Positions 1-64,000 of a stretch of 64,000 nt of DNA are shown in pieces. The notes under the pieces are model-generated. The model was not told the origin of the DNA. It did no database searches and worked only from the letters and a program-made list of their open reading frames with translations. A program made the position numbers and the translations under genes. Each line of letters begins with the position of its first letter. The stretch's first letter is position 1. The stretch is from Fimbriimonadaceae bacterium (lineage in GTDB: Bacteria; Armatimonadota; Fimbriimonadia; Fimbriimonadales; Fimbriimonadaceae): assembly GCA_019638675.1 (NCBI GenBank), contig JAHBTE010000001.1, positions 1,210,605 to 1,274,604 of the forward strand. The letters are read 5' to 3'.

Positions 1-1077
1 ACCGCCCTTGGGGCAAGCGGTGGAATCGCTTTTGGCTATTTCGTATTTGAATACACGGGTCATCTCCCGCATGTCGCCTTATTAACGCGCAACACGTTTT
101 CGCCATTCGAAAGAGCCTTAGATAACCTTGGCATCCGGCGCGACACGATGGAAACGGTAAAGCCGGAGAAGGGGCTCGAAAACCTCAGACGCGAACTCGA
201 CCTCGGACATTCTGTGGTGGTTTGGGCGGATATGTTCAGCGCATCTTGGAACTGCTTGAATGCCGCTCAAATGTGGGCGATGTTGCCGATGCTCGTGGTT
301 GGATATGAAGACAACGGCTTTTGGGTAGCCGATCAAAGCCAGCGGGCGATTTTGGTTCCTGCGGAAGAACTTCAGGCGATGAGAGGGAGGGTCAAAAAAG
401 ACCGCTTCAAGATCATGGTTTTGCAAGGGATTGATGAAGGTCGCTTGAAGCCTGGGCTGATTGAAGGAATCAAGACTTGCACTGCTCTTTATTTAGATAA
501 ACCCCCGGCAGGCTCGGCAAATAATTTTGGAATCGCCGGCATGGAGCACTTTGTGAAAATGGTTCGCGATGACAAAACCGCACTTGGATGGGGCAAAAAA
601 TTCCCGCCTGGAGATAAGTTCAAGCAAGCGGTTGCTGGAAAATTTGGCCAGCCAGGAATTTGGGATTGGATTGAGCGATGGGGCTCGAATCCGGGGGCTG
701 ACCGGGGAACTTACGCACAGTTTTTGCGAGATTCCAGCACGGTTATTGGTAAGGACTTAAGCGGCGTAGCCGCGCAATTCGATAAGTCCGCTAACCACTG
801 GCAAGAACTGGTGGAAGTAGCTCTGCCAGACTCAATCCCCGCACTAGCCGAATTGAAAAAGATCAAGCTCGACATGGCGCACCTTAGGTTCAGTGATCCC
901 ATGGGCTCAATCGAGAAACGAACTCAGCTAGTGCAGCAATATGCGGAGGCATGGGAAAAGGCCGGTGACTTAGAGGCGGAGACAAAACAAATCAGAGAAT
1001 CTATCGCCTCGAAAATGGAAGAGATTATTCCGATCGAAAAGTCGGCAATAACAGAACTCCGAAGTCTCGTGGGTTGA
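1..1077 (+). CDS. BtrH N-terminal / DUF4872-like protein, 5'-truncated by window edge
   Basis: The frame is open from base 1, so the true start lies outside the window; about 358 codons are visible. The first residues (GGIAFGYFVFEYTG, then LLTR about 20 residues on) resemble the N-terminal domain of BtrH, the butirosin acyltransferase family. The following GHSVVVWADM and the long helical C-terminal half resemble the DUF4872 domain that usually follows it. Family members are cysteine-peptidase-fold proteins; the usual nucleophile region would lie before base 1, so activity cannot be judged. The C-terminus is charged and helical, with no membrane segment. It ends before a hairpin shared with the convergent fasciclin gene. 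Substrate unknown; the family assignment is from memory of motifs. Confidence 0.6.
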   Translation, partial: TALGASGGIAFGYFVFEYTGHLPHVALLTRNTFSPFERALDNLGIRRDTMETVKPEKGLENLRRELDLGHSVVVWADMFSASWNCLNAAQMWAMLPMLVVGYEDNGFWVADQSQRAILVPAEELQAMRGRVKKDRFKIMVLQGIDEGRLKPGLIEGIKTCTALYLDKPPAGSANNFGIAGMEHFVKMVRDDKTALGWGKKFPPGDKFKQAVAGKFGQPGIWDWIERWGSNPGADRGTYAQFLRDSSTVIGKDLSGVAAQFDKSANHWQELVEVALPDSIPALAELKKIKLDMAHLRFSDPMGSIEKRTQLVQQYAEAWEKAGDLEAETKQIRESIASKMEEIIPIEKSAITELRSLVG

Positions 1078-1080
1078 CCA

Positions 1081-1115
1081 AGGAACCTGCCTCTAGGGCG
1101 TGAGGCAAGGTTCCT
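1081..1115. terminator. Hairpin between convergent genes
   Basis: AGGAACCTGCCTC at 1081-1093 pairs with GAGGCAAGGTTCCT at 1102-1115, with one bulged A and an 8-nt loop. It lies between the stop of the first gene and the 3' end of the fasciclin gene, so it could end transcription from both sides. No strong T-tract follows on either strand, so it is a weak intrinsic terminator or a processing hairpin. Confidence 0.5.
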
Positions 1116-1139
1116 GGCCATGAGAGGAAATATGCCGAA

Positions 1140-1697
1140 CTACTTGGGCATCAAAACTTTGTTGACGACGTGGATCACACCGTTGCTTTGCATCACATCG
1201 TAAGTGGTGATGCTTGCAACCCCGCCTTTTTCATCCTTGAGGACGATGTTTCGGGGGCCGTTCCACATTGCCCAAAGCTTTCCGCCGCTGAGGGTTGTGT
1301 ATTCCGCATTGCCTTTTCCAGCTTTGATGTCTTTGCTCATGCTGTCGAAAGTCAGCTTCTTGCCGACGACGTGGTAAGTCAAGATTTTGGAAAGCATCGG
1401 CTTGTTTTCAGCCATCAAAAGCTTATCAACTGTTCCGGCAGGAAGCATATCGAAGGCGCTGTTGACTGGGGCGAATACGGTCATCGGCCCTTTGCCTTGA
1501 AGGGCGTTAACTAATCCAGCTGCTTTGACCGCCGCAACCAGAGTCGTGTGGTCAGGCGAGTTTACGGCGTTTTCAACAATGTTCTTGTTGGCGTACATTG
1601 CCATGCCGCCGACCATTGGGTTGCTGTTCGACATTTGCGCCTTGGGTGCGGGAGCCATTAAAGTGGCGGCGATTACTGCGGTTGTGAGAATGCTCAT
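1140..1697 (-). CDS. Secreted fasciclin-domain protein
   Basis: A 185-residue protein with a short hydrophobic N-terminus (ILTTAVIAATLM) that looks like a signal peptide, then one fasciclin (FAS1) domain from about residue 45 to the end. Visible FAS1 landmarks are [17 protein letters not shown] ([13 protein letters not shown]), GPMTVFAPVNSAFD, LTYHVVGKKLT and the terminal NGVIHVVNKVLMPK. Such proteins are exported and act in adhesion or surface interactions; no enzyme activity is known. The ATG at 1697 is preferred because the signal peptide starts there. An in-frame GTG at 1736 would add 13 charged residues. It is a paralogue of the fasciclin protein at 60060-60575, with closely matching AAVKAAGL and VIHV motifs. 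It stands alone, between two oppositely oriented neighbours. Confidence 0.9.
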   Translation of the reverse strand: MSILTTAVIAATLMAPAPKAQMSNSNPMVGGMAMYANKNIVENAVNSPDHTTLVAAVKAAGLVNALQGKGPMTVFAPVNSAFDMLPAGTVDKLLMAENKPMLSKILTYHVVGKKLTFDSMSKDIKAGKGNAEYTTLSGGKLWAMWNGPRNIVLKDEKGGVASITTYDVMQSNGVIHVVNKVLMPK

Positions 1698-1875
1698 GTT
1701 GTTTTGTCCGTTTGCTTGTTTTGCTCGGAGCCTCACTTATCCCAAACGGGCGTAATCTGACGAGTCCCTGAACGGTAAATAAATGTTTCGATTTGCTGCC
1801 TTCAAAATCAGATGCGTTCAAACGTTTGAACTTGTTGATCAATGATTTACGGGAAATCTTCGCTACACTGCCACC

Positions 1876-2532
1876 ATGGTTCCTGGGCTAGTCGCTGGCG
1901 CGCTTTTGGTGAGCACGGAAATGAAAGTTATGTTTGTGGGAAACAGCCACACGCTCAAAAACAACGTTCCGGGCATGGTCTGCGATCTAATCAAAAGTGG
2001 CGGGGCGAATCGCTCCTTCAAATACGAGGTGTTTTCTGTCGGGTTATTGAATGGAGCGGGGAAGAACGTCTTTGAACAAATCGCACAAGTGAGGTGGGAT
2101 TACATTGTTTTGCAAGGGGCGGAAATTAGTAGCTCACATAAGTACACCTATTCGCAGGATGTGGGAATTTCTGTCGCTAAGGCGGGTGTGAAATCCGGTG
2201 CAACCGTTCTCCTTTATGCAGAATGGCCGCGCCGAGGCTGGGATGAAACCGAGTACATCAACAATGTGTACCGAGGCATTGCAAAAGCTTCGGGGGCTAA
2301 AGTGGTCTCGGTTGGAGAACCCTGGGACAAAGTTTTGAATCTCAATCTTGGTCAGGAATTATGGGCTTCCGACGGCAACCATGCTTCGCTTCACGGAAGT
2401 TATATCGCGGCTCGTACTTTGAGCCGGGCGATTGATCCGGCTGGCACTCATACATGGAGGCCAAACGCGGTGAGCGCCAAGTTTGCACGTGCGCTAGATG
2501 AAGTGCTTCCGCCCGTGCGAGACATTAAATGA
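1876..2532 (+). CDS. SGNH/GDSL-type hydrolase-like protein (DUF4886-like)
   Basis: A 218-residue protein. MFVGNSHT near residue 19 resembles the GDS nucleophile block of SGNH esterases (Ser in GNSHT). YIVLQGAE in the middle and ASDGNHASLHGSY near residue 173 fit the later blocks, including the D-x-x-H catalytic dyad. DUF4886-type proteins share the GNSxT and D-x-x-H pattern and are probably carbohydrate or lipid esterases. The first 15 residues (MVPGLVAGALLVSTE) could be a poor signal peptide; a second ATG at 1921 would start directly at MKVMFVG and give a cytoplasmic form. Neither start has a strong ribosome-binding site. The substrate cannot be read from the sequence. The tRNA-Pro gene follows within 40 bases. 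Confidence 0.65.
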   Translation: MVPGLVAGALLVSTEMKVMFVGNSHTLKNNVPGMVCDLIKSGGANRSFKYEVFSVGLLNGAGKNVFEQIAQVRWDYIVLQGAEISSSHKYTYSQDVGISVAKAGVKSGATVLLYAEWPRRGWDETEYINNVYRGIAKASGAKVVSVGEPWDKVLNLNLGQELWASDGNHASLHGSYIAARTLSRAIDPAGTHTWRPNAVSAKFARALDEVLPPVRDIK

Positions 2533-2568
2533 GACTCGTCAAGCCGATGGTAATATCTTTGAAGCCAT

Positions 2569-2645
2569 CGGGATGTGGCTCAGCTTGGTAGAGCGCGTCG
2601 TTCGGGACGACGAGGTCGCAGGTTCGAATCCTGTCATCCCGACCA
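2569..2645 (+). tRNA. tRNA-Pro (anticodon CGG)
   Basis: A full cloverleaf: acceptor CGGGATG/CATCCCG, D-loop with GGTAG, anticodon stem CGTCG/CGACG around loop TTCGGGA (anticodon CGG, reading CCG), and a T-loop TTCGAAT in stem GCAGG/CCTGT. A73 and an encoded CCA end follow. The AT-rich orphan membrane gene begins 19 bases after the CCA, on the other strand. Confidence 0.96.
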
Positions 2646-2663
2646 GGGCTGATGCAATTAAGT

Positions 2664-3557
2664 TTAGCTTTGTTCGAGAGATTCGTTGGATGCTTCAACA
2701 ATCTGATCTGGACTTTTAAGAGAAGAAACCATGCGGGATATGAGGATAGTTACAATGGTAAATGTTGTAAGTATTTGAAACATTATAAGTAAGTCAAATA
2801 CCCAATTTCTTTGGCCATCACTATTTAATTCATATGTAAAAGAAGTTCCAAACGCGAGAAATAATGACTTATTAAACGCCCAATTTTTTGAATTGAAATG
2901 AGTATGATAGATAAATGCAAATGAGACTATGCTTGCACCTAGTGAAACAAACGTGGTGACGATTAATCTGAAAACTGATAATACCTCTTTCGTTTCTTCC
3001 GTGCTATTTGTAAAAACGCCGTAGTGCCAGGCTGAGGCCCAAGAATTTACGATAATAAATGCGCAAAAAACGGTATATAATTTAGAGACAAGCGCATGCG
3101 GAAGAATAATCGTTAAATATAGAACAATTAGTGTAATGTAGCAAATAAATACTTTGATCTTTACTAAATAATTTGGTTCCAAGGAGATACACGAGTTTTG
3201 GTGATGGTATGACCATACGGCAGCAAAAGAAAAAGTAAACCACAGAGTGAGAGATACACTTTCAATTCTGTGCAATTTGACATCCATAACGAGCATTGCG
3301 AGGATCGGGGCAAACAAGAATACTGTTAAAATGTAATCGATTTTTACAGCCCTATACTTATAATATGGATCTATAGTAATGGCGGGTGTATCTGACCTCA
3401 TCTGTTGACGCGGGCCTGCGAGCATTCTTACTGGAACCATCGCAAGCTCAACACAGAACGTTAGACTGGGCAAAAGAAATCCATAGTTGTTCGCGGCAAC
3501 TATTTTTGTAATAATATTTAAATGAAATTGCACGTATCTTTTGAATGAGTTAAGCAT
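2664..3557 (-). CDS. AT-rich orphan polytopic membrane protein
   Basis: A 297-residue protein I do not recognise. It has about seven hydrophobic stretches, for example near residues 25-45, 75-95, 100-120, 135-160, 165-180, 195-220 and 255-275, joined by short loops, so it should be an inner-membrane protein. No catalytic or transport motif is visible. Base composition is strikingly AT-rich, with many AAT, ATA and TTT codons, unlike the roughly 50% GC genes on both sides. It abuts the 3' end of tRNA-Pro. This suggests horizontal acquisition, although no integrase or repeated tRNA end is visible. It is transcribed in the same direction as the next two genes, but their composition shows they are not part of the same insert. 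Confidence 0.6.
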   Translation of the reverse strand: MLNSFKRYVQFHLNIITKIVAANNYGFLLPSLTFCVELAMVPVRMLAGPRQQMRSDTPAITIDPYYKYRAVKIDYILTVFLFAPILAMLVMDVKLHRIESVSLTLWFTFSFAAVWSYHHQNSCISLEPNYLVKIKVFICYITLIVLYLTIILPHALVSKLYTVFCAFIIVNSWASAWHYGVFTNSTEETKEVLSVFRLIVTTFVSLGASIVSFAFIYHTHFNSKNWAFNKSLFLAFGTSFTYELNSDGQRNWVFDLLIMFQILTTFTIVTILISRMVSSLKSPDQIVEASNESLEQS

Positions 3558-3578
3558 GTTAGATTAGAGACATTTAAT

Positions 3579-3929
3579 TTAAGATGATGGCATATCAGAC
3601 TCGTTATCCACTTCGTTTCTTTTGAGTAAGTCTTTAGTCGAATACAGCTTAATCCCGCGGTTGGCGATCATACTGCCGAACCCCGCCATCACCACCAACA
3701 GAACCACTTTGATCACCACAGAAGAAAGAGTGTCGGCGGCTTGGCCGATGTCAATTGGTTTGCCTTCCACCGCCTCCATTCGGATTGGGGGAGGAACGGT
3801 AAAAATATCAAAAGCGAGTTTGAACGCGAAAGCAATCAAGGCGATACCGGCAAGGAACACCAGCAGGCCAACTAAAGTTGAACCTGCTCGTTTGGTGGTT
3901 GCAGTCGGCTGACTGGTTTGACCGGACAT
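3579..3929 (-). CDS. Small two-helix membrane protein, unknown function
   Basis: A 116-residue protein with a Ser/Thr-rich N-terminus and two hydrophobic helices, about residues 18-40 (TLVGLLVFLAGIALIAFAFK) and 72-92 (VVIKVVLLVVMAGFGSMIA). A short acidic tail ends at SDMPSS. No family is recognised. The ATG at 3929 is chosen because AGGTGA (complement of 3935-3940) sits 5 nt upstream, ideal Shine-Dalgarno spacing. The GTG at 3938 would fall inside that site. The upstream MFS gene ends at 3939, so the ribosome-binding site begins in its stop codon and the two genes are probably translated from one message. A role beside the exporter is possible but unproven. Confidence 0.65.
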   Translation of the reverse strand: MSGQTSQPTATTKRAGSTLVGLLVFLAGIALIAFAFKLAFDIFTVPPPIRMEAVEGKPIDIGQAADTLSSVVIKVVLLVVMAGFGSMIANRGIKLYSTKDLLKRNEVDNESDMPSS

Positions 3930-3938
3930 TGAATTCAC

Positions 3939-5171
3939 CTAGGATACCGGAGTTGGCTCAGGTTCTGATAAAGGCTGCGTAGAAAATTTGACTCGCCAAA
4001 CTCCAATACTGGGAATGAGCATCAGAAGTGCCGCAAGCAGATACGGCCTCGCCGGGCCACCTGCGTACATGGTGTTGGCTATGATAGGGCCAATGATTCG
4101 AGCCAGAGAACCAAGCGATTGAGTAATCCCGAACGTCGAACCGCGTAATTCAGGCGGTGAGTTTTTGCTGATCAAACTGGAGAGCGAGGGTTGAGCGATT
4201 CCGTTCCCGGTTCCGAGAAAGGCACAGCCAAGCAAAACGGGCCACCAAGGTTTTACAAATGGAATTGAAGCCAGAACCGGTGCCTGAACCAAATAGCCAA
4301 CCCGCAGGAGGTTCACTTCGCCAAATTTAGGCTCCAATACTCGAATAAGCCCGCCTTGCACCAGGGCGGCAATCACGCCGACAAAAACAAGCACGAGTGA
4401 TGTTTGCGTTTGGCTGATCTTGTAAACATCTGCGCCAAGCCGGAAGTAAGTGGATTCCAGGTTAGCAAACGCCAAATTTGCCACAAAAAAGAGTAGAAGT
4501 AGAGAACCCAGCGTTGGGGTCTTCAGCGCATCCAGGAGGACTTGAATTCGTTTTTGTGGTGTTCGCGCTACGTGATTGTTATTGGATTCCGGCAGATAGC
4601 GAGCGACAAACCCCAGATTGATCAACGCAAATCCGGCGGAGACTAAACCGAGAAGGAACGGCTGGCCGTTATTGACCTCAATCAGAATTGCGCCGAGCGG
4701 AGGTCCGAACATAAATCCAAGCCCAAACGCCATTCCAAGAACCCCCATTGATTTAGCTCGGTTTGCGTCACTGGAAATGTCTGCAATGTAAGCGTAGGCA
4801 ACTCCCAGATTCGCCCCGGCAAACCCATGGCAGATTCGGCTCAACCACATGATTGGCAATGAAGTGCTAAAGGCGTAAAGCAAGCTCGAAATAACCGCGA
4901 GCGTGCAGGTGATCAGCAGGATTGGTCGGCGCCCTTTTTCGTCGCTTAATCTTCCTAGATAAGGAGAAATAATGAATTGCGCGATGCTGAAAAGCGCGAT
5001 GGATATACCAATGACGATCCCCACCACATTTGGGCCGGCGGCGGTGATCCAGGATGTGCCTTTGACAAGGTGCTCGGCTCGCAACTGGATGTCGGGAATG
5101 ACGGTTCCGAAGGAGAGCATATCGAGAAAAACAGTAAGAAATATCGCGAAGAGCGGTTTATCTTTGATCAC
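3939..5171 (-). CDS. MFS transporter, TetA-like drug:H+ antiporter family
   Basis: A 410-residue protein with 12 predicted membrane helices. Helix 1 carries FLDMLSFGTVIPD, as in TetA-type (DHA1) exporters. The loop after helix 2 has GRLSDEKGRR (residues 73-82), the classic MFS motif A, and PELRGSTFGITQSLGSLARIIGP near residue 350 matches the later conserved block. Such proteins export drugs or metabolites using the proton gradient; the substrate cannot be predicted. The start is a GTG with no Shine-Dalgarno; TATAAT lies only 5 nt upstream, suggesting a leaderless message. The small membrane protein immediately downstream is probably co-transcribed. Confidence 0.88.
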   Translation of the reverse strand: MIKDKPLFAIFLTVFLDMLSFGTVIPDIQLRAEHLVKGTSWITAAGPNVVGIVIGISIALFSIAQFIISPYLGRLSDEKGRRPILLITCTLAVISSLLYAFSTSLPIMWLSRICHGFAGANLGVAYAYIADISSDANRAKSMGVLGMAFGLGFMFGPPLGAILIEVNNGQPFLLGLVSAGFALINLGFVARYLPESNNNHVARTPQKRIQVLLDALKTPTLGSLLLLFFVANLAFANLESTYFRLGADVYKISQTQTSLVLVFVGVIAALVQGGLIRVLEPKFGEVNLLRVGYLVQAPVLASIPFVKPWWPVLLGCAFLGTGNGIAQPSLSSLISKNSPPELRGSTFGITQSLGSLARIIGPIIANTMYAGGPARPYLLAALLMLIPSIGVWRVKFSTQPLSEPEPTPVS

Positions 5172-5182
5172 GGCTGATTATA
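5172..5182 (-). promoter_or_regulatory. Promoter -10 for a leaderless MFS transcript
   Basis: A perfect TATAAT (complement of 5177-5182) is followed by CAGCC and then the GTG start of the MFS gene. Transcription from this box would start at or within a base or two of the start codon. No good -35 hexamer is visible at 16-18 nt. Confidence 0.45.
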
Positions 5183-5297
5183 ACTGACGAAAAAGTTTTG
5201 GAATTGTCGCGTAATGTATACGTATTCACAACTTAATTAAAGTAAAGTTAAGTCTCATTTTCCTAATAAGGGGTGCATTGAAATTCTAAAGGGCCAC

Positions 5298-7721
5298 TTG
5301 AACAGCGGAATAAGAATTCTATTTCTCACCCTCCTTGTGTGCTTTTTTGGATTCGGTTCTGCCCAAAAACCCGTGACGATCACCGTTTGGGGAATGGCAA
5401 TCACGCCGGATGAAAAAGGGAACGATTTGCTTGTCCGGCAGTTCGAGCGAGACAACCCCAACATCAAAGTCAAGCTCCTTGGCATGGGCGCGGGTGCAAT
5501 GAATCCCCAAAAGCTCATGACTGCAATCGTTGGGGGTTCTCCTCCTGACGTGATCATGCAGGATCGTTTTACGATCAGCGATTGGGCCAGTCGCGGGGCC
5601 TTCCGATCTCTTGATGACCTGATTGAACGAGATCGTGCCACTGATCCCTATTGTCCAACTCCAGATCAGTACTACCCCGCCGCCTGGAATGAAGCGATTT
5701 ATGACGGAAAGCTGTACGGGATTCCATTTGCCGCCGATGACCGTGTTCTCTACTGGAACACACAAGTCTTTGCGGAAAAAGCCGATGATCTCCGTAAAGC
5801 GGGGCTTGACCCAACTCGGCCTCCTCAAACTTGGAGCGAAATCCTCGCTTACAGCAAAGTTTTAACTGAGTTCAACCCGGATGGCACTCTCAAGCGGGCG
5901 GGATTCATCCCCAACGAAGGGAACTCCTGGCTGTACATGTTTGCCTTCCAGAACAACGCCGACTTCATGAGCGAAGACGGGACAAAGTGCACTTTGAATA
6001 CACCCGCCGCAGTCGAAGCCTTGCAGTTCATGAAGGATGGCTACGACATCCTCGGCGGCTACGAAAACACCCTCAAGTTTAAGTCGGGGATGCAGGGCAA
6101 AGAGAACGATCCTTTTGCTATCGGACAGATTGCCATGATCATCAATGGCGACTGGCGAATTGCTGAATATGCGAGATATTCGCCTAAGGCAAAGTTTAAG
6201 ACTGCACCCGCCCCTGTGCCGGACGACCGTTTTTACAAGCGAGGTCGGTTTGTTGACGAGAAAGACACTTTTGTCACTTGGTCAGGTGGGTTCGCCTATG
6301 CGATTCCGCGAGGCTCAAAAAATGTAGATGCGAGTTGGGAGTTCATCAAATGGATTCAAAGCCTAGATGGACGGATGCTCTATGCCAGAGGCCAAGCTGA
6401 CTTAGAACAATCGCGTGGGCGAAAGTTTATCCCTCGGATTCAAGCGCATATCAAAGCTACAGAACAGCAAGTGGCTCGTTATGCATCGGGCGACAGTGTT
6501 TACGATCAAGCGTTGCGTACTCACGCAGAAATGATGCCTTACGCCAAGCTCAGACCAGCGACTTTTGTTGGTCAAAAGCTTTGGGATGAGCACGTTCGAG
6601 CGATTGAGCAGGCCTGCCGTGGCGCGCAGACTCCGGAAGCGGCGTTGCAAAGCGGCCAGACCCGAGTTCAGCTCATTTTGGATGAGTTCTACAGCAAGAG
6701 CGATTACCCGCAGGTGAACATCGCCACCTGGGTGCTGGGAGCTTTTGGAATCGTAGTTCTTGGCTTAGTAGTGTGGGTTGCCCTGATGATCAAAAAGGGC
6801 AAAGGCCGGGTTTCTGTTCAGGAAACCCGTGCGGGTTACGCATTCATCAGCCCTTGGATCATTGGATTCCTGGTTTTCACTCTTGGGCCAATGGTGGCAT
6901 CGCTTGTGTTCTCGTTTATGAACTACGATGTCCTGAACCCGGCGCATTTTGTGGGCGCAAAGAACTTTACCGACGTTTTTGTTGTTGACCGCGACCTGCT
7001 GATGAAGGCGCTTGAAAATGTCGGGTATCTGGCGGTAGTCGGTATCCCGCTCGGGCTTTCAACTGGCTTGGCAATCGCTCTACTTTTGAATACTGGCGCA
7101 AAGGGGATTCGATTCTATCGAACTGTTTACTATATGCCTTCCATCACTCCGACGGTTGCATCGACATTTCTCTGGATTTGGATCATGACCCCCGACAACA
7201 AGCGGGGATTGCTCAACAATCTTTGGAACAACACGATCACCAATTGGTTTGGCGTGGCTTCACCCGGGTGGCTTACTGTAGAACCCTGGGCCAAGCCAGC
7301 TTTGATCTTGATGGGATTGTGGGCGGCCGGCGGTGCAATGATTCTGTGGCTGGCCGGGCTTAAAGGAATCTCGCGAACACTTTATGAAGCGGCCGAAATT
7401 GATGGCGCGTCCGGCTGGAAGCAGTTTGTGAGCGTGACTTTGCCACAACTCAGCCCGTTGATTTTCTTTAACTCGGTGATGGCGTTTATTGGAGTTCTGC
7501 AAACTTTTGACAACGTTTACATCATCACCAAGGGCGAGAATATGGGGCCGAACGATACGTTAGCCACTCCAGTTTATATGTTGTTTAACAACGGTTTTGC
7601 TTACTTCCGAATGGGTTACGCGAGCGCAATTGCTTGGCTGATTTTCTTTATTGTTATGGCAGTGACCCTGGTTCAGTTCAAGGTTGCTCCGCGTTGGGTG
7701 CACACGGAGGTTGACCGATGA
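5298..7721 (+). CDS. Fused sugar ABC substrate-binding protein and MalF-like permease
   Basis: An 807-residue protein starting at TTG 5298. Residues 1-22 form a signal peptide (LTLLVCFFGFGSA). Residues 23-470 are a family-1 extracellular sugar-binding protein, with ITVWGM, FERDNPNIKVK, GGSPPDVIMQD and GIPFAADDRVLYWNTQVF. A linker helix near residue 475 leads into a complete MalF/UgpA-type permease (about 510-800). Its EAA loop near residues 696-716 (EAAEIDGASGWKQF) contacts the ATPase. The two parts are normally separate genes; here one chain tethers the binding domain to the membrane. The next gene overlaps by 4 bases (ATGA) and is the partner permease. No ATP-binding subunit is nearby, so a shared ATPase elsewhere is likely. 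Substrate: probably an oligosaccharide. Confidence 0.9.
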   Translation: MNSGIRILFLTLLVCFFGFGSAQKPVTITVWGMAITPDEKGNDLLVRQFERDNPNIKVKLLGMGAGAMNPQKLMTAIVGGSPPDVIMQDRFTISDWASRGAFRSLDDLIERDRATDPYCPTPDQYYPAAWNEAIYDGKLYGIPFAADDRVLYWNTQVFAEKADDLRKAGLDPTRPPQTWSEILAYSKVLTEFNPDGTLKRAGFIPNEGNSWLYMFAFQNNADFMSEDGTKCTLNTPAAVEALQFMKDGYDILGGYENTLKFKSGMQGKENDPFAIGQIAMIINGDWRIAEYARYSPKAKFKTAPAPVPDDRFYKRGRFVDEKDTFVTWSGGFAYAIPRGSKNVDASWEFIKWIQSLDGRMLYARGQADLEQSRGRKFIPRIQAHIKATEQQVARYASGDSVYDQALRTHAEMMPYAKLRPATFVGQKLWDEHVRAIEQACRGAQTPEAALQSGQTRVQLILDEFYSKSDYPQVNIATWVLGAFGIVVLGLVVWVALMIKKGKGRVSVQETRAGYAFISPWIIGFLVFTLGPMVASLVFSFMNYDVLNPAHFVGAKNFTDVFVVDRDLLMKALENVGYLAVVGIPLGLSTGLAIALLLNTGAKGIRFYRTVYYMPSITPTVASTFLWIWIMTPDNKRGLLNNLWNNTITNWFGVASPGWLTVEPWAKPALILMGLWAAGGAMILWLAGLKGISRTLYEAAEIDGASGWKQFVSVTLPQLSPLIFFNSVMAFIGVLQTFDNVYIITKGENMGPNDTLATPVYMLFNNGFAYFRMGYASAIAWLIFFIVMAVTLVQFKVAPRWVHTEVDR

Positions 7722-9454
7722 CCGGCGAAATCATGTTCCTGATTCTCACCTTGTGCCTTTGGGTCGGCGTTTACTTTTTGGGCCGCGGAATCTTTGCCGG
7801 AATCAGGTTGCTTTTTAACGTGCCGGGGCTTGACCGATCTTTATTGACTAAGCAGTTGGCCGTCTCGTGCGGGCTCGGGGGAATTCTGCTTCTGGTCAGT
7901 TCGTTCATGCCCAAAGATTTAGGCAGAGCTAACCACGATGCTTGGATTCCTATCGTTTGGATTTACGCACCGATTCCTGGCTGGATGTTGATTCTTGCCG
8001 CCGTGATGCTGATCTGGCGACTCATTCAGAGCAAAACCGCGCTCAATCCTGAAGAAAGAAAATCTCGATTCACAGCTTCTTTAATTTGGGCGGGGGTTGG
8101 TGTTGCCGGATTCTTGTGGCTCAAGGGCATGAGCGGGCAGATTTCGATTCTGCGTGGGGCGTTGCCGCTCCATTGGCCAGTGGTTCTTGGGTTAGCCGGA
8201 TTGTCGGTAGCCGCAATGGTCGCGATGATCTTCGCGGAAAAAACAACGCGAGCCCGAGGCGTTGCCAAGAAGTTCACGGCTCAAATTGCTCTCCTCGCCG
8301 GAGCATTGATTTTCAGCGTGCCATTCGTATGGCTCCTGACGACTTCCTTCAAAGAAGAGCGCGACCTTGCCAACACCGACGGTATCGTTTGGGTGCCGCT
8401 GGTTCAAGAAACTTATCCGTACATGGATCCAGAAAAACCGCTATACGAAGCAAGTTTTGAAGGTCATGCCGTCCGCGTCCGTAAGGATTCAGATACGGCT
8501 GGTGGCAAGTGGTTGGTCGAGGTAGAACGCCCTTACGGTTTGCGGGGCCGAAGGTTCGAAGTTCCTGCTGGTTCGCTTAAAGAAATCCCTCGCGATCAAA
8601 AAATCTGGTCTGGCGAAGTCAGCGGAAAGCTGTACACCGCGTTCACGGTTCAAGATTTAGAAGATGGCTCTCGCTTAGTTGAAGTCATGCAGCCAGCTGA
8701 GATGAAAGGGCAGAGGCTGACGGTTACGCCGGATGAAGTCGAACCAGTCCGGCATCAGGGTCTCAGGTGGGAAAACTACTCGGATGCTTTGGAATGGATG
8801 CCTTTGGAGACCGGATTCGGACTCGCCTACTTAATCAACACGCTTTGGTTGGCGGGGATGAGCGTTCTCGGCACAGTTCTCAGTTGCTCGATCGTCGCCT
8901 ATGGGTTTGCGCGGCTCCGGTTCCCCGGTCGTGATCCGCTCTTCTTCCTGATGCTGATGACCATGATGTTGCCCGGCGCGGTGACCATGCTCCCGCAGTT
9001 TTTGATTTTCACCGGGCTCGGCTGGATGGACTCCTTGCTTCCTCTTTGGGTGCCGACTTTCTTCGCCAGCGCATTCAACGTTTTCTTGCTCAAACAGTTT
9101 TTCAGTACGATTCCTATGGAACTTGAAGAAGCGGCTCGGATCGATGGTTGCGGATATTGGCGAACCTATTGGCAGATCATGTTGCCGCTCGTTAAACCCG
9201 CCATGGCGGTTATCGCGATCTGGACGTTCATGGGGGCTTGGAACAACTTTATGGGGCCGCTGATTTACGTGAACTCACCAGCCAAAATGCCGATCAGTTA
9301 TGCGATGGGGCTGTTCGCATCGGATCGGGGCACGGATCAAGCGCTGATGATGGCGTTCGCCACGATGTCCACAGTTCCGGTTCTTCTGTTGTTCTTCTTC
9401 GCACAGAAGTACTTTATTGAAGGTGTTCAGTTGAGTGGAATGGGTGGGCGATAA
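7718..9454 (+). CDS. MalG-like sugar ABC permease with large extracytoplasmic insertion
   Basis: A 578-residue permease. Four or five extra hydrophobic segments occupy residues 1-180. The MalG-type core starts near residue 190, with SVPFVWLLTTSFKE. The EAA loop is near residue 468 (EEAARIDGCGYWRTY). Between the first core helix and YLINTLWLAG (about 212-367) lies an insertion of more than 100 residues, absent from ordinary MalG proteins. It contains two similar beta-rich repeats, LVEVERPYGLRGRRFEV and LVEVMQPAEMKGQRLTV. The start ATG overlaps the stop of the fused partner (ATGA), so translation is coupled and the two should form the heterodimer. The insertion may contact the tethered binding domain (inference). 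A strong terminator follows directly. Confidence 0.88.
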   Translation: MTGEIMFLILTLCLWVGVYFLGRGIFAGIRLLFNVPGLDRSLLTKQLAVSCGLGGILLLVSSFMPKDLGRANHDAWIPIVWIYAPIPGWMLILAAVMLIWRLIQSKTALNPEERKSRFTASLIWAGVGVAGFLWLKGMSGQISILRGALPLHWPVVLGLAGLSVAAMVAMIFAEKTTRARGVAKKFTAQIALLAGALIFSVPFVWLLTTSFKEERDLANTDGIVWVPLVQETYPYMDPEKPLYEASFEGHAVRVRKDSDTAGGKWLVEVERPYGLRGRRFEVPAGSLKEIPRDQKIWSGEVSGKLYTAFTVQDLEDGSRLVEVMQPAEMKGQRLTVTPDEVEPVRHQGLRWENYSDALEWMPLETGFGLAYLINTLWLAGMSVLGTVLSCSIVAYGFARLRFPGRDPLFFLMLMTMMLPGAVTMLPQFLIFTGLGWMDSLLPLWVPTFFASAFNVFLLKQFFSTIPMELEEAARIDGCGYWRTYWQIMLPLVKPAMAVIAIWTFMGAWNNFMGPLIYVNSPAKMPISYAMGLFASDRGTDQALMMAFATMSTVPVLLLFFFAQKYFIEGVQLSGMGGR

Positions 9455-9486
9455 AAAAATCCCTGGGCTAACGCCCAGGGATTTTA
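9454..9486. terminator. Bidirectional rho-independent terminator
   Basis: ATCCCTGGGC (9459-9468) pairs perfectly with GCCCAGGGAT (9473-9482) around a TAAC loop. A run of seven A's precedes it and a T-run follows, so it works on both strands. It ends the sugar ABC operon and also the convergent ndk gene. Confidence 0.92.
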
Positions 9487-9497
9487 AGATCAAGAAT

Positions 9498-9911
9498 TTA
9501 GCCGACAGTTCCTTCAGCGAACCATAGCTTCAGTTCATTCGCCGCCGCTTCTGGATCGCTGGAAGAGTGAACCAAGTTATCTTCAATGGTAAGAGCCATG
9601 TCGCCGCGAACGGTGCCTGGTTCGGCTTCAACCGGATTGGTTGCGCCCATCATCATACGGATGGCTTTGGTGGCGTTAGGGCCGCTAACTGCAATTGCGA
9701 CAATCGGGCCGCTGCACAGATAGTTCACAACATCGTTAAAAAATGGTCGTTCTTTGTGTTCTGCGTAGTGGGCTTCCACGGTTTCTCGAGGAGCGTTTAG
9801 CAGCTTAAGCCCGGTGATTTTGAGGCCGCGCAACTCGATGCGTCGGATGATTTCGCCATTGAGGTTGCGGGCGACTCCACCCGGCTTGATCAGAACCAAA
9901 GTTGTTTCCAT
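9498..9911 (-). CDS. ndk: Nucleoside diphosphate kinase
   Basis: A 137-residue enzyme that balances nucleoside triphosphate pools by moving the gamma-phosphate from ATP to other NDPs through a phosphohistidine. The signature NLVHSSSDP contains the catalytic His115 and Asn112. Lys9 in LIKPGGV and the FFNDVVNYLCSGP block are conserved. An oddity is KPGG where most NDKs have KPDG. The start METTLVLIKP at 9911 gives the normal family length; an upstream TTG at 9956 would add a 15-residue tail with no homology and is not used. It is monocistronic, between the terminator and a divergent ABC exporter operon. Confidence 0.96.
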   Translation of the reverse strand: METTLVLIKPGGVARNLNGEIIRRIELRGLKITGLKLLNAPRETVEAHYAEHKERPFFNDVVNYLCSGPIVAIAVSGPNATKAIRMMMGATNPVEAEPGTVRGDMALTIEDNLVHSSSDPEAAANELKLWFAEGTVG

Positions 9912-10006
9912 AAGTGAAGGCAGGTTACCGGTCGAACGGGGTTGGTCTGGGGCCAAAAGGCGGGTGGCTCAACCTCGGAGAAGGCCGGAGAGTAAAGTAG
10001 CTCATA

Positions 10007-10924
10007 GTGCCAGTTGTCACCCTTGACCACCTCACGGTTCAATACGGAAAATTCACCGCCTTACGTGATTTTTCTGCATCGGTGCCTGAAGGTTGTGTCG
10101 GCTTGCTCGGTCCGAACGGAGCAGGGAAGACAACTCTTCTCAAAACATTGCTTGGATTCATCAAACCGACATCCGGTTCGGGAAATGTTCTGGGGATGCA
10201 AGTCGGGGTTGCCGGTCCAGAAATCCGGGCGGCAGTTGGATATATGCCCGAGCAGGATTGCCACATTCCGGGCATGAACGCCGTGCAATTTGTCACTTAC
10301 GCAGGGGAACTTGCAGGTTTGCCGCACAACCATTCACTGCGACGAGCGCACGAGGTTCTTGAATACGTCGGCCTTGGTGAAGCCCGCTACCGACAAATTG
10401 AAACTTATTCCACCGGGATGAAGCAACGCATCAAGCTCGCTCAAGCGTTGGTTCACGGTCCCCAACTTCTCCTGCTTGATGAACCCACAAACGGACTTGA
10501 CCCTAAAGGTCGGCAAGAAATGCTTGCTTTAGTACGCGACGTAAGCGCAAACAAAGGCGTGAATGTCCTGGTTTGCTCACACTTATTGCCGGATATTGAA
10601 CGCACCTGCGACAGCGTTGTTGTGATCGCGCAGGGTCAGATGCGGCTACAAGGCAATGTTGCCACCTTAAAAGGGTTGAACGTGACCTCCATTGATGCTG
10701 AATTGCGTGAGACGAGCGGCGCATTTATTCAAAAAGCGGTTGAGCTGGGTTTTGAGTTGGTTCACGCAAAGGGGGCTGAGTATAGGCTATCAGCTGTCGG
10801 AACTCAGGAAGAGTTAAGCGCGAAAGTCTTTGCCGCCGCGAATGCCGTTGGTGCACAAGTGCGCGGATTAAAACCTGGTCAAAAGAGCTTGGAAGACGCA
10901 TTTATGGAGGCGATTGATGGCTAA
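10007..10924 (+). CDS. ABC transporter ATP-binding protein (first of pair)
   Basis: A 305-residue ATPase with Walker A GPNGAGKTT near residue 36, Q-loop YMPEQDCHIPG, signature YSTGMKQRIKLAQAL near 129, Walker B LLLLDEPTNGLD and switch His in VLVCSHLL. It has a C-terminal domain of about 80 residues, as in ABC-2-type (DrrA/CcmA-like) exporter ATPases. The start is GTG 10007 with a distant GGAGAG. It heads a four-gene operon ATPase-permease-ATPase-permease with overlapping genes; the next gene starts inside its last codons. The paired membrane partners have six-helix ABC-2 folds, so the complexes move substrate outward or act in membrane remodelling. Substrate unknown. Confidence 0.9.
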   Translation: MPVVTLDHLTVQYGKFTALRDFSASVPEGCVGLLGPNGAGKTTLLKTLLGFIKPTSGSGNVLGMQVGVAGPEIRAAVGYMPEQDCHIPGMNAVQFVTYAGELAGLPHNHSLRRAHEVLEYVGLGEARYRQIETYSTGMKQRIKLAQALVHGPQLLLLDEPTNGLDPKGRQEMLALVRDVSANKGVNVLVCSHLLPDIERTCDSVVVIAQGQMRLQGNVATLKGLNVTSIDAELRETSGAFIQKAVELGFELVHAKGAEYRLSAVGTQEELSAKVFAAANAVGAQVRGLKPGQKSLEDAFMEAIDG

Positions 10925-11867
10925 TTCTGGGCCGCTCAGCGATCTCAGTTATCGCAATTACGATAGCTCCCCGGTCGCGAAAGGCGGTCGCTGGAAAGTA
11001 ATTGCCCTTAACCATATCAAGCGGATGTTCAAGCTCAAATCGTATTGGATACTGATGGTTTTGAGCGGTATCCATTTCCTTATCCTTGCCGCTGCGACGT
11101 ATTTTATCGATAGCTTTGCGGGCAACATGGGCGGAGAACAATTCGCCGAAACATTTTTTGGCCGTATTGTATGGCGCGACCAGTTTATGAGCGGTTTTCA
11201 AGTCGGTCATTTCTTACTGATGGCGATTCTGCTTTTGGTCGGAGCGGGTGCAATTGCGAACGATAACCGATCTAACGCATTGCTGGTTTATCTCAGCAAA
11301 CCATGCACAAAGCGCGATTATCTGTTTGGAAAGTTTGCCGGAATCTTCAGCTTATTCTTTACTGCGTTGGCCATTCCGGCGGCGTTTTTCTACTTTTACG
11401 GAATGATGAATTATCGCGAACACGGGTTCATTTCCGATGATCCTTCCATGGGATTGAAGATTCTGCTTGCCCTCGTTCTTGTTTCAGCTTATCAAGCCTC
11501 GATCATATTAGGAATTAGTTCACTGTTCAACCAAGGTCGGTTAGCGGGAGCAACTTACGCTGGGCTCTATGTGATGTCTGGATTGTTCGCGGGTCTGCCA
11601 TCTGTGATTGGCAACGCAAACGATGTCTCAGCGGGCGTTCAGCAGATGCTCGATAAAATTCACTACCTCTCGATTTTTGGTGGATGCGAGGCGATTTATA
11701 AAACTGTTTTGCAAACGAACGGTAGCTTTGCCATGCAGGATCGATCTTCGCAAATGCTGGTCGCCCGTCCAGAAATTTGGTTACTGTTGTTGGTTACTGT
11801 TGTTCCGGCGGGGTTAGCGTGGATGGCGGCGATCCGTAAAGTCCGTGCTGTGGAGGTGGTGAAATGA
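10917..11867 (+). CDS. ABC-2 family permease (first of pair)
   Basis: A 316-residue membrane protein with a soluble N-terminal 35 residues and about six helices: SYWILMVLSGIHFLILAAATYF, FLLMAILLLVGAGAIA, FAGIFSLFFTALAIPAAFFYF, ILLALVLVSAYQASIILGI, AGATYAGLYVMSGLFAG and LLLLVTVVPAGLAW. The stretch NALLVYLSKPCTKRDYLFGKF is the cytoplasmic coupling loop typical of ABC-2 permeases (usual form L.RP..R..Y..GK). The ATG at 10917 is preferred over the TTG three bases earlier because GGAGG (10906-10910) lies 6 nt before it. It overlaps the upstream ATPase by 8 bases and the next ATPase by 4 (ATGA). Confidence 0.85.
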   Translation: MANSGPLSDLSYRNYDSSPVAKGGRWKVIALNHIKRMFKLKSYWILMVLSGIHFLILAAATYFIDSFAGNMGGEQFAETFFGRIVWRDQFMSGFQVGHFLLMAILLLVGAGAIANDNRSNALLVYLSKPCTKRDYLFGKFAGIFSLFFTALAIPAAFFYFYGMMNYREHGFISDDPSMGLKILLALVLVSAYQASIILGISSLFNQGRLAGATYAGLYVMSGLFAGLPSVIGNANDVSAGVQQMLDKIHYLSIFGGCEAIYKTVLQTNGSFAMQDRSSQMLVARPEIWLLLLVTVVPAGLAWMAAIRKVRAVEVVK

Positions 11868-12778
11868 TCAACCTAGACCACGCTTCACGGTGGTATGGGG
11901 AAGTCATTGGATTAAACGACGTCACCTGCACAATCGGATCGGGCGTAACTGCTTTGCTTGGTCAAAATGGCGCGGGTAAGTCAACCCTGATGCGGCTGAT
12001 CACCGGACAAATTCGACCAACTACAGGGCAGATCACAGTTTTTGATGAAGACCCGTTCGGAAATCCAAATGTGTTTGCTAAGTTGGGTTTTTGCCCAGAT
12101 GTTGATTCTTTCCCCGAGCATCTCAGTGGCAAAGAATTCGTTCTCCGCATGGGGCGGATGATGGGAGTCGCGGAAACGGCGGCCAAAACGAGAACCGCAG
12201 AGGTTCTGGAATTAGTCGGCATGGCAGATCGAGCGGACAAGCCCGTCAAGGGATATTCCAAAGGAATGCGGCAACGCATTAAGCTGGCTCAAGCCATTTT
12301 CCATAATCCCGATTTGCTGCTGCTTGACGAGCCGCTCAACGGACTTGATCCAGTTGGTCGGCGCGAATTCATGGATGTCCTCCAAAGCCTGGCTCATCAG
12401 GGCAAGGCGATCATTGTCAGCAGCCACATCTTGTTTGAGGTCGAACAAATGACTCGTTCGATTCTGCTTCTCCACCGAGGCCGGCTGTTAGCATCTGGTG
12501 ACGTGAGCGAAATTCGGAATCTTATCGATCAGCACCCACACCGAATCCGAATTCGGTCGACGAACGCCCGCGCGTTAGCCGCCGAGTTTGCGAAGCTTCC
12601 TTATGTCCTCAGCATTTCGGTGGAAGACCTGACAGGCGAGGTTGAAGTCCGCACGAGGCAGGCGGATCAGTTTTATTCAGTGGTTGGAGATTTGGCGATG
12701 CACGGACACTCGATTTATGAAATTGATAGTCCAGACAACAACCTGGAGTCGGTTTACGAATACCTGGTGGGGAACTAA
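11864..12778 (+). CDS. ABC transporter ATP-binding protein (second of pair)
   Basis: A 304-residue ATPase paralogous to the one at 10007. It has Walker A GQNGAGKST, signature YSKGMRQRIKLAQAI, Walker B LLLLDEPLNGLD and switch His in IIVSSHIL. The last 80 residues form the regulatory domain seen in ABC-2 exporter ATPases. The ATGA overlap with the first permease and the TAATG overlap with the second indicate tight translational coupling. Two ATPases and two permeases could make two homodimer-type exporters or one mixed complex; the sequence does not say which. Confidence 0.9.
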   Translation: MINLDHASRWYGEVIGLNDVTCTIGSGVTALLGQNGAGKSTLMRLITGQIRPTTGQITVFDEDPFGNPNVFAKLGFCPDVDSFPEHLSGKEFVLRMGRMMGVAETAAKTRTAEVLELVGMADRADKPVKGYSKGMRQRIKLAQAIFHNPDLLLLDEPLNGLDPVGRREFMDVLQSLAHQGKAIIVSSHILFEVEQMTRSILLLHRGRLLASGDVSEIRNLIDQHPHRIRIRSTNARALAAEFAKLPYVLSISVEDLTGEVEVRTRQADQFYSVVGDLAMHGHSIYEIDSPDNNLESVYEYLVGN

Positions 12779-13548
12779 TGCTTAGCGTCGCTTTTTCATC
12801 TGCCCTCAAGGATTTCGTTCGCCCTGGTCGGATCATCACTTGGTTTTTAATCGCCGTTGTCATCGGCTTCATAGGAAAACTCTGGGTCGGGTTCCAACCA
12901 ACTCAATCGGTAGCGACTTACGGGCAAGTGATGGAGATTCTAGGATTCCGGATTCTTGCGCTGGCGAGTGCAGTGTTTGGAATGCAAGTTTTAAGCGCAG
13001 AACTTGAACAAAAAACAGTAGTTTATTTGCTCACTCGTTCTATATCGCGGCCCGTGCTTTTGGCGGGTCGGAGCCTTGCTAGTTTTGTTGCCGTGAGTGG
13101 GGCGAGTCTTCTGTGTTGGTTCGCTATTGGGATGGGCGTACTGGGGCCACGAGCATTCCAAACTCCCGGATTCTGGATGGACGCAATTGTGCTCTTGGTC
13201 GGGGTTGCCGCTTATGGTGTTTTGTTTATATTTGTGAGCTTAATATTGAATAAAGCAATGATTTATTGTCTAATTTTTGCCTTCGGTTGGGAAGCATTTG
13301 TGCCGAATATGCCCGGCGATTTATTCTATATTTCGATTTACCCGTACCTCAAGGCTCTGACCAATCATGCACCGGTAGAGTCAACCAAGAAGGGGATCAT
13401 GGACGTATTGAGCGGGCAAGTGACCGATCTAACTGTTCCGGTCACTGCATCCTGGATTGTGCTTGCGGGAATCATCGTAGGCTTTGCCGCGCTCGGTTTG
13501 TGGGTGTTCAGCAACAAAGAATATCTCCCGCGAGAAGAAGCCGAATAA
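12778..13548 (+). CDS. ABC-2 family permease (second of pair)
   Basis: A 256-residue membrane protein with about six helices. The coupling segment ELEQKTVVYLLTRSISRPVLLAGRSLASF matches the ABC-2 pattern, in which a transport-ATPase contact loop precedes helix 3. Hydrophobic stretches include IITWFLIAVVIGFIGKLWVG, ASLLCWFAIGMGVLG, AIVLLVGVAAYGVLFIFVSL and IVLAGIIVGFAALGLWVF. It is shorter than the first permease and only weakly similar. Its start overlaps the stop of the second ATPase by one base (TAATG). It is the last gene of the operon; the convergent polymerase gene ends 3 bases downstream, with no clear terminator between. Confidence 0.82.
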   Translation: MLSVAFSSALKDFVRPGRIITWFLIAVVIGFIGKLWVGFQPTQSVATYGQVMEILGFRILALASAVFGMQVLSAELEQKTVVYLLTRSISRPVLLAGRSLASFVAVSGASLLCWFAIGMGVLGPRAFQTPGFWMDAIVLLVGVAAYGVLFIFVSLILNKAMIYCLIFAFGWEAFVPNMPGDLFYISIYPYLKALTNHAPVESTKKGIMDVLSGQVTDLTVPVTASWIVLAGIIVGFAALGLWVFSNKEYLPREEAE

Positions 13549-13551
13549 TCT

Positions 13552-14826
13552 CTACTTTGCGGCTCCACCCCGAAAGGTGTCCGGCCAAGCATGGTCGTCT
13601 TTCCCTTCGCTGAACAATGTTGTTTTAGCAAAGGCGAGTTTTTCGCTTGCATGATTTCGCGCTTTGTGAATAGCCGCTAAGTAAACAGAATTCTTGCCGA
13701 ACTTGTTATTTACCCTGTCAACCGTGTGTCCAAGTGCCGCGAAATCTTTGGTGTTCTCAAACAGCGAGGCCGTGGTGTAGAGGCTTTTTTTGAGGTCGTA
13801 AAACGTGATGCCTACCTGGGTGGGTTGACTGAATTCTCGCTCGGCCCATAGGCGGTTAATGGTTTTGGAAATCGAAATCGCATCCTGAGAGGGAGCGATT
13901 CGAGCCCCCGTGCTCCAGCTGATCCTGCCCCGGACATAGATCGTGAAATAACTGGCCCAGAAATCTTCGGCACGTAATCTGGCGCAGGCTTTATGGGTTA
14001 ACCGCAGTAGAACCGCCCGGCAGTCGGCATCGTTGCGGAGTTCTGGAGCAAGCACATGCGAATGCCCGAGTGACTTGCCCGAATCAAAATCGGTGAGGAT
14101 GTCGTACCCGCGAATGATGTACCACCATCGTTCGCCGAGCACACTGCCAAACGCTTTTTTGAGTTCCTCAGGTGATGCGGCGACTAAATCATCGCTTGTG
14201 AAAATTCCCTGCGCGTTGAGCCGCGCTTTCATGCGGCGGTTGATTCCGCAGAATGTCATGAGGCTAAGTCCCTTGAGCCGGTCAGGAAGTTCTTGCGGCT
14301 CAATAAACACGAGCCCGTTCGGCTTTTGCAAGTCAGTGGCGAGTTTGGCAAGATAAGCATTCGGGGCAACCCCCACACTGCTTCCGAGTGAGGGAGCGAT
14401 GTTATCGTAAATCGCTCGCTTCATTTGCAAGGCGATTCGTTTGGCATTTTCCGGCTCACGTTCCTCGCCCAATAACCGGAATCTCATTTCATCAACGCTA
14501 CAGACTTTATCAATCGGGAGAACTTGCTCAACAGCTTTTAAGATATTTTCGTGGAAGTGTTGATACGCCGAATGCGTAGCAGGAATCAGGATGATCCCGG
14601 GGCACATCCGCTTGGCGTCTCCAGCCTTAGTGCCAGTGTAGACCCCAAATTTCTTGGCTTCGTAGCTGGCCGCGATCACCGTGCCGCTGTCGCCCTGCGT
14701 CGGGCACACAGCAATTGGCTTGCCTAGCAGACTTGGATCAATGATCTGCTCGATACTCGCAAAGTACGAATTGAAGTCCAAAAACATCCACCGCAGGCAG
14801 TTTTCTTTGCGTAATGGTAGTATCAT
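13552..14826 (-). CDS. Y-family (DinB/UmuC-like) translesion DNA polymerase
   Basis: A 424-residue error-tolerant polymerase. Motif I MFLDFNSYFASIEQ has metal ligand Asp17 and a Tyr-Phe steric gate region. CSVDEM supplies Asp112 and Glu113, the second acidic pair. The region about 180-240 carries the helix-hairpin-helix-like thumb (TFCGINRRMKARLNAQGI), and residues 260-380 form the little-finger domain. The length fits DNA polymerase Y-family proteins of the DinB/UmuC type; the C-terminus lacks an obvious beta-clamp motif. It would bypass lesions at stalled forks. The promoter upstream shares a dyad with recN, so damage induction is likely (inference). A short leader of about 10 nt with no Shine-Dalgarno precedes the ATG. 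Confidence 0.92.
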   Translation of the reverse strand: MILPLRKENCLRWMFLDFNSYFASIEQIIDPSLLGKPIAVCPTQGDSGTVIAASYEAKKFGVYTGTKAGDAKRMCPGIILIPATHSAYQHFHENILKAVEQVLPIDKVCSVDEMRFRLLGEEREPENAKRIALQMKRAIYDNIAPSLGSSVGVAPNAYLAKLATDLQKPNGLVFIEPQELPDRLKGLSLMTFCGINRRMKARLNAQGIFTSDDLVAASPEELKKAFGSVLGERWWYIIRGYDILTDFDSGKSLGHSHVLAPELRNDADCRAVLLRLTHKACARLRAEDFWASYFTIYVRGRISWSTGARIAPSQDAISISKTINRLWAEREFSQPTQVGITFYDLKKSLYTTASLFENTKDFAALGHTVDRVNNKFGKNSVYLAAIHKARNHASEKLAFAKTTLFSEGKDDHAWPDTFRGGAAK

Positions 14827-14829
14827 GTC

Positions 14830-14869
14830 TACTATTTTTTAGTATACGCTAATTATTCTTGTTTGAAAA
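14830..14869 (-). promoter_or_regulatory. Promoter with TACTA/TAGTA dyad before the Y-family polymerase
   Basis: On the minus strand TTTTCA (complement of 14864-14869), a 17-nt spacer and TATACT (complement of 14841-14846) form a good sigma-70-type promoter. A perfect dyad TACTA-N5-TAGTA (14830-14844) overlaps the -10 and the start point. A repressor bound there would block transcription. The recN promoter has the same -10 and a related dyad. Confidence 0.6.
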
Positions 14870-14921
14870 GTGGGCCCGACCATCTTTTTGGGCTTTCAAA
14901 GCGTAAAGTGTGTAGAGATTC

Positions 14922-16295
14922 ATGGAAATCGTTCCGCCTCCTTTGTATCAAACTACTGTTCCAAATGAAAGCCGCCTGCCGGGCGGTTGGATTGCATTTT
15001 TGATCATATTTTTGCTTTACGCTTCTGTGCAATTCGTCGGAATCTTTAGCAAAGAACCTGAGACAGTCGTTTCAGTTGCCACTGAAGAAATCACCATCAA
15101 AGCCACGGTTAAGCAGGAACTGATGATGTCTGACCTGGCGAAAATGAGCCAGGGGGCTCCAGTTCCGACGAAATCTTCGCTTGACTCTCTAAAAACTACC
15201 GAAGATCAGCTCAAAGAGAAAATGGATGAGTCATCTGAGGCGGCGGCTTTATTGCTCACGAGCCAAACCATTCGCGGAGTTGAACTAGATGGCATGGCAC
15301 TGGACAAACTCATTCTGAGTGAAGATCCTAAACTGGTTTCACTAGGAGAAGCGTTTGAAGGTTCTCTCAAAAATGCCAGCGAAATCAAACGAAACGATTT
15401 AGTTGGCAAAGTCGCTCAGTGGAAGGCGAAAAATCCGAATGAGAAAAAGATTCCTCTAAGTGCGACCGGGGTTGGATCAAATGTCGTTTTGGCAACCGCG
15501 TTTATGCTTTATCTGATGGGAGTTTTTGTCGGTGGGCTGATCCTCGGAGTGATCTACTTGGTCATGAAGTACACAGGCTCATTGCCTTCGGCTGGATTCC
15601 AGAACCTCCTCACAAACGGTCAAGCAGATCGCCATGCTATGCGGATGTTCTTTTACATGCTTACTTTTGTGTTGCTTTCCATCATCGGGGCATCGGCGAG
15701 CAAAGCGTTGAATCTTGACCCTGTATGGACGATGGTGGGATATATGTTCCTGCTGGCGGTTATGATTCCGAGCATTGTGACTTTGGCGATCAACGGGCCG
15801 AAGCTTCCGCTGAAAGCGATCTGGGGCGATACCTCGGAGCCGTTCAAAAAAGTATTGTGGGGAATTGGCGGATTTATGGTCAATTTCCCGATTGCGATTA
15901 CCGTGCTTTTGGGAATGTCTCGGTTCAGTGCTTATCTGCCGACTCCCGGGCACGAAGCGACGGAAATGATTGCCAAATCTTCTGGGCCAGGGATGATGCT
16001 TGGGTTATTCCTCGTCATCGCGGTATTTGCCCCGTTGATAGAAGAACCAACTTTCCGCGGACTCCTTGCCCCAGCACTCGGGAAGATCATGCGGAGCCCA
16101 GCTTGGGGAATCGTTATTTCTGGGATCATGTTTGCCATCATCCACCCGCAAGGGCCAGTTGTTTGGCCATCCTTGGCGATTGTGGGGATCAGCGCGGCAA
16201 TTCTCACTCGGCAGACTGGTTCACTCATCCCGGCGGTTGTGCTTCACTTTTGCCACAACGCCACGATCGTGATGCTCACGCTCGTTATGAAATAG
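14922..16295 (+). CDS. CPBP-family intramembrane glutamic protease with long N-terminal domain
   Basis: A 457-residue membrane protein. After one N-terminal helix (about 22-40), a charged, helical region of about 140 residues (45-185) probably lies outside the membrane. Then come six or more helices with the CPBP (CAAX protease/bacteriocin-processing) motifs. These are EEPTFRG near residue 372 (catalytic Glu pair and Arg), FAIIHPQG and HFCHNATI (the metal- or water-binding His residues). Family members cleave peptides within the membrane, such as prenylated proteins or bacteriocins; no substrate is evident here. The extra soluble region is longer than usual. It is followed 4 nt later by a cysteine desulfurase, suggesting co-transcription without an obvious functional link. 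Confidence 0.85.
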   Translation: MEIVPPPLYQTTVPNESRLPGGWIAFLIIFLLYASVQFVGIFSKEPETVVSVATEEITIKATVKQELMMSDLAKMSQGAPVPTKSSLDSLKTTEDQLKEKMDESSEAAALLLTSQTIRGVELDGMALDKLILSEDPKLVSLGEAFEGSLKNASEIKRNDLVGKVAQWKAKNPNEKKIPLSATGVGSNVVLATAFMLYLMGVFVGGLILGVIYLVMKYTGSLPSAGFQNLLTNGQADRHAMRMFFYMLTFVLLSIIGASASKALNLDPVWTMVGYMFLLAVMIPSIVTLAINGPKLPLKAIWGDTSEPFKKVLWGIGGFMVNFPIAITVLLGMSRFSAYLPTPGHEATEMIAKSSGPGMMLGLFLVIAVFAPLIEEPTFRGLLAPALGKIMRSPAWGIVISGIMFAIIHPQGPVVWPSLAIVGISAAILTRQTGSLIPAVVLHFCHNATIVMLTLVMK

Positions 16296-16299
16296 AAGC

Positions 16300-17445
16300 A
16301 TGGATCGAATTTATCTGGATCACGCGGCAACGACTCCGCTCTTGCCCGAGGCGAGGGAAGCAATGCTTCCTTGGTTATCCGATGGATTTGGGAATCCCAG
16401 CAGTCTGCATTCTGAAGGCCGTCGCGCGAGGGCGGCGGTAGATCAATCCCGCGAGATACTCAGCGAACTACTCGGGTGTTTGTTTGGAGAAATTGTTTTT
16501 ACATCCTGCGGAACCGAAGCGGCAAACCTTGGGGTGATCGGCGGAGCACTTTCAGCGCGCGACCAATTTGGCGGATACGAGGTGATTCTAGCCGCCGCTG
16601 AACATCACTGCGTTCTTCACACACAGCCGTTTTTGGAGCGGTTGGGATTTAAAGTTCTGATTGCGCCAGTTGATCGGGAAGCTAGGGTTGATATGAATTG
16701 GCTGGACGACCACATCCGACCGCGGACAGCACTGGTGAGTGTGATGCAGGCGAATAACGAACTCGGTACGCTGAACCCGATTGCCGAAATCGGCAAGATG
16801 TGCCGACGGGAAAAGATGTTCTTCCACATAGATGCGGTGCAGACATTTCCCGATTCATGGCGAGTGGATGATTTTGAAGCCGATCTGCTCACGATATCGG
16901 CGCATAAATTCTATGGCCCGAAAGGGATCGGTGCTCTCTACGCCCGGAGTGGAGTGAAGCCGACGCCGCTTATGGTCGGCGGTGGGCAAGAGCGCGAGGT
17001 TCGGGCTGGCACTGAAAACGTCGCCGGAATAGTCGGAGCGGGAGTAGCAGCACAAAGTGTCGCTGGGTGGGGGGATTGGCGCGCTCAAGTCGCAGAGTGC
17101 CGAGACGCCTTTGAATCTGAGCTGGGACACGAATTTGTCGCCAGTGTGAACCATTCCGAGCGACTTGCTGGACATTGCCACGTTCGGTATCCCGGAGTAG
17201 ATGCAGAAACCGCACTCATCCGGCTAGACCGAGAAGGAATCAGCGCGAGCAGTGGAGCCGCTTGCAGCAGCGGAAGCCTTGAACCAAGCCATGTCCTCGC
17301 CGCATGCGGTTACACGGAAGAAGAATCTAAAGAAGGCTTACGGTTTACCTTTGGAAAAACTAACACAGTAGATCAAGCCAAACAAGTCGGGAAAATAGTG
17401 CGCGAAACACTCGCCGAAATCAGTTCCCGCCGCAAAGTTCATTAG
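16300..17445 (+). CDS. Cysteine desulfurase, NifS/IscS family
   Basis: A 381-residue PLP enzyme that takes sulfur from cysteine for Fe-S clusters or tRNA thiolation. It starts with MDRIYLDHAATTPL, typical of IscS. His102 in AEHHCVL stacks on PLP, Asp178 and Gln181 in HIDAVQ bind it, and Lys203 in SAHKFYGPKG forms the Schiff base. The flexible loop SSGAACSSGSLEPSH near residue 325 carries the persulfide Cys. All key residues are intact. The gene begins 4 bases after the CPBP protease. No iscU, sufU or tRNA thiolase is adjacent, so its sulfur acceptor is not visible. It is clearly different from the desulfurase-like protein at 37924, which lacks this Cys loop. Confidence 0.95.
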   Translation: MDRIYLDHAATTPLLPEAREAMLPWLSDGFGNPSSLHSEGRRARAAVDQSREILSELLGCLFGEIVFTSCGTEAANLGVIGGALSARDQFGGYEVILAAAEHHCVLHTQPFLERLGFKVLIAPVDREARVDMNWLDDHIRPRTALVSVMQANNELGTLNPIAEIGKMCRREKMFFHIDAVQTFPDSWRVDDFEADLLTISAHKFYGPKGIGALYARSGVKPTPLMVGGGQEREVRAGTENVAGIVGAGVAAQSVAGWGDWRAQVAECRDAFESELGHEFVASVNHSERLAGHCHVRYPGVDAETALIRLDREGISASSGAACSSGSLEPSHVLAACGYTEEESKEGLRFTFGKTNTVDQAKQVGKIVRETLAEISSRRKVH

Positions 17446-17494
17446 GTTTATCGGCTATTCGAGAGTAGCACTCTATGAGTTCGTACGTCCTTGA

Positions 17495-19069
17495 ATGAAG
17501 GAGCAGAATTTAGCTCCAAGGGCTTTACGCATGTTGATGACAACTTTAATCGCCAGCGCATTACTGGCACCAGCGGCAGATGAACTCACGCCAGCGAAAA
17601 TAATTGATGCAACACTTTTTAAAAACGGCTATGCGGTCGTAATCCGGCAAGTCACGGTTCCGAACTCGGGAACCGTACTCGTCAAAGACCCGCCGACCGC
17701 CGTGCTTGGCACACTTTGGATTTACGGGCATCAAGGCGGGCAGATCAAATCTGTCGTCGCTACCAAATCGGTTGAAGAATCCGAACAAACTGTTTCAGTT
17801 GGTTCTGTGGCAGAAGCACTTGCTTTGAACAAAGGCAAAGTGATGGACATTAGCTGGTACGACCAGCAAAAATGGCAAACCGTCACGGGCAAAGTATTAA
17901 GTGTTTCTAACCAGTTGGTAGTCATTGAAGAAAGTGCAACCGGACAGAGTATGTTTGTTCAGCTTTCTACGATTGCCAGCTTCAAGGGCAGCAAAGATTT
18001 AGTCTGGACAGAAGTTCGGAAAATCAAAACCGAAACACCGGTCTTGCGAATCCAAGCAGCTCCCGGCTCCAAGGTCAATATCATGGCGATGCAGGCAGGA
18101 ATGAGCTGGAGCCCCAGCTACATGATTGATATTTCTGATGAGAAGAAACTGAAGATTGTTGGTAAGGCCACGATTATCAACGACTTGGGAGATATGGAAA
18201 CGATTACGGCAAAACTCGTTACCGGATTCCCGAACATCTCTTACCTTGGCCAATGGGATCCGCTGACGGCGATGATGGCAGTCTATAAATCTGCTGGCTT
18301 CGGTGGCGGTGCTACTGGTGGCGCGCCCATGCAGAATCAAGCCGTAATGGGCCGGCGGGAATCTGCGGCTGATGATGCCTTTGCAAGCTTCGTTCCTAGC
18401 ACCGGAGAAGGATTCTCCGGCGAAGATTTGTTCTTCATGCCGATTGAAAAGGTTCTGCTTAAGCAAGGCGAGCGCGGATACTACGTTCTGTTCCAAGCAG
18501 AAAGCGCATTCAAGCACCTGTACACGCTTGATCTGCCTGGCAGTTCGGCAAACAACGGCAGTCAAGACTTTGCACGTACTGACCTTGATATTTGGCATGA
18601 GCTTGAATTCGATAATGCAACCAAAATGCCGTGGACAACTGGCCCGGCACTCACGGTGAAGGATGGTCAGATGCTTGGTCAGGATGAACTTAAGTACACG
18701 ACTCCTGGCACCAAAGCCAATGTGAAAATCACCAAAGCTTTGGATATTGCAGCCGAAGCGCGAGAAGAAGAAATCGAGCGCGAACGCGGCGTTCTCAAGG
18801 ATCGCTACAACAACCCAACCTACGATTTGGTCACGGTGAGAGGAACCATCGAACTGACCAATATGAAAGCGACTGACGTTGATTTGCGAATCCGTAAGTC
18901 AATTGAGGGTGAGATCATTGAAGCGGCGGGAACATCAAACACGTTCAAGAGCACGCGCCGCCTGAACCAAGTGAACATCACTAGCGTGATGGAATGGCGC
19001 CCCACGCTCAAACGCGGCGAAAAGAAGACGTTCACTTATACGTACAAGGTGTATACGACGGCTCGGTAA
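17495..19069 (+). CDS. Secreted DUF4139-family protein
   Basis: A 524-residue protein with an N-terminal signal peptide (LMTTLIASALLAPAAD, about residues 13-28). The middle part, GMSWSPSYMIDI followed by IINDLGDMETITAKLVTGFPN (about residues 205-250), is the hallmark of DUF4139. The C-terminal RGEKKTFTYTYKVY is the beta-strand ending seen in that family. DUF4139 proteins are exported or surface beta-sandwich proteins of unknown function. The Gly/Met-rich loop near residues 270-290 is probably disordered. The ATG at 17495 has no clear Shine-Dalgarno; an ATG 12 codons in (MLMTTL) would place the signal peptide at the exact N-terminus. It is monocistronic, with a strong terminator. Confidence 0.8.
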   Translation: MKEQNLAPRALRMLMTTLIASALLAPAADELTPAKIIDATLFKNGYAVVIRQVTVPNSGTVLVKDPPTAVLGTLWIYGHQGGQIKSVVATKSVEESEQTVSVGSVAEALALNKGKVMDISWYDQQKWQTVTGKVLSVSNQLVVIEESATGQSMFVQLSTIASFKGSKDLVWTEVRKIKTETPVLRIQAAPGSKVNIMAMQAGMSWSPSYMIDISDEKKLKIVGKATIINDLGDMETITAKLVTGFPNISYLGQWDPLTAMMAVYKSAGFGGGATGGAPMQNQAVMGRRESAADDAFASFVPSTGEGFSGEDLFFMPIEKVLLKQGERGYYVLFQAESAFKHLYTLDLPGSSANNGSQDFARTDLDIWHELEFDNATKMPWTTGPALTVKDGQMLGQDELKYTTPGTKANVKITKALDIAAEAREEEIERERGVLKDRYNNPTYDLVTVRGTIELTNMKATDVDLRIRKSIEGEIIEAAGTSNTFKSTRRLNQVNITSVMEWRPTLKRGEKKTFTYTYKVYTTAR

Positions 19070-19076
19070 AAAATAA

Positions 19077-19107
19077 AACTCCCTGAATGGAATTCATTCA
19101 GGGAGTT
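19077..19107. terminator. Bidirectional terminator hairpin
   Basis: AACTCCCTGAATG (19077-19089) pairs perfectly over 13 bp with CATTCAGGGAGTT (19095-19107); the loop is GAATT. An A-rich run precedes it, giving a T-tract on the minus strand. It separates the DUF4139 gene from convergent rpmF. Confidence 0.85.
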
Positions 19108-19133
19108 GGCTTTCTGGCTAGGCGAGGATTCGC

Positions 19134-19322
19134 TTAGTCTTTGTCTTTGTATCCAGGAAGACGGCGACCTTTGTAGTATCCGTCGGGTGAAGCGCAGTGG
19201 CGAACGTGGAGCGGTTCCCCGCCGACGTTTTTGGTTTCGCTCAGTTCAGGAAGAGAAGTCTTCCAGTGGGTGCGTCGCTTTGCTCCGCGAGCGTGTGAGT
19301 GTTTGCGTTTTGGGTTTGCCAT
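19134..19322 (-). CDS. rpmF: 50S ribosomal protein L32
   Basis: A 62-residue basic protein starting MANPKRKHSHARGAKRRTHW, the conserved L32 N-terminus, and containing GYYKGR in the centre. The usual zinc-ribbon cysteines are mostly lost: HVRHCASPDGYYKGR keeps a single Cys where the C+ form has CPxCG. It is the second gene of an rpmG-rpmF pair, 18 nt after rpmG. Confidence 0.95.
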   Translation of the reverse strand: MANPKRKHSHARGAKRRTHWKTSLPELSETKNVGGEPLHVRHCASPDGYYKGRRLPGYKDKD

Positions 19323-19340
19323 TTACCTAAAATCCTAGCC

Positions 19341-19514
19341 TTACGACTTTTTTTCCTTATGCAAGGTGACCTTGCGGAGGTTGCTGTTGTACTTCATCAA
19401 TTCAAGCTTATCAGGAGTGTTTTGCTTGTTTTTTGTGGTCACAACGTAATGCTTATTATCTTCCGAGCACACCAGCCGGATGATTTCGCGCTTTTCGCCT
19501 TTCTTTTTTGCCAT
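19341..19514 (-). CDS. rpmG: 50S ribosomal protein L33
   Basis: A 57-residue protein, MAKKKGEKREIIRLVCSE..., with the L33 hallmarks KNKQNTPDKLELMKYN and LRKVTLHKEKK. Only one of the four zinc cysteines of the C+ form remains, so this is the zinc-free C- type. The ATG at 19514 is chosen because GAGG lies 7 nt upstream and the family always starts here; the frame continues upstream but is not conserved. It heads the rpmG-rpmF operon. Confidence 0.95.
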   Translation of the reverse strand: MAKKKGEKREIIRLVCSEDNKHYVVTTKNKQNTPDKLELMKYNSNLRKVTLHKEKKS

Positions 19515-19624
19515 GGAAAGCCTCTTTGGTTCGATCCTGCGGGCAGGGCGAGCCGAAGGGTTATTATGGCGGGACCCGGGTTCTGCTGGCAAGGACCCGT
19601 AGAACGGAACGGTCCTTTGCCTTG

Positions 19625-19630
19625 TATAAT
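19625..19630 (+). promoter_or_regulatory. tRNA-Leu promoter -10 box
   Basis: A perfect TATAAT lies 13 nt upstream of the first tRNA base, preceded by TG, so transcription should start about 6 nt before the mature 5' end. No clear TTGACA is seen 16-18 nt upstream. Confidence 0.55.
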
Positions 19631-19643
19631 CTGCGCTAACCTG

Positions 19644-19728
19644 GCCCGGGTGGCGGAATGGTAGACGCAGCGGACTTAAAATCCGTTGTCCTTAGGACGT
19701 GCGGGTTCGAGTCCCGCCCCGGGCACCA
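19644..19728 (+). tRNA. tRNA-Leu (anticodon TAA)
   Basis: Class II tRNA of 85 nt including an encoded CCA. Acceptor GCCCGGG/CCCGGGC, anticodon stem GCGGA/TCCGT with loop CTTAAAA (anticodon TAA, reading TTA), a variable arm TGTCCTTAGGACG forming the long extra stem, and T-arm GCGGG/CCCGC with loop TTCGAGT. The G-rich acceptor and long variable arm identify leucine. Confidence 0.96.
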
Positions 19729-19777
19729 GGAATTATCCAGTTGAAGGATTCCCACCTTCCGCCAGGTGATTCGTTCG

Positions 19778-20260
19778 ATGAAAAAGCACTTTGTAGTCGG
19801 AATATTGATTTTTACTGTTTTGATCGGTTGTTCAACAGAAGCAAAACCGAAAGAGCAACCAAGTAAGCCATCTACATCCTCAGTTGGATACGATTCTGAG
19901 TTTCGTACGATGGACGAGGCTGTCGCAGAAGCACGGCGCACGTTTCCAGCCTTCGTAAAGGCATTTGAAGCCTCTGCGTGGGGTGAAGGCGATTACATCG
20001 TTCGTATGACTTTTTTTGATACGAAGAGGCAAATCGGCGAAGACCTCTTTATTACCTTTGAAAACTTGGTCGACGACCAAATCACCGGCGTTATTGAATC
20101 TGATCCACAGTTCTTCCCAGATTTGAAGCGAGGCACACGAGTGACTAAACCGATCCGTGAACTCCGAGATTGGATGTTCGTCCCAACCGACGGGGATCAT
20201 CGAGGGGGATATACACTGAGGACTCTGCCCGATGAGGGTGAAAACAAAACTGCAGAATGA
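19778..20260 (+). CDS. DUF2314-domain lipoprotein
   Basis: A 160-residue protein with a lipoprotein signal peptide: MKKHF, a hydrophobic stretch and lipobox LIGC at about residue 17, so it should be lipid-anchored outside the inner membrane. The mature part, from EAVAEARRTFPAFVKAF to DWMFV and GGYTLRTL, fits DUF2314 (E. coli YegJ type), whose function is unknown. The ATG at 19778 is preferred over GTG 19766 because AGGTGA (19765-19770) is 7 nt before it and the lipobox spacing is then right. It overlaps the next gene by 4 bases (ATGA), so the two are coupled. Confidence 0.75.
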   Translation: MKKHFVVGILIFTVLIGCSTEAKPKEQPSKPSTSSVGYDSEFRTMDEAVAEARRTFPAFVKAFEASAWGEGDYIVRMTFFDTKRQIGEDLFITFENLVDDQITGVIESDPQFFPDLKRGTRVTKPIRELRDWMFVPTDGDHRGGYTLRTLPDEGENKTAE

Positions 20261-20775
20261 AAAATCAGCTTACTCTCTTGGCACTTGGATTGGCGGTTTG
20301 CGTATCTGCCGCGACTGATCGTTACCAATCGAGCGAGGATGGTTTTTCCGTCATTTTTCCCGGCGAAGTTATCCGCAGAGAAGACAAAGTGAAATTTGAA
20401 GGTGGGGAAGCCGCGAGCCGCACCTACCGTTGCTCCCAGGGACAATCTGTTTTTCAAATTTCGGTAACTCCTCTTCCGCGAGAGACTTTGCGCAATCGCC
20501 CAGTTCAAGACATCTTAGATTTAGCAAGAGATGGTGCTTTGAACGCTCAGAGGGGTACGAAGGCAGAGGGGGAAACGAAATTATTGGTGAACGGAGCGCC
20601 TGCCAGGAGATTTATTATCCAGCCACCCAATGCTCCGGTGGCGGTTCATCTAATGGTGGTCGCCAATGGCAAGTTGTATCACGTCCTTGGCTCCTTGCCA
20701 ACCCGTTTGCAAAGTGAGGGAGAGGACTTTGTTAAATCCTTCTCCCTCACTAGCGTGATTTCAATTGGCGATTAG
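20257..20775 (+). CDS. Small secreted protein of unknown function
   Basis: A 172-residue protein with a signal peptide (LTLLALGLAVCVSAA, cut near residue 19). The mature part starts with a pattern, SSEDGFSVIFPGEV, common in secreted proteins of unknown role. It then shows alternating beta-type segments such as SVFQISVTPLPRE, FIIQPPNAPVAVHLMVV and KLYHVLGSLP. It has no catalytic motif that I recognise. It is translated with the DUF2314 lipoprotein through an ATGA overlap, so both are exported and may work together. Its stop overlaps the end of the convergent PEP-CTERM gene by 4 bases. Confidence 0.65.
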   Translation: MKNQLTLLALGLAVCVSAATDRYQSSEDGFSVIFPGEVIRREDKVKFEGGEAASRTYRCSQGQSVFQISVTPLPRETLRNRPVQDILDLARDGALNAQRGTKAEGETKLLVNGAPARRFIIQPPNAPVAVHLMVVANGKLYHVLGSLPTRLQSEGEDFVKSFSLTSVISIGD

Positions 20776-21386
20776 TTTTTGCGCCTACGTTTGAGGAGTG
20801 CGACGACTCCCAATACGCTTGCGATCATCAAACTCGGTTCAGGTACTGGTTCAGCATCTCGCACCATGCTCCATGAGTTGATTTGAAGGCTGGATTGGTT
20901 ACCAATGTTAATCCATGATCCAACAAATGCTTCGACTATGATGTTTTCAATAAGCGTTGGTCTGCCTGTAATTTCAAAAGCCCTCGCTCCGAAACCATCC
21001 ACGACTCCATTGTTGACCCCGGTGATGTCACCGATAAGGCTCCAAGTGGGGTAGGTAATCCTGACTTGAAGCGGAGTGCCGTTGAAATCAACAAAAAATG
21101 GATCGGTGGTTTGTCCACCGTTTACGTCAGTCACGGTCGTTCCTGATACCGAAAAGTCGCCTGATCCGGTTATGGGGCCAAGTTCGAACGGGAATGAAAA
21201 TGCATCGGTAGTTGATTGGGATACGGATACCAAATCTGACCCAACTTCCGGAATAGTTGAATTGCCAAGTATTGTTACTGCGTTGAAAGTGGCGTCAAAG
21301 TTAAACGTCCAGTCTCCGGCAAAACTGTAAGCTTGTGCAAGGCCCGGGGCACAGAGCAGGGCGAAGGCAAGGGTTCTTACGTTCAT
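20772..21386 (-). CDS. Secreted protein with PEP-CTERM-type sorting signal
   Basis: A 204-residue protein with an N-terminal signal peptide (LAFALLCAPGLAQAYS). At the C-terminus it has VPEPSLMIASVLGVVALLKRRRKN-like architecture: a PEP motif, a hydrophobic helix and a basic tail (about residues 180-204). That tripartite signal is recognised by exosortase in other bacteria. The mature domain is rich in Thr, Ser, Gly and aromatic residues and predicted beta-structure, with no enzyme motif; such proteins often end up in extracellular matrix. No exosortase gene lies in the window. It is convergent with the upstream small secreted protein. Confidence 0.82.
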   Translation of the reverse strand: MNVRTLAFALLCAPGLAQAYSFAGDWTFNFDATFNAVTILGNSTIPEVGSDLVSVSQSTTDAFSFPFELGPITGSGDFSVSGTTVTDVNGGQTTDPFFVDFNGTPLQVRITYPTWSLIGDITGVNNGVVDGFGARAFEITGRPTLIENIIVEAFVGSWINIGNQSSLQINSWSMVRDAEPVPEPSLMIASVLGVVALLKRRRKN

Positions 21387-21482
21387 TTTCTCTCCAATAG
21401 GAACGGCACAACTGCGGTTCTAACTTTAGGCTACCAGAGATTTGAGATGGCGTTTTATTAAGCCTTGTGCATGAACTACCAG

Positions 21483-22421
21483 TTATTTATACTGAGCCAC
21501 ATATTTGAGGCAGCAGGCTCGAATCCTTGCCCGGATGCGATTAATGTACTTCGCCCGTTCGGTCACACTGACTGCTCCGCGGGCATCAAGTAAGTTGAAA
21601 ATGTGACTGCATTTTAGCGCAAGATCCAGTGCCGGATATACAAGGGCTTCATTGACTGGAGACTTTTCACCTTCTTGCAATGTGGTTGCTGGGGATTCCG
21701 TTGTTAAAATTTTTCGCTCGGGATCGTAGTGAACTTCGGTTTCAATCACGCGAGTTGACTCCGCTTCGTAGAGATCAAATAAGTTGAAGAGTAACTTTGT
21801 GTCAGCTACTTCAAAGTTGTAGACGTTATTTTGCATTTCCGAATGGAATTCTGCGGTTCGGTAGCTCATGTCGTCTGACCACATCAGCCCATCCCAAAAC
21901 GAATTCTGCCCATTAATCATCAAGCAAAGTCGCTCTGGACCGTAGGTGATTTCAGCGCAGACAGGATCGCATTCAATGCCGCCCATCTGCTGGAAAAAAG
22001 TGAATTGGCTGATTTCAGTTCCGTTTAACCAGACTTCCCAACCAACTCCTGCTGCACCCGCCGCTTGAGATTCCCAGTCATCTTCTACCAAGCGAATATC
22101 GTTGCTTTTGGAATCGAATCCAAGAGCATCAAGCGAGCCCATGTAGAGATCGACAATGTTCTCAGGGCTTGGCTTCATCAGCACTTGGTACTGAAAATAT
22201 CGCTGAGATCTCTGGGGGTTGAGTGTGTACCTTCCATCAGCTGGCCTGCGTGACGCCTGAATATAGGCAACATTCCAAGGTTCTGGCCCAAGCGAGCGCA
22301 GTGTTGTTGCCGGGTGCATTGTCCCAGCCCCGACTTCAGCATCGTAGCTTTCCAAAATTGCACACCCTTGGGCCGACCAGTAGTCGTCCAGGGTTCGGAT
22401 GAGATTTTGGAAAGTCATCAT
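21483..22421 (-). CDS. glyQ: Glycine--tRNA ligase alpha subunit
   Basis: A 312-residue class II synthetase subunit that activates glycine and charges tRNA-Gly as part of an alpha2-beta2 enzyme. It opens with TFQNLIRTLDDYWSAQGCAILESYD, and GAGTMHPAT, EPWNVAYIQASRRPADGRY, NRYQHYYQFQV-like (NPQRSQRYFQYQVLMKPSP) and GWEVWLNGTEISQFTFFQQMGG follow in the usual order. Length is normal. The beta subunit glyS, usually adjacent, is not in the window. Two ATG codons (22421 and 22418) are possible. The FMN-binding gene is transcribed divergently from a gap of about 50 bases. Confidence 0.96.
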   Translation of the reverse strand: MMTFQNLIRTLDDYWSAQGCAILESYDAEVGAGTMHPATTLRSLGPEPWNVAYIQASRRPADGRYTLNPQRSQRYFQYQVLMKPSPENIVDLYMGSLDALGFDSKSNDIRLVEDDWESQAAGAAGVGWEVWLNGTEISQFTFFQQMGGIECDPVCAEITYGPERLCLMINGQNSFWDGLMWSDDMSYRTAEFHSEMQNNVYNFEVADTKLLFNLFDLYEAESTRVIETEVHYDPERKILTTESPATTLQEGEKSPVNEALVYPALDLALKCSHIFNLLDARGAVSVTERAKYINRIRARIRACCLKYVAQYK

Positions 22422-22474
22422 GGGCTAGTTGATGATGTTACCTATGCCAAATTGGATTGGGCGGGGCTGAGGCA

Positions 22475-24076
22475 ATGTATGATTTGGGTGTGGTTCGCTA
22501 CATCGCACTTATCCTGGTCTTGGTTGGACTGATTGCTACTTTGGGATTGGCACTTTGGCAAGGCTATGGATGGTGGATCGGAGTTGGAGTATTTGGATTT
22601 TTTGCTCTGGTTGGAGTGGCAGATATTGTCCAAAAAAGGAACAATATCCGCCGTAACTATCCGGTGATTGGGCACGGACGGTTTTTGTTGCTCAAGCTTC
22701 GCCCCGAACTCCACCAATATTTTGTTGAGGATGATACGAGCGGCACCCCTTTTAGTTGGGAACAGCGAACCCTTGTTTACGACAGGGCCAACGGCAAAGT
22801 TGGGTTAGACGCTTTTGGAACTGAGCTTGATGTTTACCGCCCAGGTTATATTTGGTTTGAACACTCTATCGCGGCGAAGCACATAGAAAACTCTGATTTG
22901 CGGGTGATGGTAGGGGGTAAGGATTGCCTTCAACCCTATTCCTGTTCTCTTTACAATATTTCAGCGATGAGTTTTGGCAGTTTGAGCGCTAATGCGATTC
23001 AGGCAATGAACCGAGGAGCGAAGCTTGGTGGGTTCGCCCATTGCACGGGCGAAGGTGGGCTGAGTTCTTATCATTTGAGCGAAGGAGCCGACGTGGTCTG
23101 GCAAATCGGCACTGGCTACTTTGGATGCCGTCGACCAGATGGTGGATTTGACGCTGAGAAATTCAAAACAAATGCTACGCGCCCCACGGTGAAAATGATT
23201 GAGATAAAAATCAGCCAGGGAGCTAAACCTGGTCATGGTGGGGTTCTTCCGGGAGCTAAGGTAACTCAGGAAATAGCCGATGCTCGTGGCGTTCAGTTGG
23301 GTGAAGACTGCATTTCTCCCCCTGCGCACTCCGCATTTGATTCTCCTCTTGGACTCTGTGAGTTTATTGGTCAGTTGAGAGAATTAAGTGGAGGAAAACC
23401 GATCGGGTTCAAGCTCTGCATCGGGAGCAAACGCGAATTTATGGCGATCTGCCGGGCGATGGTTGAGACGGGTATTACACCAGATTTCATTACTGTTGAT
23501 GGTGGAGAAGGGGGAACCGGAGCCGCACCAGTTGAGTTCTCTGATTCTATGGGAATGCCTCTTGCAGATGCACTCCCGTTTGTTGTGCAAGCTCTGCGTG
23601 GCTGCGGCCTAAAGGATGAAATCCGGGTTGCGGCAAGCGGGAAAGTATTTTCCGCCGCTTCTCTCTTAGAAAACTTAGCAAAAGGAGCCGACTGGTGCAA
23701 CGCGGCGCGAGGATATATGCTCGCCGTAGGTTGTATACAAGCGCAGGTTTGCCACACCAACGAGTGCCCAGTTGGCGTTGCAACTCAAGACCAAGGCAGA
23801 CAGAAGGGCGTTAACGTAATTGATAAAGGCGAAAAAGTACGCAGTTTTCATGCTCTGACCATGAGAGCCCTTGCCGATATGGTGGGAGCAATGGGATATG
23901 AACATCCGGAAGATGTTTCGGCTTCTATGGTGTGGCGAAGAATGAAATGGGGCGAAGCAAAGAGGGTATCTGAAGAGTATCCGACGGTAGAGTACGGCGG
24001 CTTTCTAAGAGAAGATTATCATCATCCGGACTTTTCACCCTATTGGGAAGGCGCAAGTTCTGATCGTTGGACTTAG
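22475..24076 (+). CDS. FMN-binding glutamate-synthase-like protein (GltB FMN domain)
   Basis: A 533-residue protein with two N-terminal membrane helices (about residues 8-50), then a complete FMN-binding domain like the C-terminal half of GltB. Visible features are NISAMSFGSLSANAIQAMNRGAKLGG, CHTGEGGLS-like (HCTGEGGLSSYH), KPGHGGVLPGAKV, VDGGEGGTGAAPVEF and RVAASGKVF. Cysteines in the run GCIQAQVCHTNECPVG fit the [3Fe-4S] site. It lacks the amidotransferase domain, so it is not a full glutamate synthase; such stand-alone proteins are membrane-linked oxidoreductases with unclear substrates. The ATG at 22475 is taken; TTG 22457 is also possible. It is divergent from glyQ. Confidence 0.88.
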   Translation: MYDLGVVRYIALILVLVGLIATLGLALWQGYGWWIGVGVFGFFALVGVADIVQKRNNIRRNYPVIGHGRFLLLKLRPELHQYFVEDDTSGTPFSWEQRTLVYDRANGKVGLDAFGTELDVYRPGYIWFEHSIAAKHIENSDLRVMVGGKDCLQPYSCSLYNISAMSFGSLSANAIQAMNRGAKLGGFAHCTGEGGLSSYHLSEGADVVWQIGTGYFGCRRPDGGFDAEKFKTNATRPTVKMIEIKISQGAKPGHGGVLPGAKVTQEIADARGVQLGEDCISPPAHSAFDSPLGLCEFIGQLRELSGGKPIGFKLCIGSKREFMAICRAMVETGITPDFITVDGGEGGTGAAPVEFSDSMGMPLADALPFVVQALRGCGLKDEIRVAASGKVFSAASLLENLAKGADWCNAARGYMLAVGCIQAQVCHTNECPVGVATQDQGRQKGVNVIDKGEKVRSFHALTMRALADMVGAMGYEHPEDVSASMVWRRMKWGEAKRVSEEYPTVEYGGFLREDYHHPDFSPYWEGASSDRWT

Positions 24077-24079
24077 CAC

Positions 24080-24553
24080 TTATTCAGTCCAGTGAATGAC
24101 ATCATCGCCCCGAAACGATTGGGCGTAGCAAATTTGACCATCGTGATAAAAAGTGTGACTGATTGCATGCAGAAGAAATCCTCCCTTTGTATACGGTTGG
24201 CCCCACGGAGCTTTGATTTGCGCTGTGAAGTCGTTATCCTCCATTTGGTTGACTGCTTCCTCTAAATCTTTAAAGCCCTGGCGTAAGATTTTTCGCGCTT
24301 CCAATTTATTTGTTACTGCCCGAAAGAAGGCTTGGATTTCATCTTCCTCCGGCATTTTCAACGACTGGTCAAAAACGTATTTGGCGGCGAAAGAATTAAA
24401 CCAGCCCACTTCCGCAATAATTGCGTTTGGCGTACGGCACTTACCACCAATTGAAGAATTTGCGTGTTCTTCTGGTGTGTGCTTGAGATCAAGGAGAGTG
24501 CAGTATTTTGCTTCTGCGAGAAGCTCAAGAATTATTTCTTTTGCAGGATGCAT
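24080..24553 (-). CDS. DinB/YfiT-fold protein (second copy)
   Basis: A 157-residue protein predicted to be a four-helix DinB-like (YfiT) bundle, a family of metal-binding transferases and stress proteins unrelated to the polymerase of the same name. The C-terminal HTFYHDGQICYAQ and DDVIHW provide His residues for a metal site; the N-terminal third His is not obvious. It is about 155 residues, the family norm. The adjacent gene at 24608 encodes a paralogue with the same HTFYHDGQ and GDDxxHW motifs. A hairpin lies between the two. It is the last gene of the recN-pepF operon region on the minus strand, but may be separately controlled. Substrate unknown. Confidence 0.75.
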   Translation of the reverse strand: MHPAKEIILELLAEAKYCTLLDLKHTPEEHANSSIGGKCRTPNAIIAEVGWFNSFAAKYVFDQSLKMPEEDEIQAFFRAVTNKLEARKILRQGFKDLEEAVNQMEDNDFTAQIKAPWGQPYTKGGFLLHAISHTFYHDGQICYAQSFRGDDVIHWTE

Positions 24554-24568
24554 GGCTTTAGAATAGAT

Positions 24569-24592
24569 GATCCCCGGTTAGCCCCGGGGATC
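24569..24592 (-). terminator. Hairpin between the two DinB-like genes
   Basis: GATCCCCGG (24569-24577) pairs with CCGGGGATC (24584-24592) around a 6-nt loop. No T-tract follows, so it may be an attenuator or mRNA-stability stem rather than a full terminator. Confidence 0.4.
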
Positions 24593-24607
24593 GGAAATGA
24601 GCGGGGA

Positions 24608-25075
24608 TTACTCCATCCAGTGAACTTGGTCGTCGCCATGAATGGCTTGAATATAGTTCAGCTGACCATCATGGTAGAAGGTGTGTGCCGCTGTAAACGC
24701 TGCGAGCTTTGCTTTAGGCATTGGTTCGCCCCAAGGTGCGGTCGTTTGTTCAGCAAGGTCGGCTTCTGACATTGATTCAATTTGAGCTTTGAACGCATCA
24801 AAACTCTTATTGAGTTCTTCGCTTGCGATTTCCTTGGAAGTCACTTTTGCTGTCATTTCGTCGAACATTCCTGGTTGGAATGCAACTGATTCACCCTTGA
24901 GAATCTTGGTGGTCATGTCGGTGAAGACAGCACATTCCGCCATGATTGCCAAACCAGAGCGTGTGCAACCGCCACAGCCTTCTCCCTCTTTACCAGCTGG
25001 CAAGTGGGAGATGTCTTTTTGGGTGAGGTAATTTACGTCGCCCGCTAACGCCAATATCAGTTCTTTTGTGTTCAT
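24608..25075 (-). CDS. DinB/YfiT-fold protein (first copy)
   Basis: A 155-residue four-helix-bundle protein. It has the paralogue's HTFYHDGQLNYIQ and GDDQVHWME ending, but its N-terminus has a Cys-rich turn (GCGGCT) absent from the other copy. The YfiT/DinB-like family often uses three His to bind a metal; two are clear here. Its ATG overlaps the pepF stop by one base (TAATG), so it is translated directly after the peptidase and is part of the recN-pepF operon. The tandem copies have diverged considerably, so their roles probably differ. Confidence 0.78.
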   Translation of the reverse strand: MNTKELILALAGDVNYLTQKDISHLPAGKEGEGCGGCTRSGLAIMAECAVFTDMTTKILKGESVAFQPGMFDEMTAKVTSKEIASEELNKSFDAFKAQIESMSEADLAEQTTAPWGEPMPKAKLAAFTAAHTFYHDGQLNYIQAIHGDDQVHWME

Positions 25076-26898
25076 TACTTGTTTTCCTTTTGATATTCAG
25101 TCCAACGAGATTCAAATTCTCCAACCATTTGGTCAATCACTTCGAACCCGCCCTGCCAAAATTGTTTTGATTTGAGGTCAACTCCAAGATGAGCCATTAG
25201 CTCGGCTGGAGTTTGGCTGCCGCCTAATTTGAGCACATCAATGTACTTTTCCGCAAACTCTTTTCCTTGCTCCTTGGCTTGCTGGTAAAGAGCAAGTGTG
25301 AGTAACTCGCCAAACGAGTAAGCATATACATAGAACGGCACTGCAAAGAAGTGACCGACATAAAGCCACCACTTTTTGTGCTGTTCACCCAAAGTGATTG
25401 AATCGCCGAACATAGACTGGATTTCTGTTTGCCAGTAGCCAGAGAAGTCTTCCGCTGACAATTCGCCTTTATCCCGCCGATGGTTATGACAAACTTGCTC
25501 GAATCGGAACATTGCGGACTGGCGGTGAACGGAAGCAAAGATGCCTTCAATCTTATCGCCGTAAAGGCTGAGCGCATCTTTATTCGATGCAGACTTAACT
25601 AAATCTTCAAATACCAATATCTCGCCAAAAATCGAGGCAAGCTCGGCCAGCGGAAGAGTTCCGTTGTAATTGAAGGGTGATTGGCATCGGCTAAACCACG
25701 CGTGAGCACAGTGCCCAAGTTCATGGGCGAGCGTGTTGACATCGCTCAGATTGCCCATGTAAGTCATCAGCATCACCGGATGAGTATCAGGAGTGTTCGG
25801 ACTGCAGAAAGCGCCGCCAGATTTTCCGTCGCGAGGCTCGGCGTCGATCCACCCATTGGTGAAGAACAGTTCCGCAGAATCAGCGAGCTCCTTGTGGAAG
25901 CCAGTAAACCCCTTGATCACAATATCTCTCGCTTGATCCCAATTGATCTTTTCTTCGGAATCAAACAGCGGTGCATACCGATCGATGTGAGTGAGTTCTG
26001 GGATTCCGAGTATCTGCCTTTTAACTTTGTAATATCGCTCTACAACGTCAGATCGCTCACGGCAAAGCTGCATCACTAAGTCAACGGTTTCTTTGTCGAG
26101 TTCATTGGCGAGGTGGCGAGATCGCTCGGCGTACTCCATGCCACGCAACCGATCTTCTAGTTTTTTATCAGCAAGAATCGTGTTGTACGCAAAAATAATC
26201 ACTCTTTCTAGCTCGGCTAATCCGGCTGATAACCCATCGGCGGCGGCTTGGCGCACTGCTCGGTCTGCATCGTGGAGGTGGGTAAGAATTTCTTCTTGCG
26301 AAAGAATTTCGGTTTCTCCGCTTTCAGGATTTTGGAACTTAAACTTATGGTTGCTTGTGACCTCATCGTGCAGGCGCACCCAAGCTCGAACGCCGGTGTT
26401 CGCGGTTTCCTCCAGCAAAACTTCGCGCGATTCATCAAGCATATAAGGCGTATAAGCACGAACGATGTTGATGTGATGAACGTAATTGCTCAACGCCGCA
26501 TCTTTCAGGAGTTCTTGAATTCGGTCTTCGGAGATCTGCTGAAGTTCAAGTTCAAAAAACATCAGCTTGACGCGAAGTTCCGAAGATTTCTCCGCTTGCT
26601 CTTGGTAAAACGCTCCGAGAGTCGGATCGCTTGTATCGGCCGCGAATAAGAGGCCCGCGAAATGTGACGATTTAGAAGCTTCGTTGCTCAAGGATTCAAG
26701 CTCAGAGATCGCATTAGCAAGTTCAGTGGCAGAAAGATTAGCCAGCTTCCCACGATATTTAGTGGCGAATTCGTCAGCTTGTTTGTTACAGGAATCCCAA
26801 GTTGCGTTGATCTTAGGATCGGTCGGACTGGCAAACAAAGCACTTAGATCCCATCGAACTCCTTCGGCGGTGGCAGATAAAGTTGCAGACATGCTCAT
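25075..26898 (-). CDS. pepF: Oligoendopeptidase F, M3 family
   Basis: A 607-residue cytoplasmic zinc peptidase that cuts peptides of about 6-20 residues. The zinc motif HELGHCAHAWFS (HExxH, near residue 394) is intact, followed by the downstream Glu of the family in LAELASIFGEILVFE. The N-terminal helical domain and MLMTYMGNLSDVNTLAHELGH match PepF. It normally follows MSxxxxxxWDLSALF, seen here at residues 15-20 (WDLSALF). Its start is 2 nt downstream of the recN stop, so recN, pepF and two DinB-like genes form one operon. The link to recombination repair is not explained by known biology. Confidence 0.93.
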   Translation of the reverse strand: MSMSATLSATAEGVRWDLSALFASPTDPKINATWDSCNKQADEFATKYRGKLANLSATELANAISELESLSNEASKSSHFAGLLFAADTSDPTLGAFYQEQAEKSSELRVKLMFFELELQQISEDRIQELLKDAALSNYVHHINIVRAYTPYMLDESREVLLEETANTGVRAWVRLHDEVTSNHKFKFQNPESGETEILSQEEILTHLHDADRAVRQAAADGLSAGLAELERVIIFAYNTILADKKLEDRLRGMEYAERSRHLANELDKETVDLVMQLCRERSDVVERYYKVKRQILGIPELTHIDRYAPLFDSEEKINWDQARDIVIKGFTGFHKELADSAELFFTNGWIDAEPRDGKSGGAFCSPNTPDTHPVMLMTYMGNLSDVNTLAHELGHCAHAWFSRCQSPFNYNGTLPLAELASIFGEILVFEDLVKSASNKDALSLYGDKIEGIFASVHRQSAMFRFEQVCHNHRRDKGELSAEDFSGYWQTEIQSMFGDSITLGEQHKKWWLYVGHFFAVPFYVYAYSFGELLTLALYQQAKEQGKEFAEKYIDVLKLGGSQTPAELMAHLGVDLKSKQFWQGGFEVIDQMVGEFESRWTEYQKENK

Positions 26899-26900
26899 TC

Positions 26901-28616
26901 TTATACCAAGGATTTGGTCGGAGCGTTCGCCTTATTTCCTGATTGGTAGTCAGCAGCGGTTTCCATAATTTCCCGAGCATTGGCTAATGCCGAGTGTCCA
27001 ATTTTTTCTCCTGCCAATAAGCGAGCGATCTCCGTTGTCCGATCTTGAGTGTCCAATCTGCGAATTTGGGTGATGACTCGACCAAACGATTCCACCTTTT
27101 CAATATTGAAATGGTTCTTTGCAGCGGCGGCGATTTGCGGCAGGTGACTGATAACCACAACTTGAGAATGCTCGGCGAGTTGCTGAAGTTTCCTTGCCGT
27201 GATCGCGGCGGCTCGCCCACTTAGACCAGTATCAACTTCATCAAAAATCAGAGTTTGGATTCCAGCGGTGCCAGCACTTGCAACTTTGATCGCTAGCATG
27301 ATGCGGCTAAGTTCACCGCCCGAGGCAACCTTGTGGAGCGGTTTAGTTGGTTCACCTGGGTTTGCGGAAAACTGAAATTCGACTGTGTCTTGCCCATTCG
27401 ACTGTATTGTCGTTTTTTCAAGATTCACTTCAAACACCGCTTTATCCATGGCAAGTTCGCGCATGTGAGATTGAGCCTCAGATTGGAATAACCTAGACTT
27501 TTGCGTTCTCAAATCAGATAACTCATCTGCCGCCGTAACAAGCTCTTGAAAAGTTATGTCAATTTGCGACTCAAGCGATGATTCGTCTGTTTCCAGAGAC
27601 TGAAGCGAATCTAGTTCTGCGATTGCCTCATCAAGAAAGGTAAGGATTTCAGATTCATCACTACCGTACTTCCGTTTAAGCCGCGCCAGTACGTCTAGCC
27701 GATTCGCAGTTTCTTCAAGCGCAACTGGGTTGTGTTCCAGAAGGTCACTGTAAGAACGCAAAGCTCTTGTTGCCTCCTGCACCAACGTTTCGGCTTGGCG
27801 AATGTGGTGGAGCGGAATTTCTAGATCTGAATCAAGCCCTGCTAGCAGTTCAAGTTCTCGGCAGGCGGTGCTGATTCGCTCGTGTGCAGAGCCTTCTTCG
27901 TCGCCAAGGGTATTCACCAACTGACTGCTGGCTACTCCGAGTTTCTCGGCATTTTTCAATTTATTGAGCTGAGCTTGGTGAAGTTCTGCTTCGCCAATTT
28001 GAGGATTCGCTTGTGCAATTTCCTCAATCTGAAACTGAAGGAGGTCAATCCGCTGCTCTCGTTCTTTTTGTCCAGACCGAATCGCTTTCAGGTCAGCTTG
28101 CAACGAACTAAGAAGGGAGTATTTCTCGCTGACGACTTTCTTGAGTACGGTCGCTTCATCACCAATCCACGCATCCAAAAATTCGATTTGTTCTTCAGGA
28201 TTGAGAAGAGACTGATGATCATGCTGACCGTGGAGGTCGGCTAACGCAGAGCCGATCTGCTTGAGAATGCCAACCGAAGAAGGTCGGCCGTTCAGCCGTA
28301 CAGTGCTGCGGCCTTCAGCAGAAACCTCTCGCTGAATCAAGAGTTGGTCTTCGTCCAAATCAACGCCGAGTTCCTGGCACTTGGCGCGCGCCGGCGAAGT
28401 CTGGGCTAAATCAGCAAGCAGAGTGACGCATCCTTTTTTCTCGCCATTCCGAACCAAATCAGTATCGGCCCGTCCTCCAAGCGCAAGCGCGAGTGCATCT
28501 ATCACCAGTGACTTTCCCGCACCAGTCTCCCCAGTTAAGGCGGTGAACCCAGATGTCAAGCGTAAATCGGCTCGCTCAATGAGTGCTAAGTTTTCAACCG
28601 AAAGTTCGAGAATCAT
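26901..28616 (-). CDS. recN: DNA repair protein RecN
   Basis: A 571-residue SMC-like ATPase that helps hold broken DNA ends in recombination repair. The N-terminus has MILELSVENLALIE and Walker A TGETGAGKSL. A long coiled-coil region spans about residues 150-380. The signature KVASGGELSRIMLAIK and Walker B TLIFDEVDTGLSG lie near 415-460, followed by VVISHLPQIAAAA. Length and order match RecN. It is the first gene of the operon running to pepF and the DinB-like genes. Its promoter carries a palindrome related to the one before the Y-family polymerase gene, suggesting damage induction. Confidence 0.96.
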   Translation of the reverse strand: MILELSVENLALIERADLRLTSGFTALTGETGAGKSLVIDALALALGGRADTDLVRNGEKKGCVTLLADLAQTSPARAKCQELGVDLDEDQLLIQREVSAEGRSTVRLNGRPSSVGILKQIGSALADLHGQHDHQSLLNPEEQIEFLDAWIGDEATVLKKVVSEKYSLLSSLQADLKAIRSGQKEREQRIDLLQFQIEEIAQANPQIGEAELHQAQLNKLKNAEKLGVASSQLVNTLGDEEGSAHERISTACRELELLAGLDSDLEIPLHHIRQAETLVQEATRALRSYSDLLEHNPVALEETANRLDVLARLKRKYGSDESEILTFLDEAIAELDSLQSLETDESSLESQIDITFQELVTAADELSDLRTQKSRLFQSEAQSHMRELAMDKAVFEVNLEKTTIQSNGQDTVEFQFSANPGEPTKPLHKVASGGELSRIMLAIKVASAGTAGIQTLIFDEVDTGLSGRAAAITARKLQQLAEHSQVVVISHLPQIAAAAKNHFNIEKVESFGRVITQIRRLDTQDRTTEIARLLAGEKIGHSALANAREIMETAADYQSGNKANAPTKSLV

Positions 28617-28642
28617 GGTTGTTCTTCCCCAGAATTTTCAGT

Positions 28643-28671
28643 AGTATACACAAATCTACTAAAATAGTAGA
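28643..28671 (-). promoter_or_regulatory. Promoter with palindrome before recN
   Basis: TATACT (complement of 28643-28648) is a good -10 box. Upstream, TCTACTAAAATAGTAGA at 28655-28671 is a 7-3-7 palindrome covering the -35 zone and part of the spacer. It is an ideal site for a repressor, and shares TACTA/TAGTA arms with the polymerase promoter, although the spacer is 3 rather than 5. Confidence 0.55.
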
Positions 28672-28734
28672 ACTTGTTCGCAAAAATTTAATCGGCCCAT
28701 TCAATCTTACCGCCGCAGGTACAACCATTAAGCA

Positions 28735-30135
28735 ATGACGTCTCCCATCGAAAATCTGACCCCGCGGCAAATCGTAGCCAAGCTGGATGAATATATTGTT
28801 GGTCAAGATGATGCGAAAAGGGCGGTCGCGGTCGCGCTCCGTAACCGTTACCGACGTCAGCAACTCCCAGCCGATGAGCGAGCCGACATTGTCCCCAAAA
28901 ATATTCTGATGATGGGGCCGACTGGTGTCGGAAAAACGGAAATAGCCCGGCGTCTTGCTCAACTAGCACGTGCGCCGTTCGTCAAAGTGGAGGCAACCAA
29001 ATTCACCGAAGTCGGTTATGTTGGCCGGGATGTCGAAAGCATGGTCCGTGACCTCGCGGCGAACAGTGTGCGGCTTGTGGAAGCAGAGATGGTTATCGAA
29101 GTTCAAGCGCCTGCATACGAGGCGGCATTGGATCAACTCGTTTCGTTGTTGGATGATAAGCCCGTGCCATATCACGCAGGCGGGGTGTGGTTCCCAAGCG
29201 GTGACGAAGGATTTCCTCCTGCTCAAGCTGAAGAATCGGAAACCGATGATGAGCGGGAGAAACGGTTAGCCAAGCTCCGCAAAGAGATTGCAGACGGACT
29301 TCACGACGACAAAAAAGTTGAAGTAGAGATTGAAGAGCCACAGGGTAATCAGTTTCTCCAAGTGTTCACACCGCAGGGGATGGAGGAAATGGGTTTGGAT
29401 ATGAACCAGCTCATGGGCGGCAACCGCACCCGTACGGGTTACAGAAAAGCTACGGTTCGCGAAGCGAAAGAAATCCTCACTCAGAACGAAGCTAAGAAGC
29501 GGATTGACCATGCGAATATCGCTAAGGAGGCGATTGATCGAGCTGAGCAGATGGGAATCATCTTTATAGATGAAATTGATAAGGTTGCCATGCCAAGCGG
29601 TGGTTCTGGGCCAGATGTAAGCCGAGAAGGGGTTCAACGAGACTTGCTGCCAATTGTTGAAGGCTCAGTTGTTGCAACCAAATTTGGCCCAGTGAACACA
29701 GATCATATTTTGTTCATCGCAGCCGGAGCTTTTCATGTCAGCAAACCCGCCGATCTAATCCCTGAACTCCAGGGCCGACTTCCGATTCGGGTTCGGTTGG
29801 ATTCGCTGGAAGAAAAAGATTTCGTCCGTATTCTCAAAGAACCCAAGAATGCGCTCACAAAGCAGTACACCAAGTTACTCGGAGTTGAAGGAGTAAACGT
29901 TGCGTTCACCAATGATGCATTAGATGAAATCGCAAAGTACGCAACTTTGATCAATGAAAAAGCGGGGAATATCGGGGCGAGAAGGCTCCACACGCTTCTG
30001 GAAAGGCTGCTAGAAGACTATTTGTTCGATGCTCCTGAAGTTGCTCCGCCTACTCTCGCTATTGATGCAGATTTTGTACGAGAGCAACTCGAACCACTCC
30101 TGAAAGATATCTCGAATCGGCAAGATTTGGTTTGA
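28735..30135 (+). CDS. hslU: ATP-dependent protease ATPase subunit HslU
   Basis: A 466-residue AAA+ unfoldase that feeds substrates to the HslV peptidase. It has the order TPRQIVAKLDEYIVGQ, Walker A GPTGVGKTE (near residue 63), pore loop GYVGRD, an I-domain (about 120-240), Walker B IIFIDEIDK (near 280), arginine-finger segment ELQGRLPIRV and sensor 2 NIGARRLHTLLE. The C-terminal tail, which in other species inserts into HslV, reads ISNRQDLV instead of the usual DLSRFIL or DLSQYIL. No hslV is adjacent, although it normally lies directly upstream; the upstream neighbour is divergent recN. It may work with a distant hslV or alone. Confidence 0.96.
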   Translation: MTSPIENLTPRQIVAKLDEYIVGQDDAKRAVAVALRNRYRRQQLPADERADIVPKNILMMGPTGVGKTEIARRLAQLARAPFVKVEATKFTEVGYVGRDVESMVRDLAANSVRLVEAEMVIEVQAPAYEAALDQLVSLLDDKPVPYHAGGVWFPSGDEGFPPAQAEESETDDEREKRLAKLRKEIADGLHDDKKVEVEIEEPQGNQFLQVFTPQGMEEMGLDMNQLMGGNRTRTGYRKATVREAKEILTQNEAKKRIDHANIAKEAIDRAEQMGIIFIDEIDKVAMPSGGSGPDVSREGVQRDLLPIVEGSVVATKFGPVNTDHILFIAAGAFHVSKPADLIPELQGRLPIRVRLDSLEEKDFVRILKEPKNALTKQYTKLLGVEGVNVAFTNDALDEIAKYATLINEKAGNIGARRLHTLLERLLEDYLFDAPEVAPPTLAIDADFVREQLEPLLKDISNRQDLV

Positions 30136-30172
30136 GATTAGAATTCAGCTAAATTCGACAGAGAGGCGCTTA

Positions 30173-30394
30173 ATGATGGCTCTTATTGAACTCTTCCAGA
30201 TGACTTGGCAACATGTCCCTGAGTTTTATATGATCTTCGGAGCAATTGTGGTTCTTGCAATTTGCTGGCAGATATTTCAGAAGCCCAACGGGGTTCGATT
30301 TGGAAAAATATTTTTTTGCTGTGCTGGCGTTTTCTTGCTCCTTTGGATACTTCTGCTTGGACGTATTGTATTGAGCGCAAGACTTCCGTATTAA
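30173..30394 (+). CDS. Small membrane protein of unknown function
   Basis: A 73-residue protein with two hydrophobic segments (about residues 18-38 and 47-65) and a basic stretch between them ([10 protein letters not shown]). A start ATG at 30173 follows GAGAGG by 6 nt, so it is well supported despite its size. No family is recognised. It lies just after hslU on the same strand and just before the prepilin-like pair; it could be co-transcribed with either. Confidence 0.55.
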
Positions 30395-30438
30395 CTTTTT
30401 GGGGAACTTCTAACCCGCAATGTACTATCTCAATAGAG

Positions 30439-31305
30439 ATGGCACCGCGAAAATACTGGGTTGGTTTTACGCTGATTGAACTCCTAGTGGTTATCGCAAT
30501 CATTGCCATCGTCGCGGCGATTTTATTCCCGGTATTTGCTCAGGCCAAAATTGCCGCAAAAGGAACAGCCAGCCTGAGCAATGTCCGCCAGATAGGCACC
30601 GCGATGATGATTTATTCCGGTGACTACGACGATAAAGCGGTAATCGTTGGCCGGATGGAAGACCCTTCACCTGTTCATGTACTTGGGTTCGGCATGTACG
30701 CCTGGCCCTCGCTCTTACAGCCCTATATCAAGAATTCAGCAATCTTTCAAGATCCTCTGACAAGTACCGAAGGTGGTTTCGACCAAGCAACGCCGCCGCA
30801 ATCTTGGCTCTGGTTAACCCAATTCGGATACGCGTATACGGTGCATTCTCCGTGGTTTGGGCCGAGCAACCAAGAATACGCGCAACCTGTTTCTTCAACC
30901 TCAATCCAATTTCCTGCCGAAACGGTGTTGCTCACATCCAAAAAATCAAGAAACGGAAATCAAGACTGGGTTTTGGTACCAACTCCAGTCTGGGGGGCGC
31001 ATTTAGTGAATCCGCCTTACTGTCGCTCGACAACTGATGGTGTGAACCCAGAGTCGCGATGTTATTCCCAAGCGCGGTGGGGATCGAATACTCCAACTTA
31101 TTCGGGTCAATCATTTGAAGAAGGTGGTCGCACGGGCGGTGTAGCCTTCCGAAAGGCAAAAAAAGCTTGCGTCGTGTGGGCTGATTCTCACGCAAGTTGG
31201 AAATCGGCTGAGCAACTTTCAGTGGGAACGACCTGGAATTACAACGCCACATTTGGTTCTGTGGTCATAAACGATATTAGTAAGTATCTTTGGGATATTG
31301 ATTAA
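30439..31305 (+). CDS. Prepilin-like secreted protein (H-X9-DG type), first of tandem pair
   Basis: A 288-residue protein. The N-terminus has the type IV prepilin signal: basic MAPRKYWVG, then [20 protein letters not shown], with cleavage before Phe. It then has [36 protein letters not shown], typical of the planctomycete/armatimonad family of prepilin-like proteins, and a C-terminal [11 protein letters not shown] related to the H-X9-DG motif. Such proteins may be pseudopilins or surface proteins exported by a type II/IV pathway. The next gene is a paralogue with about the same layout. The start at 30439 begins right at the conserved prepilin signal; an upstream in-frame codon at 30262 would add 59 unrelated residues over the small membrane gene. 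Confidence 0.88.
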
Positions 31306-31379
31306 AATTACCTGTTTCCATAACTAAACTTGCATTGATCAAAAAATTAAGGAACTAATCACGCAATAATATTCATCCT

Positions 31380-32237
31380 ATGCGTATGAGAGAGAGGATT
31401 CTGAGACGAGCGTTTACGCTGATTGAACTTCTTGTGGTCATCGCGATCATTGCGATCCTGGCGGCGATAATTTTCCCCGTTTTTGCCCAGGCGAAAGTTG
31501 CGGCTAAAGGCGCCGCTAGTATGAGTAACGTCAGGCAACTGGGAATTGCGATGATGATCTACTCGGGCGATTACGACGACACAGCGGTGATTCTGGGATA
31601 CATGGATGACAATTCGCCCGTACTGATAAACAGCTTAGGGCACAAAGCATGGGGAGAGATTTTGTTGCCTTATGTCAAGAATTACGAGATGTTTCAAGAC
31701 CCGTTAACACGGTCAGAATCTGCTTTTGGTGGTAATTCCGAAGGAATTTCGAGGCTGTATCACACACAATTCGGCTACGCATTTTCTATTTTTTCTTCTT
31801 ACACAGTTGCTTCGCCAAGTTTTGCCTCGCCTGTTTCTATGACTTCGGTTGCGCAACCAGCAGAGACTGTTTTGCTAATAACCAAAAAATCTCGAAATGG
31901 TCATCCAGATTGGACACTTGATCCTTCTCCATTGTGGGGAGCGAACGTTGTGAACCCTCCAATTTGCCCAGGTATTGGCAACGCCTCAGAGTGTTATCCT
32001 ATCGGGCGGTGGGGTTCCGATGCTCCTAGCTATGCTGGTCAAAGTTTTGAAGAAGGAGCTATGACAGGCGGAGTTGCCTTCCGTAAAACTGGCAAGGCTG
32101 TGGTTGTTTGGGGAGATGGTCACGCGAGTTGGCGATCACCTGGTCAACTAGCCGCAGGAACTAACTGGTCGAAAACCACAACTTCAGCTTCTATGGCGAT
32201 CATAGATATTGATCAATATCTGTGGGATAACAATTAG
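31380..32237 (+). CDS. Prepilin-like secreted protein (H-X9-DG type), second of tandem pair
   Basis: A 285-residue paralogue of the preceding gene. The basic start [11 protein letters not shown] leads to [20 protein letters not shown] and then [36 protein letters not shown]. The C-terminus reads [11 protein letters not shown], closer to the H-X9-DG consensus. Similarity to the first copy runs the full length, with the strongest match in the first 70 and last 40 residues; the centre is more variable. A 74-nt AT-rich gap separates the two, so each may have its own promoter. No prepilin peptidase or secretion genes are nearby. Confidence 0.88.
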
Positions 32238-32252
32238 TCGCGAACCATATCC

Positions 32253-32864
32253 CTACTGCTTCATGCTGTCAAGCAATTTCATGACTCCATCGTAGTAGGG
32301 GAATTCTAAATTATAGTCTTGGGGGCCATCTTCGACCTCGTAGCTAAACTGCTTGATAACCTTATTTCTTTTGGTGATTAAAACTTCTTTTCGTGAGATT
32401 TCACCATCGCCAGCACCCACTGCTATATAGAAATAGTCTCCGTTTCGATAGATATGAGGAACTGTGGCATCTTGGGCTGACTGCTGTCCTTCATGGAGAT
32501 TAACGTCCAAAATTGGAGAAAAATCACCTTCATTCAGAGTCCACTTTTCGTTACCAAAATAGACTTGAAATGATGAAACCTTTTTGGTGATGTGCCATGT
32601 TTCTCCCATCAGCCTGGAAGGAATAAACGTAGGAACGACAACGGTGTGCATAACAAGTGGTTGAGCATCGGGATCCCAGCCCACCATTGGTTTGCCGCTG
32701 ACTTCATCTATGTAGCGAACCGGGGCAACAAACACTTGCTCCTCGCGAGAAATCCATTGATAACACCTGTACGAGATTACGCTAAGCAGAACCAACGATA
32801 CATAGATAATGAGTTTCTTTTTCCATGCTGGTTTTTTCGTTACGCTTTCTGCTTTATCTGTCAT
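32253..32864 (-). CDS. Membrane-anchored protein of unknown function after beta-hexosaminidase
   Basis: A 203-residue protein with a short Lys-rich cytoplasmic start, one membrane helix (about 18-36, LIIYVSLVLLSVISY) and a long extracytoplasmic part. The latter has beta-type segments (PLVMHTVVVPTFIP, SSFQVYFGNEKWTLNEGD). No catalytic motif or family is recognised. The ATG at 32864 is preferred: it lies one base after the TAA of the upstream hexosaminidase, and AAAGAG sits 7-8 nt before it. The co-translation suggests a role in glycan handling or signalling, but that is inference only. Confidence 0.62.
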   Translation of the reverse strand: MTDKAESVTKKPAWKKKLIIYVSLVLLSVISYRCYQWISREEQVFVAPVRYIDEVSGKPMVGWDPDAQPLVMHTVVVPTFIPSRLMGETWHITKKVSSFQVYFGNEKWTLNEGDFSPILDVNLHEGQQSAQDATVPHIYRNGDYFYIAVGAGDGEISRKEVLITKRNKVIKQFSYEVEDGPQDYNLEFPYYDGVMKLLDSMKQ

Positions 32865-32865
32865 G

Positions 32866-34773
32866 TTATGCTCTTTCAATATAAATATTGCCGGACGAAT
32901 CTGTGCCGCCATCTGGGCGAACATTGGCTCGGAGTTCAACCAAGTCTCCCGCTTTGATGTTCAATCCATCAAAGCGGTATTGATTCGCCCGGTGTGAACC
33001 GCCGGTTGTTCCATCGTGAACATCCTGCTTTTGCATAACACCATTCACCCAAATGTCGGCGCGTTGAATATCAAGCCGATGCGCTCCGCCAGTGTAAACA
33101 AAAGTAACTCGGTAATTTCCTGATTGAGTTATTGACTTGGAGATGTTCCAAGTGACCTCGCTCCAATCTGGCTTCAGCATTGACGGTGTCCAAGAGCCGC
33201 TTGGCGTGTCGGAGGCTTTAGGCGCTCGATAATTCACACCCAGTGCTTCAAGCCGTTTGAGATGGGGTGTCAGGCGAACAAGAAACTCGTCGTAGTTACG
33301 CTTGGATTGGGGAGTCCAGCCAACTTCAGCAACCGCGCAGGCCCGTGGGTAAGCCATATATTCGCGGTGCGAATAACTCTTCATATATTCAGTCCAAATG
33401 TTTCCCTGAACCCCGAGAATGTGCTTTTCGTTTCCTGGATTGATGCCAGCGACTTGAGGATTGAACGAGTAGACAGTTCTAAGTGGAACGAACCCTCCAA
33501 TAGCGTCTGGCTCTTCGGCTGGTTGGCCTTGGTAGTAGTCCAAGTACATATTGCCAGTAGGAGTCATCACAACGTCTTGGCCCAGATTCGCCGCAGTTAG
33601 CCCACCGCTTGTTCCGCGCCAACTCATCACCGCTGATCGTTTTGGCAGACCACCCTCTAGAATCTCGTCCCAGCCAATCAAACGTCGACTGTGCTTGTGA
33701 AGATGGTTTTCCATCTGCTGGATAAACCACGATTGGAGTTCGTGTTCATCTTTGAGCCCTCGCTCTTTCATTCGTTCCTGTTCAGCGGGATCGTTCTTCC
33801 ATTGAGTTTTGGGGCACTCGTCGCCCCCGATGTGGATGAATTGACCGGGGAAGATATCCATCACTTCCGTAAGAACATCACGGCAGAACTGGACGGTTTT
33901 CTCAGAAGTGTTTAGAACACGATCCGACACTCCCCAGCGTTGGAAAACTTCAGCGGGTTTGCCATCGCCGAGTTCTGGGTACGCGGCAATCGCCGCTACC
34001 ATGTGGCCGGGCATATCAATTTCTGGAACGATAGTTACATGACGCTCGGCGGCGAACGCCACAATTTCTCGCAGGTCGTCTTGAGTATAAAAGCCACCGT
34101 GTGGAATTCCGTCGTATTGAGGCGTATTGTGCCCAACTACCGTTTCTTTACGGATAGAACCAATCTCAGTGAGGCGAGAATATTTTTTGATTTCGATCCG
34201 CCACCCTTGGTCATCGGTAAGGTGGAAGTGAAACGTGTTGATTTTATGCACTGAAAGCGTATCAATAAACTTCATAACTTCAGCTTTCGTGCTGAAATGG
34301 CGAGCCACATCGAGCATGATTCCGCGCCACTTGAATCGAGGCTGATCTTCGATCACGACGCAAGGGACTTCCCACTTTACGGACTGTACGGTTTTTTGAA
34401 AGATTTCTGGTGGCAGTAATTGCCGGAGGGTTTGAGTGCCATAGAACAACCCGGTTTCAGTCGGAGCCGTGATGCTGATTGCCTTGGGAGTGACTTCTAG
34501 ACGGTAACCCTCGGTACCCAAGTGATCCAAATTAGAAGCGAGAGTCAGCGAAATTTGATTATCCTGAGCGGAAGAATCACTTAATTTGAATCCAGTTGAA
34601 GGCCTAAAATATCTGCCAATCCACTTTGCTGATTCTGGGTCGCTTCCGTGCCAGACAGTAGTTCGCTCATTGATTTCAAAACTCCCTGAACCGTGAGTTA
34701 TCTGAGCGGGAAGTGGAATCAAACTAACGGATGTTTGCGGGAGTATGGCAAGAGAAGCAAGTAATGAAATCAT
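32866..34773 (-). CDS. Beta-N-acetylhexosaminidase, GH20 family
   Basis: A 635-residue secreted glycosidase that removes terminal GlcNAc or GalNAc. It has a signal peptide (LLASLAILPQTSVS), a GH20b-type N-terminal domain (about 15-140) and the catalytic barrel (about 145-500). The barrel shows KWRGIMLDVARHF, INTFHFHLTDDQGWRIEI and HIGGDECPK with catalytic pair Asp318-Glu319. A C-terminal beta-sandwich of about 110 residues (525-635) with VTFVYTGGAHRLDIQ may bind carbohydrate. It uses substrate-assisted catalysis through the N-acetyl group. The small membrane gene follows in the same operon, and an ABC importer is divergent, so together they suggest uptake of chitin- or peptidoglycan-derived sugars. 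Confidence 0.95.
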   Translation of the reverse strand: MISLLASLAILPQTSVSLIPLPAQITHGSGSFEINERTTVWHGSDPESAKWIGRYFRPSTGFKLSDSSAQDNQISLTLASNLDHLGTEGYRLEVTPKAISITAPTETGLFYGTQTLRQLLPPEIFQKTVQSVKWEVPCVVIEDQPRFKWRGIMLDVARHFSTKAEVMKFIDTLSVHKINTFHFHLTDDQGWRIEIKKYSRLTEIGSIRKETVVGHNTPQYDGIPHGGFYTQDDLREIVAFAAERHVTIVPEIDMPGHMVAAIAAYPELGDGKPAEVFQRWGVSDRVLNTSEKTVQFCRDVLTEVMDIFPGQFIHIGGDECPKTQWKNDPAEQERMKERGLKDEHELQSWFIQQMENHLHKHSRRLIGWDEILEGGLPKRSAVMSWRGTSGGLTAANLGQDVVMTPTGNMYLDYYQGQPAEEPDAIGGFVPLRTVYSFNPQVAGINPGNEKHILGVQGNIWTEYMKSYSHREYMAYPRACAVAEVGWTPQSKRNYDEFLVRLTPHLKRLEALGVNYRAPKASDTPSGSWTPSMLKPDWSEVTWNISKSITQSGNYRVTFVYTGGAHRLDIQRADIWVNGVMQKQDVHDGTTGGSHRANQYRFDGLNIKAGDLVELRANVRPDGGTDSSGNIYIERA

Positions 34774-34855
34774 GGAACTGAGTTCTCCGATGATGACCGA
34801 TTTCTATGCTGACGCAGACTATTTTCGATGAATTTATGGGTAAGTTTGGGAGCAT

Positions 34856-36199
34856 ATGAGATTCATCTCAAAAATGATCTTAGTGGGTGGCATCGCGGCA
34901 ATCGCGATGTTTGCCGTTACTGGATGCACTCAACCACAAGGAGGGGCTAATCCCGGTGGTTCCCCCGACGCGCCGAAAAGCGTTGAAGTCATGATTTTCA
35001 AAGGCGGATACGGCAGTGATTTCTTTGAAAAGGCCGCCGAAGAGTTCACCGCAAACACTGGCATAAAAGTGACGGTCATCGCCGATCCTCGGATTGACCA
35101 GCAAGCACTCAAACAGTTCCAAGTCGGCGATCCGCCTGACCTTGCTTATCCGGGTTGGCGCTTTGATGCGTGGAAGGCAGTTCAAGAAGGCGAAGTCATG
35201 GATTTAACCGCCGCAATGAAAGAGCCTGTGTTCGGAGGTGGTTCGGGCACATGGGGAGATTCATTTGAACCAGGTATTTTGAAGCTCGGCGAGAACGGCG
35301 GCAAACAAATGCTCATGCCGTATTTCTACTCTCTCTGGGGATGGTGGTACGACCCAGATTTATTCGCTGAAAAAGGTTGGAAAGTTCCAAAAACTTACCA
35401 AGAGCTTTTGTTGCTCTGCCAGCAAATCAAAGGTTCGGGCATGGCTCCCATCACTTATCAAGGCCAATATCCGGATTACATGACGTCGGGAATGCTGCAG
35501 CCCTGGATCATCAGCGCCGGTGGAATGGATGCGATGAAGGCTTGCCAAAACCTTGAGCCAGGTGCTTGGAAGTCTCCTGCCGTTATCAAATCTGCCTCAA
35601 TGATTCGAGAGCTACGGGATATGGGTTACTTCCAAATGGGGGCAACCGCCTTGAGCCACACAGAAGCTCAAGCAGAATTTATCAATCGCCGAGCCGCCCT
35701 GATTCCATGCGGAACATGGCTCTACTCAGAGATGAAAGATTCCTTGCCAGAAGGTCGGCGTATGCAGTTTATGCTTCCGCCAGTTTTGAGCGACGGCAAA
35801 GGCGATCCGACTGCCATTACGGTCAAGATTGAGCCGTGGCTGGTCGCAGAAAAGTCAACAAGCAAGAAAGAGGCCGTCGAATTCTTTAAGTACCTGACTT
35901 CGTTAGAAAAAGCAAAGCAGTTCGTAGTCGAAAAAGGCACTCTCATGTCTATCAAGGGTAGCGACGAAGTCGATCTGCCGGAATATCTAAAGGGTGCGGC
36001 GGATAGCATGAAGGCGAGCAAGTCGCCTTGGTCAGCCCAGTGGAAGGAGTGGTATCCGACTTTCTATAAAGCAGTCGGAGATGCGCTTACTGAACTCGTG
36101 AATGGAGAGCTTTCTCCGCAAGAATTCGCAAATAAATGCGAAGCCGAGGCAGAAAAACTCCGCAAGAACGACGATATCGCTAAACACAAAGTGGAGTAG
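34856..36199 (+). CDS. ABC transporter sugar-binding lipoprotein
   Basis: A 447-residue extracytoplasmic binding protein. The lipoprotein signal ends at VTGC (Cys24), followed by a Pro/Gly-rich linker. The rest fits family-1 sugar-binding proteins: EEFTANTGIKVTVIADPR, YPGWRFDAWKAVQEGEV and MPYFYSLWGWWYDPDLFAEKGWKVPKTY. The pattern resembles the N-acetylglucosamine/chitobiose-binding NgcE group, and the neighbouring hexosaminidase supports that (inference). A GGGAG precedes the ATG. It starts an operon with two permeases 6 nt and 4-base-overlap downstream. No ATPase is encoded nearby. Divergent from the hexosaminidase across about 80 nt. Confidence 0.9.
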   Translation: MRFISKMILVGGIAAIAMFAVTGCTQPQGGANPGGSPDAPKSVEVMIFKGGYGSDFFEKAAEEFTANTGIKVTVIADPRIDQQALKQFQVGDPPDLAYPGWRFDAWKAVQEGEVMDLTAAMKEPVFGGGSGTWGDSFEPGILKLGENGGKQMLMPYFYSLWGWWYDPDLFAEKGWKVPKTYQELLLLCQQIKGSGMAPITYQGQYPDYMTSGMLQPWIISAGGMDAMKACQNLEPGAWKSPAVIKSASMIRELRDMGYFQMGATALSHTEAQAEFINRRAALIPCGTWLYSEMKDSLPEGRRMQFMLPPVLSDGKGDPTAITVKIEPWLVAEKSTSKKEAVEFFKYLTSLEKAKQFVVEKGTLMSIKGSDEVDLPEYLKGAADSMKASKSPWSAQWKEWYPTFYKAVGDALTELVNGELSPQEFANKCEAEAEKLRKNDDIAKHKVE

Positions 36200-36205
36200 C
36201 GGAGA

Positions 36206-37090
36206 TTGGCCAGCAAGAACTTGAAACGCAACGGGTTCTTGCTGGCCTGTTTGCTTCCCGGGCTAATTCTGTATTGCTCCCTGGTTCTTGTTCCGTTTGC
36301 TCGGACGATTGAACTCAGTGGCTATCGGTTTTCAGGCGTCTCAACAAACCGCAAGTTTGTGGGTTTTGATAACTTTGGCAAGTTGTGGGAATCGGAACCG
36401 TTCTGGTGGGCGATCCGCAACGGCGTGACCATGCTGTTGGTGGTCGGGCCAGTGATTTTGGGCTTGAGCATGCTCCTAGCCCACGCGACGCAAGGCACTT
36501 CCCGATTATCGCGCCTCATGCGGACGGTTTATTTGTTTCCGAACCTGATTTCACTGGTCGCCGCCGCACTGATTTGGCGGAATATCTACAATCCTAGTGT
36601 CGGGTTGCTCAGAGGTATCGGCTTGACGGGGCCACAAAACGGCTGGTTGGGTGATTTGAACACAGCGTTTCCGGCGTTTAACGTTGCTTTTGCCTGGGTG
36701 ACGCTTGGCTTTTACACCATGCTGTTTAGCGCCGGGTTAGCCGGAATCCCCGCAGAAGTTCATGAAGCTTCTGAACTCGAAGGAGCACATGGGCTTCGAA
36801 AATACGTGTTGATCACGCGTCCACTTTTGTGGTCGGTTCGCAGGGTAGCGAGTGTTCACATCACGATTGCCGCACTTGGAGTTTTTGCACTGGTCAATGT
36901 CATGACCGACGGTGAACCGAGCGGTCGAACACAATCCTTACTCAATTATCTGTACCGGATGATGACCATTGAAGGTGAATTCGGAAAAGCCGCCGCGCTT
37001 GGGGTTGTGATGATGGTGATCACATCTGTGACCAGCCTCATGCTCTGGATGTTGTTCCGGCGCGATCCAACGGCTAGGAGATCAGCATGA
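36206..37090 (+). CDS. Sugar ABC permease, MalF/UgpA type
   Basis: A 294-residue inner-membrane permease with six helices. The N-terminus is LLACLLPGLILYCSLVLVPFARTIELSGYRF, typical of sugar permease A proteins. The EAA loop is near residues 188-205 but reads EASELEGAHGLRKY rather than the usual EAA-IDGA form. The TTG start at 36206 is placed by the lack of any upstream in-frame ATG; its GGAG is only one base before it, so a TTG five codons later is also possible. The stop overlaps the next permease (ATGA). Together with the binding lipoprotein it should import sugar, energised by an ATPase encoded elsewhere. Confidence 0.88.
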   Translation: MASKNLKRNGFLLACLLPGLILYCSLVLVPFARTIELSGYRFSGVSTNRKFVGFDNFGKLWESEPFWWAIRNGVTMLLVVGPVILGLSMLLAHATQGTSRLSRLMRTVYLFPNLISLVAAALIWRNIYNPSVGLLRGIGLTGPQNGWLGDLNTAFPAFNVAFAWVTLGFYTMLFSAGLAGIPAEVHEASELEGAHGLRKYVLITRPLLWSVRRVASVHITIAALGVFALVNVMTDGEPSGRTQSLLNYLYRMMTIEGEFGKAAALGVVMMVITSVTSLMLWMLFRRDPTARRSA

Positions 37091-37896
37091 AGTCGCTGAT
37101 TAGCAAGCTCGGAATGGCTTTTTTCGCGATGGTCGTTGTTTTGCCGGTTGTTTGGGTGTTCGCCAGTTCGCTCAAAACAAATCAGCAGATTATTGATTCG
37201 CCATTTACCAACCCAATTCCGCCGCAGTTTGAAAACTTTGGCAAAGCTTGGGTCGCCCAAGATTTAGGAAGCGGCTTCATTCTCAGCTTAGTGGTGACTC
37301 TGCTGACCTTAGTTTTCTTGATTCCGATTGGATCAATGATGGCGTATGCGTTGACACGCTACAAATTTAAGGGGTCAGGATTGATTCTTGCCGTGGTTAC
37401 GCTCGGAATGTTGTTCCCGAACTTGCTCGCCGCCGTACCCTTGTTTATCATGATGGCTAAGGTCGGGTGGGATGACACGATTTTCGGGCTTGTGCTTGCC
37501 TACATTGCTTATTCAATTCCGTTCACAGTATTTGTTCTCTCTGGATTCTTTTCTGCATTGCCAGAAGAACTTGCCGAGGCGGCCACCATTGACGGAGCAG
37601 GGCATTGGGGACTGTTCTTAAAAGTAATGATGCCATTGGCTAAACCCGGAATTTGGGTCGTAGTGATCTTTAACTCCATCGGCTTATGGAACGAATACAA
37701 CCTGGCCAAGATTCTGCTTTTGCGGCACAAAACCCTGCCCGTCGGATTGGCTGATTTGATTTCACAGCAACAGTATGCAGGGGAGTGGGGATCGCTGTTT
37801 GCCGGGGCGGTTTTAGTGATGCTCCCGATTCTGACGATGTATATGATTTTGAAAGACAAGGTGCAGCAGGCGATGCTCGCTGGAGCGATCAAGTAA
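37087..37896 (+). CDS. Sugar ABC permease, MalG/UgpE type
   Basis: A 269-residue permease with six helices. VLPVVWVFASSLKTNQQI starts the MalG-type core. The EAA loop lies near residue 160 (EAATIDGAGHWGLF) and closely fits the consensus. Length is normal for the family; unlike the MalG-like gene at 7718, it has no insertion. It overlaps the other permease by 4 bases. The aminotransferase that follows starts 27 bases later and may belong to the same transcript or have its own promoter. Confidence 0.9.
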   Translation: MKSLISKLGMAFFAMVVVLPVVWVFASSLKTNQQIIDSPFTNPIPPQFENFGKAWVAQDLGSGFILSLVVTLLTLVFLIPIGSMMAYALTRYKFKGSGLILAVVTLGMLFPNLLAAVPLFIMMAKVGWDDTIFGLVLAYIAYSIPFTVFVLSGFFSALPEELAEAATIDGAGHWGLFLKVMMPLAKPGIWVVVIFNSIGLWNEYNLAKILLLRHKTLPVGLADLISQQQYAGEWGSLFAGAVLVMLPILTMYMILKDKVQQAMLAGAIK

Positions 37897-37923
37897 CCAA
37901 ATTCTGAGTATTCTCTGGGAGCA

Positions 37924-39162
37924 ATGTCGCCCACCATTTCTGAAATCCGCGCTCAGTTCCCAAGCATTAAAAATGACTTCGCATTTCTCGAGAACGCGGG
38001 TGGGAGCCAGGTTCCAAAGTGTGTGATCGAGGCGATTCATCAATTTTATTTAGAAGATTACGTTCAGATCGGCGGCTCTTACCCCCATTCCCAACGAGCG
38101 AGCAATGTGGTTGAGAATTGCCGACTATTCATGAACCGCATTTTCAATGGCGAGGATTTAGGCTATGTGGCAATCGGTCAGAGCGCAACCGCATTAATGA
38201 ATGTTCTCGGCAACGCTTTTCGCGGAGTTCTCAAACCTGGTGATGAAGTTGTGATTTCAGTTGCCAACCATGAAAGCCACATCGGGCCTTGGGAGCGATT
38301 GCAGGAAATCGGAGTGGTGGTCAAATGGTGGGGTGTTGATCCAATGACCGGGCTGAGCTCACTGGATGATTTGCGAGAAATCGTGAATCCGCGCACCAAA
38401 CTCATATGTTTTTCGCAAACGTGCAATATCGTTGGCGATAACTTGGATGTCAAAGCGGTGGCAGAGATTGGTCACTCGGTCGGCGCAACGGTAGTTGCCG
38501 ATGTGGTTGCGGCGGCGAGTCATGTCGTTCCCGATGTCGCGTCTTGGGGAGTGGACTTCTGCTTTTTCAGTTGCTACAAGGTTTATGGGCCGCACATGGC
38601 GGCACTATTCGGTCGCAAAGAAAAATGGGCTGAACTCACCGGGCCGAACCACAAGCAACTTCCGGTCAAAGGGGCGAATAAATTTGAACTCGGTTGCCTT
38701 CCTTACGAACTGCTAGCCGGATTCTTAGCTCTGGGGCAGTACTTTTCGTTCTTAGCAGGTGAGCAGTCAACTGTAACTGATGTGGTTAGCCGGAATACGA
38801 TTGAACGAGCATACGGTGCAATGAGAGAGCAAGAACATCTCATCAACCAAGCGATGCTTGGCTGGTTGAATTCTCGCACCGATATCAGGATTCTTGGCAT
38901 CACAAACCCCGCTGGCGATCGACACCCGACTTTCAGTTTTGTTCACGATCGTATTCCAAGTGATGTGATAGTAAAGGCGGTTTCGGATCAAGAGTTTGGC
39001 ATCAAAGGCGGCAACTTCTATGCATTTAGAGCCTGTGAAGCAGTTGGAATCGACCCCGACACGGGGGTCGTGCGGGTGAGTGCGGTTCATTACAATTCAC
39101 TGGAAGAAATACAAAGAGTTTGCGCATCCCTAGAAAATGTACTAGCTGGGGTTACTTTATAA
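37924..39162 (+). CDS. Class V aminotransferase, desulfurase-like; possible cysteine-sulfinate desulfinase
   Basis: A 412-residue PLP enzyme of the cysteine-desulfurase fold. His116 in NHESH stacks on PLP, Asp193 in VADVVAAASH pairs with its nitrogen, and Lys219 in SCYKVYGPHMAA is the Schiff-base lysine. The usual active-site-Cys loop is missing: the position that reads RSGHHCAQP in SufS is GGNFYAFRACEAVG here. Without the persulfide Cys it is unlikely to be a true desulfurase. It would suit a substrate whose sulfur leaves directly, such as cysteine sulfinate (alanine plus sulfite). The next gene encodes cysteine dioxygenase, which makes that compound, and the third is a YeiH exporter. Function is inferred from this context. 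Confidence 0.8.
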   Translation: MSPTISEIRAQFPSIKNDFAFLENAGGSQVPKCVIEAIHQFYLEDYVQIGGSYPHSQRASNVVENCRLFMNRIFNGEDLGYVAIGQSATALMNVLGNAFRGVLKPGDEVVISVANHESHIGPWERLQEIGVVVKWWGVDPMTGLSSLDDLREIVNPRTKLICFSQTCNIVGDNLDVKAVAEIGHSVGATVVADVVAAASHVVPDVASWGVDFCFFSCYKVYGPHMAALFGRKEKWAELTGPNHKQLPVKGANKFELGCLPYELLAGFLALGQYFSFLAGEQSTVTDVVSRNTIERAYGAMREQEHLINQAMLGWLNSRTDIRILGITNPAGDRHPTFSFVHDRIPSDVIVKAVSDQEFGIKGGNFYAFRACEAVGIDPDTGVVRVSAVHYNSLEEIQRVCASLENVLAGVTL

Positions 39163-39195
39163 AATTCAGTAGACTGTGAAAAGCGAGGAAAGTTG

Positions 39196-39768
39196 ATGAC
39201 CCCAGCCCAAAACGCCAATCTGAAAAATTTTATCCATCATATGGATCGAGCCGTCGCGATTGCGGATGTGGAAGAGCGGTGCGCCGCAGTTAAACATATT
39301 TTAGAAACTGCTTTTCAGCATCAGTTCGATATTTTGGATGAGGAGCATATGCAACCGGCGAAGGACTGTTACGCTCGTAGGTTAGTGCACAAAGATCCGG
39401 GTGGGGCTTATTCGGTGGTTGCAATGGTGTGGGATGTGGGTCAAGGAACCGCCCTGCACGATCATGCAGGCGAATGGTGTGTGGAATGCGTTTATCGAGG
39501 CTTGATACGGGTGACATCATTTGATCTGATCGGCGATGCGGATTCCGAGGTTGTTCAATTCAAAGCTGAGGATTCAATACTCGCTGGAGTTGGGGAAGCA
39601 GGTGCATTGATTCCTCCGTTTGAATATCATATGATCGAAAACGCATTGCGTGATCAACCAACGGTAACGGTTCATGTTTATGGGCATGAACTTACCCACT
39701 GCAACGTGTTTGTTCCGGTTGATGGTGGATATAGAAAAGAGGTTCGGAGCCTCTGCTACACCAGTTGA
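39196..39768 (+). CDS. Cysteine dioxygenase
   Basis: A 190-residue cupin that oxidises cysteine to cysteine sulfinate with O2. The iron ligands of the mammalian enzyme are all present: His88 and His90 in LHDHAGEWC and His145 in FEYHMIEN. Cys95 in that motif and Tyr162 in VHVYG correspond to the crosslinked Cys93-Tyr157 pair. Tyr59 and Arg61 (YARRL) fit the substrate-binding residues, and Thr158-His160-Tyr162 the Ser-His-Tyr triad. The ATG at 39196 is preferred over TTG 39193 because GAGG is 7 nt upstream. It overlaps the exporter gene by 4 bases (TTGA) and lies about 33 nt after the aminotransferase. Confidence 0.9.
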   Translation: MTPAQNANLKNFIHHMDRAVAIADVEERCAAVKHILETAFQHQFDILDEEHMQPAKDCYARRLVHKDPGGAYSVVAMVWDVGQGTALHDHAGEWCVECVYRGLIRVTSFDLIGDADSEVVQFKAEDSILAGVGEAGALIPPFEYHMIENALRDQPTVTVHVYGHELTHCNVFVPVDGGYRKEVRSLCYTS

Positions 39769-40787
39769 AAGCGGTAGAACAAGCAAAATCTACGGCTCCA
39801 GGTTTAGCATTGGTGCTGGTCTTGGCACTGTTTGCCAACTGGCTGAGTGAAGTCCCCGTTGTCAAAGATCAGTTAAGGTTTTCGGCACTTTTATTAGTTA
39901 TTTTGCTTGGAATTCTGATCGCATCTGCCTGGACGCTCCCGAAAATATTCGAGCCAGGCTTGAAAATCGCGCAGAAGCCGATTCTCCGTTGGGGAGTAGC
40001 GGGGCTTGGATTTCGTCTCACATTACAAGAACTCGCAGGGATCGGTGCCCCAGCTCTTTTGGTTGTAGTGTTGGCGGTAGCTGGTTCCTTTCTTTTTTGC
40101 GTGTGGCTGGGCAAGATCATTGGCATAGATAAGAAACTTGGATTGCTTTTAGCGACTGGCGGGAGCATCTGCGGGGCCAGCGCGATTGTCGCCGCGGACA
40201 CAGTTGTTGAAGCGGAAGGTCAAGATGCTGCGGTGAGCATGGGAATCATCACGCTTTGGGGCACCGTGGGAATTTTTATATTTCCGGTTTTGGCAAAAGC
40301 GATGGGTTGGGGTGACTTTGCGTACGGTTTATTTTGTGGTGCCACCCTGCACGAAACCGCTCAAGTCGTTGCCGCGGCGAGCGGAATTTCACCCGCCGCA
40401 GTTGGAGTTGCCACCGTCGTCAAGTTAGTCAGAATCTGCACCCTGGCTCCGATGGTGTTTGGAATAGGCTGGTGGCTACGTCGAACTTCGGATAGCGAAG
40501 CAACCGCTAAGGTTTCGCTTGTGCCTTGGTTCCTTGTGATGTTTTGCGTATTTTCAGCGATGGTTTCATTTATCCAAGTGGAATCATTCCAGACTTTGGT
40601 AAAAGATCAAATCAATCCGGCGGTGAAGCTGCTCCTTGCGGTTGGAATGGCGGGGGTTGGACTGCAAACCAATGTTCGCGATTTGTGGAAGGCAGGTTGG
40701 AAGTCAGTTGGATTAGGCTTGGCTCAATGGGTAGCGCTAATTTTAATAACCCTCACATTAATGTCAGTTTTTAATCTATGGAAATGA
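39765..40787 (+). CDS. YeiH-family (UPF0324) putative sulfite/sulfate exporter
   Basis: A 340-residue membrane protein with about ten helices. It carries GGSICGASAIVAAD and FCGATLHETAQVVAAAS, the hallmark motifs of the YeiH/TauZ family. In other bacteria, members are proposed to export sulfite or sulfate produced by sulfonate breakdown; a direct assay is not widely available. Translation probably starts at TTG 39765, overlapping the stop of cysteine dioxygenase (TTGA), so the two are strongly coupled. Export of the sulfite made upstream fits this arrangement. Confidence 0.85.
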   Translation: MKAVEQAKSTAPGLALVLVLALFANWLSEVPVVKDQLRFSALLLVILLGILIASAWTLPKIFEPGLKIAQKPILRWGVAGLGFRLTLQELAGIGAPALLVVVLAVAGSFLFCVWLGKIIGIDKKLGLLLATGGSICGASAIVAADTVVEAEGQDAAVSMGIITLWGTVGIFIFPVLAKAMGWGDFAYGLFCGATLHETAQVVAAASGISPAAVGVATVVKLVRICTLAPMVFGIGWWLRRTSDSEATAKVSLVPWFLVMFCVFSAMVSFIQVESFQTLVKDQINPAVKLLLAVGMAGVGLQTNVRDLWKAGWKSVGLGLAQWVALILITLTLMSVFNLWK

Positions 40788-40851
40788 TTTCTTAGAAAAT
40801 TTGATCATTGGCGTATTAGTTGTCGTCCAATTTCATTAAGGTTTGGGAGTG

Positions 40852-42153
40852 ATGAGCGAAAAGGTTAATGTCGGCGGTAACGCCATCCAAAGTGTAGAAA
40901 CCGCCCAGCGGATGTTAGAGATGATCCACGATTTGGGCGAATGCCAAGATGCCCGTCAAATCCTTGTCGCCGCACTCCGTCACTATCGCTTTTTATTTGG
41001 GGAATACAAGGGCATGATTCTTTTGCTCGATGACCCTAAATCGGGCAACTGGAGATCGCTTGGCTTAGAAAGCCCCTATGGTCAGAGTTGGGGCGGTATT
41101 TCTCACAACATGCTTCCCGAAAATTCAAGTACCGATCAAATCGGCTCTGATTTGGGCAAGGATGCAACGCCTTGGATCACGAACGATCCGCCGTTCCGGC
41201 GAGCGTTTGTGGAATCAAGTGAAGGGTTCGTCGCCCACGACGGCGTTCTTGCTGTGCGGCTCGCGACTTTCACTGGATTAAACGCCAATATTTTTTGGGC
41301 GGCAAGTTGGCGGCGTCCAGGCGGGAGCCATGCTTGGAGCATCCTTGCTTTTGATAACGCGCATGCTCCAAATGAAGAAAGGTTTGGGCTTTACTGCACT
41401 GCGGTTGAAACCACCAGCCGCATGGCGTATTATCCATCGCTCTTACAATCTGTTGCCCGTACAGAACGAATAAACCAAAGCATCCGCCGAAACATTGTTC
41501 ACGATCTTAAAACACCGATCACTGTCATCAAGGGCTACGCAGAAACTCTGCGTGAACCAGAAATCGCCGCTGACCCTGAGATCGTAGAGGAACTATTTAA
41601 CGGCATTGTAGAAAGTTGTGACCGTTTGCTTGCGGACATCAAAGACATTATCGAGCCAATTGAAGGTGAGTGGAAACCAACTCTTGAAGAGTTTGATTTG
41701 GCGATGATGCTCCACAAAGTGGTTCTCGCCGAACGGCATACAGAGAGATCAAAGCATCACAACTTGGTGCTTCAGGGGGCGGATGAGCCAGTAATGGTTT
41801 GCGGGGATCGCCGGAAATTGATGAGGGTGGTCGAGAACCTTCTCAGTAACGCCGTGAAATATTCGCCTGGTCTCAACAAAAACGTTTGGGTGAAGCTCAC
41901 CCACTACGCAAACCGAGTGATGATTGAAGTTCAAGACGAAGGATTGGGCCTCTCACAAGATCAGGTGAAACGCGTTTTGGACGATTGCCAGCGAGTAGTG
42001 GATGAATCTCTTGGAATTGAAGGCAGTGGCTTCGGACTGAACTCTTGCCAACTGGTTCTCAAAGCTCATGGCGGAAAGTTAGAAGTTGATTCAGAGCAAG
42101 GTGTCGGTTCTGTTTTCCGTGCGATTTTGCAAAAAACTCTTGACGTAATCTGA
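40852..42153 (+). CDS. Orphan sensor histidine kinase
   Basis: A 433-residue soluble kinase. The first 190 residues, with no membrane segment, look like a GAF-type sensory region of unknown ligand. The dimerisation/phosphoacceptor helix has the H-box NIVHDLKTPITVIKGY (about 215). The ATPase domain shows the N-box VVENLLSNAVKYS, G1 QDEGLGLS and G2 GSGFGLNSC. It is intact, but no response regulator gene is next to it, so its partner is unknown. The ATG at 40852 is used, with a GGGAG two bases before; TTG 40843 and GTG 40849 remain possible. It lies between the cysteine-oxidation operon and pyrG, and may be monocistronic. Confidence 0.9.
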   Translation: MSEKVNVGGNAIQSVETAQRMLEMIHDLGECQDARQILVAALRHYRFLFGEYKGMILLLDDPKSGNWRSLGLESPYGQSWGGISHNMLPENSSTDQIGSDLGKDATPWITNDPPFRRAFVESSEGFVAHDGVLAVRLATFTGLNANIFWAASWRRPGGSHAWSILAFDNAHAPNEERFGLYCTAVETTSRMAYYPSLLQSVARTERINQSIRRNIVHDLKTPITVIKGYAETLREPEIAADPEIVEELFNGIVESCDRLLADIKDIIEPIEGEWKPTLEEFDLAMMLHKVVLAERHTERSKHHNLVLQGADEPVMVCGDRRKLMRVVENLLSNAVKYSPGLNKNVWVKLTHYANRVMIEVQDEGLGLSQDQVKRVLDDCQRVVDESLGIEGSGFGLNSCQLVLKAHGGKLEVDSEQGVGSVFRAILQKTLDVI

Positions 42154-42172
42154 AAAACCGTGAGCCAGGGGG

Positions 42173-42202
42173 CTGACCACCATCTATTCTCGGCTGTATA
42201 AT
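42173..42202 (+). promoter_or_regulatory. pyrG promoter
   Basis: CTGACC (42173-42178), an 18-nt spacer and a perfect TATAAT (42197-42202) lie upstream of pyrG. Transcription would start near 42209, leaving a leader of about 50 nt. I see no clear attenuator in it. Confidence 0.5.
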
Positions 42203-42259
42203 TGTTTAGACCCGCTCGGCTAATTTCCGGTCGCTGCGCGTCAACTTCGGATGACAAGC

Positions 42260-43924
42260 ATGACCAAATATATCTTCGTAACCGGCGGCGTTGTGAGTTC
42301 CATTGGTAAGGGCATTACCAGTGCCAGCTTAGGGCGACTCTTGCGGAATCGCGGATACACGGTTGCTCCGGTCAAGCTTGATCCATATATTAACGTTGAT
42401 GCCGGAACCATGAATCCGTATCAGCATGGCGAAGTTTTCGTGACCGACGACGGTACAGAAACCGACCTTGACCTTGGTCACTACGAACGATTCTTAGATG
42501 TCAACTGTTCATCAAGCAGTTCAATCACAACCGGAAAGGTTTATCGAAACGTCATCGAAGCTGAGCGCCGCGGCGACTATTTAGGTGGCACGGTGCAAGT
42601 CATTCCTCACGTGACCAACGAAATCAAAAAGCTTTTAATTGATGCTGGAAAAAAAGAAGAAGCCGATATCGTATTGGCAGAAATCGGCGGCACGGTTGGT
42701 GACATTGAATCGCTCCCATTTTTGGAAACTATTCGCCAGGTTCGCAAAGATTTCGGTAAAGAAAACACATTGTTTGTTCACGTCACACTGGTTCCAACCG
42801 TTGGGCCGTGGGGGGAAGTTAAAACCAAGCCAACTCAGCACTCGGTTATCAATTTGCGCCAGATCGGGATCAGCCCCGACGTTTTGGTCTGCCGATGCGA
42901 AGAACCGATTCCAGATGACGTGAAAGAAAAGATTTCTCTGTTCTGCGACGTGCCGCAGGAAGCCGTTATCGAAAGCATGACGGCGGAAACGATTTATGAA
43001 GTTCCTCTTGCCTATGAAGACCTTGGCCTGGGCAAACTTGTATGCGAACGCCTGGGACTGAACACTGAGCAACCCGATCTTTCGGAATGGGAAGCGATTG
43101 TTGAGAAACTCAAGAACCCTTCGCACAGTTGCACTATTGGTGTCGTTGGCAAGTACACCAGCAATGGTGATGCGTACAAATCTATTAGTGAATCGCTTGT
43201 CCACGCCGGAATTGCAAATGATTGTCGAGTGAATATCAAATGGATCGAAAGTGACCTTTTTGAAGCCGTTGATGGAAATCCCGCCGCGCTTGATCCAGCG
43301 GAAACAATTTCCCAGCTTGATGGACTTGTGATCGCTCCAGGATTTGGCACGCGCGGAATTGAAGGGAAAATCGAAGCCCTTCGCTACACCCGAGAAAACG
43401 GAATTCCTTTCCTTGGTATCTGCCTCGGTTTGCAGATGGCGGTGATCGAATACGCCCGTAATGTGTGCGGTCTCACTCATGCCGGCAGTGAAGAATTTGA
43501 TACTTCCGAGAAACGCACGGACGATCCGGTCATCCACTTCATTCCTGACCAGACTGGCATTACGCATAAAGGCGGAACGATGCGATTGGGCAGTTACCCG
43601 TGCCACATTACAGCCGGAACCTTGGCCTTTGATATCTATGGCGAATCTCCAATTTTTGAACGCCATCGCCATCGGTACGAAGTCAACAACGATTACCGTG
43701 AATTGCTGATCAAGCACGGTATGCAAGTGAGCGGTGTTTCACCGGATTATCGTCTGGTGGAAATGGTTGAGTTGCCGAAGCATCCGTTCTTTATTGCTAC
43801 CCAAGCGCACCCAGAATTCAAGAGTCGCCCCAACCGTCCCGCGCCACTATTTGATGCATTGGTTGCGGCGAGCCTGAAGAAGCAAAGTTTGAATCCTGCC
43901 TTAAAGCCTGGGAAATTGGCCTAG
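42260..43924 (+). CDS. pyrG: CTP synthase
   Basis: A 554-residue enzyme that aminates UTP to CTP using glutamine and ATP, the last step of pyrimidine nucleotide synthesis. It opens with MTKYIFVTGGVVSSIGKGIT, the conserved start, so ATG 42260 is preferred over the ATG at 42251. LKLDPYINVDAGTMNPYQHGEVFVTDDG-type blocks follow (KLDPYINVDAGTMNPYQHGE). The glutamine amidotransferase half has nucleophile Cys in FLGICLGLQMAV (near residue 390) and His/Glu in THAHPEF-type QAHPEFKSRP. Length and motif order are normal. The gene is followed by the RGG-repeat gene about 65 nt later. Confidence 0.97.
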   Translation: MTKYIFVTGGVVSSIGKGITSASLGRLLRNRGYTVAPVKLDPYINVDAGTMNPYQHGEVFVTDDGTETDLDLGHYERFLDVNCSSSSSITTGKVYRNVIEAERRGDYLGGTVQVIPHVTNEIKKLLIDAGKKEEADIVLAEIGGTVGDIESLPFLETIRQVRKDFGKENTLFVHVTLVPTVGPWGEVKTKPTQHSVINLRQIGISPDVLVCRCEEPIPDDVKEKISLFCDVPQEAVIESMTAETIYEVPLAYEDLGLGKLVCERLGLNTEQPDLSEWEAIVEKLKNPSHSCTIGVVGKYTSNGDAYKSISESLVHAGIANDCRVNIKWIESDLFEAVDGNPAALDPAETISQLDGLVIAPGFGTRGIEGKIEALRYTRENGIPFLGICLGLQMAVIEYARNVCGLTHAGSEEFDTSEKRTDDPVIHFIPDQTGITHKGGTMRLGSYPCHITAGTLAFDIYGESPIFERHRHRYEVNNDYRELLIKHGMQVSGVSPDYRLVEMVELPKHPFFIATQAHPEFKSRPNRPAPLFDALVAASLKKQSLNPALKPGKLA

Positions 43925-43991
43925 CTCACCGTTCAAAATATTGCCGTAGTGCCCACGCTATCGGTGGAAAACTTCATAATGGTCAAGCCCC

Positions 43992-45536
43992 ATGAGTACG
44001 TCTTCTCCATCCCCACAGCCGGCTGATTTTGATAAGTTTCGCCGGAAACTCATTCTCAAATCCAAGCCAGTGAGCAAGGAAGAGAGAGCCGAGTGGTTCA
44101 CTCAATTCACAGAGATTATTGAGAAGGCATTTCCAGCGCAAGAGTGCCGCATCAACCGTCCTGGGGTGGCGCATCGGTTGTTTGCAGCAGAAATCGCGAT
44201 TCCAAGGCTTAAGCCAGAAAACCTGATGGGGTTTGCGAAGGAGTTTGAAAAGCTGTTCATGGAAGCTATGCCCGTAACCTTGGAGGCTTGCTACACGCAG
44301 GTTTATCAAGATCGCATGGATATTATTTGGGAAGCCGCGATTGATCTTGGCGATTGCTACGTTACCTGCGCGGTCAAGCTCCGCAACGCAGAATTTAGCT
44401 ACAACGAATTTAACGAAGATGACCGAGGTGGTTACAGCGACCGACCGCGCGGCGGTGGTTACGGAGATCGGGGACGAGGTAGAGATGACCGGGGTGACCG
44501 AGGCGGCTACAGAAATGATGACCGTCCGGTTTACAGACGCGACACAAGTGAGGCATCAGCAGAAGGCGATGCAAGCGATTCAACAGAAGTACGTGGAGAA
44601 GACGGAAGCGAAGGAACGCGAGCCCCAAGACGCTTCGACCACGATGGAACAGATTTAGGCGAGCATAAACGTCAACAGCGGTACCAGCGAGATCGCGGTG
44701 ACCGAGGTGGCTACGGCGGCGGTCGAGATAATCGAGGCGGTGGAAGAGACCGTGGCGGCTATGGAGGCAATCGAGATAACCGAAGTGGCGGCTACGGAAA
44801 CGACCGGGGCGGATATCGTGGCGGAGGCGACCGTGATCGCGGCGGCTATGGCGGAGATCGCGACAATCGAGGCGGCGGTTTTGACAGGGATCGCGGCGGC
44901 TACCGCGGTGATAGAGATAATCGTGGCGGTGGATTTGACCGAGATCGAGGAGGCTATCGAGGTGGTGGTGACCGAGATCGTGGCGGATACGGAAATCGTG
45001 ACAACCGGGGTGGTGGTTATGGCGGCAACCGGGACAATCGTGACAATCGAGGCGGCGGTTTCGATAGGGATCGTGGCGGCTACCGAGGCGATAGAGATAA
45101 CCGCGGTGGTGGATTTGACCGAGACCGCGGAGGCTATCGTGGAGGCGGCGACCGAGATCGAGGTGGATACGGAAATCGTGATAATCGAGGAGGCGACCGA
45201 GGTGGCTATCGGGGAAGAGATGATCGAGGCGGCGGATACCGCGACGACCGGGGCGGAAATCGTCCAGATGGCGGCTACCGAGACAACCGAAGCAATGATG
45301 GCCCACCACGCGATAAAGGTCGCTGGCGAGACCGTCCGGATGGAGGCTCAGACCGACCTAACCGATCGTTCCCTTCTGGTAAGTCGGGAGGTTCATCTGG
45401 CGGATTTCGAGGGTCCAAGAACAGCGGAGGGAAGAAGTTTTCAGGTGGTTCTGGCCGACCAAATAAAGGCCCTGGCTCATTTGGCCCAAAAGGGAAGCGC
45501 TCCGGCCCTCCAAAAGGCAAACGGTCAGGTGAATAA
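43992..45536 (+). CDS. RGG/RG-repeat protein with N-terminal domain
   Basis: A 514-residue protein. The first 135 residues are a folded domain, with [32 protein letters not shown] and an alternating beta-type part near [12 protein letters not shown] do not recognise it. From about residue 138 onward the chain is low-complexity and disordered, dominated by repeats such as [20 protein letters not shown] and GYGGNRDNR. The tail is KGKRSGPP-type and basic. These RGG/RG and Tyr-rich motifs bind RNA and drive condensation in eukaryotic proteins, so a nucleic-acid role is plausible. A 60-residue block is tandemly duplicated. The RNA-binding gene at 46500 has a similar tail. Its last 179 bases also encode the isomerase on the other strand. 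Confidence 0.82.
44862..45194 (+). repeat. Internal tandem duplication, 180-bp unit, in RGG gene
   Basis: A 180-bp unit starting at 44862 (GACAATCGAGGCGGCGGTTT) is repeated at 45042; the second copy matches for about 153 bp before diverging. At protein level 51 residues are repeated without change, while DNA differences are mostly third-base and synonymous. This suggests selection on the protein sequence. Confidence 0.85.
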
Positions 45537-45714
45537 ACTCATCCGGTGCGCCTAGCCCCGGTTGATAATGGCTCGCTTGTCGCGCATAACATTTGAGTGC
45601 GACTGGTTCTACTGATTCGTATGAACTGAACTCTGAACAGAGTTCCTTCAGAAATGCCTGGAGATCAATCTTGTGTGGAACTCCTGTCGAATAATCAACT
45701 TGTAGATGCGGCAC
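45358..45714 (-). CDS. 5-carboxymethyl-2-hydroxymuconate isomerase-like protein
   Basis: A 118-residue protein of the CHMI (HpaF-like) tautomerase family. It starts with MPHLQVDYS, supplying Pro2 as catalytic base after Met removal. It has [13 protein letters not shown] in the centre and ends with [15 protein letters not shown], matching the typical VEIREMDRxTYxK ending. CHMI acts in homoprotocatechuate breakdown, but no other gene of that pathway is here, so the real substrate may differ. The start is GTG at 45714, with TACACT 7 nt upstream. The last 179 bases overlap the RGG gene on the opposite strand (convergent tail-to-tail), and both readings look conserved. Confidence 0.78.
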
Positions 45715-45737
45715 GAACCGCAGTGTATCCGAGACAT

Positions 45738-45768
45738 AAAATCGCCGCCAGTTGTACTGGCGACGATT
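45738..45768 (-). terminator. Terminator after YceI gene
   Basis: On the minus strand AATCGTCGCCAG pairs with CTGGCGGCGATT (12 bp, one G-T pair) around TACAA, followed by TT. It lies just downstream of the YceI stop and upstream of the isomerase start, so the isomerase promoter sits within or right after it. Confidence 0.8.
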
Positions 45769-45778
45769 ACTTTTTTTC

Positions 45779-46390
45779 TTACTTAACCGTGTAGCCTACA
45801 GTTGAAAGAGTGACGTCCACTTTATTGCCGATGACACTGCCAGCTCCGACTTTGAAATCAGTTCGGTCGAATGAAAATTTGCAACGAATGACAATGAGGT
45901 CGCCGTTCTTATCGGGAACGCCTCCGCGTGATTTCAGCATATCGGGCATATGGCTTACAGAAGCGTTTACCGTCATCGCCTTGGTTGTGCCTTTGAGCGT
46001 GAAGTTTCCGGTGACTTTTGCATCCCAGTTGCCTTTTGAAGTTTCTTTCACCTCATCAATTTTGGTGATTTCAAAAGTGATGGTTGGATAGTTTTCGACA
46101 TCTAAGCTAGCCCGTTGGAGCATGTGGCCGGTCATCGCTTCGCTCGTCAGTTTGAGTTCCTTTGCTTCAACCACAATTTTTCCGGTTGAGTTTTGTGGGT
46201 TAGCCGGATCAAATTGAACGTCGCCAGAGATAGCCGAAGTCTGGCCCATGATTGGTTCAAGCGGTGAATCAATAGAAATGGAGAGTCCAGAAACCCCTTT
46301 TGGATCCTTCATGTTGAAGGCAAGCGGAGCTGTTTTTGGTGCAATGAGAGCGACGGCAAACGCCGAAACAAGAGCAATTTTTGTAAGCAT
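45779..46390 (-). CDS. Secreted YceI-family lipid-binding protein
   Basis: A 203-residue protein with a signal peptide (IALVSAFAVALIAP). The mature part is a YceI lipocalin-like barrel that may bind isoprenoid lipids; family members shuttle quinone or polyisoprenoid-type molecules in the periplasm. Visible hallmarks are GDVQFDPANPQNSTGKIVVEAKELKL, VENYPTITFEITKI, GNFTLKGTTKAMTVNASV and FSFDRTDFKVGAGSVIGNKVDVTL. The ATG at 46390 is used; a GTG three bases earlier is equally possible. It ends with its own terminator. No respiratory or isoprenoid gene is adjacent. Confidence 0.9.
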   Translation of the reverse strand: MLTKIALVSAFAVALIAPKTAPLAFNMKDPKGVSGLSISIDSPLEPIMGQTSAISGDVQFDPANPQNSTGKIVVEAKELKLTSEAMTGHMLQRASLDVENYPTITFEITKIDEVKETSKGNWDAKVTGNFTLKGTTKAMTVNASVSHMPDMLKSRGGVPDKNGDLIVIRCKFSFDRTDFKVGAGSVIGNKVDVTLSTVGYTVK

Positions 46391-46448
46391 CACGATTCTA
46401 AACGTGGCGTATCGAATTGTTGTTCCGCAACATTAAGAGAAAACCAAA

Positions 46449-46477
46449 AAATCCCTGGTTTGTTTAACCAGGGATTT
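46449..46477. terminator. Bidirectional terminator hairpin
   Basis: AAATCCCTGGTT (46449-46460) and AACCAGGGATTT (46466-46477) pair perfectly over 12 bp around TGTTT. A/T runs flank the stem. It follows the RRM gene stop on the minus strand and lies 5' of the YceI gene. Confidence 0.88.
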
Positions 46478-46499
46478 GAGTTAATAGGTGAAACTGGGT

Positions 46500-46862
46500 T
46501 TACCAGTCGCGACCGCCGCCACCGCGACCGCCTCGGTCACGATCTCGGCCACCGCCGCCGTAACCACCTCGGTCACGACCGCCACCGCCGCCGTAGCCTC
46601 CGCCACCACCGCCAAAGTCGCGTCGAGGTCGTTCTTCGCGTGGTCGAGCTTCGTTCACGTTGATCTTTCGACCACCCATATCGGAGTCGTGCTTATCATC
46701 GATTGCGGTTTGCAGTTGGTCTTCGCTGATGTCTACGAATCCAAATCCTCGACCTTCGATGATACGAGCGTTGGTACCGCCGTATGCTTCAAAGTACTTT
46801 TCGAGTTGAGATTCGGTAGTGCTGTACGGCAGGTTGCCGACGTATAGAGTTTTGTTTGCCAT
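46500..46862 (-). CDS. RRM-type RNA-binding protein with glycine/arginine-rich tail
   Basis: A 120-residue protein. Residues 3-75 form one RNA recognition motif with RNP2 LYVGNL and RNP1 RGFGFVDI, the same pair found in bacterial Rbp cold-shock proteins and eukaryotic RRMs. Residues about 80-120 are Gly-rich with RDRGG and GYGGGG motifs, expected to be disordered and to bind RNA further. It should act in mRNA stability or cold adaptation. It is monocistronic with a strong terminator. The nearby RGG-repeat protein uses the same tail motifs, so both might share RNA targets (inference). Confidence 0.93.
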   Translation of the reverse strand: MANKTLYVGNLPYSTTESQLEKYFEAYGGTNARIIEGRGFGFVDISEDQLQTAIDDKHDSDMGGRKINVNEARPREERPRRDFGGGGGGYGGGGGRDRGGYGGGGRDRDRGGRGGGGRDW

Positions 46863-47053
46863 GGGATTCCTTTAGGGTTCCGTTAAGGTTCGTTATTGAG
46901 AAGGCTGGGTTCGAGTGACGGGGTAACCTAAGGTTTCTTTACCGTGGCTGGATTCCGGACTTGTTACGATAACTGTGATATTTTACCAGCGGTAGCAGAA
47001 AAAGGTTGCTAAACCCATTTTTGAACTCAATTGGCTGGGTAAGTAATGCTATT

Positions 47054-47083
47054 TTGACCTATCTGCTGTAGACTTTTTATTAT
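47054..47083 (+). promoter_or_regulatory. Promoter giving a leaderless message
   Basis: TTGACC (47054-47059), an 18-nt spacer and TATTAT (47078-47083) lie immediately before the gene. The ATG at 47091 is 7 nt after the -10 box, so the message would start at or next to the A of the ATG. Confidence 0.6.
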
Positions 47084-47090
47084 TACCAAC

Positions 47091-47630
47091 ATGGAAGAAC
47101 GGAAATATTACATAGCGAAATGGAAGTATTTTCTTCCGTTTTTGTTCTTGTTGCTACCATTTTTGTACTTGACCGTAGACATTTTATGGTCACTGTTGAC
47201 TTACGACATGAGCGTAAACTGGTTTTATTTGCTCTGGTATTCAGTCATTCCGGCTGGATTCTTGGTCATGATTGCTATTTGTTTGGGCTATCTTTTTCAG
47301 ACCAAGCCAGCAGTTGTCATCAGCTCTGTTGGAATTCTTGTGGACATACCTTTTTCTCGCTTTGGATTGATTCCATGGGGTGAGATTAGTCATGTGACGA
47401 TAAAAGAGGGTCTCAGTTCAAAACTTGTGATGATCGTTATGAAGGACCCTGATGTGTTTCGGAAACGGCTTACTCTAGCGCAACGATTCCTGTTCCGATT
47501 TAATCGACTGAAATCGGGGGCTATCACTTTTAGCAGTTCAATGCTGAGAGGAGTCAACTCGGAAGAGTTGCTGAGGATTCTTGCTGATTACTCTTCACAT
47601 GCTGTTGGATTGAGCGAGCAACCAGGCTAG
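47091..47630 (+). CDS. Two-helix membrane protein, STM3941-like
   Basis: A 179-residue protein with two membrane helices (about 12-34 and 40-66) and a soluble C-terminal half. The pattern TKPAVVISSVGILVDIPFSRFGLIPWGEIS resembles the STM3941/PH-like domain (PWxEI), found in small membrane proteins of unknown function. The remaining part has beta-type segments (VTIKEG, VMIVMKD, AITFSS). No Shine-Dalgarno precedes the ATG; promoter spacing points to a leaderless start. A 31-bp sequence at its 3' end recurs 1.39 kb downstream. Confidence 0.6.
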   Translation: MEERKYYIAKWKYFLPFLFLLLPFLYLTVDILWSLLTYDMSVNWFYLLWYSVIPAGFLVMIAICLGYLFQTKPAVVISSVGILVDIPFSRFGLIPWGEISHVTIKEGLSSKLVMIVMKDPDVFRKRLTLAQRFLFRFNRLKSGAITFSSSMLRGVNSEELLRILADYSSHAVGLSEQPG

Positions 47631-47637
47631 GGCTGAC
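47607..47637 (+). repeat. 31-bp direct repeat, left copy
   Basis: Imperfect repeat GGATTGAGCGAG....CCAGGCTAG.G.TGAC, matching 48996-49026 at 27 of 31 positions. It covers the last codons and stop of the small membrane gene. The beta-helix gene lies between the two copies. Confidence 0.75.
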
Positions 47638-47759
47638 TCCAGATTCCCATTTGATTGAACGTAATATTTTAAAGTGCTCAAAATCAGAACACTGGTCTGT
47701 TACTTGCGGGCTGCTTGAAATAATTGACGTTGCTCAAACGTCAGTCTAATTACAAAGAA

Positions 47760-48959
47760 ATGATGCTCTTGTCAAATGCTATCCTTTTGGGACTGATGAT
47801 ATACGTGCCATCGGCGCAGTATGCCACAAATGACTTGCAGGGAACATTTGTTAACGGCTCAACCATTGATTTGAAAGGGCTAAAGGAAAAAATATCAAAA
47901 CAGATAGTAATTGAAGGTAAAAAATCAATACGAATAAAGAATGGAACATTAGTGATCGGTAAAGACATTGGTTCATCGCATACATTACTGGGCTTTAGCA
48001 AATGTGAAGATATTCTATTTGAGAACGTAACTTTAGAAGTAAATGGTAATAAAGGAGCTTTGGCTTTCGCGCAATGCAAAAATGTTCGGTTTATTAATTC
48101 ACGTATTATTGGAAAGGCCGTAGTCATGCTTAGATTTGCGGGAGGCAGTGGGCTAGAGGTGCGGAATTCAATTTTTAGTGGTCAAGATGGTTCCGAAATT
48201 GCGGTAGAGGTTCTACCTGGACATCCATACTCATTTAAAGATACAGCAACAAATCGCAGAATACAATGGAATCCCAATGCAAGGTGGAATGGAGGTACAA
48301 ATCTTTCAGCAGCTATAGGGCCGCTAGGATTTAAGAATAGTTTTCGCGGAAATGGCCAAGATCGCATAAGTATTCGATTAGGTACTTACCCTAATGGGCC
48401 GATTTGGAAAACGGATGGTCAGCGTCCACTGTCAGATAATCTTGTTGAAATTACTGGTAAAAAATCAGCGAATATTATATCGGAAACACAGAATGAGTTT
48501 GTGTTGAAGGCTGAAGGGGTTTTCGAACGAGGCAAAGAATATTTTTGGTGGACTTACAATCCTCAATATAATGTTAAGAATGTTCAAATAGTGGGCAATC
48601 AGTTTAGAGATTTTAAAGTAGCTGGTTTTTCTGGATATTTTGTGGATCAATTCGCACTAAAAGATAATGTGTTTTCTGGGATTAGAGAAGACTATGGATT
48701 GGGAGTTGAAATGGGTAGCAATGGACAAATTGTTAATAATGATGGATATTTTGGCTCAGGTTATGACCCACGTGTGCGTATCGGATTGATAGGTAGGATG
48801 GTGAATATTGATATCGTTAAAAACAAAGTACCTATTCATTACAATTCAATGGGGCAACGAGCCTCAGCAATCACATCAGATTCTAGAATCCAATTTGTAG
48901 GCACTCAATCACCATGGATGAGCAATGAGGAGCGAAGGGCTTTAGAACGTGGAAACTAA
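47760..48959 (+). CDS. Right-handed beta-helix secreted protein, AT-rich
   Basis: A 399-residue protein with a signal peptide (LSNAILLGLMIYVPSAQ). It has repeating short beta-strand segments typical of right-handed parallel beta-helices, for example FENVTLEVNGN, VRFINSRIIGK, VRNSIFSGQ and LKDNVFSGI. GFSGY...DQFALKDN and EDYGLGVEM also occur in the paralogue at 55399. Such folds are common in polysaccharide lyases, but no catalytic residues are recognised. The gene is much more AT-rich than its neighbours and bracketed by a 31-bp direct repeat, suggesting insertion. ATG 47760 puts the signal peptide at the N-terminus; an upstream TTG at 47724 would add 12 residues. Confidence 0.72.
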   Translation: MMLLSNAILLGLMIYVPSAQYATNDLQGTFVNGSTIDLKGLKEKISKQIVIEGKKSIRIKNGTLVIGKDIGSSHTLLGFSKCEDILFENVTLEVNGNKGALAFAQCKNVRFINSRIIGKAVVMLRFAGGSGLEVRNSIFSGQDGSEIAVEVLPGHPYSFKDTATNRRIQWNPNARWNGGTNLSAAIGPLGFKNSFRGNGQDRISIRLGTYPNGPIWKTDGQRPLSDNLVEITGKKSANIISETQNEFVLKAEGVFERGKEYFWWTYNPQYNVKNVQIVGNQFRDFKVAGFSGYFVDQFALKDNVFSGIREDYGLGVEMGSNGQIVNNDGYFGSGYDPRVRIGLIGRMVNIDIVKNKVPIHYNSMGQRASAITSDSRIQFVGTQSPWMSNEERRALERGN

Positions 48960-48983
48960 AATGGAACTAAGCTTATCGCTCTC

Positions 48984-50396
48984 TCACCTTGGCTCGGATT
49001 GAGCGAGAAGCCAGGCTAGAGTTGACATACTGAGCGCGCCTAACTGAAGCTCCCGAGGATTCACCTTATCAATGGTATCGCTTGCTGAGTGATGGTAATC
49101 GAAATAACGCTGTGACTCGGGGATTAATCCAAAGCCTTTTGCGCCGAGCCGTTCAAGGGCCGCGATATCAGCACCCGTACCGCGTCCAGATTCAACTCCC
49201 ATGATGCCGAACCTCGCCAACGCTGGTAGCCAGGGCTCGATGAGCTTTAAATCATCGCCTTTCAAAGAAGTTGAAAAGCCGCGTGGAGCAAAACCGCCAC
49301 TATCAGATTCGATTGCAGCATAAGGTTTTTGTCCGTTCGTGACGGCAAACTTCGCGTACGCCTGTGATCCTTCGCCGCCGTTTTCTTCGTTCATGAACAA
49401 CACGACACGGATCGTGCGTTTGGGTTTCCAACCGAGTCGTTTGATGAGCGAAACCGCTTCGATAGACTGAGCAATTCCTGCGCCGTCATCGTGAGCACCG
49501 TCACCCAAATCCCAACTGTCGAGATGTCCCCCTACGACAACAACCTCATTGGGAAGTGCCGATCCTGTAATTTCCCCAATCACGTTTGCCGAAGGCGCAG
49601 GCGGAAGGGTTTTGCAGTTCATTTTGAGATGAAGCTGAGTCTTGGGATTCTGCTTGATGGTGGCACTGAGTTTTTCTGCAGCGACAATGCTGATTGCCGC
49701 CGCCGGCACTTTAGGGATTCCATCAGCGTAACGCATTGCGCCCGTATGAGGAACATCATCGTGCCTCAGCGTCATAGATCGGACGATCGCTCCAATCGCT
49801 CCGACTTTAGCGGCGGCAATGGCTCCCCCTCCACGTTGAGCCACGGCTCGACCATACGCGGCGAAAGTATTGACCTGAGCTGGATCCATCGGGCCGTTAA
49901 AGAAAATAATCTTGCCTCTAGCCTTTGCTCCTAGCTTTTCTGCCTCGGCAATGGAGTGAACTTCAATCACCTCGGCTTTAATTCCAGTAGAAGGGGTTCC
50001 AATGCTATTGCCCAAAGCACAAACACTGAGAGCAACTTTTGAATTTCCAGAAATCATAGTGAGTCGCTCCTTATCTCCGCGAACCCAGTGATTCACCATG
50101 CAAGGCACTTTTTGAACGTTATGAAACCCTAACTTTTTGAGCGTGGTTACTCCCCATTCAACCGCTTTGTCTGCCCCTGGTGAACCAGCAAGGCGGGGGC
50201 CAACCTGACTCGTCAGTTCTGAAAGTAGATCAAATGCTCCCAGTTTTTGCATGCCTTTGTACTGGATAGCATTTGCAACTGCGTCCGGACTGGTCGGAGC
50301 ACTTTGAGCCAGGTTTGCGTTTGCAACCGAAGTTAATGCCGCGAAAGCCAACATAGTGAACGCGCACTTGCCTGGGACATACACCTTGTGTTTCAT
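48984..50396 (-). CDS. M28-family aminopeptidase with PA domain
   Basis: A 470-residue secreted zinc peptidase. It has a signal peptide (FTMLAFAALTSVANA), an N-terminal region, a PA-type domain (about 130-265) that may recognise substrate, and the M28 core. Zinc ligands and catalytic residues are visible: His in GGHLDSWD, Asp in GAHDDGAG, Glu-Glu in MNEENGG, Asp in AIESDSGG, and a late His in YFDYHHSASDT. It probably removes N-terminal residues from peptides outside the membrane. The stop is close to the right 31-bp repeat. It faces the TPR protein divergently. Confidence 0.93.
   Translation of the reverse strand: MKHKVYVPGKCAFTMLAFAALTSVANANLAQSAPTSPDAVANAIQYKGMQKLGAFDLLSELTSQVGPRLAGSPGADKAVEWGVTTLKKLGFHNVQKVPCMVNHWVRGDKERLTMISGNSKVALSVCALGNSIGTPSTGIKAEVIEVHSIAEAEKLGAKARGKIIFFNGPMDPAQVNTFAAYGRAVAQRGGGAIAAAKVGAIGAIVRSMTLRHDDVPHTGAMRYADGIPKVPAAAISIVAAEKLSATIKQNPKTQLHLKMNCKTLPPAPSANVIGEITGSALPNEVVVVGGHLDSWDLGDGAHDDGAGIAQSIEAVSLIKRLGWKPKRTIRVVLFMNEENGGEGSQAYAKFAVTNGQKPYAAIESDSGGFAPRGFSTSLKGDDLKLIEPWLPALARFGIMGVESGRGTGADIAALERLGAKGFGLIPESQRYFDYHHSASDTIDKVNPRELQLGALSMSTLAWLLAQSEPR
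48996..49026 (+). repeat. 31-bp direct repeat, right copy
   Basis: Second copy of the repeat seen at 47607-47637, in the same orientation. It overlaps the C-terminal codons of the M28 peptidase, on the other strand. Confidence 0.75.
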
Positions 50397-50487
50397 CAGA
50401 TAATTTAAATTACCTAACCCAAATTGCGAATAGAAAAACTCTTACAATTTCTTTTCCTTTCTGATAAGATCGAAAATTGGTGAAGTA

Positions 50488-52680
50488 ATGCGAAGTTTTG
50501 TTCTATTAATGGTCTTGGCGCTAGCCGGAATTGGGTTTGCGGATGATACTCCTGGTCATTCTAAACACGGGTCTGCATACGATTCGGGGATGCGAACCAA
50601 ACCGTGGGAAATCGCCGGAGTTGGGGATGCTCCTTTCCCGATATCTACAACTGACCCCGAAGTTCAAAAGTGGTTTAACCAAGGAAACGCACTACTTCAT
50701 TCATTTTGGTTTGAAGAGGCGGAGCGATCATTCCGCTGGTGTTTGAAGCTTGATCCCGAGTGTGCCATGGCGTACTTGGGCCTCGCGCGTTGCGGGTTCA
50801 GCTGGTTCTCAATGGGTGCACCCAGTTTTGAAGGAAAAGAATTTGAGCGTTATCGAGAATTTCTAAAGCAAGCGGTGAAACGAAAGTATTCCGGCACCGA
50901 ACGCGAGCAAATGTATATCGAGGCTTATGAAAAAGCCACAGCAGAATCAAGCAAGGACCACATGAAAACTCTTTGCAACGAGCTGGAAAAAGTGGCGATT
51001 AAGTTTCCCGATGATATCGAAGCCAAGGCACTACTGGCACTACATAACATTGGAAATGGTAGCGCTCTGGCTAACGATTTTTTGATTAAGCAGGTGCTTG
51101 CCGTCAACCCGATGCACCCGGGGGCACATCACGCGAGTATCCACAACTGGGATGGAATTTCCAATTTACAAGCTATTGATAGCTGTGAACTATACGGTCG
51201 AGCCGCCCCAGGTACAGGTCACTCTCTCCATATGCCGGGGCACGTTTACAGCAAGTTAGGAATGTGGCATGAGGCGGCCATTGCGATGGATTCTGCCGCC
51301 AGAACCGAGCTTCGGTACATGAATGACCGACTCGCTTTGCCATTCGAGACCTGGAACTATCCTCACAATCGCAACTACCTTTGCTATATCCAGGAGCAAC
51401 TAGGCATGGCTGAAATGGCTTTGCAAGGAGCGAGAGATCTCCTGCGCGCTCCCAAGGATCCAGAGTTTAATCCTGTCGAACAAGGCGGGTTGGTTTCCCA
51501 AGGCAGGGAGGCAGTCATTAGGAACCTGATGAAGTTCGAGCGATGGAATGACATTCTTAAACAAGGATTTGTTGATTGGGGTGGGCTCAACGATTTCGAT
51601 CTTTTGGGAAGACACTTCGCGCAAGCGATTGCGAACGCGGGCGTCGGGAAAGAAGCTGAGTCGAAAAAGAGCCTCGATTTTCTCAAGAAGGTGATCAAAA
51701 AGCTTGCTGGGCCGCGTGAAAAAGCCGATGAGCAGACCGCTTACTTCTTCTTTTTCGAGGACATCGCAAGCGCAATGTATATGACTGAATTTGGTGATGC
51801 AAAAGAAGCAGAGAAACTTTGGATCAGCACTGCGAAATCTGAGCAAAAAATGCGAGACGCTTATATGTTTCCGAACGATCCTCCCGGACAGCCTTGGCCG
51901 GTTCAGCGGTTGCTTGGAGATTTCTATTACAAGAACGGAAAATACGCTCAAGCCATAGAAAGTTACGACCTCGCGCTCGAACATGAACCAAACGACGGGT
52001 TCTCGCTGGCTGGGCTAGCCTTGAGCTACGCCAAGTCGGGCAACACCGAACGAGCCACTCACTTCGCCAGTCGGCTAGAGTACGTGTGGTCGAACGCTGA
52101 TCGGGATTTGAAATGGTTGGTTGAAGTCCGAAAGTTGGGATTGAATCCTGAGCCTGTTGCCGTAACTCCGCGACCGGAGCGAACCTATCAACCTAAGTTG
52201 CTGGATTCGATTGGCCCGATGAATTGGAGCCCATTTAAAGCACCTAAGCTACAGGTTCTTGATCGGGATGGGAAGCAAGTTCAAATTGAAGATTACAAAG
52301 GCAAGAATGTCTTGCTGATCTACTTCCTTGGAGATGCGTGTGTGCACTGCGTTGGTCAGCTCAAGGCGATCAATGACCGAGGAAATGACTTCGCAAATGA
52401 AAACACTGTGATTCTTGCAGTTTGCAGTGCGACTCCGGAAACGCTGAAATCTTCGGTTGTTCTTTCAGAAGTCAAGATGAACTTTCTATCGGACAACAAT
52501 CACGAGAATGCTCGTAGATTCTCCTCTTATGATGACTTTGAAGAGATGGAACTCCATTCCACGATCCTGATTGACAAGGATGGATTTGTTCGTTGGAAGC
52601 GCACGGGCGGCGATCCTTTCATGGATATTAGATTCCTACTGAACGAACTCAAACGGATAAACGCAGAAGCTAAAAAATAA
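50488..52680 (+). CDS. TPR protein with C-terminal thioredoxin-like domain
   Basis: A 730-residue exported protein with a signal peptide (FVLLMVLALAGIGFA). Residues 40-540 contain many tetratricopeptide-type helical repeats, including FNQGNALLHSFWFEEAERSF at the start and YAQAIESYDLALEHEP near the end. The last 150 residues form a thioredoxin/AhpC-like domain with active-site CVHC near residue 620 and TLIDKDGFVRW-type ending (TILIDKDGFVRWKR). Similar TPR-plus-redoxin proteins are found in secreted protein sets of many soil bacteria; the redox partner is unknown. It ends at a perfect palindrome terminator. Confidence 0.87.
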   Translation: MRSFVLLMVLALAGIGFADDTPGHSKHGSAYDSGMRTKPWEIAGVGDAPFPISTTDPEVQKWFNQGNALLHSFWFEEAERSFRWCLKLDPECAMAYLGLARCGFSWFSMGAPSFEGKEFERYREFLKQAVKRKYSGTEREQMYIEAYEKATAESSKDHMKTLCNELEKVAIKFPDDIEAKALLALHNIGNGSALANDFLIKQVLAVNPMHPGAHHASIHNWDGISNLQAIDSCELYGRAAPGTGHSLHMPGHVYSKLGMWHEAAIAMDSAARTELRYMNDRLALPFETWNYPHNRNYLCYIQEQLGMAEMALQGARDLLRAPKDPEFNPVEQGGLVSQGREAVIRNLMKFERWNDILKQGFVDWGGLNDFDLLGRHFAQAIANAGVGKEAESKKSLDFLKKVIKKLAGPREKADEQTAYFFFFEDIASAMYMTEFGDAKEAEKLWISTAKSEQKMRDAYMFPNDPPGQPWPVQRLLGDFYYKNGKYAQAIESYDLALEHEPNDGFSLAGLALSYAKSGNTERATHFASRLEYVWSNADRDLKWLVEVRKLGLNPEPVAVTPRPERTYQPKLLDSIGPMNWSPFKAPKLQVLDRDGKQVQIEDYKGKNVLLIYFLGDACVHCVGQLKAINDRGNDFANENTVILAVCSATPETLKSSVVLSEVKMNFLSDNNHENARRFSSYDDFEEMELHSTILIDKDGFVRWKRTGGDPFMDIRFLLNELKRINAEAKK

Positions 52681-52710
52681 TTCATCCGGGCGAAATTTCG
52701 CCCGGATGAA
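52681..52710. terminator. Perfect 30-nt palindromic terminator
   Basis: TTCATCCGGGCGAAA is followed directly by its exact reverse complement TTTCGCCCGGATGAA (52696-52710). A-rich sequence precedes and T-rich follows, serving both the TPR gene and convergent S9 peptidase gene. Confidence 0.88.
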
Positions 52711-52721
52711 TTCTGTGAGTA

Positions 52722-55229
52722 TTAGCCCTTCCCATTCATATCAGCACTGCCTCGGTAACGGTCACCGAGCAAGTGTTCGCAGAAGTATTCGAACATCATG
52801 TTTTGGAAGTAGCCTTGCATTGGGCCAAAGCCATGCGCCTGACCCGGCATCATCATCATGTCGAACCGCTTGTTGGCCTTGATGAGCGCATCTACCAGGC
52901 GAATCGTATTTGCCGGGTGGACGTTGTTATCCATATCGCCGTGTACAAGCAGCAACTTGCCGTTCAGATTGGCCGCAAGTTCAGTTGTGGTTGGCACTTT
53001 GATCTGGAACTCTGATTTATTTTCCTGCTCAGTGCCTTGCTGATTTTGCCGTCCCTGACCGCCAGTTCGGTTTTGTTGAGCTTCAAGTTCATTTTGTTCA
53101 AATGCATAAGCGTCCATTGGAGTGAAGATGCTGTCCAGCCACATTTCATCTGGGGTTCTGTCACCCTGTTGCTGACCAGTTTGCCCAGTTGCAGTTCCTT
53201 CTTTCAGACCATGGTGTTGTTCGCTCCAGTTTTGGTTGTAGATGTTGTTATCGTGGTTGCCAGCGGAAGAAACACCAACTTTGAAGAAGTTGTTGTACGG
53301 AGGCAATAGCATTGCCGCGGCGGTCATGAATCCACCACCGGAGTGACCATAAATGCCAACTCGATCAATGTCAATCCAGCTATGCCGAGCCGCGAGTTGC
53401 TCTACACCTATTTTCTTATCTGCTAGCCCGTAGTCGCGGAGGTTGTAGTAACCGTAGCTGTGATAAGCATTTGATCGTTGGGGGCTTCCACCGCGGTTGC
53501 CAATTTGAATAACGATGAATCCAAGCTGGGCAAGCTGTTGCGTTGAAGCGGTTGCAGAGAATCCATAAGAAACAGACTCGGTTTGCGGGCCTGGGTAAAC
53601 GTTGAGAATGATCGGATATTGCTTTTTGGAATCAAAATCAAATGGCTTCCACATGTTGCCATAAATGTTTGTGACCCCATCAGCGGCCTTCACAACAAAG
53701 GTCTCTGGCATTTTCCAGCCCATTTCATAGAGCCGGCTGATGTCCATATCTTCCAAATCCATAACTTCTTTGCCGTTCGCGTCAAACAGAACGTTCCTGG
53801 TTGGCATATCAACACGGGAACTTGAGTCGATCGAAAACTTGCGTGACGGAGTAAATGTTGTGGAATGGTTTGCGTCGCCTGGATTCAGCAAGCGAAGATC
53901 AGTACCATCTAACTTCACTTGATAAGTGTGCGTGTAGTAGGGATTTTCGTTCGCTTCACGGCCAACTCCACGAATCCAAGCGAGGCCTTTCTTTTCATCC
54001 AAGGCTACAACAGATTCCGCACGCCATGGACCAGAGGTGATCTTATTTTTGAGATTGCCATCGTGATCGTAGAGGTAGAAATGACCCCAACCAGCGCGTT
54101 CCGAAAACCAAATAAAGTCTCCACCTGGCTTCACGTATCGAACTGATTGTCGTTCTAAGTAAGCATTTTCAACGGATTCAGTGAGCAAAACTTTGATCTG
54201 GTCCGTTGCAAGGTCTACTTCGCAGAGTTCAAGGTTGCGTTGCAACCTGTCGCGGCGGACGAACCGGAGTCGGTTAGATGCTTCCGGCCAATGAATGTCG
54301 GAAATGGTTTGGTCCTTCCACTTGTCAGCCTTGATTTTTTTAAAGGTTTTTGAATCCCGAATGAAAACCCAGAGTTCAGTTTGCGGAACATCTGGTTCTC
54401 CAGGCATCGCGTATTTGTAGCTCATCAAAGTCGGGCGTGGATTGGCCAAGTTATTGACCAAGAACAGTTCTTTTACTTTGCGGGAATCAAATCGCGAGAT
54501 GTAAAACGCTTTTGAATCTTTTGACCAGGTTACATTGGCGCGGGATTTTCGTGGAGATGACTGCTGGCTTGAGTTGCCGCCGCCGTTGTCTTCTTCATCT
54601 TCTTGCTGCTGACGACCGAATCCGCCACCTCCACCGAAGCTGTAATATTGCTCCCCATCTTTTGAAAGTTGAGTGGCATTCTCGTCCTTCTCTCCTTCAA
54701 CAAAGTAAAGGTTGTTTTCCATCGCATAAACGAACGCCTTTTTATCGGGAGCTGTGTTTTTGTAATCTGGCGTTTGCCTTCGAGGTGGCTCAACTTTTTC
54801 AACGAACTTCAGCGTTTCTGTTTTCAGGTCGTATTCATATCGCATTGAGTCAACGACAAAAGTGAACTTCGTTCCGTCATCCGACATGCTGATCGTGTTG
54901 AACGGCAAAGCATTCGGTTCGTACGGTTTACGGTGAATAGTCGAAAGCTGCGCCGCAAGCTCGACGTGGTCGAATAGGCGTCGTTTGGCCTTCTTTTCGG
55001 GATCAACAAACATAAAGCGGGAGCCGTCAGCTTCTCGCCATAGATACCAGAACGAATCAGAGTCTTTGAGGAATTCTGGATTCAGCGTAGAGCTGTAAAT
55101 GTAAGGACGTAAGGTTGAGGAAGAAAATCGTTCAGCCTGTTTCCAGTTTCCTTGGTTTGATTGAGCAGAGAGAACAGCTGGCGCAAAACTTGCGAGCAAT
55201 GCCAAAGGCAGTAGGCGCGATCGGAGCAT
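52722..55229 (-). CDS. S9-family (DPP IV-like) peptidase
   Basis: An 835-residue secreted serine peptidase with a signal peptide (LLALLASFAPAVLSA-type: LPLALLASFAPAVLSA). A beta-propeller (DPPIV_N) spans about residues 110-480, and the alpha/beta-hydrolase catalytic domain about 560-830. The nucleophile lies in GHSGGGF, the acid in DMDNNVHP and the His in GQAHGF. It should cut dipeptides from the N-terminus of proline-type peptides. Two low-complexity Gln/Gly/Asn-rich insertions (near 200-230 and 730-770) interrupt the domains and are unusual for the family. Convergent with the TPR gene. Confidence 0.94.
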   Translation of the reverse strand: MLRSRLLPLALLASFAPAVLSAQSNQGNWKQAERFSSSTLRPYIYSSTLNPEFLKDSDSFWYLWREADGSRFMFVDPEKKAKRRLFDHVELAAQLSTIHRKPYEPNALPFNTISMSDDGTKFTFVVDSMRYEYDLKTETLKFVEKVEPPRRQTPDYKNTAPDKKAFVYAMENNLYFVEGEKDENATQLSKDGEQYYSFGGGGGFGRQQQEDEEDNGGGNSSQQSSPRKSRANVTWSKDSKAFYISRFDSRKVKELFLVNNLANPRPTLMSYKYAMPGEPDVPQTELWVFIRDSKTFKKIKADKWKDQTISDIHWPEASNRLRFVRRDRLQRNLELCEVDLATDQIKVLLTESVENAYLERQSVRYVKPGGDFIWFSERAGWGHFYLYDHDGNLKNKITSGPWRAESVVALDEKKGLAWIRGVGREANENPYYTHTYQVKLDGTDLRLLNPGDANHSTTFTPSRKFSIDSSSRVDMPTRNVLFDANGKEVMDLEDMDISRLYEMGWKMPETFVVKAADGVTNIYGNMWKPFDFDSKKQYPIILNVYPGPQTESVSYGFSATASTQQLAQLGFIVIQIGNRGGSPQRSNAYHSYGYYNLRDYGLADKKIGVEQLAARHSWIDIDRVGIYGHSGGGFMTAAAMLLPPYNNFFKVGVSSAGNHDNNIYNQNWSEQHHGLKEGTATGQTGQQQGDRTPDEMWLDSIFTPMDAYAFEQNELEAQQNRTGGQGRQNQQGTEQENKSEFQIKVPTTTELAANLNGKLLLVHGDMDNNVHPANTIRLVDALIKANKRFDMMMMPGQAHGFGPMQGYFQNMMFEYFCEHLLGDRYRGSADMNGKG

Positions 55230-55398
55230 TTTTCAAGTTTGACCAAAAGCGGTAATGGGATTGCAAGTTTGATCTTGTTTTTTCAACACGCTCAAGTTAT
55301 TAGGTCATCCAAATCCTAGGCATTTGAATTGCCCGTAGAAGTAGATCGTCTAAATAACTAAGAGTTCATATGGAACAAAGTACGGAGAGCGAGAGAAA

Positions 55399-56508
55399 GT
55401 GAGTTTGGTCGCATTGTTTTTCAATGCCCTTTTGGGCCACCCATACACGCCGCAAAGCCTATTGACTGTCCCTTCTGAGATAAGGGGCGACTATATCGTT
55501 TCTCAATCCGTTATTGTGCAGAACCAAACCATTAACCTTCGGGGTACGCCGGAAAAGCCAGCACGGTTAGTGTTCCAAGGGAACGGGTCGCAATTTAAGA
55601 ACAATCAGGTCGTGGGATATGGAAAGGTCGTTTTTTGGAACGCCAAGAATGTAGTCGCAGAAGATAACAGCTTTTCCACTGCAGGGAAGGCGCAACTTCA
55701 TTTAATCGCTACGCCAAATGCACGGGTTATAGGCAATACGTTTAATGGCAAGGGGAACGATGATTCACTCTTACTGATTGAACCTGGGCATCAGTGGCAG
55801 CTTCCAGATGCTGCAACATACGGGCATAAACTGAATTTGAATGCCCGGTTTGATGGTGGACAAAACCGACTCCAGCAAATTAATCCGCTAAAAGCAGATA
55901 GACGTGGATACTATTCAGGTGGAGATAGGCTTCGGCTAGAATACGGGAATCTGACACCCGTATACGAGCCATCTGCAGCTCACCATAACAAGTGGTTTGT
56001 TTGGGGAAAGGACAATGCAGTTAAGGAAGCGCGCTTGATTTCTGCGGACAAACAAGGAGTTACGCTAGCAGTTTCCGGCTTAAAAAATGGTCTTGTTCGG
56101 TACATCACTTACAATCCAAAAGCTTTGATACCTGGCGTAATCGTAAGAGGAAACAAGCTGTATGGACCAGGCAAACTCAGCGGATTTTCTGGATATGGCT
56201 TGAAAGACGCTTTGGTTGAGGGGAACACGGCAATCGGTTTTAAGGACTACGGATTAGGCTTGGAAATTTCTTCAGGAAGTTTTATCCGCAACGTCGCCTC
56301 TGGAAACCAAGAAAGCAACGTGCCTGGTACTGCTCGATTCTGGAATCAGATGGAAGTCGTAGCTCCAATTGGCAAGTTTGTTCTGAGAGAGAATACTGGG
56401 ATGGTCGGTGAGGTCACTTGGTATTACCCTCAAGGTTTTATAGATTCAGATAGAGAAACCCGAAAACCGAAAGTTGATTGGCTATCGTTGAGCGAAATAT
56501 ACAATTAA
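55399..56508 (+). CDS. Right-handed beta-helix secreted protein
   Basis: A 369-residue protein of the same family as the gene at 47760. GFSGYGLKDALVEGN and FKDYGLGLEISSG match GFSGYFVDQFALKDN and REDYGLGVEMGSN there. Short beta-strand repeats (VIVQNQTINLRG, VVAEDNSFST, ARVIGNTFNG) suggest a parallel beta-helix. The signal peptide is short (SLVALFFNALLG). No catalytic residues are obvious. The GTG start at 55399 follows a 10-codon mini-ORF whose TGA overlaps it. GC content is higher than in the other copy. A sugar-lyase or adhesion function is possible but not shown. Confidence 0.68.
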   Translation: MSLVALFFNALLGHPYTPQSLLTVPSEIRGDYIVSQSVIVQNQTINLRGTPEKPARLVFQGNGSQFKNNQVVGYGKVVFWNAKNVVAEDNSFSTAGKAQLHLIATPNARVIGNTFNGKGNDDSLLLIEPGHQWQLPDAATYGHKLNLNARFDGGQNRLQQINPLKADRRGYYSGGDRLRLEYGNLTPVYEPSAAHHNKWFVWGKDNAVKEARLISADKQGVTLAVSGLKNGLVRYITYNPKALIPGVIVRGNKLYGPGKLSGFSGYGLKDALVEGNTAIGFKDYGLGLEISSGSFIRNVASGNQESNVPGTARFWNQMEVVAPIGKFVLRENTGMVGEVTWYYPQGFIDSDRETRKPKVDWLSLSEIYN

Positions 56509-56552
56509 GATAAGATTTTTGTTGTAATCGAGAATCCAAACAAGGATTACGC

Positions 56553-57254
56553 ATGAAGATATTTACCTTTGGGTTGGCGAAAGTTCCGGTAAGCAAAACT
56601 ATTCGAGCGTTAATTGATCCTCCAACAAGTGCTTCCGTGCCGGGGTTGATTCATGCTGAATGTATGACTGCCATGAAGTTGGGTTCGCCGATTTTGTCGC
56701 TCGGCAGAATGCAGTTGGGCCAGTTCGCAATGTTTGCAGAATGGGATAGCGAAGAAGCAATTGAAGACTTTTTGATGAAGACATCCTTGGGTCAACAGCT
56801 GAACGCAGGCTGGCATTTAAGAATGAGCTTTCTCCGTCGCTGGGGGTCTGTAAGAGAGTTTGCAGACCTTCCTGAAGATACGGGATTATGTGATCCGAAG
56901 GCACCAGTTGCCGCCTACACGCTGGCTCGGATGAGAATTCCGGAAGTGCCCCGATTTATCAAATGGGGAAAGCCAGTTGAAGAACTGGTGCGAGATCATC
57001 CAGAAACTACTTTAGCACTGGCCGCGATTCGATATCCTCGTTCAGTTGCCACTTTTTCAGTTTGGAATTCGCAAAAAGCCATGACAGATATGGTTCAAGG
57101 GCACAGTCAGGTAGATGAACCCGCGCGCCATGTAAATGCAATGGTTGAACGTGACCGGCGTAATTTTCACCGTGAATTCACGACGTTACGTTTTAAGCCT
57201 CTATCTGAACATGGTTCCTGGGAGGGTCGCTCTGGATTTGTGCCCGGAATTTGA
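56553..57254 (+). CDS. Dimeric alpha/beta-barrel protein, possibly CrtA-like
   Basis: A 233-residue protein with two similar halves, each holding a beta-strand pattern like a dimeric alpha/beta barrel (LGRMQLGQFAMFAEWDS; PRSVATFSVWNSQ). The sequence RDHPETTLALAAIRYPRSVATFSVW, with FIKWGKPV before it, looks like the family of spheroidene monooxygenase (CrtA) and related heme-type proteins. That family assignment is from general pattern only. AAGGA sits 8 nt before the ATG. If CrtA-like it would modify carotenoids, which would suit the light-response genes a few kb away. Confidence 0.5.
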   Translation: MKIFTFGLAKVPVSKTIRALIDPPTSASVPGLIHAECMTAMKLGSPILSLGRMQLGQFAMFAEWDSEEAIEDFLMKTSLGQQLNAGWHLRMSFLRRWGSVREFADLPEDTGLCDPKAPVAAYTLARMRIPEVPRFIKWGKPVEELVRDHPETTLALAAIRYPRSVATFSVWNSQKAMTDMVQGHSQVDEPARHVNAMVERDRRNFHREFTTLRFKPLSEHGSWEGRSGFVPGI

Positions 57255-57274
57255 CGAATATATTTTCGTGCTAT

Positions 57275-58834
57275 CTATTTGTGGCTTTTGGCTTTGCGAA
57301 CAGCCTCAAGTGCCTGGATTACACCAGCACCGTGAAGAAAGTCTCTTCCAGGTTCGCCTATATCTTTAGCCGTTTCTTCAATAATCCGTTTAACCTGCCA
57401 TGCGTTGATTTCTTTATTCGCCGAGAACATGAGAGCGGCGACTCCAGCGGCGTGCGGGCCAGCAAATGAGTTACCCTGCGGTCCGGTCACCAGAACATCT
57501 TTTTGTGATCCTTCAAAGATCGTTTTCCACTGAGGACGTCCCTCATCAGCAAGATTCCAGCACGGAAATCCAGATGCGGGAGCCGAAACATCTGGCTTAT
57601 TTAATGGTTTTGAATCCGGATAATCACTATAAAACTTCACATCAGACCAGGTCACCGGGCCTTTGCTACTGAAAGGTGGTCTTGAACCGCTCTCATCCGT
57701 TCCTGCTGCAGCAAGAACACAAGGAATATCTTTGGGCAAGGTGATTTGCTTACCTTCCGGAGCATTATTCGCGAAATTTCCTGCTCCTCCACAAAGGAGC
57801 ATTCCGGCGGCTGTTGCACCTTCTGCCGCTAGACGAAAAACTCCTCTATAATTGCCAAGCTCCATATTTACGAACATATAGCTCATCGAAAAAACGTCTG
57901 CGCCATTTGAGAGGGCGTATTCGAATCCGCTGAGGCAACCCATTCCGTTTATGATCATGAGTTTTGTGCGAGGGGCTACTCCAGATACAAACTTCTTTTC
58001 TTCGGTTGGTCTTCCTGCAATGATGCCAGCGCACATCGTGCCGTGAGAAGCACCGGCATTTCCTAATACAAGCCCAGATTGTTCGCTGGCATCCCAGCCA
58101 AAAATATCATCGACGTATCCGTTGGCATCATTGTCAATCCCGTCCAACTTTTCCTTTTTGTTTTGCCAAAGCGACTTCTGCAAGCTAGGAATATCGAATA
58201 TGCCGCCATCGTTCAAGGCGACGATTGTCCCTTCTCCGAAGGTGTTCTCTTTTTCCCAAACTTGATCGGCTTGAACTTGCTTGAGGTTCCAAGGGATTTC
58301 CATGCCTTTGAGGCTCAATGGGTGGCTGGAATCGTCCTCAATTGTGGAGATCGCTGATTGCATTGCTTTCTTACGAGTGTCATTGATCTCGGATGAAGAA
58401 CGTCTGGAAATGTGCTGTCTTAATCCAGGTGGGCCAGTTTGAAGATACACAAATGAAACGTCCGATCGGCTAGCCAAGGCCTTACACGCTTCCGCGCTGG
58501 CATCACAAGCAAACCCGTTGAGTATCCAAAATCTTCGCGCATTTTTGAGGTTGCCTTTTGCTTCTAATTCGCTGACAAAGCCCTTAATCTTGTCCCAGCT
58601 GTTATCGGAGTTCGCGTGAAGCTTGGTCAGAACTGCTTTCCTCACTTCTGATCTCGGGGTTGCTTCGTTGGTGGCGCAAAATATTTCGAAATCGCCTGAT
58701 TTTTTGAACAGCTGATTCTCCATCCGGACAAAAATGGGTTGCATCCCGGTAGCTGTTTCCAAACTCGTATCAAGTTTGCCGGAATATTGGCTGTTTAATT
58801 GGAGTATTCCAACGGCGACGAAAAGCAGTTGCAT
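57275..58834 (-). CDS. S8 subtilisin-family serine peptidase
   Basis: A 519-residue secreted protease. The signal peptide (MQLLFVAVGILQLNS) is followed by a long N-terminal region, then the subtilisin core. Its catalytic Asp is in ALNDGGI (instead of the usual IDTGI), His in GASHGTMCAGI, oxyanion Asn in GAGNFANN and Ser in GNSFAGPHAAGVAAL. All residues of the triad are present. It probably degrades extracellular proteins. It is transcribed in the same direction as the MerR regulator gene 133 nt upstream and may be independent. Several other peptidase genes lie within 10 kb. Confidence 0.92.
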   Translation of the reverse strand: MQLLFVAVGILQLNSQYSGKLDTSLETATGMQPIFVRMENQLFKKSGDFEIFCATNEATPRSEVRKAVLTKLHANSDNSWDKIKGFVSELEAKGNLKNARRFWILNGFACDASAEACKALASRSDVSFVYLQTGPPGLRQHISRRSSSEINDTRKKAMQSAISTIEDDSSHPLSLKGMEIPWNLKQVQADQVWEKENTFGEGTIVALNDGGIFDIPSLQKSLWQNKKEKLDGIDNDANGYVDDIFGWDASEQSGLVLGNAGASHGTMCAGIIAGRPTEEKKFVSGVAPRTKLMIINGMGCLSGFEYALSNGADVFSMSYMFVNMELGNYRGVFRLAAEGATAAGMLLCGGAGNFANNAPEGKQITLPKDIPCVLAAAGTDESGSRPPFSSKGPVTWSDVKFYSDYPDSKPLNKPDVSAPASGFPCWNLADEGRPQWKTIFEGSQKDVLVTGPQGNSFAGPHAAGVAALMFSANKEINAWQVKRIIEETAKDIGEPGRDFLHGAGVIQALEAVRKAKSHK

Positions 58835-58967
58835 TCTTAGGTTTTACTAGAAGGGAACCCAGTCTAGTTGCCTAATTTCATTTCTTTGACTGCCTTGGAC
58901 ATTCTTTGAGAGAACTTGTTCAAGTTGGAGACAATTTCGCATCGTGATTCGCACCATTTGAAAAAAC

Positions 58968-59858
58968 TCAGCTGAGAGACCGAAGCAACTGCTTGAGCGA
59001 TTGTTCGTCCGCGATAGTGTGTGCCCCAATCGCTTGGATTGTTTGCTGATAGTTGCTGGTGATTCGCCCCCCGATGATAATCGGAGTAGTTGGCAACAGC
59101 TCGCGTATTCTAAGAAGTTCGCTGTGCACCAGCGGATCATCTTCCGGATAGACCAGACTAAGCCCGACCGCATTTGAGTGAGTCTTAGCCGCTGCGGTGG
59201 CAATTTCGTCGGACGGCAAATTGGGGCCAAGATAGGTGACATTCCAGCCATGGCGGGCGGCAGAGATCGCGGCTAAAAGTGCGCCGATTTCATGAAGCTG
59301 ACCACTTGGAGTGGTGACTAATATCCGTGGTGCGTTGGTCGGAACTTGAATCGTTAGCCTCGCTTTCTCCAACTGAGTTCTGAGGACGGCTGATGCCAAG
59401 TGTTCTTGAGCGATGGATATCCTTCGTTCTTCCCAGCCCGTGTCTAGTTCATTGAGTAAAGGCACGACGACCTCAGATAGAAAGCGGTCAATTCCTAAAA
59501 CAATTCCAGCGTGTGCAAGTGCCTCTTCAAGTACATCCGCATCGAGGTTCATCATTGCTTGCAAACAAGCGGCTAAATAATTCCGATTACTGGCGAGGGG
59601 ATTTTCAATTTGAGAAGCGCTGTCTAAGTTCTGAAGCTCTTCAATTGAAAGGTTAGCAATCATTCCAATGCTATGCCCATGTTCCGTCGCGTGGCGTAAA
59701 AGCCTAAACCGCTCAATATCGCCCAAAGTGTATTTGCGACGGTTGGTGTCGGTTCTCTCTGGGTTGGTGACCCCATACCGCTTCTCCCACGCCCTGATTG
59801 TATGCACAGAAAGTCCAGAAGCTTTAGCAACTGCACTAATTGAATAAGTGGGGCACAC
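58968..59858 (-). CDS. MerR-type regulator with B12-binding domain (CarH/LitR-like)
   Basis: A 296-residue transcription regulator. Residues 1-75 are a MerR winged-helix domain with SISAVAKASGLSVHTIRAWEKRYG. Residues 90-290 hold a helical bundle and a cobalamin-binding fold. Trp142 and Glu152-His153 (WEERRISIAQEH) reproduce the Wx9EH motif of CarH photoreceptors, and His189 in GQLHEIGA matches the lower B12 ligand. Such proteins repress genes in the dark as AdoCbl-bound tetramers and release DNA in light. The start is GTG at 59858 with no strong Shine-Dalgarno. The divergent promoter carries several TAGACAA sites. It probably controls the fasciclin and lipid genes downstream. Confidence 0.88.
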   Translation of the reverse strand: MCPTYSISAVAKASGLSVHTIRAWEKRYGVTNPERTDTNRRKYTLGDIERFRLLRHATEHGHSIGMIANLSIEELQNLDSASQIENPLASNRNYLAACLQAMMNLDADVLEEALAHAGIVLGIDRFLSEVVVPLLNELDTGWEERRISIAQEHLASAVLRTQLEKARLTIQVPTNAPRILVTTPSGQLHEIGALLAAISAARHGWNVTYLGPNLPSDEIATAAAKTHSNAVGLSLVYPEDDPLVHSELLRIRELLPTTPIIIGGRITSNYQQTIQAIGAHTIADEQSLKQLLRSLS

Positions 59859-59863
59859 AGAAA

Positions 59864-59893
59864 ATTAAAGCCTACTTGTCTAGCTTCTGTCAA
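59864..59893 (-). promoter_or_regulatory. Promoter of the CarH-like gene with internal TAGACAAG
   Basis: On the minus strand TTGACA (complement of 59888-59893), 18-nt spacer and TTTAAT (complement of 59864-59869) form a promoter. TAGACAAG lies inside the spacer, suggesting autoregulation. Confidence 0.6.
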
Positions 59894-59922
59894 TAAAAAT
59901 ATAGCAATGAACAGGACTTTTT

Positions 59923-59982
59923 GGACATAATTTAGACAAAAGAAGGACATTTATTAGACAAGTGGCGTATTGGAGTGATATT
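59923..59982 (+). promoter_or_regulatory. Operator array and promoter before the fasciclin gene
   Basis: GGACATAATTTAGACAA (59923-59939) and GGACATTTATTAGACAA (59945-59961) are 17-bp direct repeats 22 bp apart, differing at 3 positions. TAGACA (59955-59960) and GATATT (59977-59982), 16 nt apart, form a promoter whose -35 lies inside the second repeat. Confidence 0.6.
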
Positions 59983-60059
59983 GCAGGGCGGCAATATCAC
60001 CTTGCAACCTCAATTGCTTTCTCAATGACTTGCAGAGAACACCGCTTAAGAGAAGAAAA

Positions 60060-60575
60060 ATGAAATCTAAACTCACATCAGTCATCGTCGTTGCAATCCT
60101 TACAGCTACCGTTGGATTTGCAAACTTCCAACACCAAAAAGCTGTCAAAGCCGACATTGTTGACACGGCAGTAAACGCGAAATCGTTCACAACCCTTGTT
60201 GCGGCGGTGAAGGCGGCTGGGCTTGTAGACACTCTGAAAGGAAAGGGCCCTTTCACCGTTTTTGCACCAACCGATGAGGCTTTCAAAAAGCTGGAAAAAG
60301 AAAATCCTGGAATCCTGAAAGACCTTCTCAAGCCAGAAAACAAAGAGAAGCTCACAAAGATTCTGACTTACCACGTTGTTTCTGGAAAGGTGATGGCTTC
60401 TGACGTCCTCAAGCTGAAGGACGGCACTCACGTGAAGACAGTTAACGGCGCCACAGTGAAAGTTTCTAATAAGCACGGAGTAAAAGTGGATAACGCAAAG
60501 GTAGTCAAAACAGATATTGATTGCACTAACGGCGTGATTCACGTGATCGATACGGTTCTGATTCCGAAATCCTGA
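60060..60575 (+). CDS. Secreted fasciclin-domain protein (light-cluster copy)
   Basis: A 171-residue protein with a signal peptide ([14 protein letters not shown]) and one FAS1 domain. [48 protein letters not shown] and [16 protein letters not shown] mark the fold. The ATG at 60060 is chosen because it gives the signal peptide at once and has AAGAGAAG upstream; TTG 60030 is a poor alternative. It is a paralogue of the fasciclin gene at 1140. It lies directly after the operator array, so expression is probably under the CarH-like regulator. A terminator ends the transcript before the oxidase operon. Confidence 0.9.
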
Positions 60576-60598
60576 TCCTACATCCATGAAATTGGTTT

Positions 60599-60628
60599 GA
60601 CCCAGCGGCAATGCTGGGTCGCCTTTTT
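60599..60628 (+). terminator. Rho-independent terminator after fasciclin gene
   Basis: GACCCAGC (60599-60606) pairs with GCTGGGTC (60613-60620), loop GGCAAT, followed by GCCTTTTT. Some readthrough to the oxidase operon is possible, since no separate promoter is clear in the short gap. Confidence 0.88.
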
Positions 60629-60685
60629 CAGTTTTTGGTTATCCCAGGTTCAGCTGAATATGAGAAACGAACAGTTAAGAAAAAT

Positions 60686-61924
60686 ATGGAAATAGCGGTC
60701 ATAGGGTCTGGCGTTTCAGGGCTGGTTTCTGCTTATTTGCTGAGCCGCAATAACCGCGTGACTCTTTACGAGGCAGATTCCCGGATTGGGGGACATGTTA
60801 ATACGGTTACGGTTGAGTCGGAGTCTGGGCCGATCAAAGTAGACACTGGCTTTATTGTTTTCAATCGACCCAACTATCCTGGATTCAATCGGTTGATCAA
60901 TCGATTAGGAGTGGAATCACAGGCTTCGAGAATGTCTTTCAGTGTGAAGGATGAGCGCAATGGCATTGAATATTCTGGATCGAGCCTGGCCAATCTCTTT
61001 GCCCAGCGTGGAAGTCTGAACCGTGGTGATCACTGGCGGATGCTGATAGATATTCAGAAATTCATCCTTATGGTGAAAAGGCTGAGCTTTGCTGAGTCTT
61101 CGATAACGGTTGAGGAATGCATTAAGCAGCATGCATTTTCAAATGAGTTTCTGGATCGATTTTTAAGTCCTCTCGGTTGCGCGCTTTGGTCATGCCCACA
61201 CGATAAGTTCCTCAGTTTCCCAATCCGATTTGTGGCGGAGTTTCTAGAAAACCATCAGCTGATCAACCTCACCGGGCGGCCCGAGTGGAGGACTATTCAA
61301 GGTGGATCTAATCAATACGTTAATGCCCTCATCGGCAAACTGAATGCAGAAATCCTTCTAGATTCAGGTGTTGAGCAGATTCAACGGGGCTCGTCGCAAA
61401 TCTTGGTTTCGAGCAAATCGAAAAGTAAAGCATATGACGAGGTTGTTGTTGCCGCTCACGCAGATCAGGCCATTGGCTTGCTTCTCAATCCGACTCAAAC
61501 CGAATGCGATATTTTGAGCTCGTTTGAATACCAAAAAAATGAAGCGATTCTGCATACCGATACATCCGTTTTGCCGGAAAAGCGCAGCGCGTGGAGTAGC
61601 TGGAATTACCGTGTGCCAAAAGATTTTACAGACGTAGCGACCGTGACTTACAACATGAATCTGTTGCAATCATTAGAGTCTATAACCACTTACTGTGTCT
61701 CCCTCAACGAATCCCAGCAGATTGAGCCCGGCAACGTGATCGCGCGCATCAATTACGATCATCCAATTGCATCAATACGTGGGCTCGCGGCTCAGAGCCG
61801 GCGGGCTGAATTAGTTCGTCACGAAGGCATTTCTTACTGTGGGGCGTACTGGGGCAACGGATTCCACGAAGCCGGAGTGCAAAGCGCTCTGCAGGTTGCA
61901 AACGCGTACGGGGAGGAATTATGA
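60686..61924 (+). CDS. FAD-dependent amine-oxidase-like oxidoreductase
   Basis: A 412-residue flavoprotein. The N-terminal MEIAVIGSGVSGLVSAYLLS (GxGxxG at residues 7-12) and YEADSRIGGHVNT bind FAD. SLGNGFHEAG-type ending CGAYWGNGFHEAGVQSAL is shared by the amine-oxidase family that sits beside DUF1365 and cyclopropane synthase genes in other bacteria. The ATG at 60686 gives a clean start; the longer frame from 60611 overlaps the terminator. Its stop overlaps the DUF1365 gene by 4 bases (ATGA). Related enzymes may desaturate or modify lipid-bound methyl-branched fatty acids (inference). Confidence 0.88.
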   Translation: MEIAVIGSGVSGLVSAYLLSRNNRVTLYEADSRIGGHVNTVTVESESGPIKVDTGFIVFNRPNYPGFNRLINRLGVESQASRMSFSVKDERNGIEYSGSSLANLFAQRGSLNRGDHWRMLIDIQKFILMVKRLSFAESSITVEECIKQHAFSNEFLDRFLSPLGCALWSCPHDKFLSFPIRFVAEFLENHQLINLTGRPEWRTIQGGSNQYVNALIGKLNAEILLDSGVEQIQRGSSQILVSSKSKSKAYDEVVVAAHADQAIGLLLNPTQTECDILSSFEYQKNEAILHTDTSVLPEKRSAWSSWNYRVPKDFTDVATVTYNMNLLQSLESITTYCVSLNESQQIEPGNVIARINYDHPIASIRGLAAQSRRAELVRHEGISYCGAYWGNGFHEAGVQSALQVANAYGEEL

Positions 61925-62667
61925 AATCCGCGATTTATTCAGGAAAGGTTTTTCATCGCAGGTTCCACCCAAAAGCACACGAATTCGTGTATCCAGACAC
62001 GATGTTTTATCTAGATTTAGCGGAACTGGATAGTTCAGAATTACCAGTCATACAAAGATGTGCATACAGATTTTTGCGTTCTGATCACTTTGGGGAATCA
62101 TCCCGCCCGCTCATAAAATCTGTTCGGGAACTTCTGTTTAAGGAACTTGGCTTTACACCTACCGGCTCGATACAAATTCTCACTCATATCCGCCAACTTG
62201 GCTATGTGATGAACCCAGTGAGCTTTTATTACTGCTGGTCGGAAGATGATTCACAGCTTGAGGCAATAGTGGCCGAAGTACACAACACTCCCTGGGGGGA
62301 AACTCACTGCTACGTCTTCAAGTTTGAACCAGGCACCGTCAACGAATATCGGTTCGCCAAAGATTTTCATGTTTCTCCGTTTATGAAAATGAATCAGGAA
62401 TACGTTTGGCGATTTAGTCAACCGAATGGTGAAATCAATGTAGAAATGGAGAACTGGGAGGAAGGCAAGTTGATGTTTGAGGCAAAGCTTCAATTAAGCC
62501 GGCAACCGCTTACCGAAAGTTCGCTGAATGAAGTCCTTTGGAAAAAGCCGTTTCTTACAGTTGCAGTGATTACACGCATTTACTTCCAAGCTCTGAAACT
62601 ATGGCTAAAGGGATGCCCGTATATTCCGCATCCTTCAAAGCTCAAAAACACTGGAGCCACGAAATGA
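61921..62667 (+). CDS. DUF1365-family protein
   Basis: A 248-residue protein with the family's start KSAIYSGKVFHRRFHPKAHEFVYPDTMFYLDL and the blocks ILTHIRQLGYVMNPVSFYYCW, AEVHNTPWGETHCY and KDFHVSPFMKM. DUF1365 proteins have no defined biochemical role but almost always neighbour an amine-oxidase-like gene and a cyclopropane-type synthase. It is coupled by ATGA to both the gene before it and the gene after it, so the three must be made together. Confidence 0.92.
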   Translation: MKSAIYSGKVFHRRFHPKAHEFVYPDTMFYLDLAELDSSELPVIQRCAYRFLRSDHFGESSRPLIKSVRELLFKELGFTPTGSIQILTHIRQLGYVMNPVSFYYCWSEDDSQLEAIVAEVHNTPWGETHCYVFKFEPGTVNEYRFAKDFHVSPFMKMNQEYVWRFSQPNGEINVEMENWEEGKLMFEAKLQLSRQPLTESSLNEVLWKKPFLTVAVITRIYFQALKLWLKGCPYIPHPSKLKNTGATK

Positions 62668-63989
62668 GCAGTTGGGAAATGGCTGATCTAAACAAAGGAG
62701 TCTCGGCAACAAGGGCCGCCGTATTTGATGCGTTTTGCCGACGGATTTTGCTGACCGTCCTTTCCCGAGTTCGCCATGGGGAAATCTCTCTCATTGAAAA
62801 CGATTCAGTGGTCAGGCTGGGTGAACAGGATGACGCTGAGTTAGCTGTGCAGATAAAAGTCAATGATCCTCGGTTTTATCGCTTAGCTGTTGTTGGACAT
62901 TCTTTAGGCGTAGCCGAAGCCTATCGAAGAGGTTATTGGGAAGCTGACGATCTCACGACATTGATAAGAATCTTCGCCCGGCGGAGAGGATTTGAGCCCC
63001 GCGCTGAGAAGTTCATAGCCCAATTATCAACGATCCCTCGATTTTTCCTTCACATCCTTAAGCGAAATAATCGCTCGAATAGTAAACGGAATATCCAGGC
63101 GCATTACGATCTGGGGAATGAGTTTTTTGAGTTGTTCTTGGATGAAACATTGACTTATTCATGCGGCATTTTTGAACGGCCAGAGACGTCGCTGGAAGAA
63201 GCTTCAAAAGCAAAGCTCCGCAGGATATGCGAAAAACTTGATCTCAAACCAGGAATGTCGGTCGTCGAAATCGGATCAGGCTGGGGGAGTTTTGCCATAT
63301 TCGCGGCAAGAGAGTACGGTTGCAACGTTGTTTCTGTTACCTTATCGGCTGAGCAGTGCAAAGAAGCGAACAAGCGTATTGCCGCAGCAGGTTTAGAGCA
63401 TCTTGCGGAAGTTCGGCTCATGGATTATCGTGACTTGACGGGCAAGTACGACCGGCTTGTTTCTATTGAAATGATCGAAGCAATTGGTCACGCACGGATG
63501 CGCGAATACTTCAAAAAATGCGCTTCTTTACTTGCTCCTGATGGCCTCATGGCTCTGCAAGCGATCACCATGCCCGACCAAGGAAACAAAGATTATTTGC
63601 GGCGAACAGATTTCATCCAGCAATATGTATTTCCCGGAAGCAACTGCCCATCGCGCTTGGCAATATTGGAGGCTGCGACCAAATCTTCTGACTTACGTGC
63701 CCTCCACTTGGAAGAAATCGGGACACATTATGCGACAACACTTGCGCGGTGGCGAGAACGGTTTGTCCGTTCGATTCCTGAAGTGATGCTCCAAGGTTAT
63801 TCTCCGGAATTTATTCGGGTTTGGCATTACTACCTTTGTTATTGCGAAGGAGGATTTGCCGAACAGTATGTCGGCGACGTTCAAATGATTTTCTCAAAGC
63901 CTCGGTTTCGTGGCGAACTGGCGTTGGCGCAATGCTATTCGATGCCAGACCAAATCCAGGAGGCCGCGACTTACTCGAGTTCAAATTGA
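62664..63989 (+). CDS. Cyclopropane-fatty-acyl-phospholipid synthase-like methyltransferase
   Basis: A 441-residue SAM-dependent enzyme of the CFA synthase family, which methylates unsaturated acyl chains in membrane phospholipids. HYDLGNEFFELFLDETLTYSCGIF (about residue 147) is the family hallmark and VVEIGSGWGSFAIFAA (about 200) the SAM-binding loop. IEAIGHARMREYFKKC, and YLRRTDFIQQYVFPG later, also match. The first 100 residues form the lipid-binding N-terminal domain. The ATG at 62664 is preferred because it overlaps the DUF1365 stop (ATGA); an upstream in-frame start would add 42 residues over that gene. It probably ends the light-linked operon. Confidence 0.93.
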   Translation: MSSWEMADLNKGVSATRAAVFDAFCRRILLTVLSRVRHGEISLIENDSVVRLGEQDDAELAVQIKVNDPRFYRLAVVGHSLGVAEAYRRGYWEADDLTTLIRIFARRRGFEPRAEKFIAQLSTIPRFFLHILKRNNRSNSKRNIQAHYDLGNEFFELFLDETLTYSCGIFERPETSLEEASKAKLRRICEKLDLKPGMSVVEIGSGWGSFAIFAAREYGCNVVSVTLSAEQCKEANKRIAAAGLEHLAEVRLMDYRDLTGKYDRLVSIEMIEAIGHARMREYFKKCASLLAPDGLMALQAITMPDQGNKDYLRRTDFIQQYVFPGSNCPSRLAILEAATKSSDLRALHLEEIGTHYATTLARWRERFVRSIPEVMLQGYSPEFIRVWHYYLCYCEGGFAEQYVGDVQMIFSKPRFRGELALAQCYSMPDQIQEAATYSSSN

Positions 63990-64000
63990 TATGCATACGC

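Follow-up and report, generated by a model that had tools for sequence, protein, structure and literature searches.

The locus analyzed here raises the question of why a cysteine dioxygenase (CDO) should be encoded between a PLP enzyme with the fold of a cysteine desulfurase, labeled AT5 in the following, and a membrane protein of the YeiH family. The window, the whole stretch of 64,000 nucleotides that was analyzed, comes from a genome (G000) of the Fimbriimonadaceae (Armatimonadota), a group that has been little studied; the genome is 98% complete. The original prediction saw in the three genes a coherent pathway from cysteine to cysteine sulfinate, then to alanine plus sulfite, and on to export. 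Taken as a whole, we lean slightly towards such a cysteine-disposal operon, acting in the order CDO, AT5, YeiH: the oxidation and export steps stood up, given the residues, the gene order, the co-occurrence, and the absence of both sulfite reductase and sulfite oxidase, whereas cleavage of the sulfinate is argued from gene position and from the chemistry of relatives.

Layout of the Locus and the Cysteine Dioxygenase

All three genes are complete and share one strand (table 1). As predicted, CDO lies between AT5 and YeiH, the YeiH start overlapping the CDO stop by 4 bases (TTGA, 39765-39768); ATG is the more likely of the two CDO starts. We infer that AT5, CDO, and YeiH are co-transcribed. No + strand terminator-like site was seen in the gaps between them, which is weak evidence, and promoter-like matches were at chance level (7 seen vs 7.4 expected). 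The sugar ABC transporter genes (34856-37896) probably form one transcription unit with AT5, because the gaps are short and the strand does not change; the substrate-binding protein reaches 276 bits against TIGR03851, under the cut-off of 400. The histidine kinase is probably outside the pathway, since members of the genus that lack CDO and YeiH still carry it next to this locus.

Table 1. Features of the window around the cysteine dioxygenase gene
Feature	Coordinates	Strand	Profile match or remark
Sugar ABC transporter substrate-binding protein, NgcE-like (N-acetylglucosamine/diacetylchitobiose type)	34856..36199	+	TIGR03851
ABC transporter permease A	36206..37090	+	Profile matches
ABC transporter permease B	37087..37896	+	Profile matches; 27 bp upstream of AT5
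AT5, PLP-dependent class V aminotransferase-fold enzyme, 412 aa	37924..39162	+	Pfam Aminotran_5, 156 bits
Cysteine dioxygenase (CDO), Arg-type	39193 (TTG) or 39196 (ATG)..39768	+	Pfam CDO_I, 38 bits (cut-off 23)
YeiH-family membrane protein, putative sulfite exporter, TTG start	39765..40787	+	PF03601 (Cons_hypoth698)
Histidine kinase	40843..42153	+	Begins ~55 bp 3' of YeiH

Three further features of the window should be noted. A strong hairpin with a 16-bp stem (36208-36247; z -6, with -34 kcal/mol for the 65 nt around it) lies where the gene of the substrate-binding protein meets that of permease A and may serve to tune expression of the ABC operon. A divergent ORF on the - strand (~32866-34773) was recognized by eye as family 20 beta-hexosaminidase-like, and its place beside an N-acetylglucosamine-type ABC transporter suggests chitin or amino-sugar use. 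The ORF at 43992-45536 encodes long Arg-Gly-Gly/Asp-rich repeats (DRGGYRGG type), with DNA repeat periods of 54 and 180 bp.

The CDO had been described as complete, with all iron ligands and the Cys-Tyr crosslink pair, and this was borne out: in an alignment of 27 homologues the iron ligands H88, H90, and H145 are invariant, as are D89, Y59, R61, and H160 and the crosslink pair C95 (H88+7) and Y162 (H145+17). Iron ligands, Cys-Tyr pair, and substrate Arg are thus those of mammalian and bacterial CDOs, although overall identity to these is low and the protein falls under every NCBIfam model. In profile alignments C95 aligns with the crosslinking Cys of the mammalian-type CDO chain, and R61 with Arg60 of mammalian CDO and with a Gln in 3-mercaptopropionate dioxygenase chains. 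These two residues make cysteine the likely substrate, and we rejected a 3-mercaptopropionate dioxygenase on account of the Arg, not Gln, at the substrate position. In several other Fimbriimonadaceae genomes CDO adjoins cystathionine beta-synthase and a cystathionine gamma-lyase/synthase, which also ties it to cysteine. Judged from its sequence, CDO very probably oxidizes cysteine to cysteine sulfinate.

AT5 and Its Relatives without the Catalytic Cysteine

AT5 keeps the PLP lysine K219 together with H116, D193, H200, N168, and R384, and the position of the catalytic Cys of SufS is occupied by Tyr366, in agreement with the claim of a desulfurase-fold enzyme without the active-site Cys. A Tyr is found there in 32/32 Fimbriimonadaceae sequences; the Cys is thus absent from the group as a whole, and its absence here is no special loss. 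The E. coli enzymes CsdA and SufS have the fold (VIA Z 39-42) and the PLP lysine in common with AT5, but they keep the catalytic Cys and are mainly cysteine desulfurases with a sulfur acceptor, and AT5 scores far under the cut-offs of both models (SufS 145.7 bits, cut-off 475.1; CsdA 126.9 bits, cut-off 607). Against TIGR01976 (cysteine desulfurase-like, VC1184) it reaches 318.6 bits, below the curated cut-off of 352.35, whereas its relatives L035 and L107 lie above it (364 and 372 bits); we therefore call AT5 TIGR01976-related only. A separate SufS is encoded elsewhere in the genome, which rules out AT5 as the housekeeping desulfurase; on this ground, and because the Cys is missing, we rejected true cysteine desulfurase activity for it. 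The predicted model of AT5 has the SufS fold (mean pLDDT 79.5), and the best 50 matches of a fold search lie within ~3 Z units, a spread that cannot tell a sulfinase from a desulfurase; FGM3 was not among the fold-search matches listed.

The best solved profile matches of AT5 are FGM3 (375 bits), UstD (246), and desulfurases (226 and below). FGM3 (PDB 9x4u), of the fusaoctaxin pathway of Fusarium, converts 4-hydroxyarginine to L-alanine and an aldehyde; it is Cys-less, has conserved equivalents of Arg369, His389, His224, and Tyr218, and releases L-alanine after cleavage of a beta-carbon bond (PMC10967133). It differs in being fungal, in cutting a C-C bond, and in having Phe in place of Tyr366, and is ~30% identical to AT5. 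UstD (PDB 7mkv), of the ustiloxin B pathway, is likewise Cys-less, and its donor aspartate is the carboxylate analogue of cysteine sulfinate, the sulfur analogue. From aspartate it generates an alanine enamine, which yields alanine when protonated (PMC11976203, PMC13397446); however, UstD adds the enamine to an aldehyde, is fungal, and is further from AT5 than FGM3. Arg369 and His389 are common to the AT5 group, FGM3, UstD, and cousins from rhizobia and are not found in the SufS-type protein. Relatives that form an alanine enamine without a Cys make AT5 a credible desulfinase.

Outside the family, cousins 35-40% identical to AT5 occur on plasmids of alphaproteobacteria (rhizobial, Roseobacter-type) and Deinococcus. 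An amino-acid ABC transporter accompanies them, and three of the four loci examined also hold a dihydropyrimidinase. In L139, L140, and L142, amino-acid ABC transporter, TIGR01976-type PLP enzyme, and dihydropyrimidinase form a conserved operon, the substrate of which may be a gamma-hydroxy amino acid bearing a ureido or guanidino group. The pairing of PLP enzyme and dihydropyrimidinase recalls FGM3 and the amidohydrolase FGM2 and suggests that part of the group cleaves other amino acids.

These cousins, together with FGM3 as nearest solved relative, argue for another reading, to which we give a minority chance: AT5 would act, like FGM3, as a C-C lyase that releases alanine from a gamma-hydroxy amino acid, and CDO and YeiH would be a working pair, with an ordinary aspartate aminotransferase deaminating the sulfinate. 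The product of that deamination, 3-sulfinopyruvate, loses sulfite spontaneously. However, no hydroxylase was recognized beside AT5 in the window and no hydantoinase-like ORF in any AT5 neighborhood examined, and the residue at the SufS Cys position differs throughout: Tyr in AT5, Phe in FGM3, His in the rhizobial cousins, and Met in UstD.

Gene Neighborhoods of AT5 and CDO

Of the 29 Fimbriimonadaceae genomes that have both genes, 12, representing six genera, carry AT5 directly upstream of CDO and in the same orientation, an adjacency that a C-C lyase leaves unexplained. By genus, AT5 is present in 20/20 with CDO and in 4/12 without (p 5e-5, relatedness uncorrected). It also occurs in 18/37 Fimbriimonadaceae genomes without CDO, two of them of the same genus as the window (G001 and G002), and there the neighbors scanned showed no consistent partner. 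None of the active-site residues separates CDO-linked from unlinked copies. With the cousins in a different operon, AT5 is thus not necessarily devoted to sulfinate cleavage, and the original prediction went too far in this respect.

On the AT5 tree, six changes are required to account for the CDO-linked label, and well supported branches force four of these; the AT5-CDO pair has therefore formed or broken up several times. ABC transporter, AT5, and histidine kinase stand together with CDO and YeiH missing in G001, and the latter two are also missing in G048 and G040, where the flanking genes match those of sister genomes; conversely, in G062 and G067 the corresponding place holds CDO and YeiH, and AT5 was not found. 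The genes are thus gained or lost independently of one another, and the existence of AT5 without CDO, and of CDO-YeiH without AT5, is a further point in favor of the C-C lyase. The arrangement in G001 would also fit the absence of any single pathway, in which case AT5 would be a partner of the sugar ABC transporter encoded before it and CDO-YeiH would have landed behind AT5 by chance; but five other genera have AT5 and CDO as neighbors without that transporter, and we regard this explanation as very improbable. The gene order of the locus is conserved in relatives and is therefore not a matter of chance.

No AT5-CDO adjacency was seen outside the Fimbriimonadaceae, among the CDO loci gathered and in the genomes behind the out-of-phylum loci. 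Among the 15 genomes behind these loci, a close AT5 copy (E below 1e-90) was found in only two, one of which is a mislabeled member of the Fimbriimonadaceae. The record L053, titled 'Methanoregulaceae archaeon isolate SJ84', has the same AT5 coordinates as G018, and its title seems wrong. The search for the gene order in other genomes thus gave a divided answer: the order is kept in relatives and CDO-YeiH extends to three phyla, whereas AT5-CDO was found in one family only. As a separate observation, a D-Ala-D-Ala dipeptidase-like gene (Peptidase_M15) lies just upstream of AT5 in several genera (L035:3625-4335, L036:3839-4618, L074:4007-4735).

YeiH, Probable Sulfite Export, and the Proposed Pathway

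The YeiH protein matches PF03601 with 255.7 bits (gathering score 24.5) and stays below the cut-off of TIGR00698 (175.7 bits vs 232.6). Of 34 loci gathered by CDO similarity, 20 have CDO and YeiH as immediate neighbors, in Armatimonadota, Eisenbacteria, and Planctomycetota; YeiH is usually downstream, and the 4-base stop/start overlap is frequent. Close YeiH homologues (E below 1e-40) were found in 18/32 CDO-bearing vs 1/37 other Fimbriimonadaceae genomes, so that 18 of the 19 genomes with such a homologue also carry CDO (Fisher p 4e-7 by genome; genomes are not independent and relatedness is uncorrected). By genus the figures are 10/20 with CDO and 0/12 without (p 0.004, relatedness uncorrected). 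In two genomes (G014 and G021) both genes are present and not adjacent. The YeiH of Armatimonadetes bacterium Uphvl-Ar1 (L033:6570-7591) is split into two overlapping frames, through either a frameshift or a sequencing error.

A profile search of the window's own genome detected neither a sulfite oxidase (PF00174) nor a sulfite reductase (PF01077) domain; the same search found sulfite reductase in 11 and sulfite oxidase in 9 of 14 control genomes. Among 42 Fimbriimonadaceae genomes sulfite reductase is nearly absent (one match), and the sulfite oxidase domain occurs in seven. With both enzymes missing, export would be a sensible exit for sulfite, which is toxic. Sulfite induces yeiH in Salmonella, and cells that have lost the gene are sulfite sensitive, the evidence being a resistance phenotype (PMC12880088). 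This YeiH belongs to the same family, PF03601, but is YeiE-regulated and not CDO-linked there (PMC12880088).

Adjacency to CDO, co-occurrence, the missing sulfite enzymes, and the Salmonella phenotype together make it probable, by analogy, that YeiH exports sulfite. A sulfur anion other than sulfite as the cargo of YeiH, for instance sulfate or cysteine sulfinate itself, with AT5 still cleaving cysteine sulfinate, is improbable in our judgment. Such a cargo would accord with the family name, 'putative sulfate export transporter', with the score below the TIGR00698 cut-off, and with the literature, which gave no transport assay of a close YeiH homologue; against it stands the response of Salmonella yeiH to sulfite, and CDO-YeiH pairs without a nearby AT5 are compatible with any sulfite-yielding route.

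Returning to the cysteine-disposal operon, we infer the substrate of AT5 and the cargo of YeiH as follows. CDO would convert L-cysteine and O2 to L-cysteine sulfinate. AT5, by way of Lys219, would form an aldimine with the sulfinate, SO2 would be lost from the beta carbon to leave an alanine enamine, and this would be protonated and released as L-alanine. An active-site Cys would be dispensable for AT5 in this scheme, since sulfur departs as SO2/sulfite rather than as a persulfide. YeiH would move the sulfite out of a cell without a detectable enzyme to reduce or oxidize it. Desulfination of cysteine sulfinate by a PLP enzyme has long been described (Soda 1964, as cited in PMC3276061), and CsdA is known for this activity (Mihara 1997, as cited in PMC3276061). 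Cleavage of cysteine sulfinate to alanine and sulfite is the best hypothesis for AT5, one that gene position and the chemistry of its relatives modestly favor. By analogy with UstD, AT5 might instead use the sulfinate as an activated donor, SO2 leaving and the enamine joining an aldehyde to give a gamma-hydroxy amino acid, for which we see only a slim chance.

Coupling of cysteine oxidation to sulfite export is familiar from dermatophytes, with CDO and the sulfite efflux pump Ssu1 (Grumbt 2013, as cited in PMC7181669), and from the CDO-TauE pair of Streptomyces; the exporters there belong to other families, and neither system is reported to have a linked gene for a desulfurase-fold protein. 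Our literature search found no paper on TIGR01976 or on a CDO-desulfinase-exporter operon. The new element is thus the linked Cys-less desulfurase-fold enzyme, the logic of CDO and sulfite efflux being already known from the dermatophytes.

If the proposed pathway is correct, it would constitute a bacterial route of cysteine disposal without transamination, and a Cys-less relative of the cysteine desulfurases would gain a first natural role in sulfinate cleavage. The gene context would indicate sulfite as the cargo of YeiH, a family that is widespread but poorly characterized. It would also correct the annotation of the 'cysteine desulfurase-like' proteins of this group, which are without the residue that a desulfurase requires.
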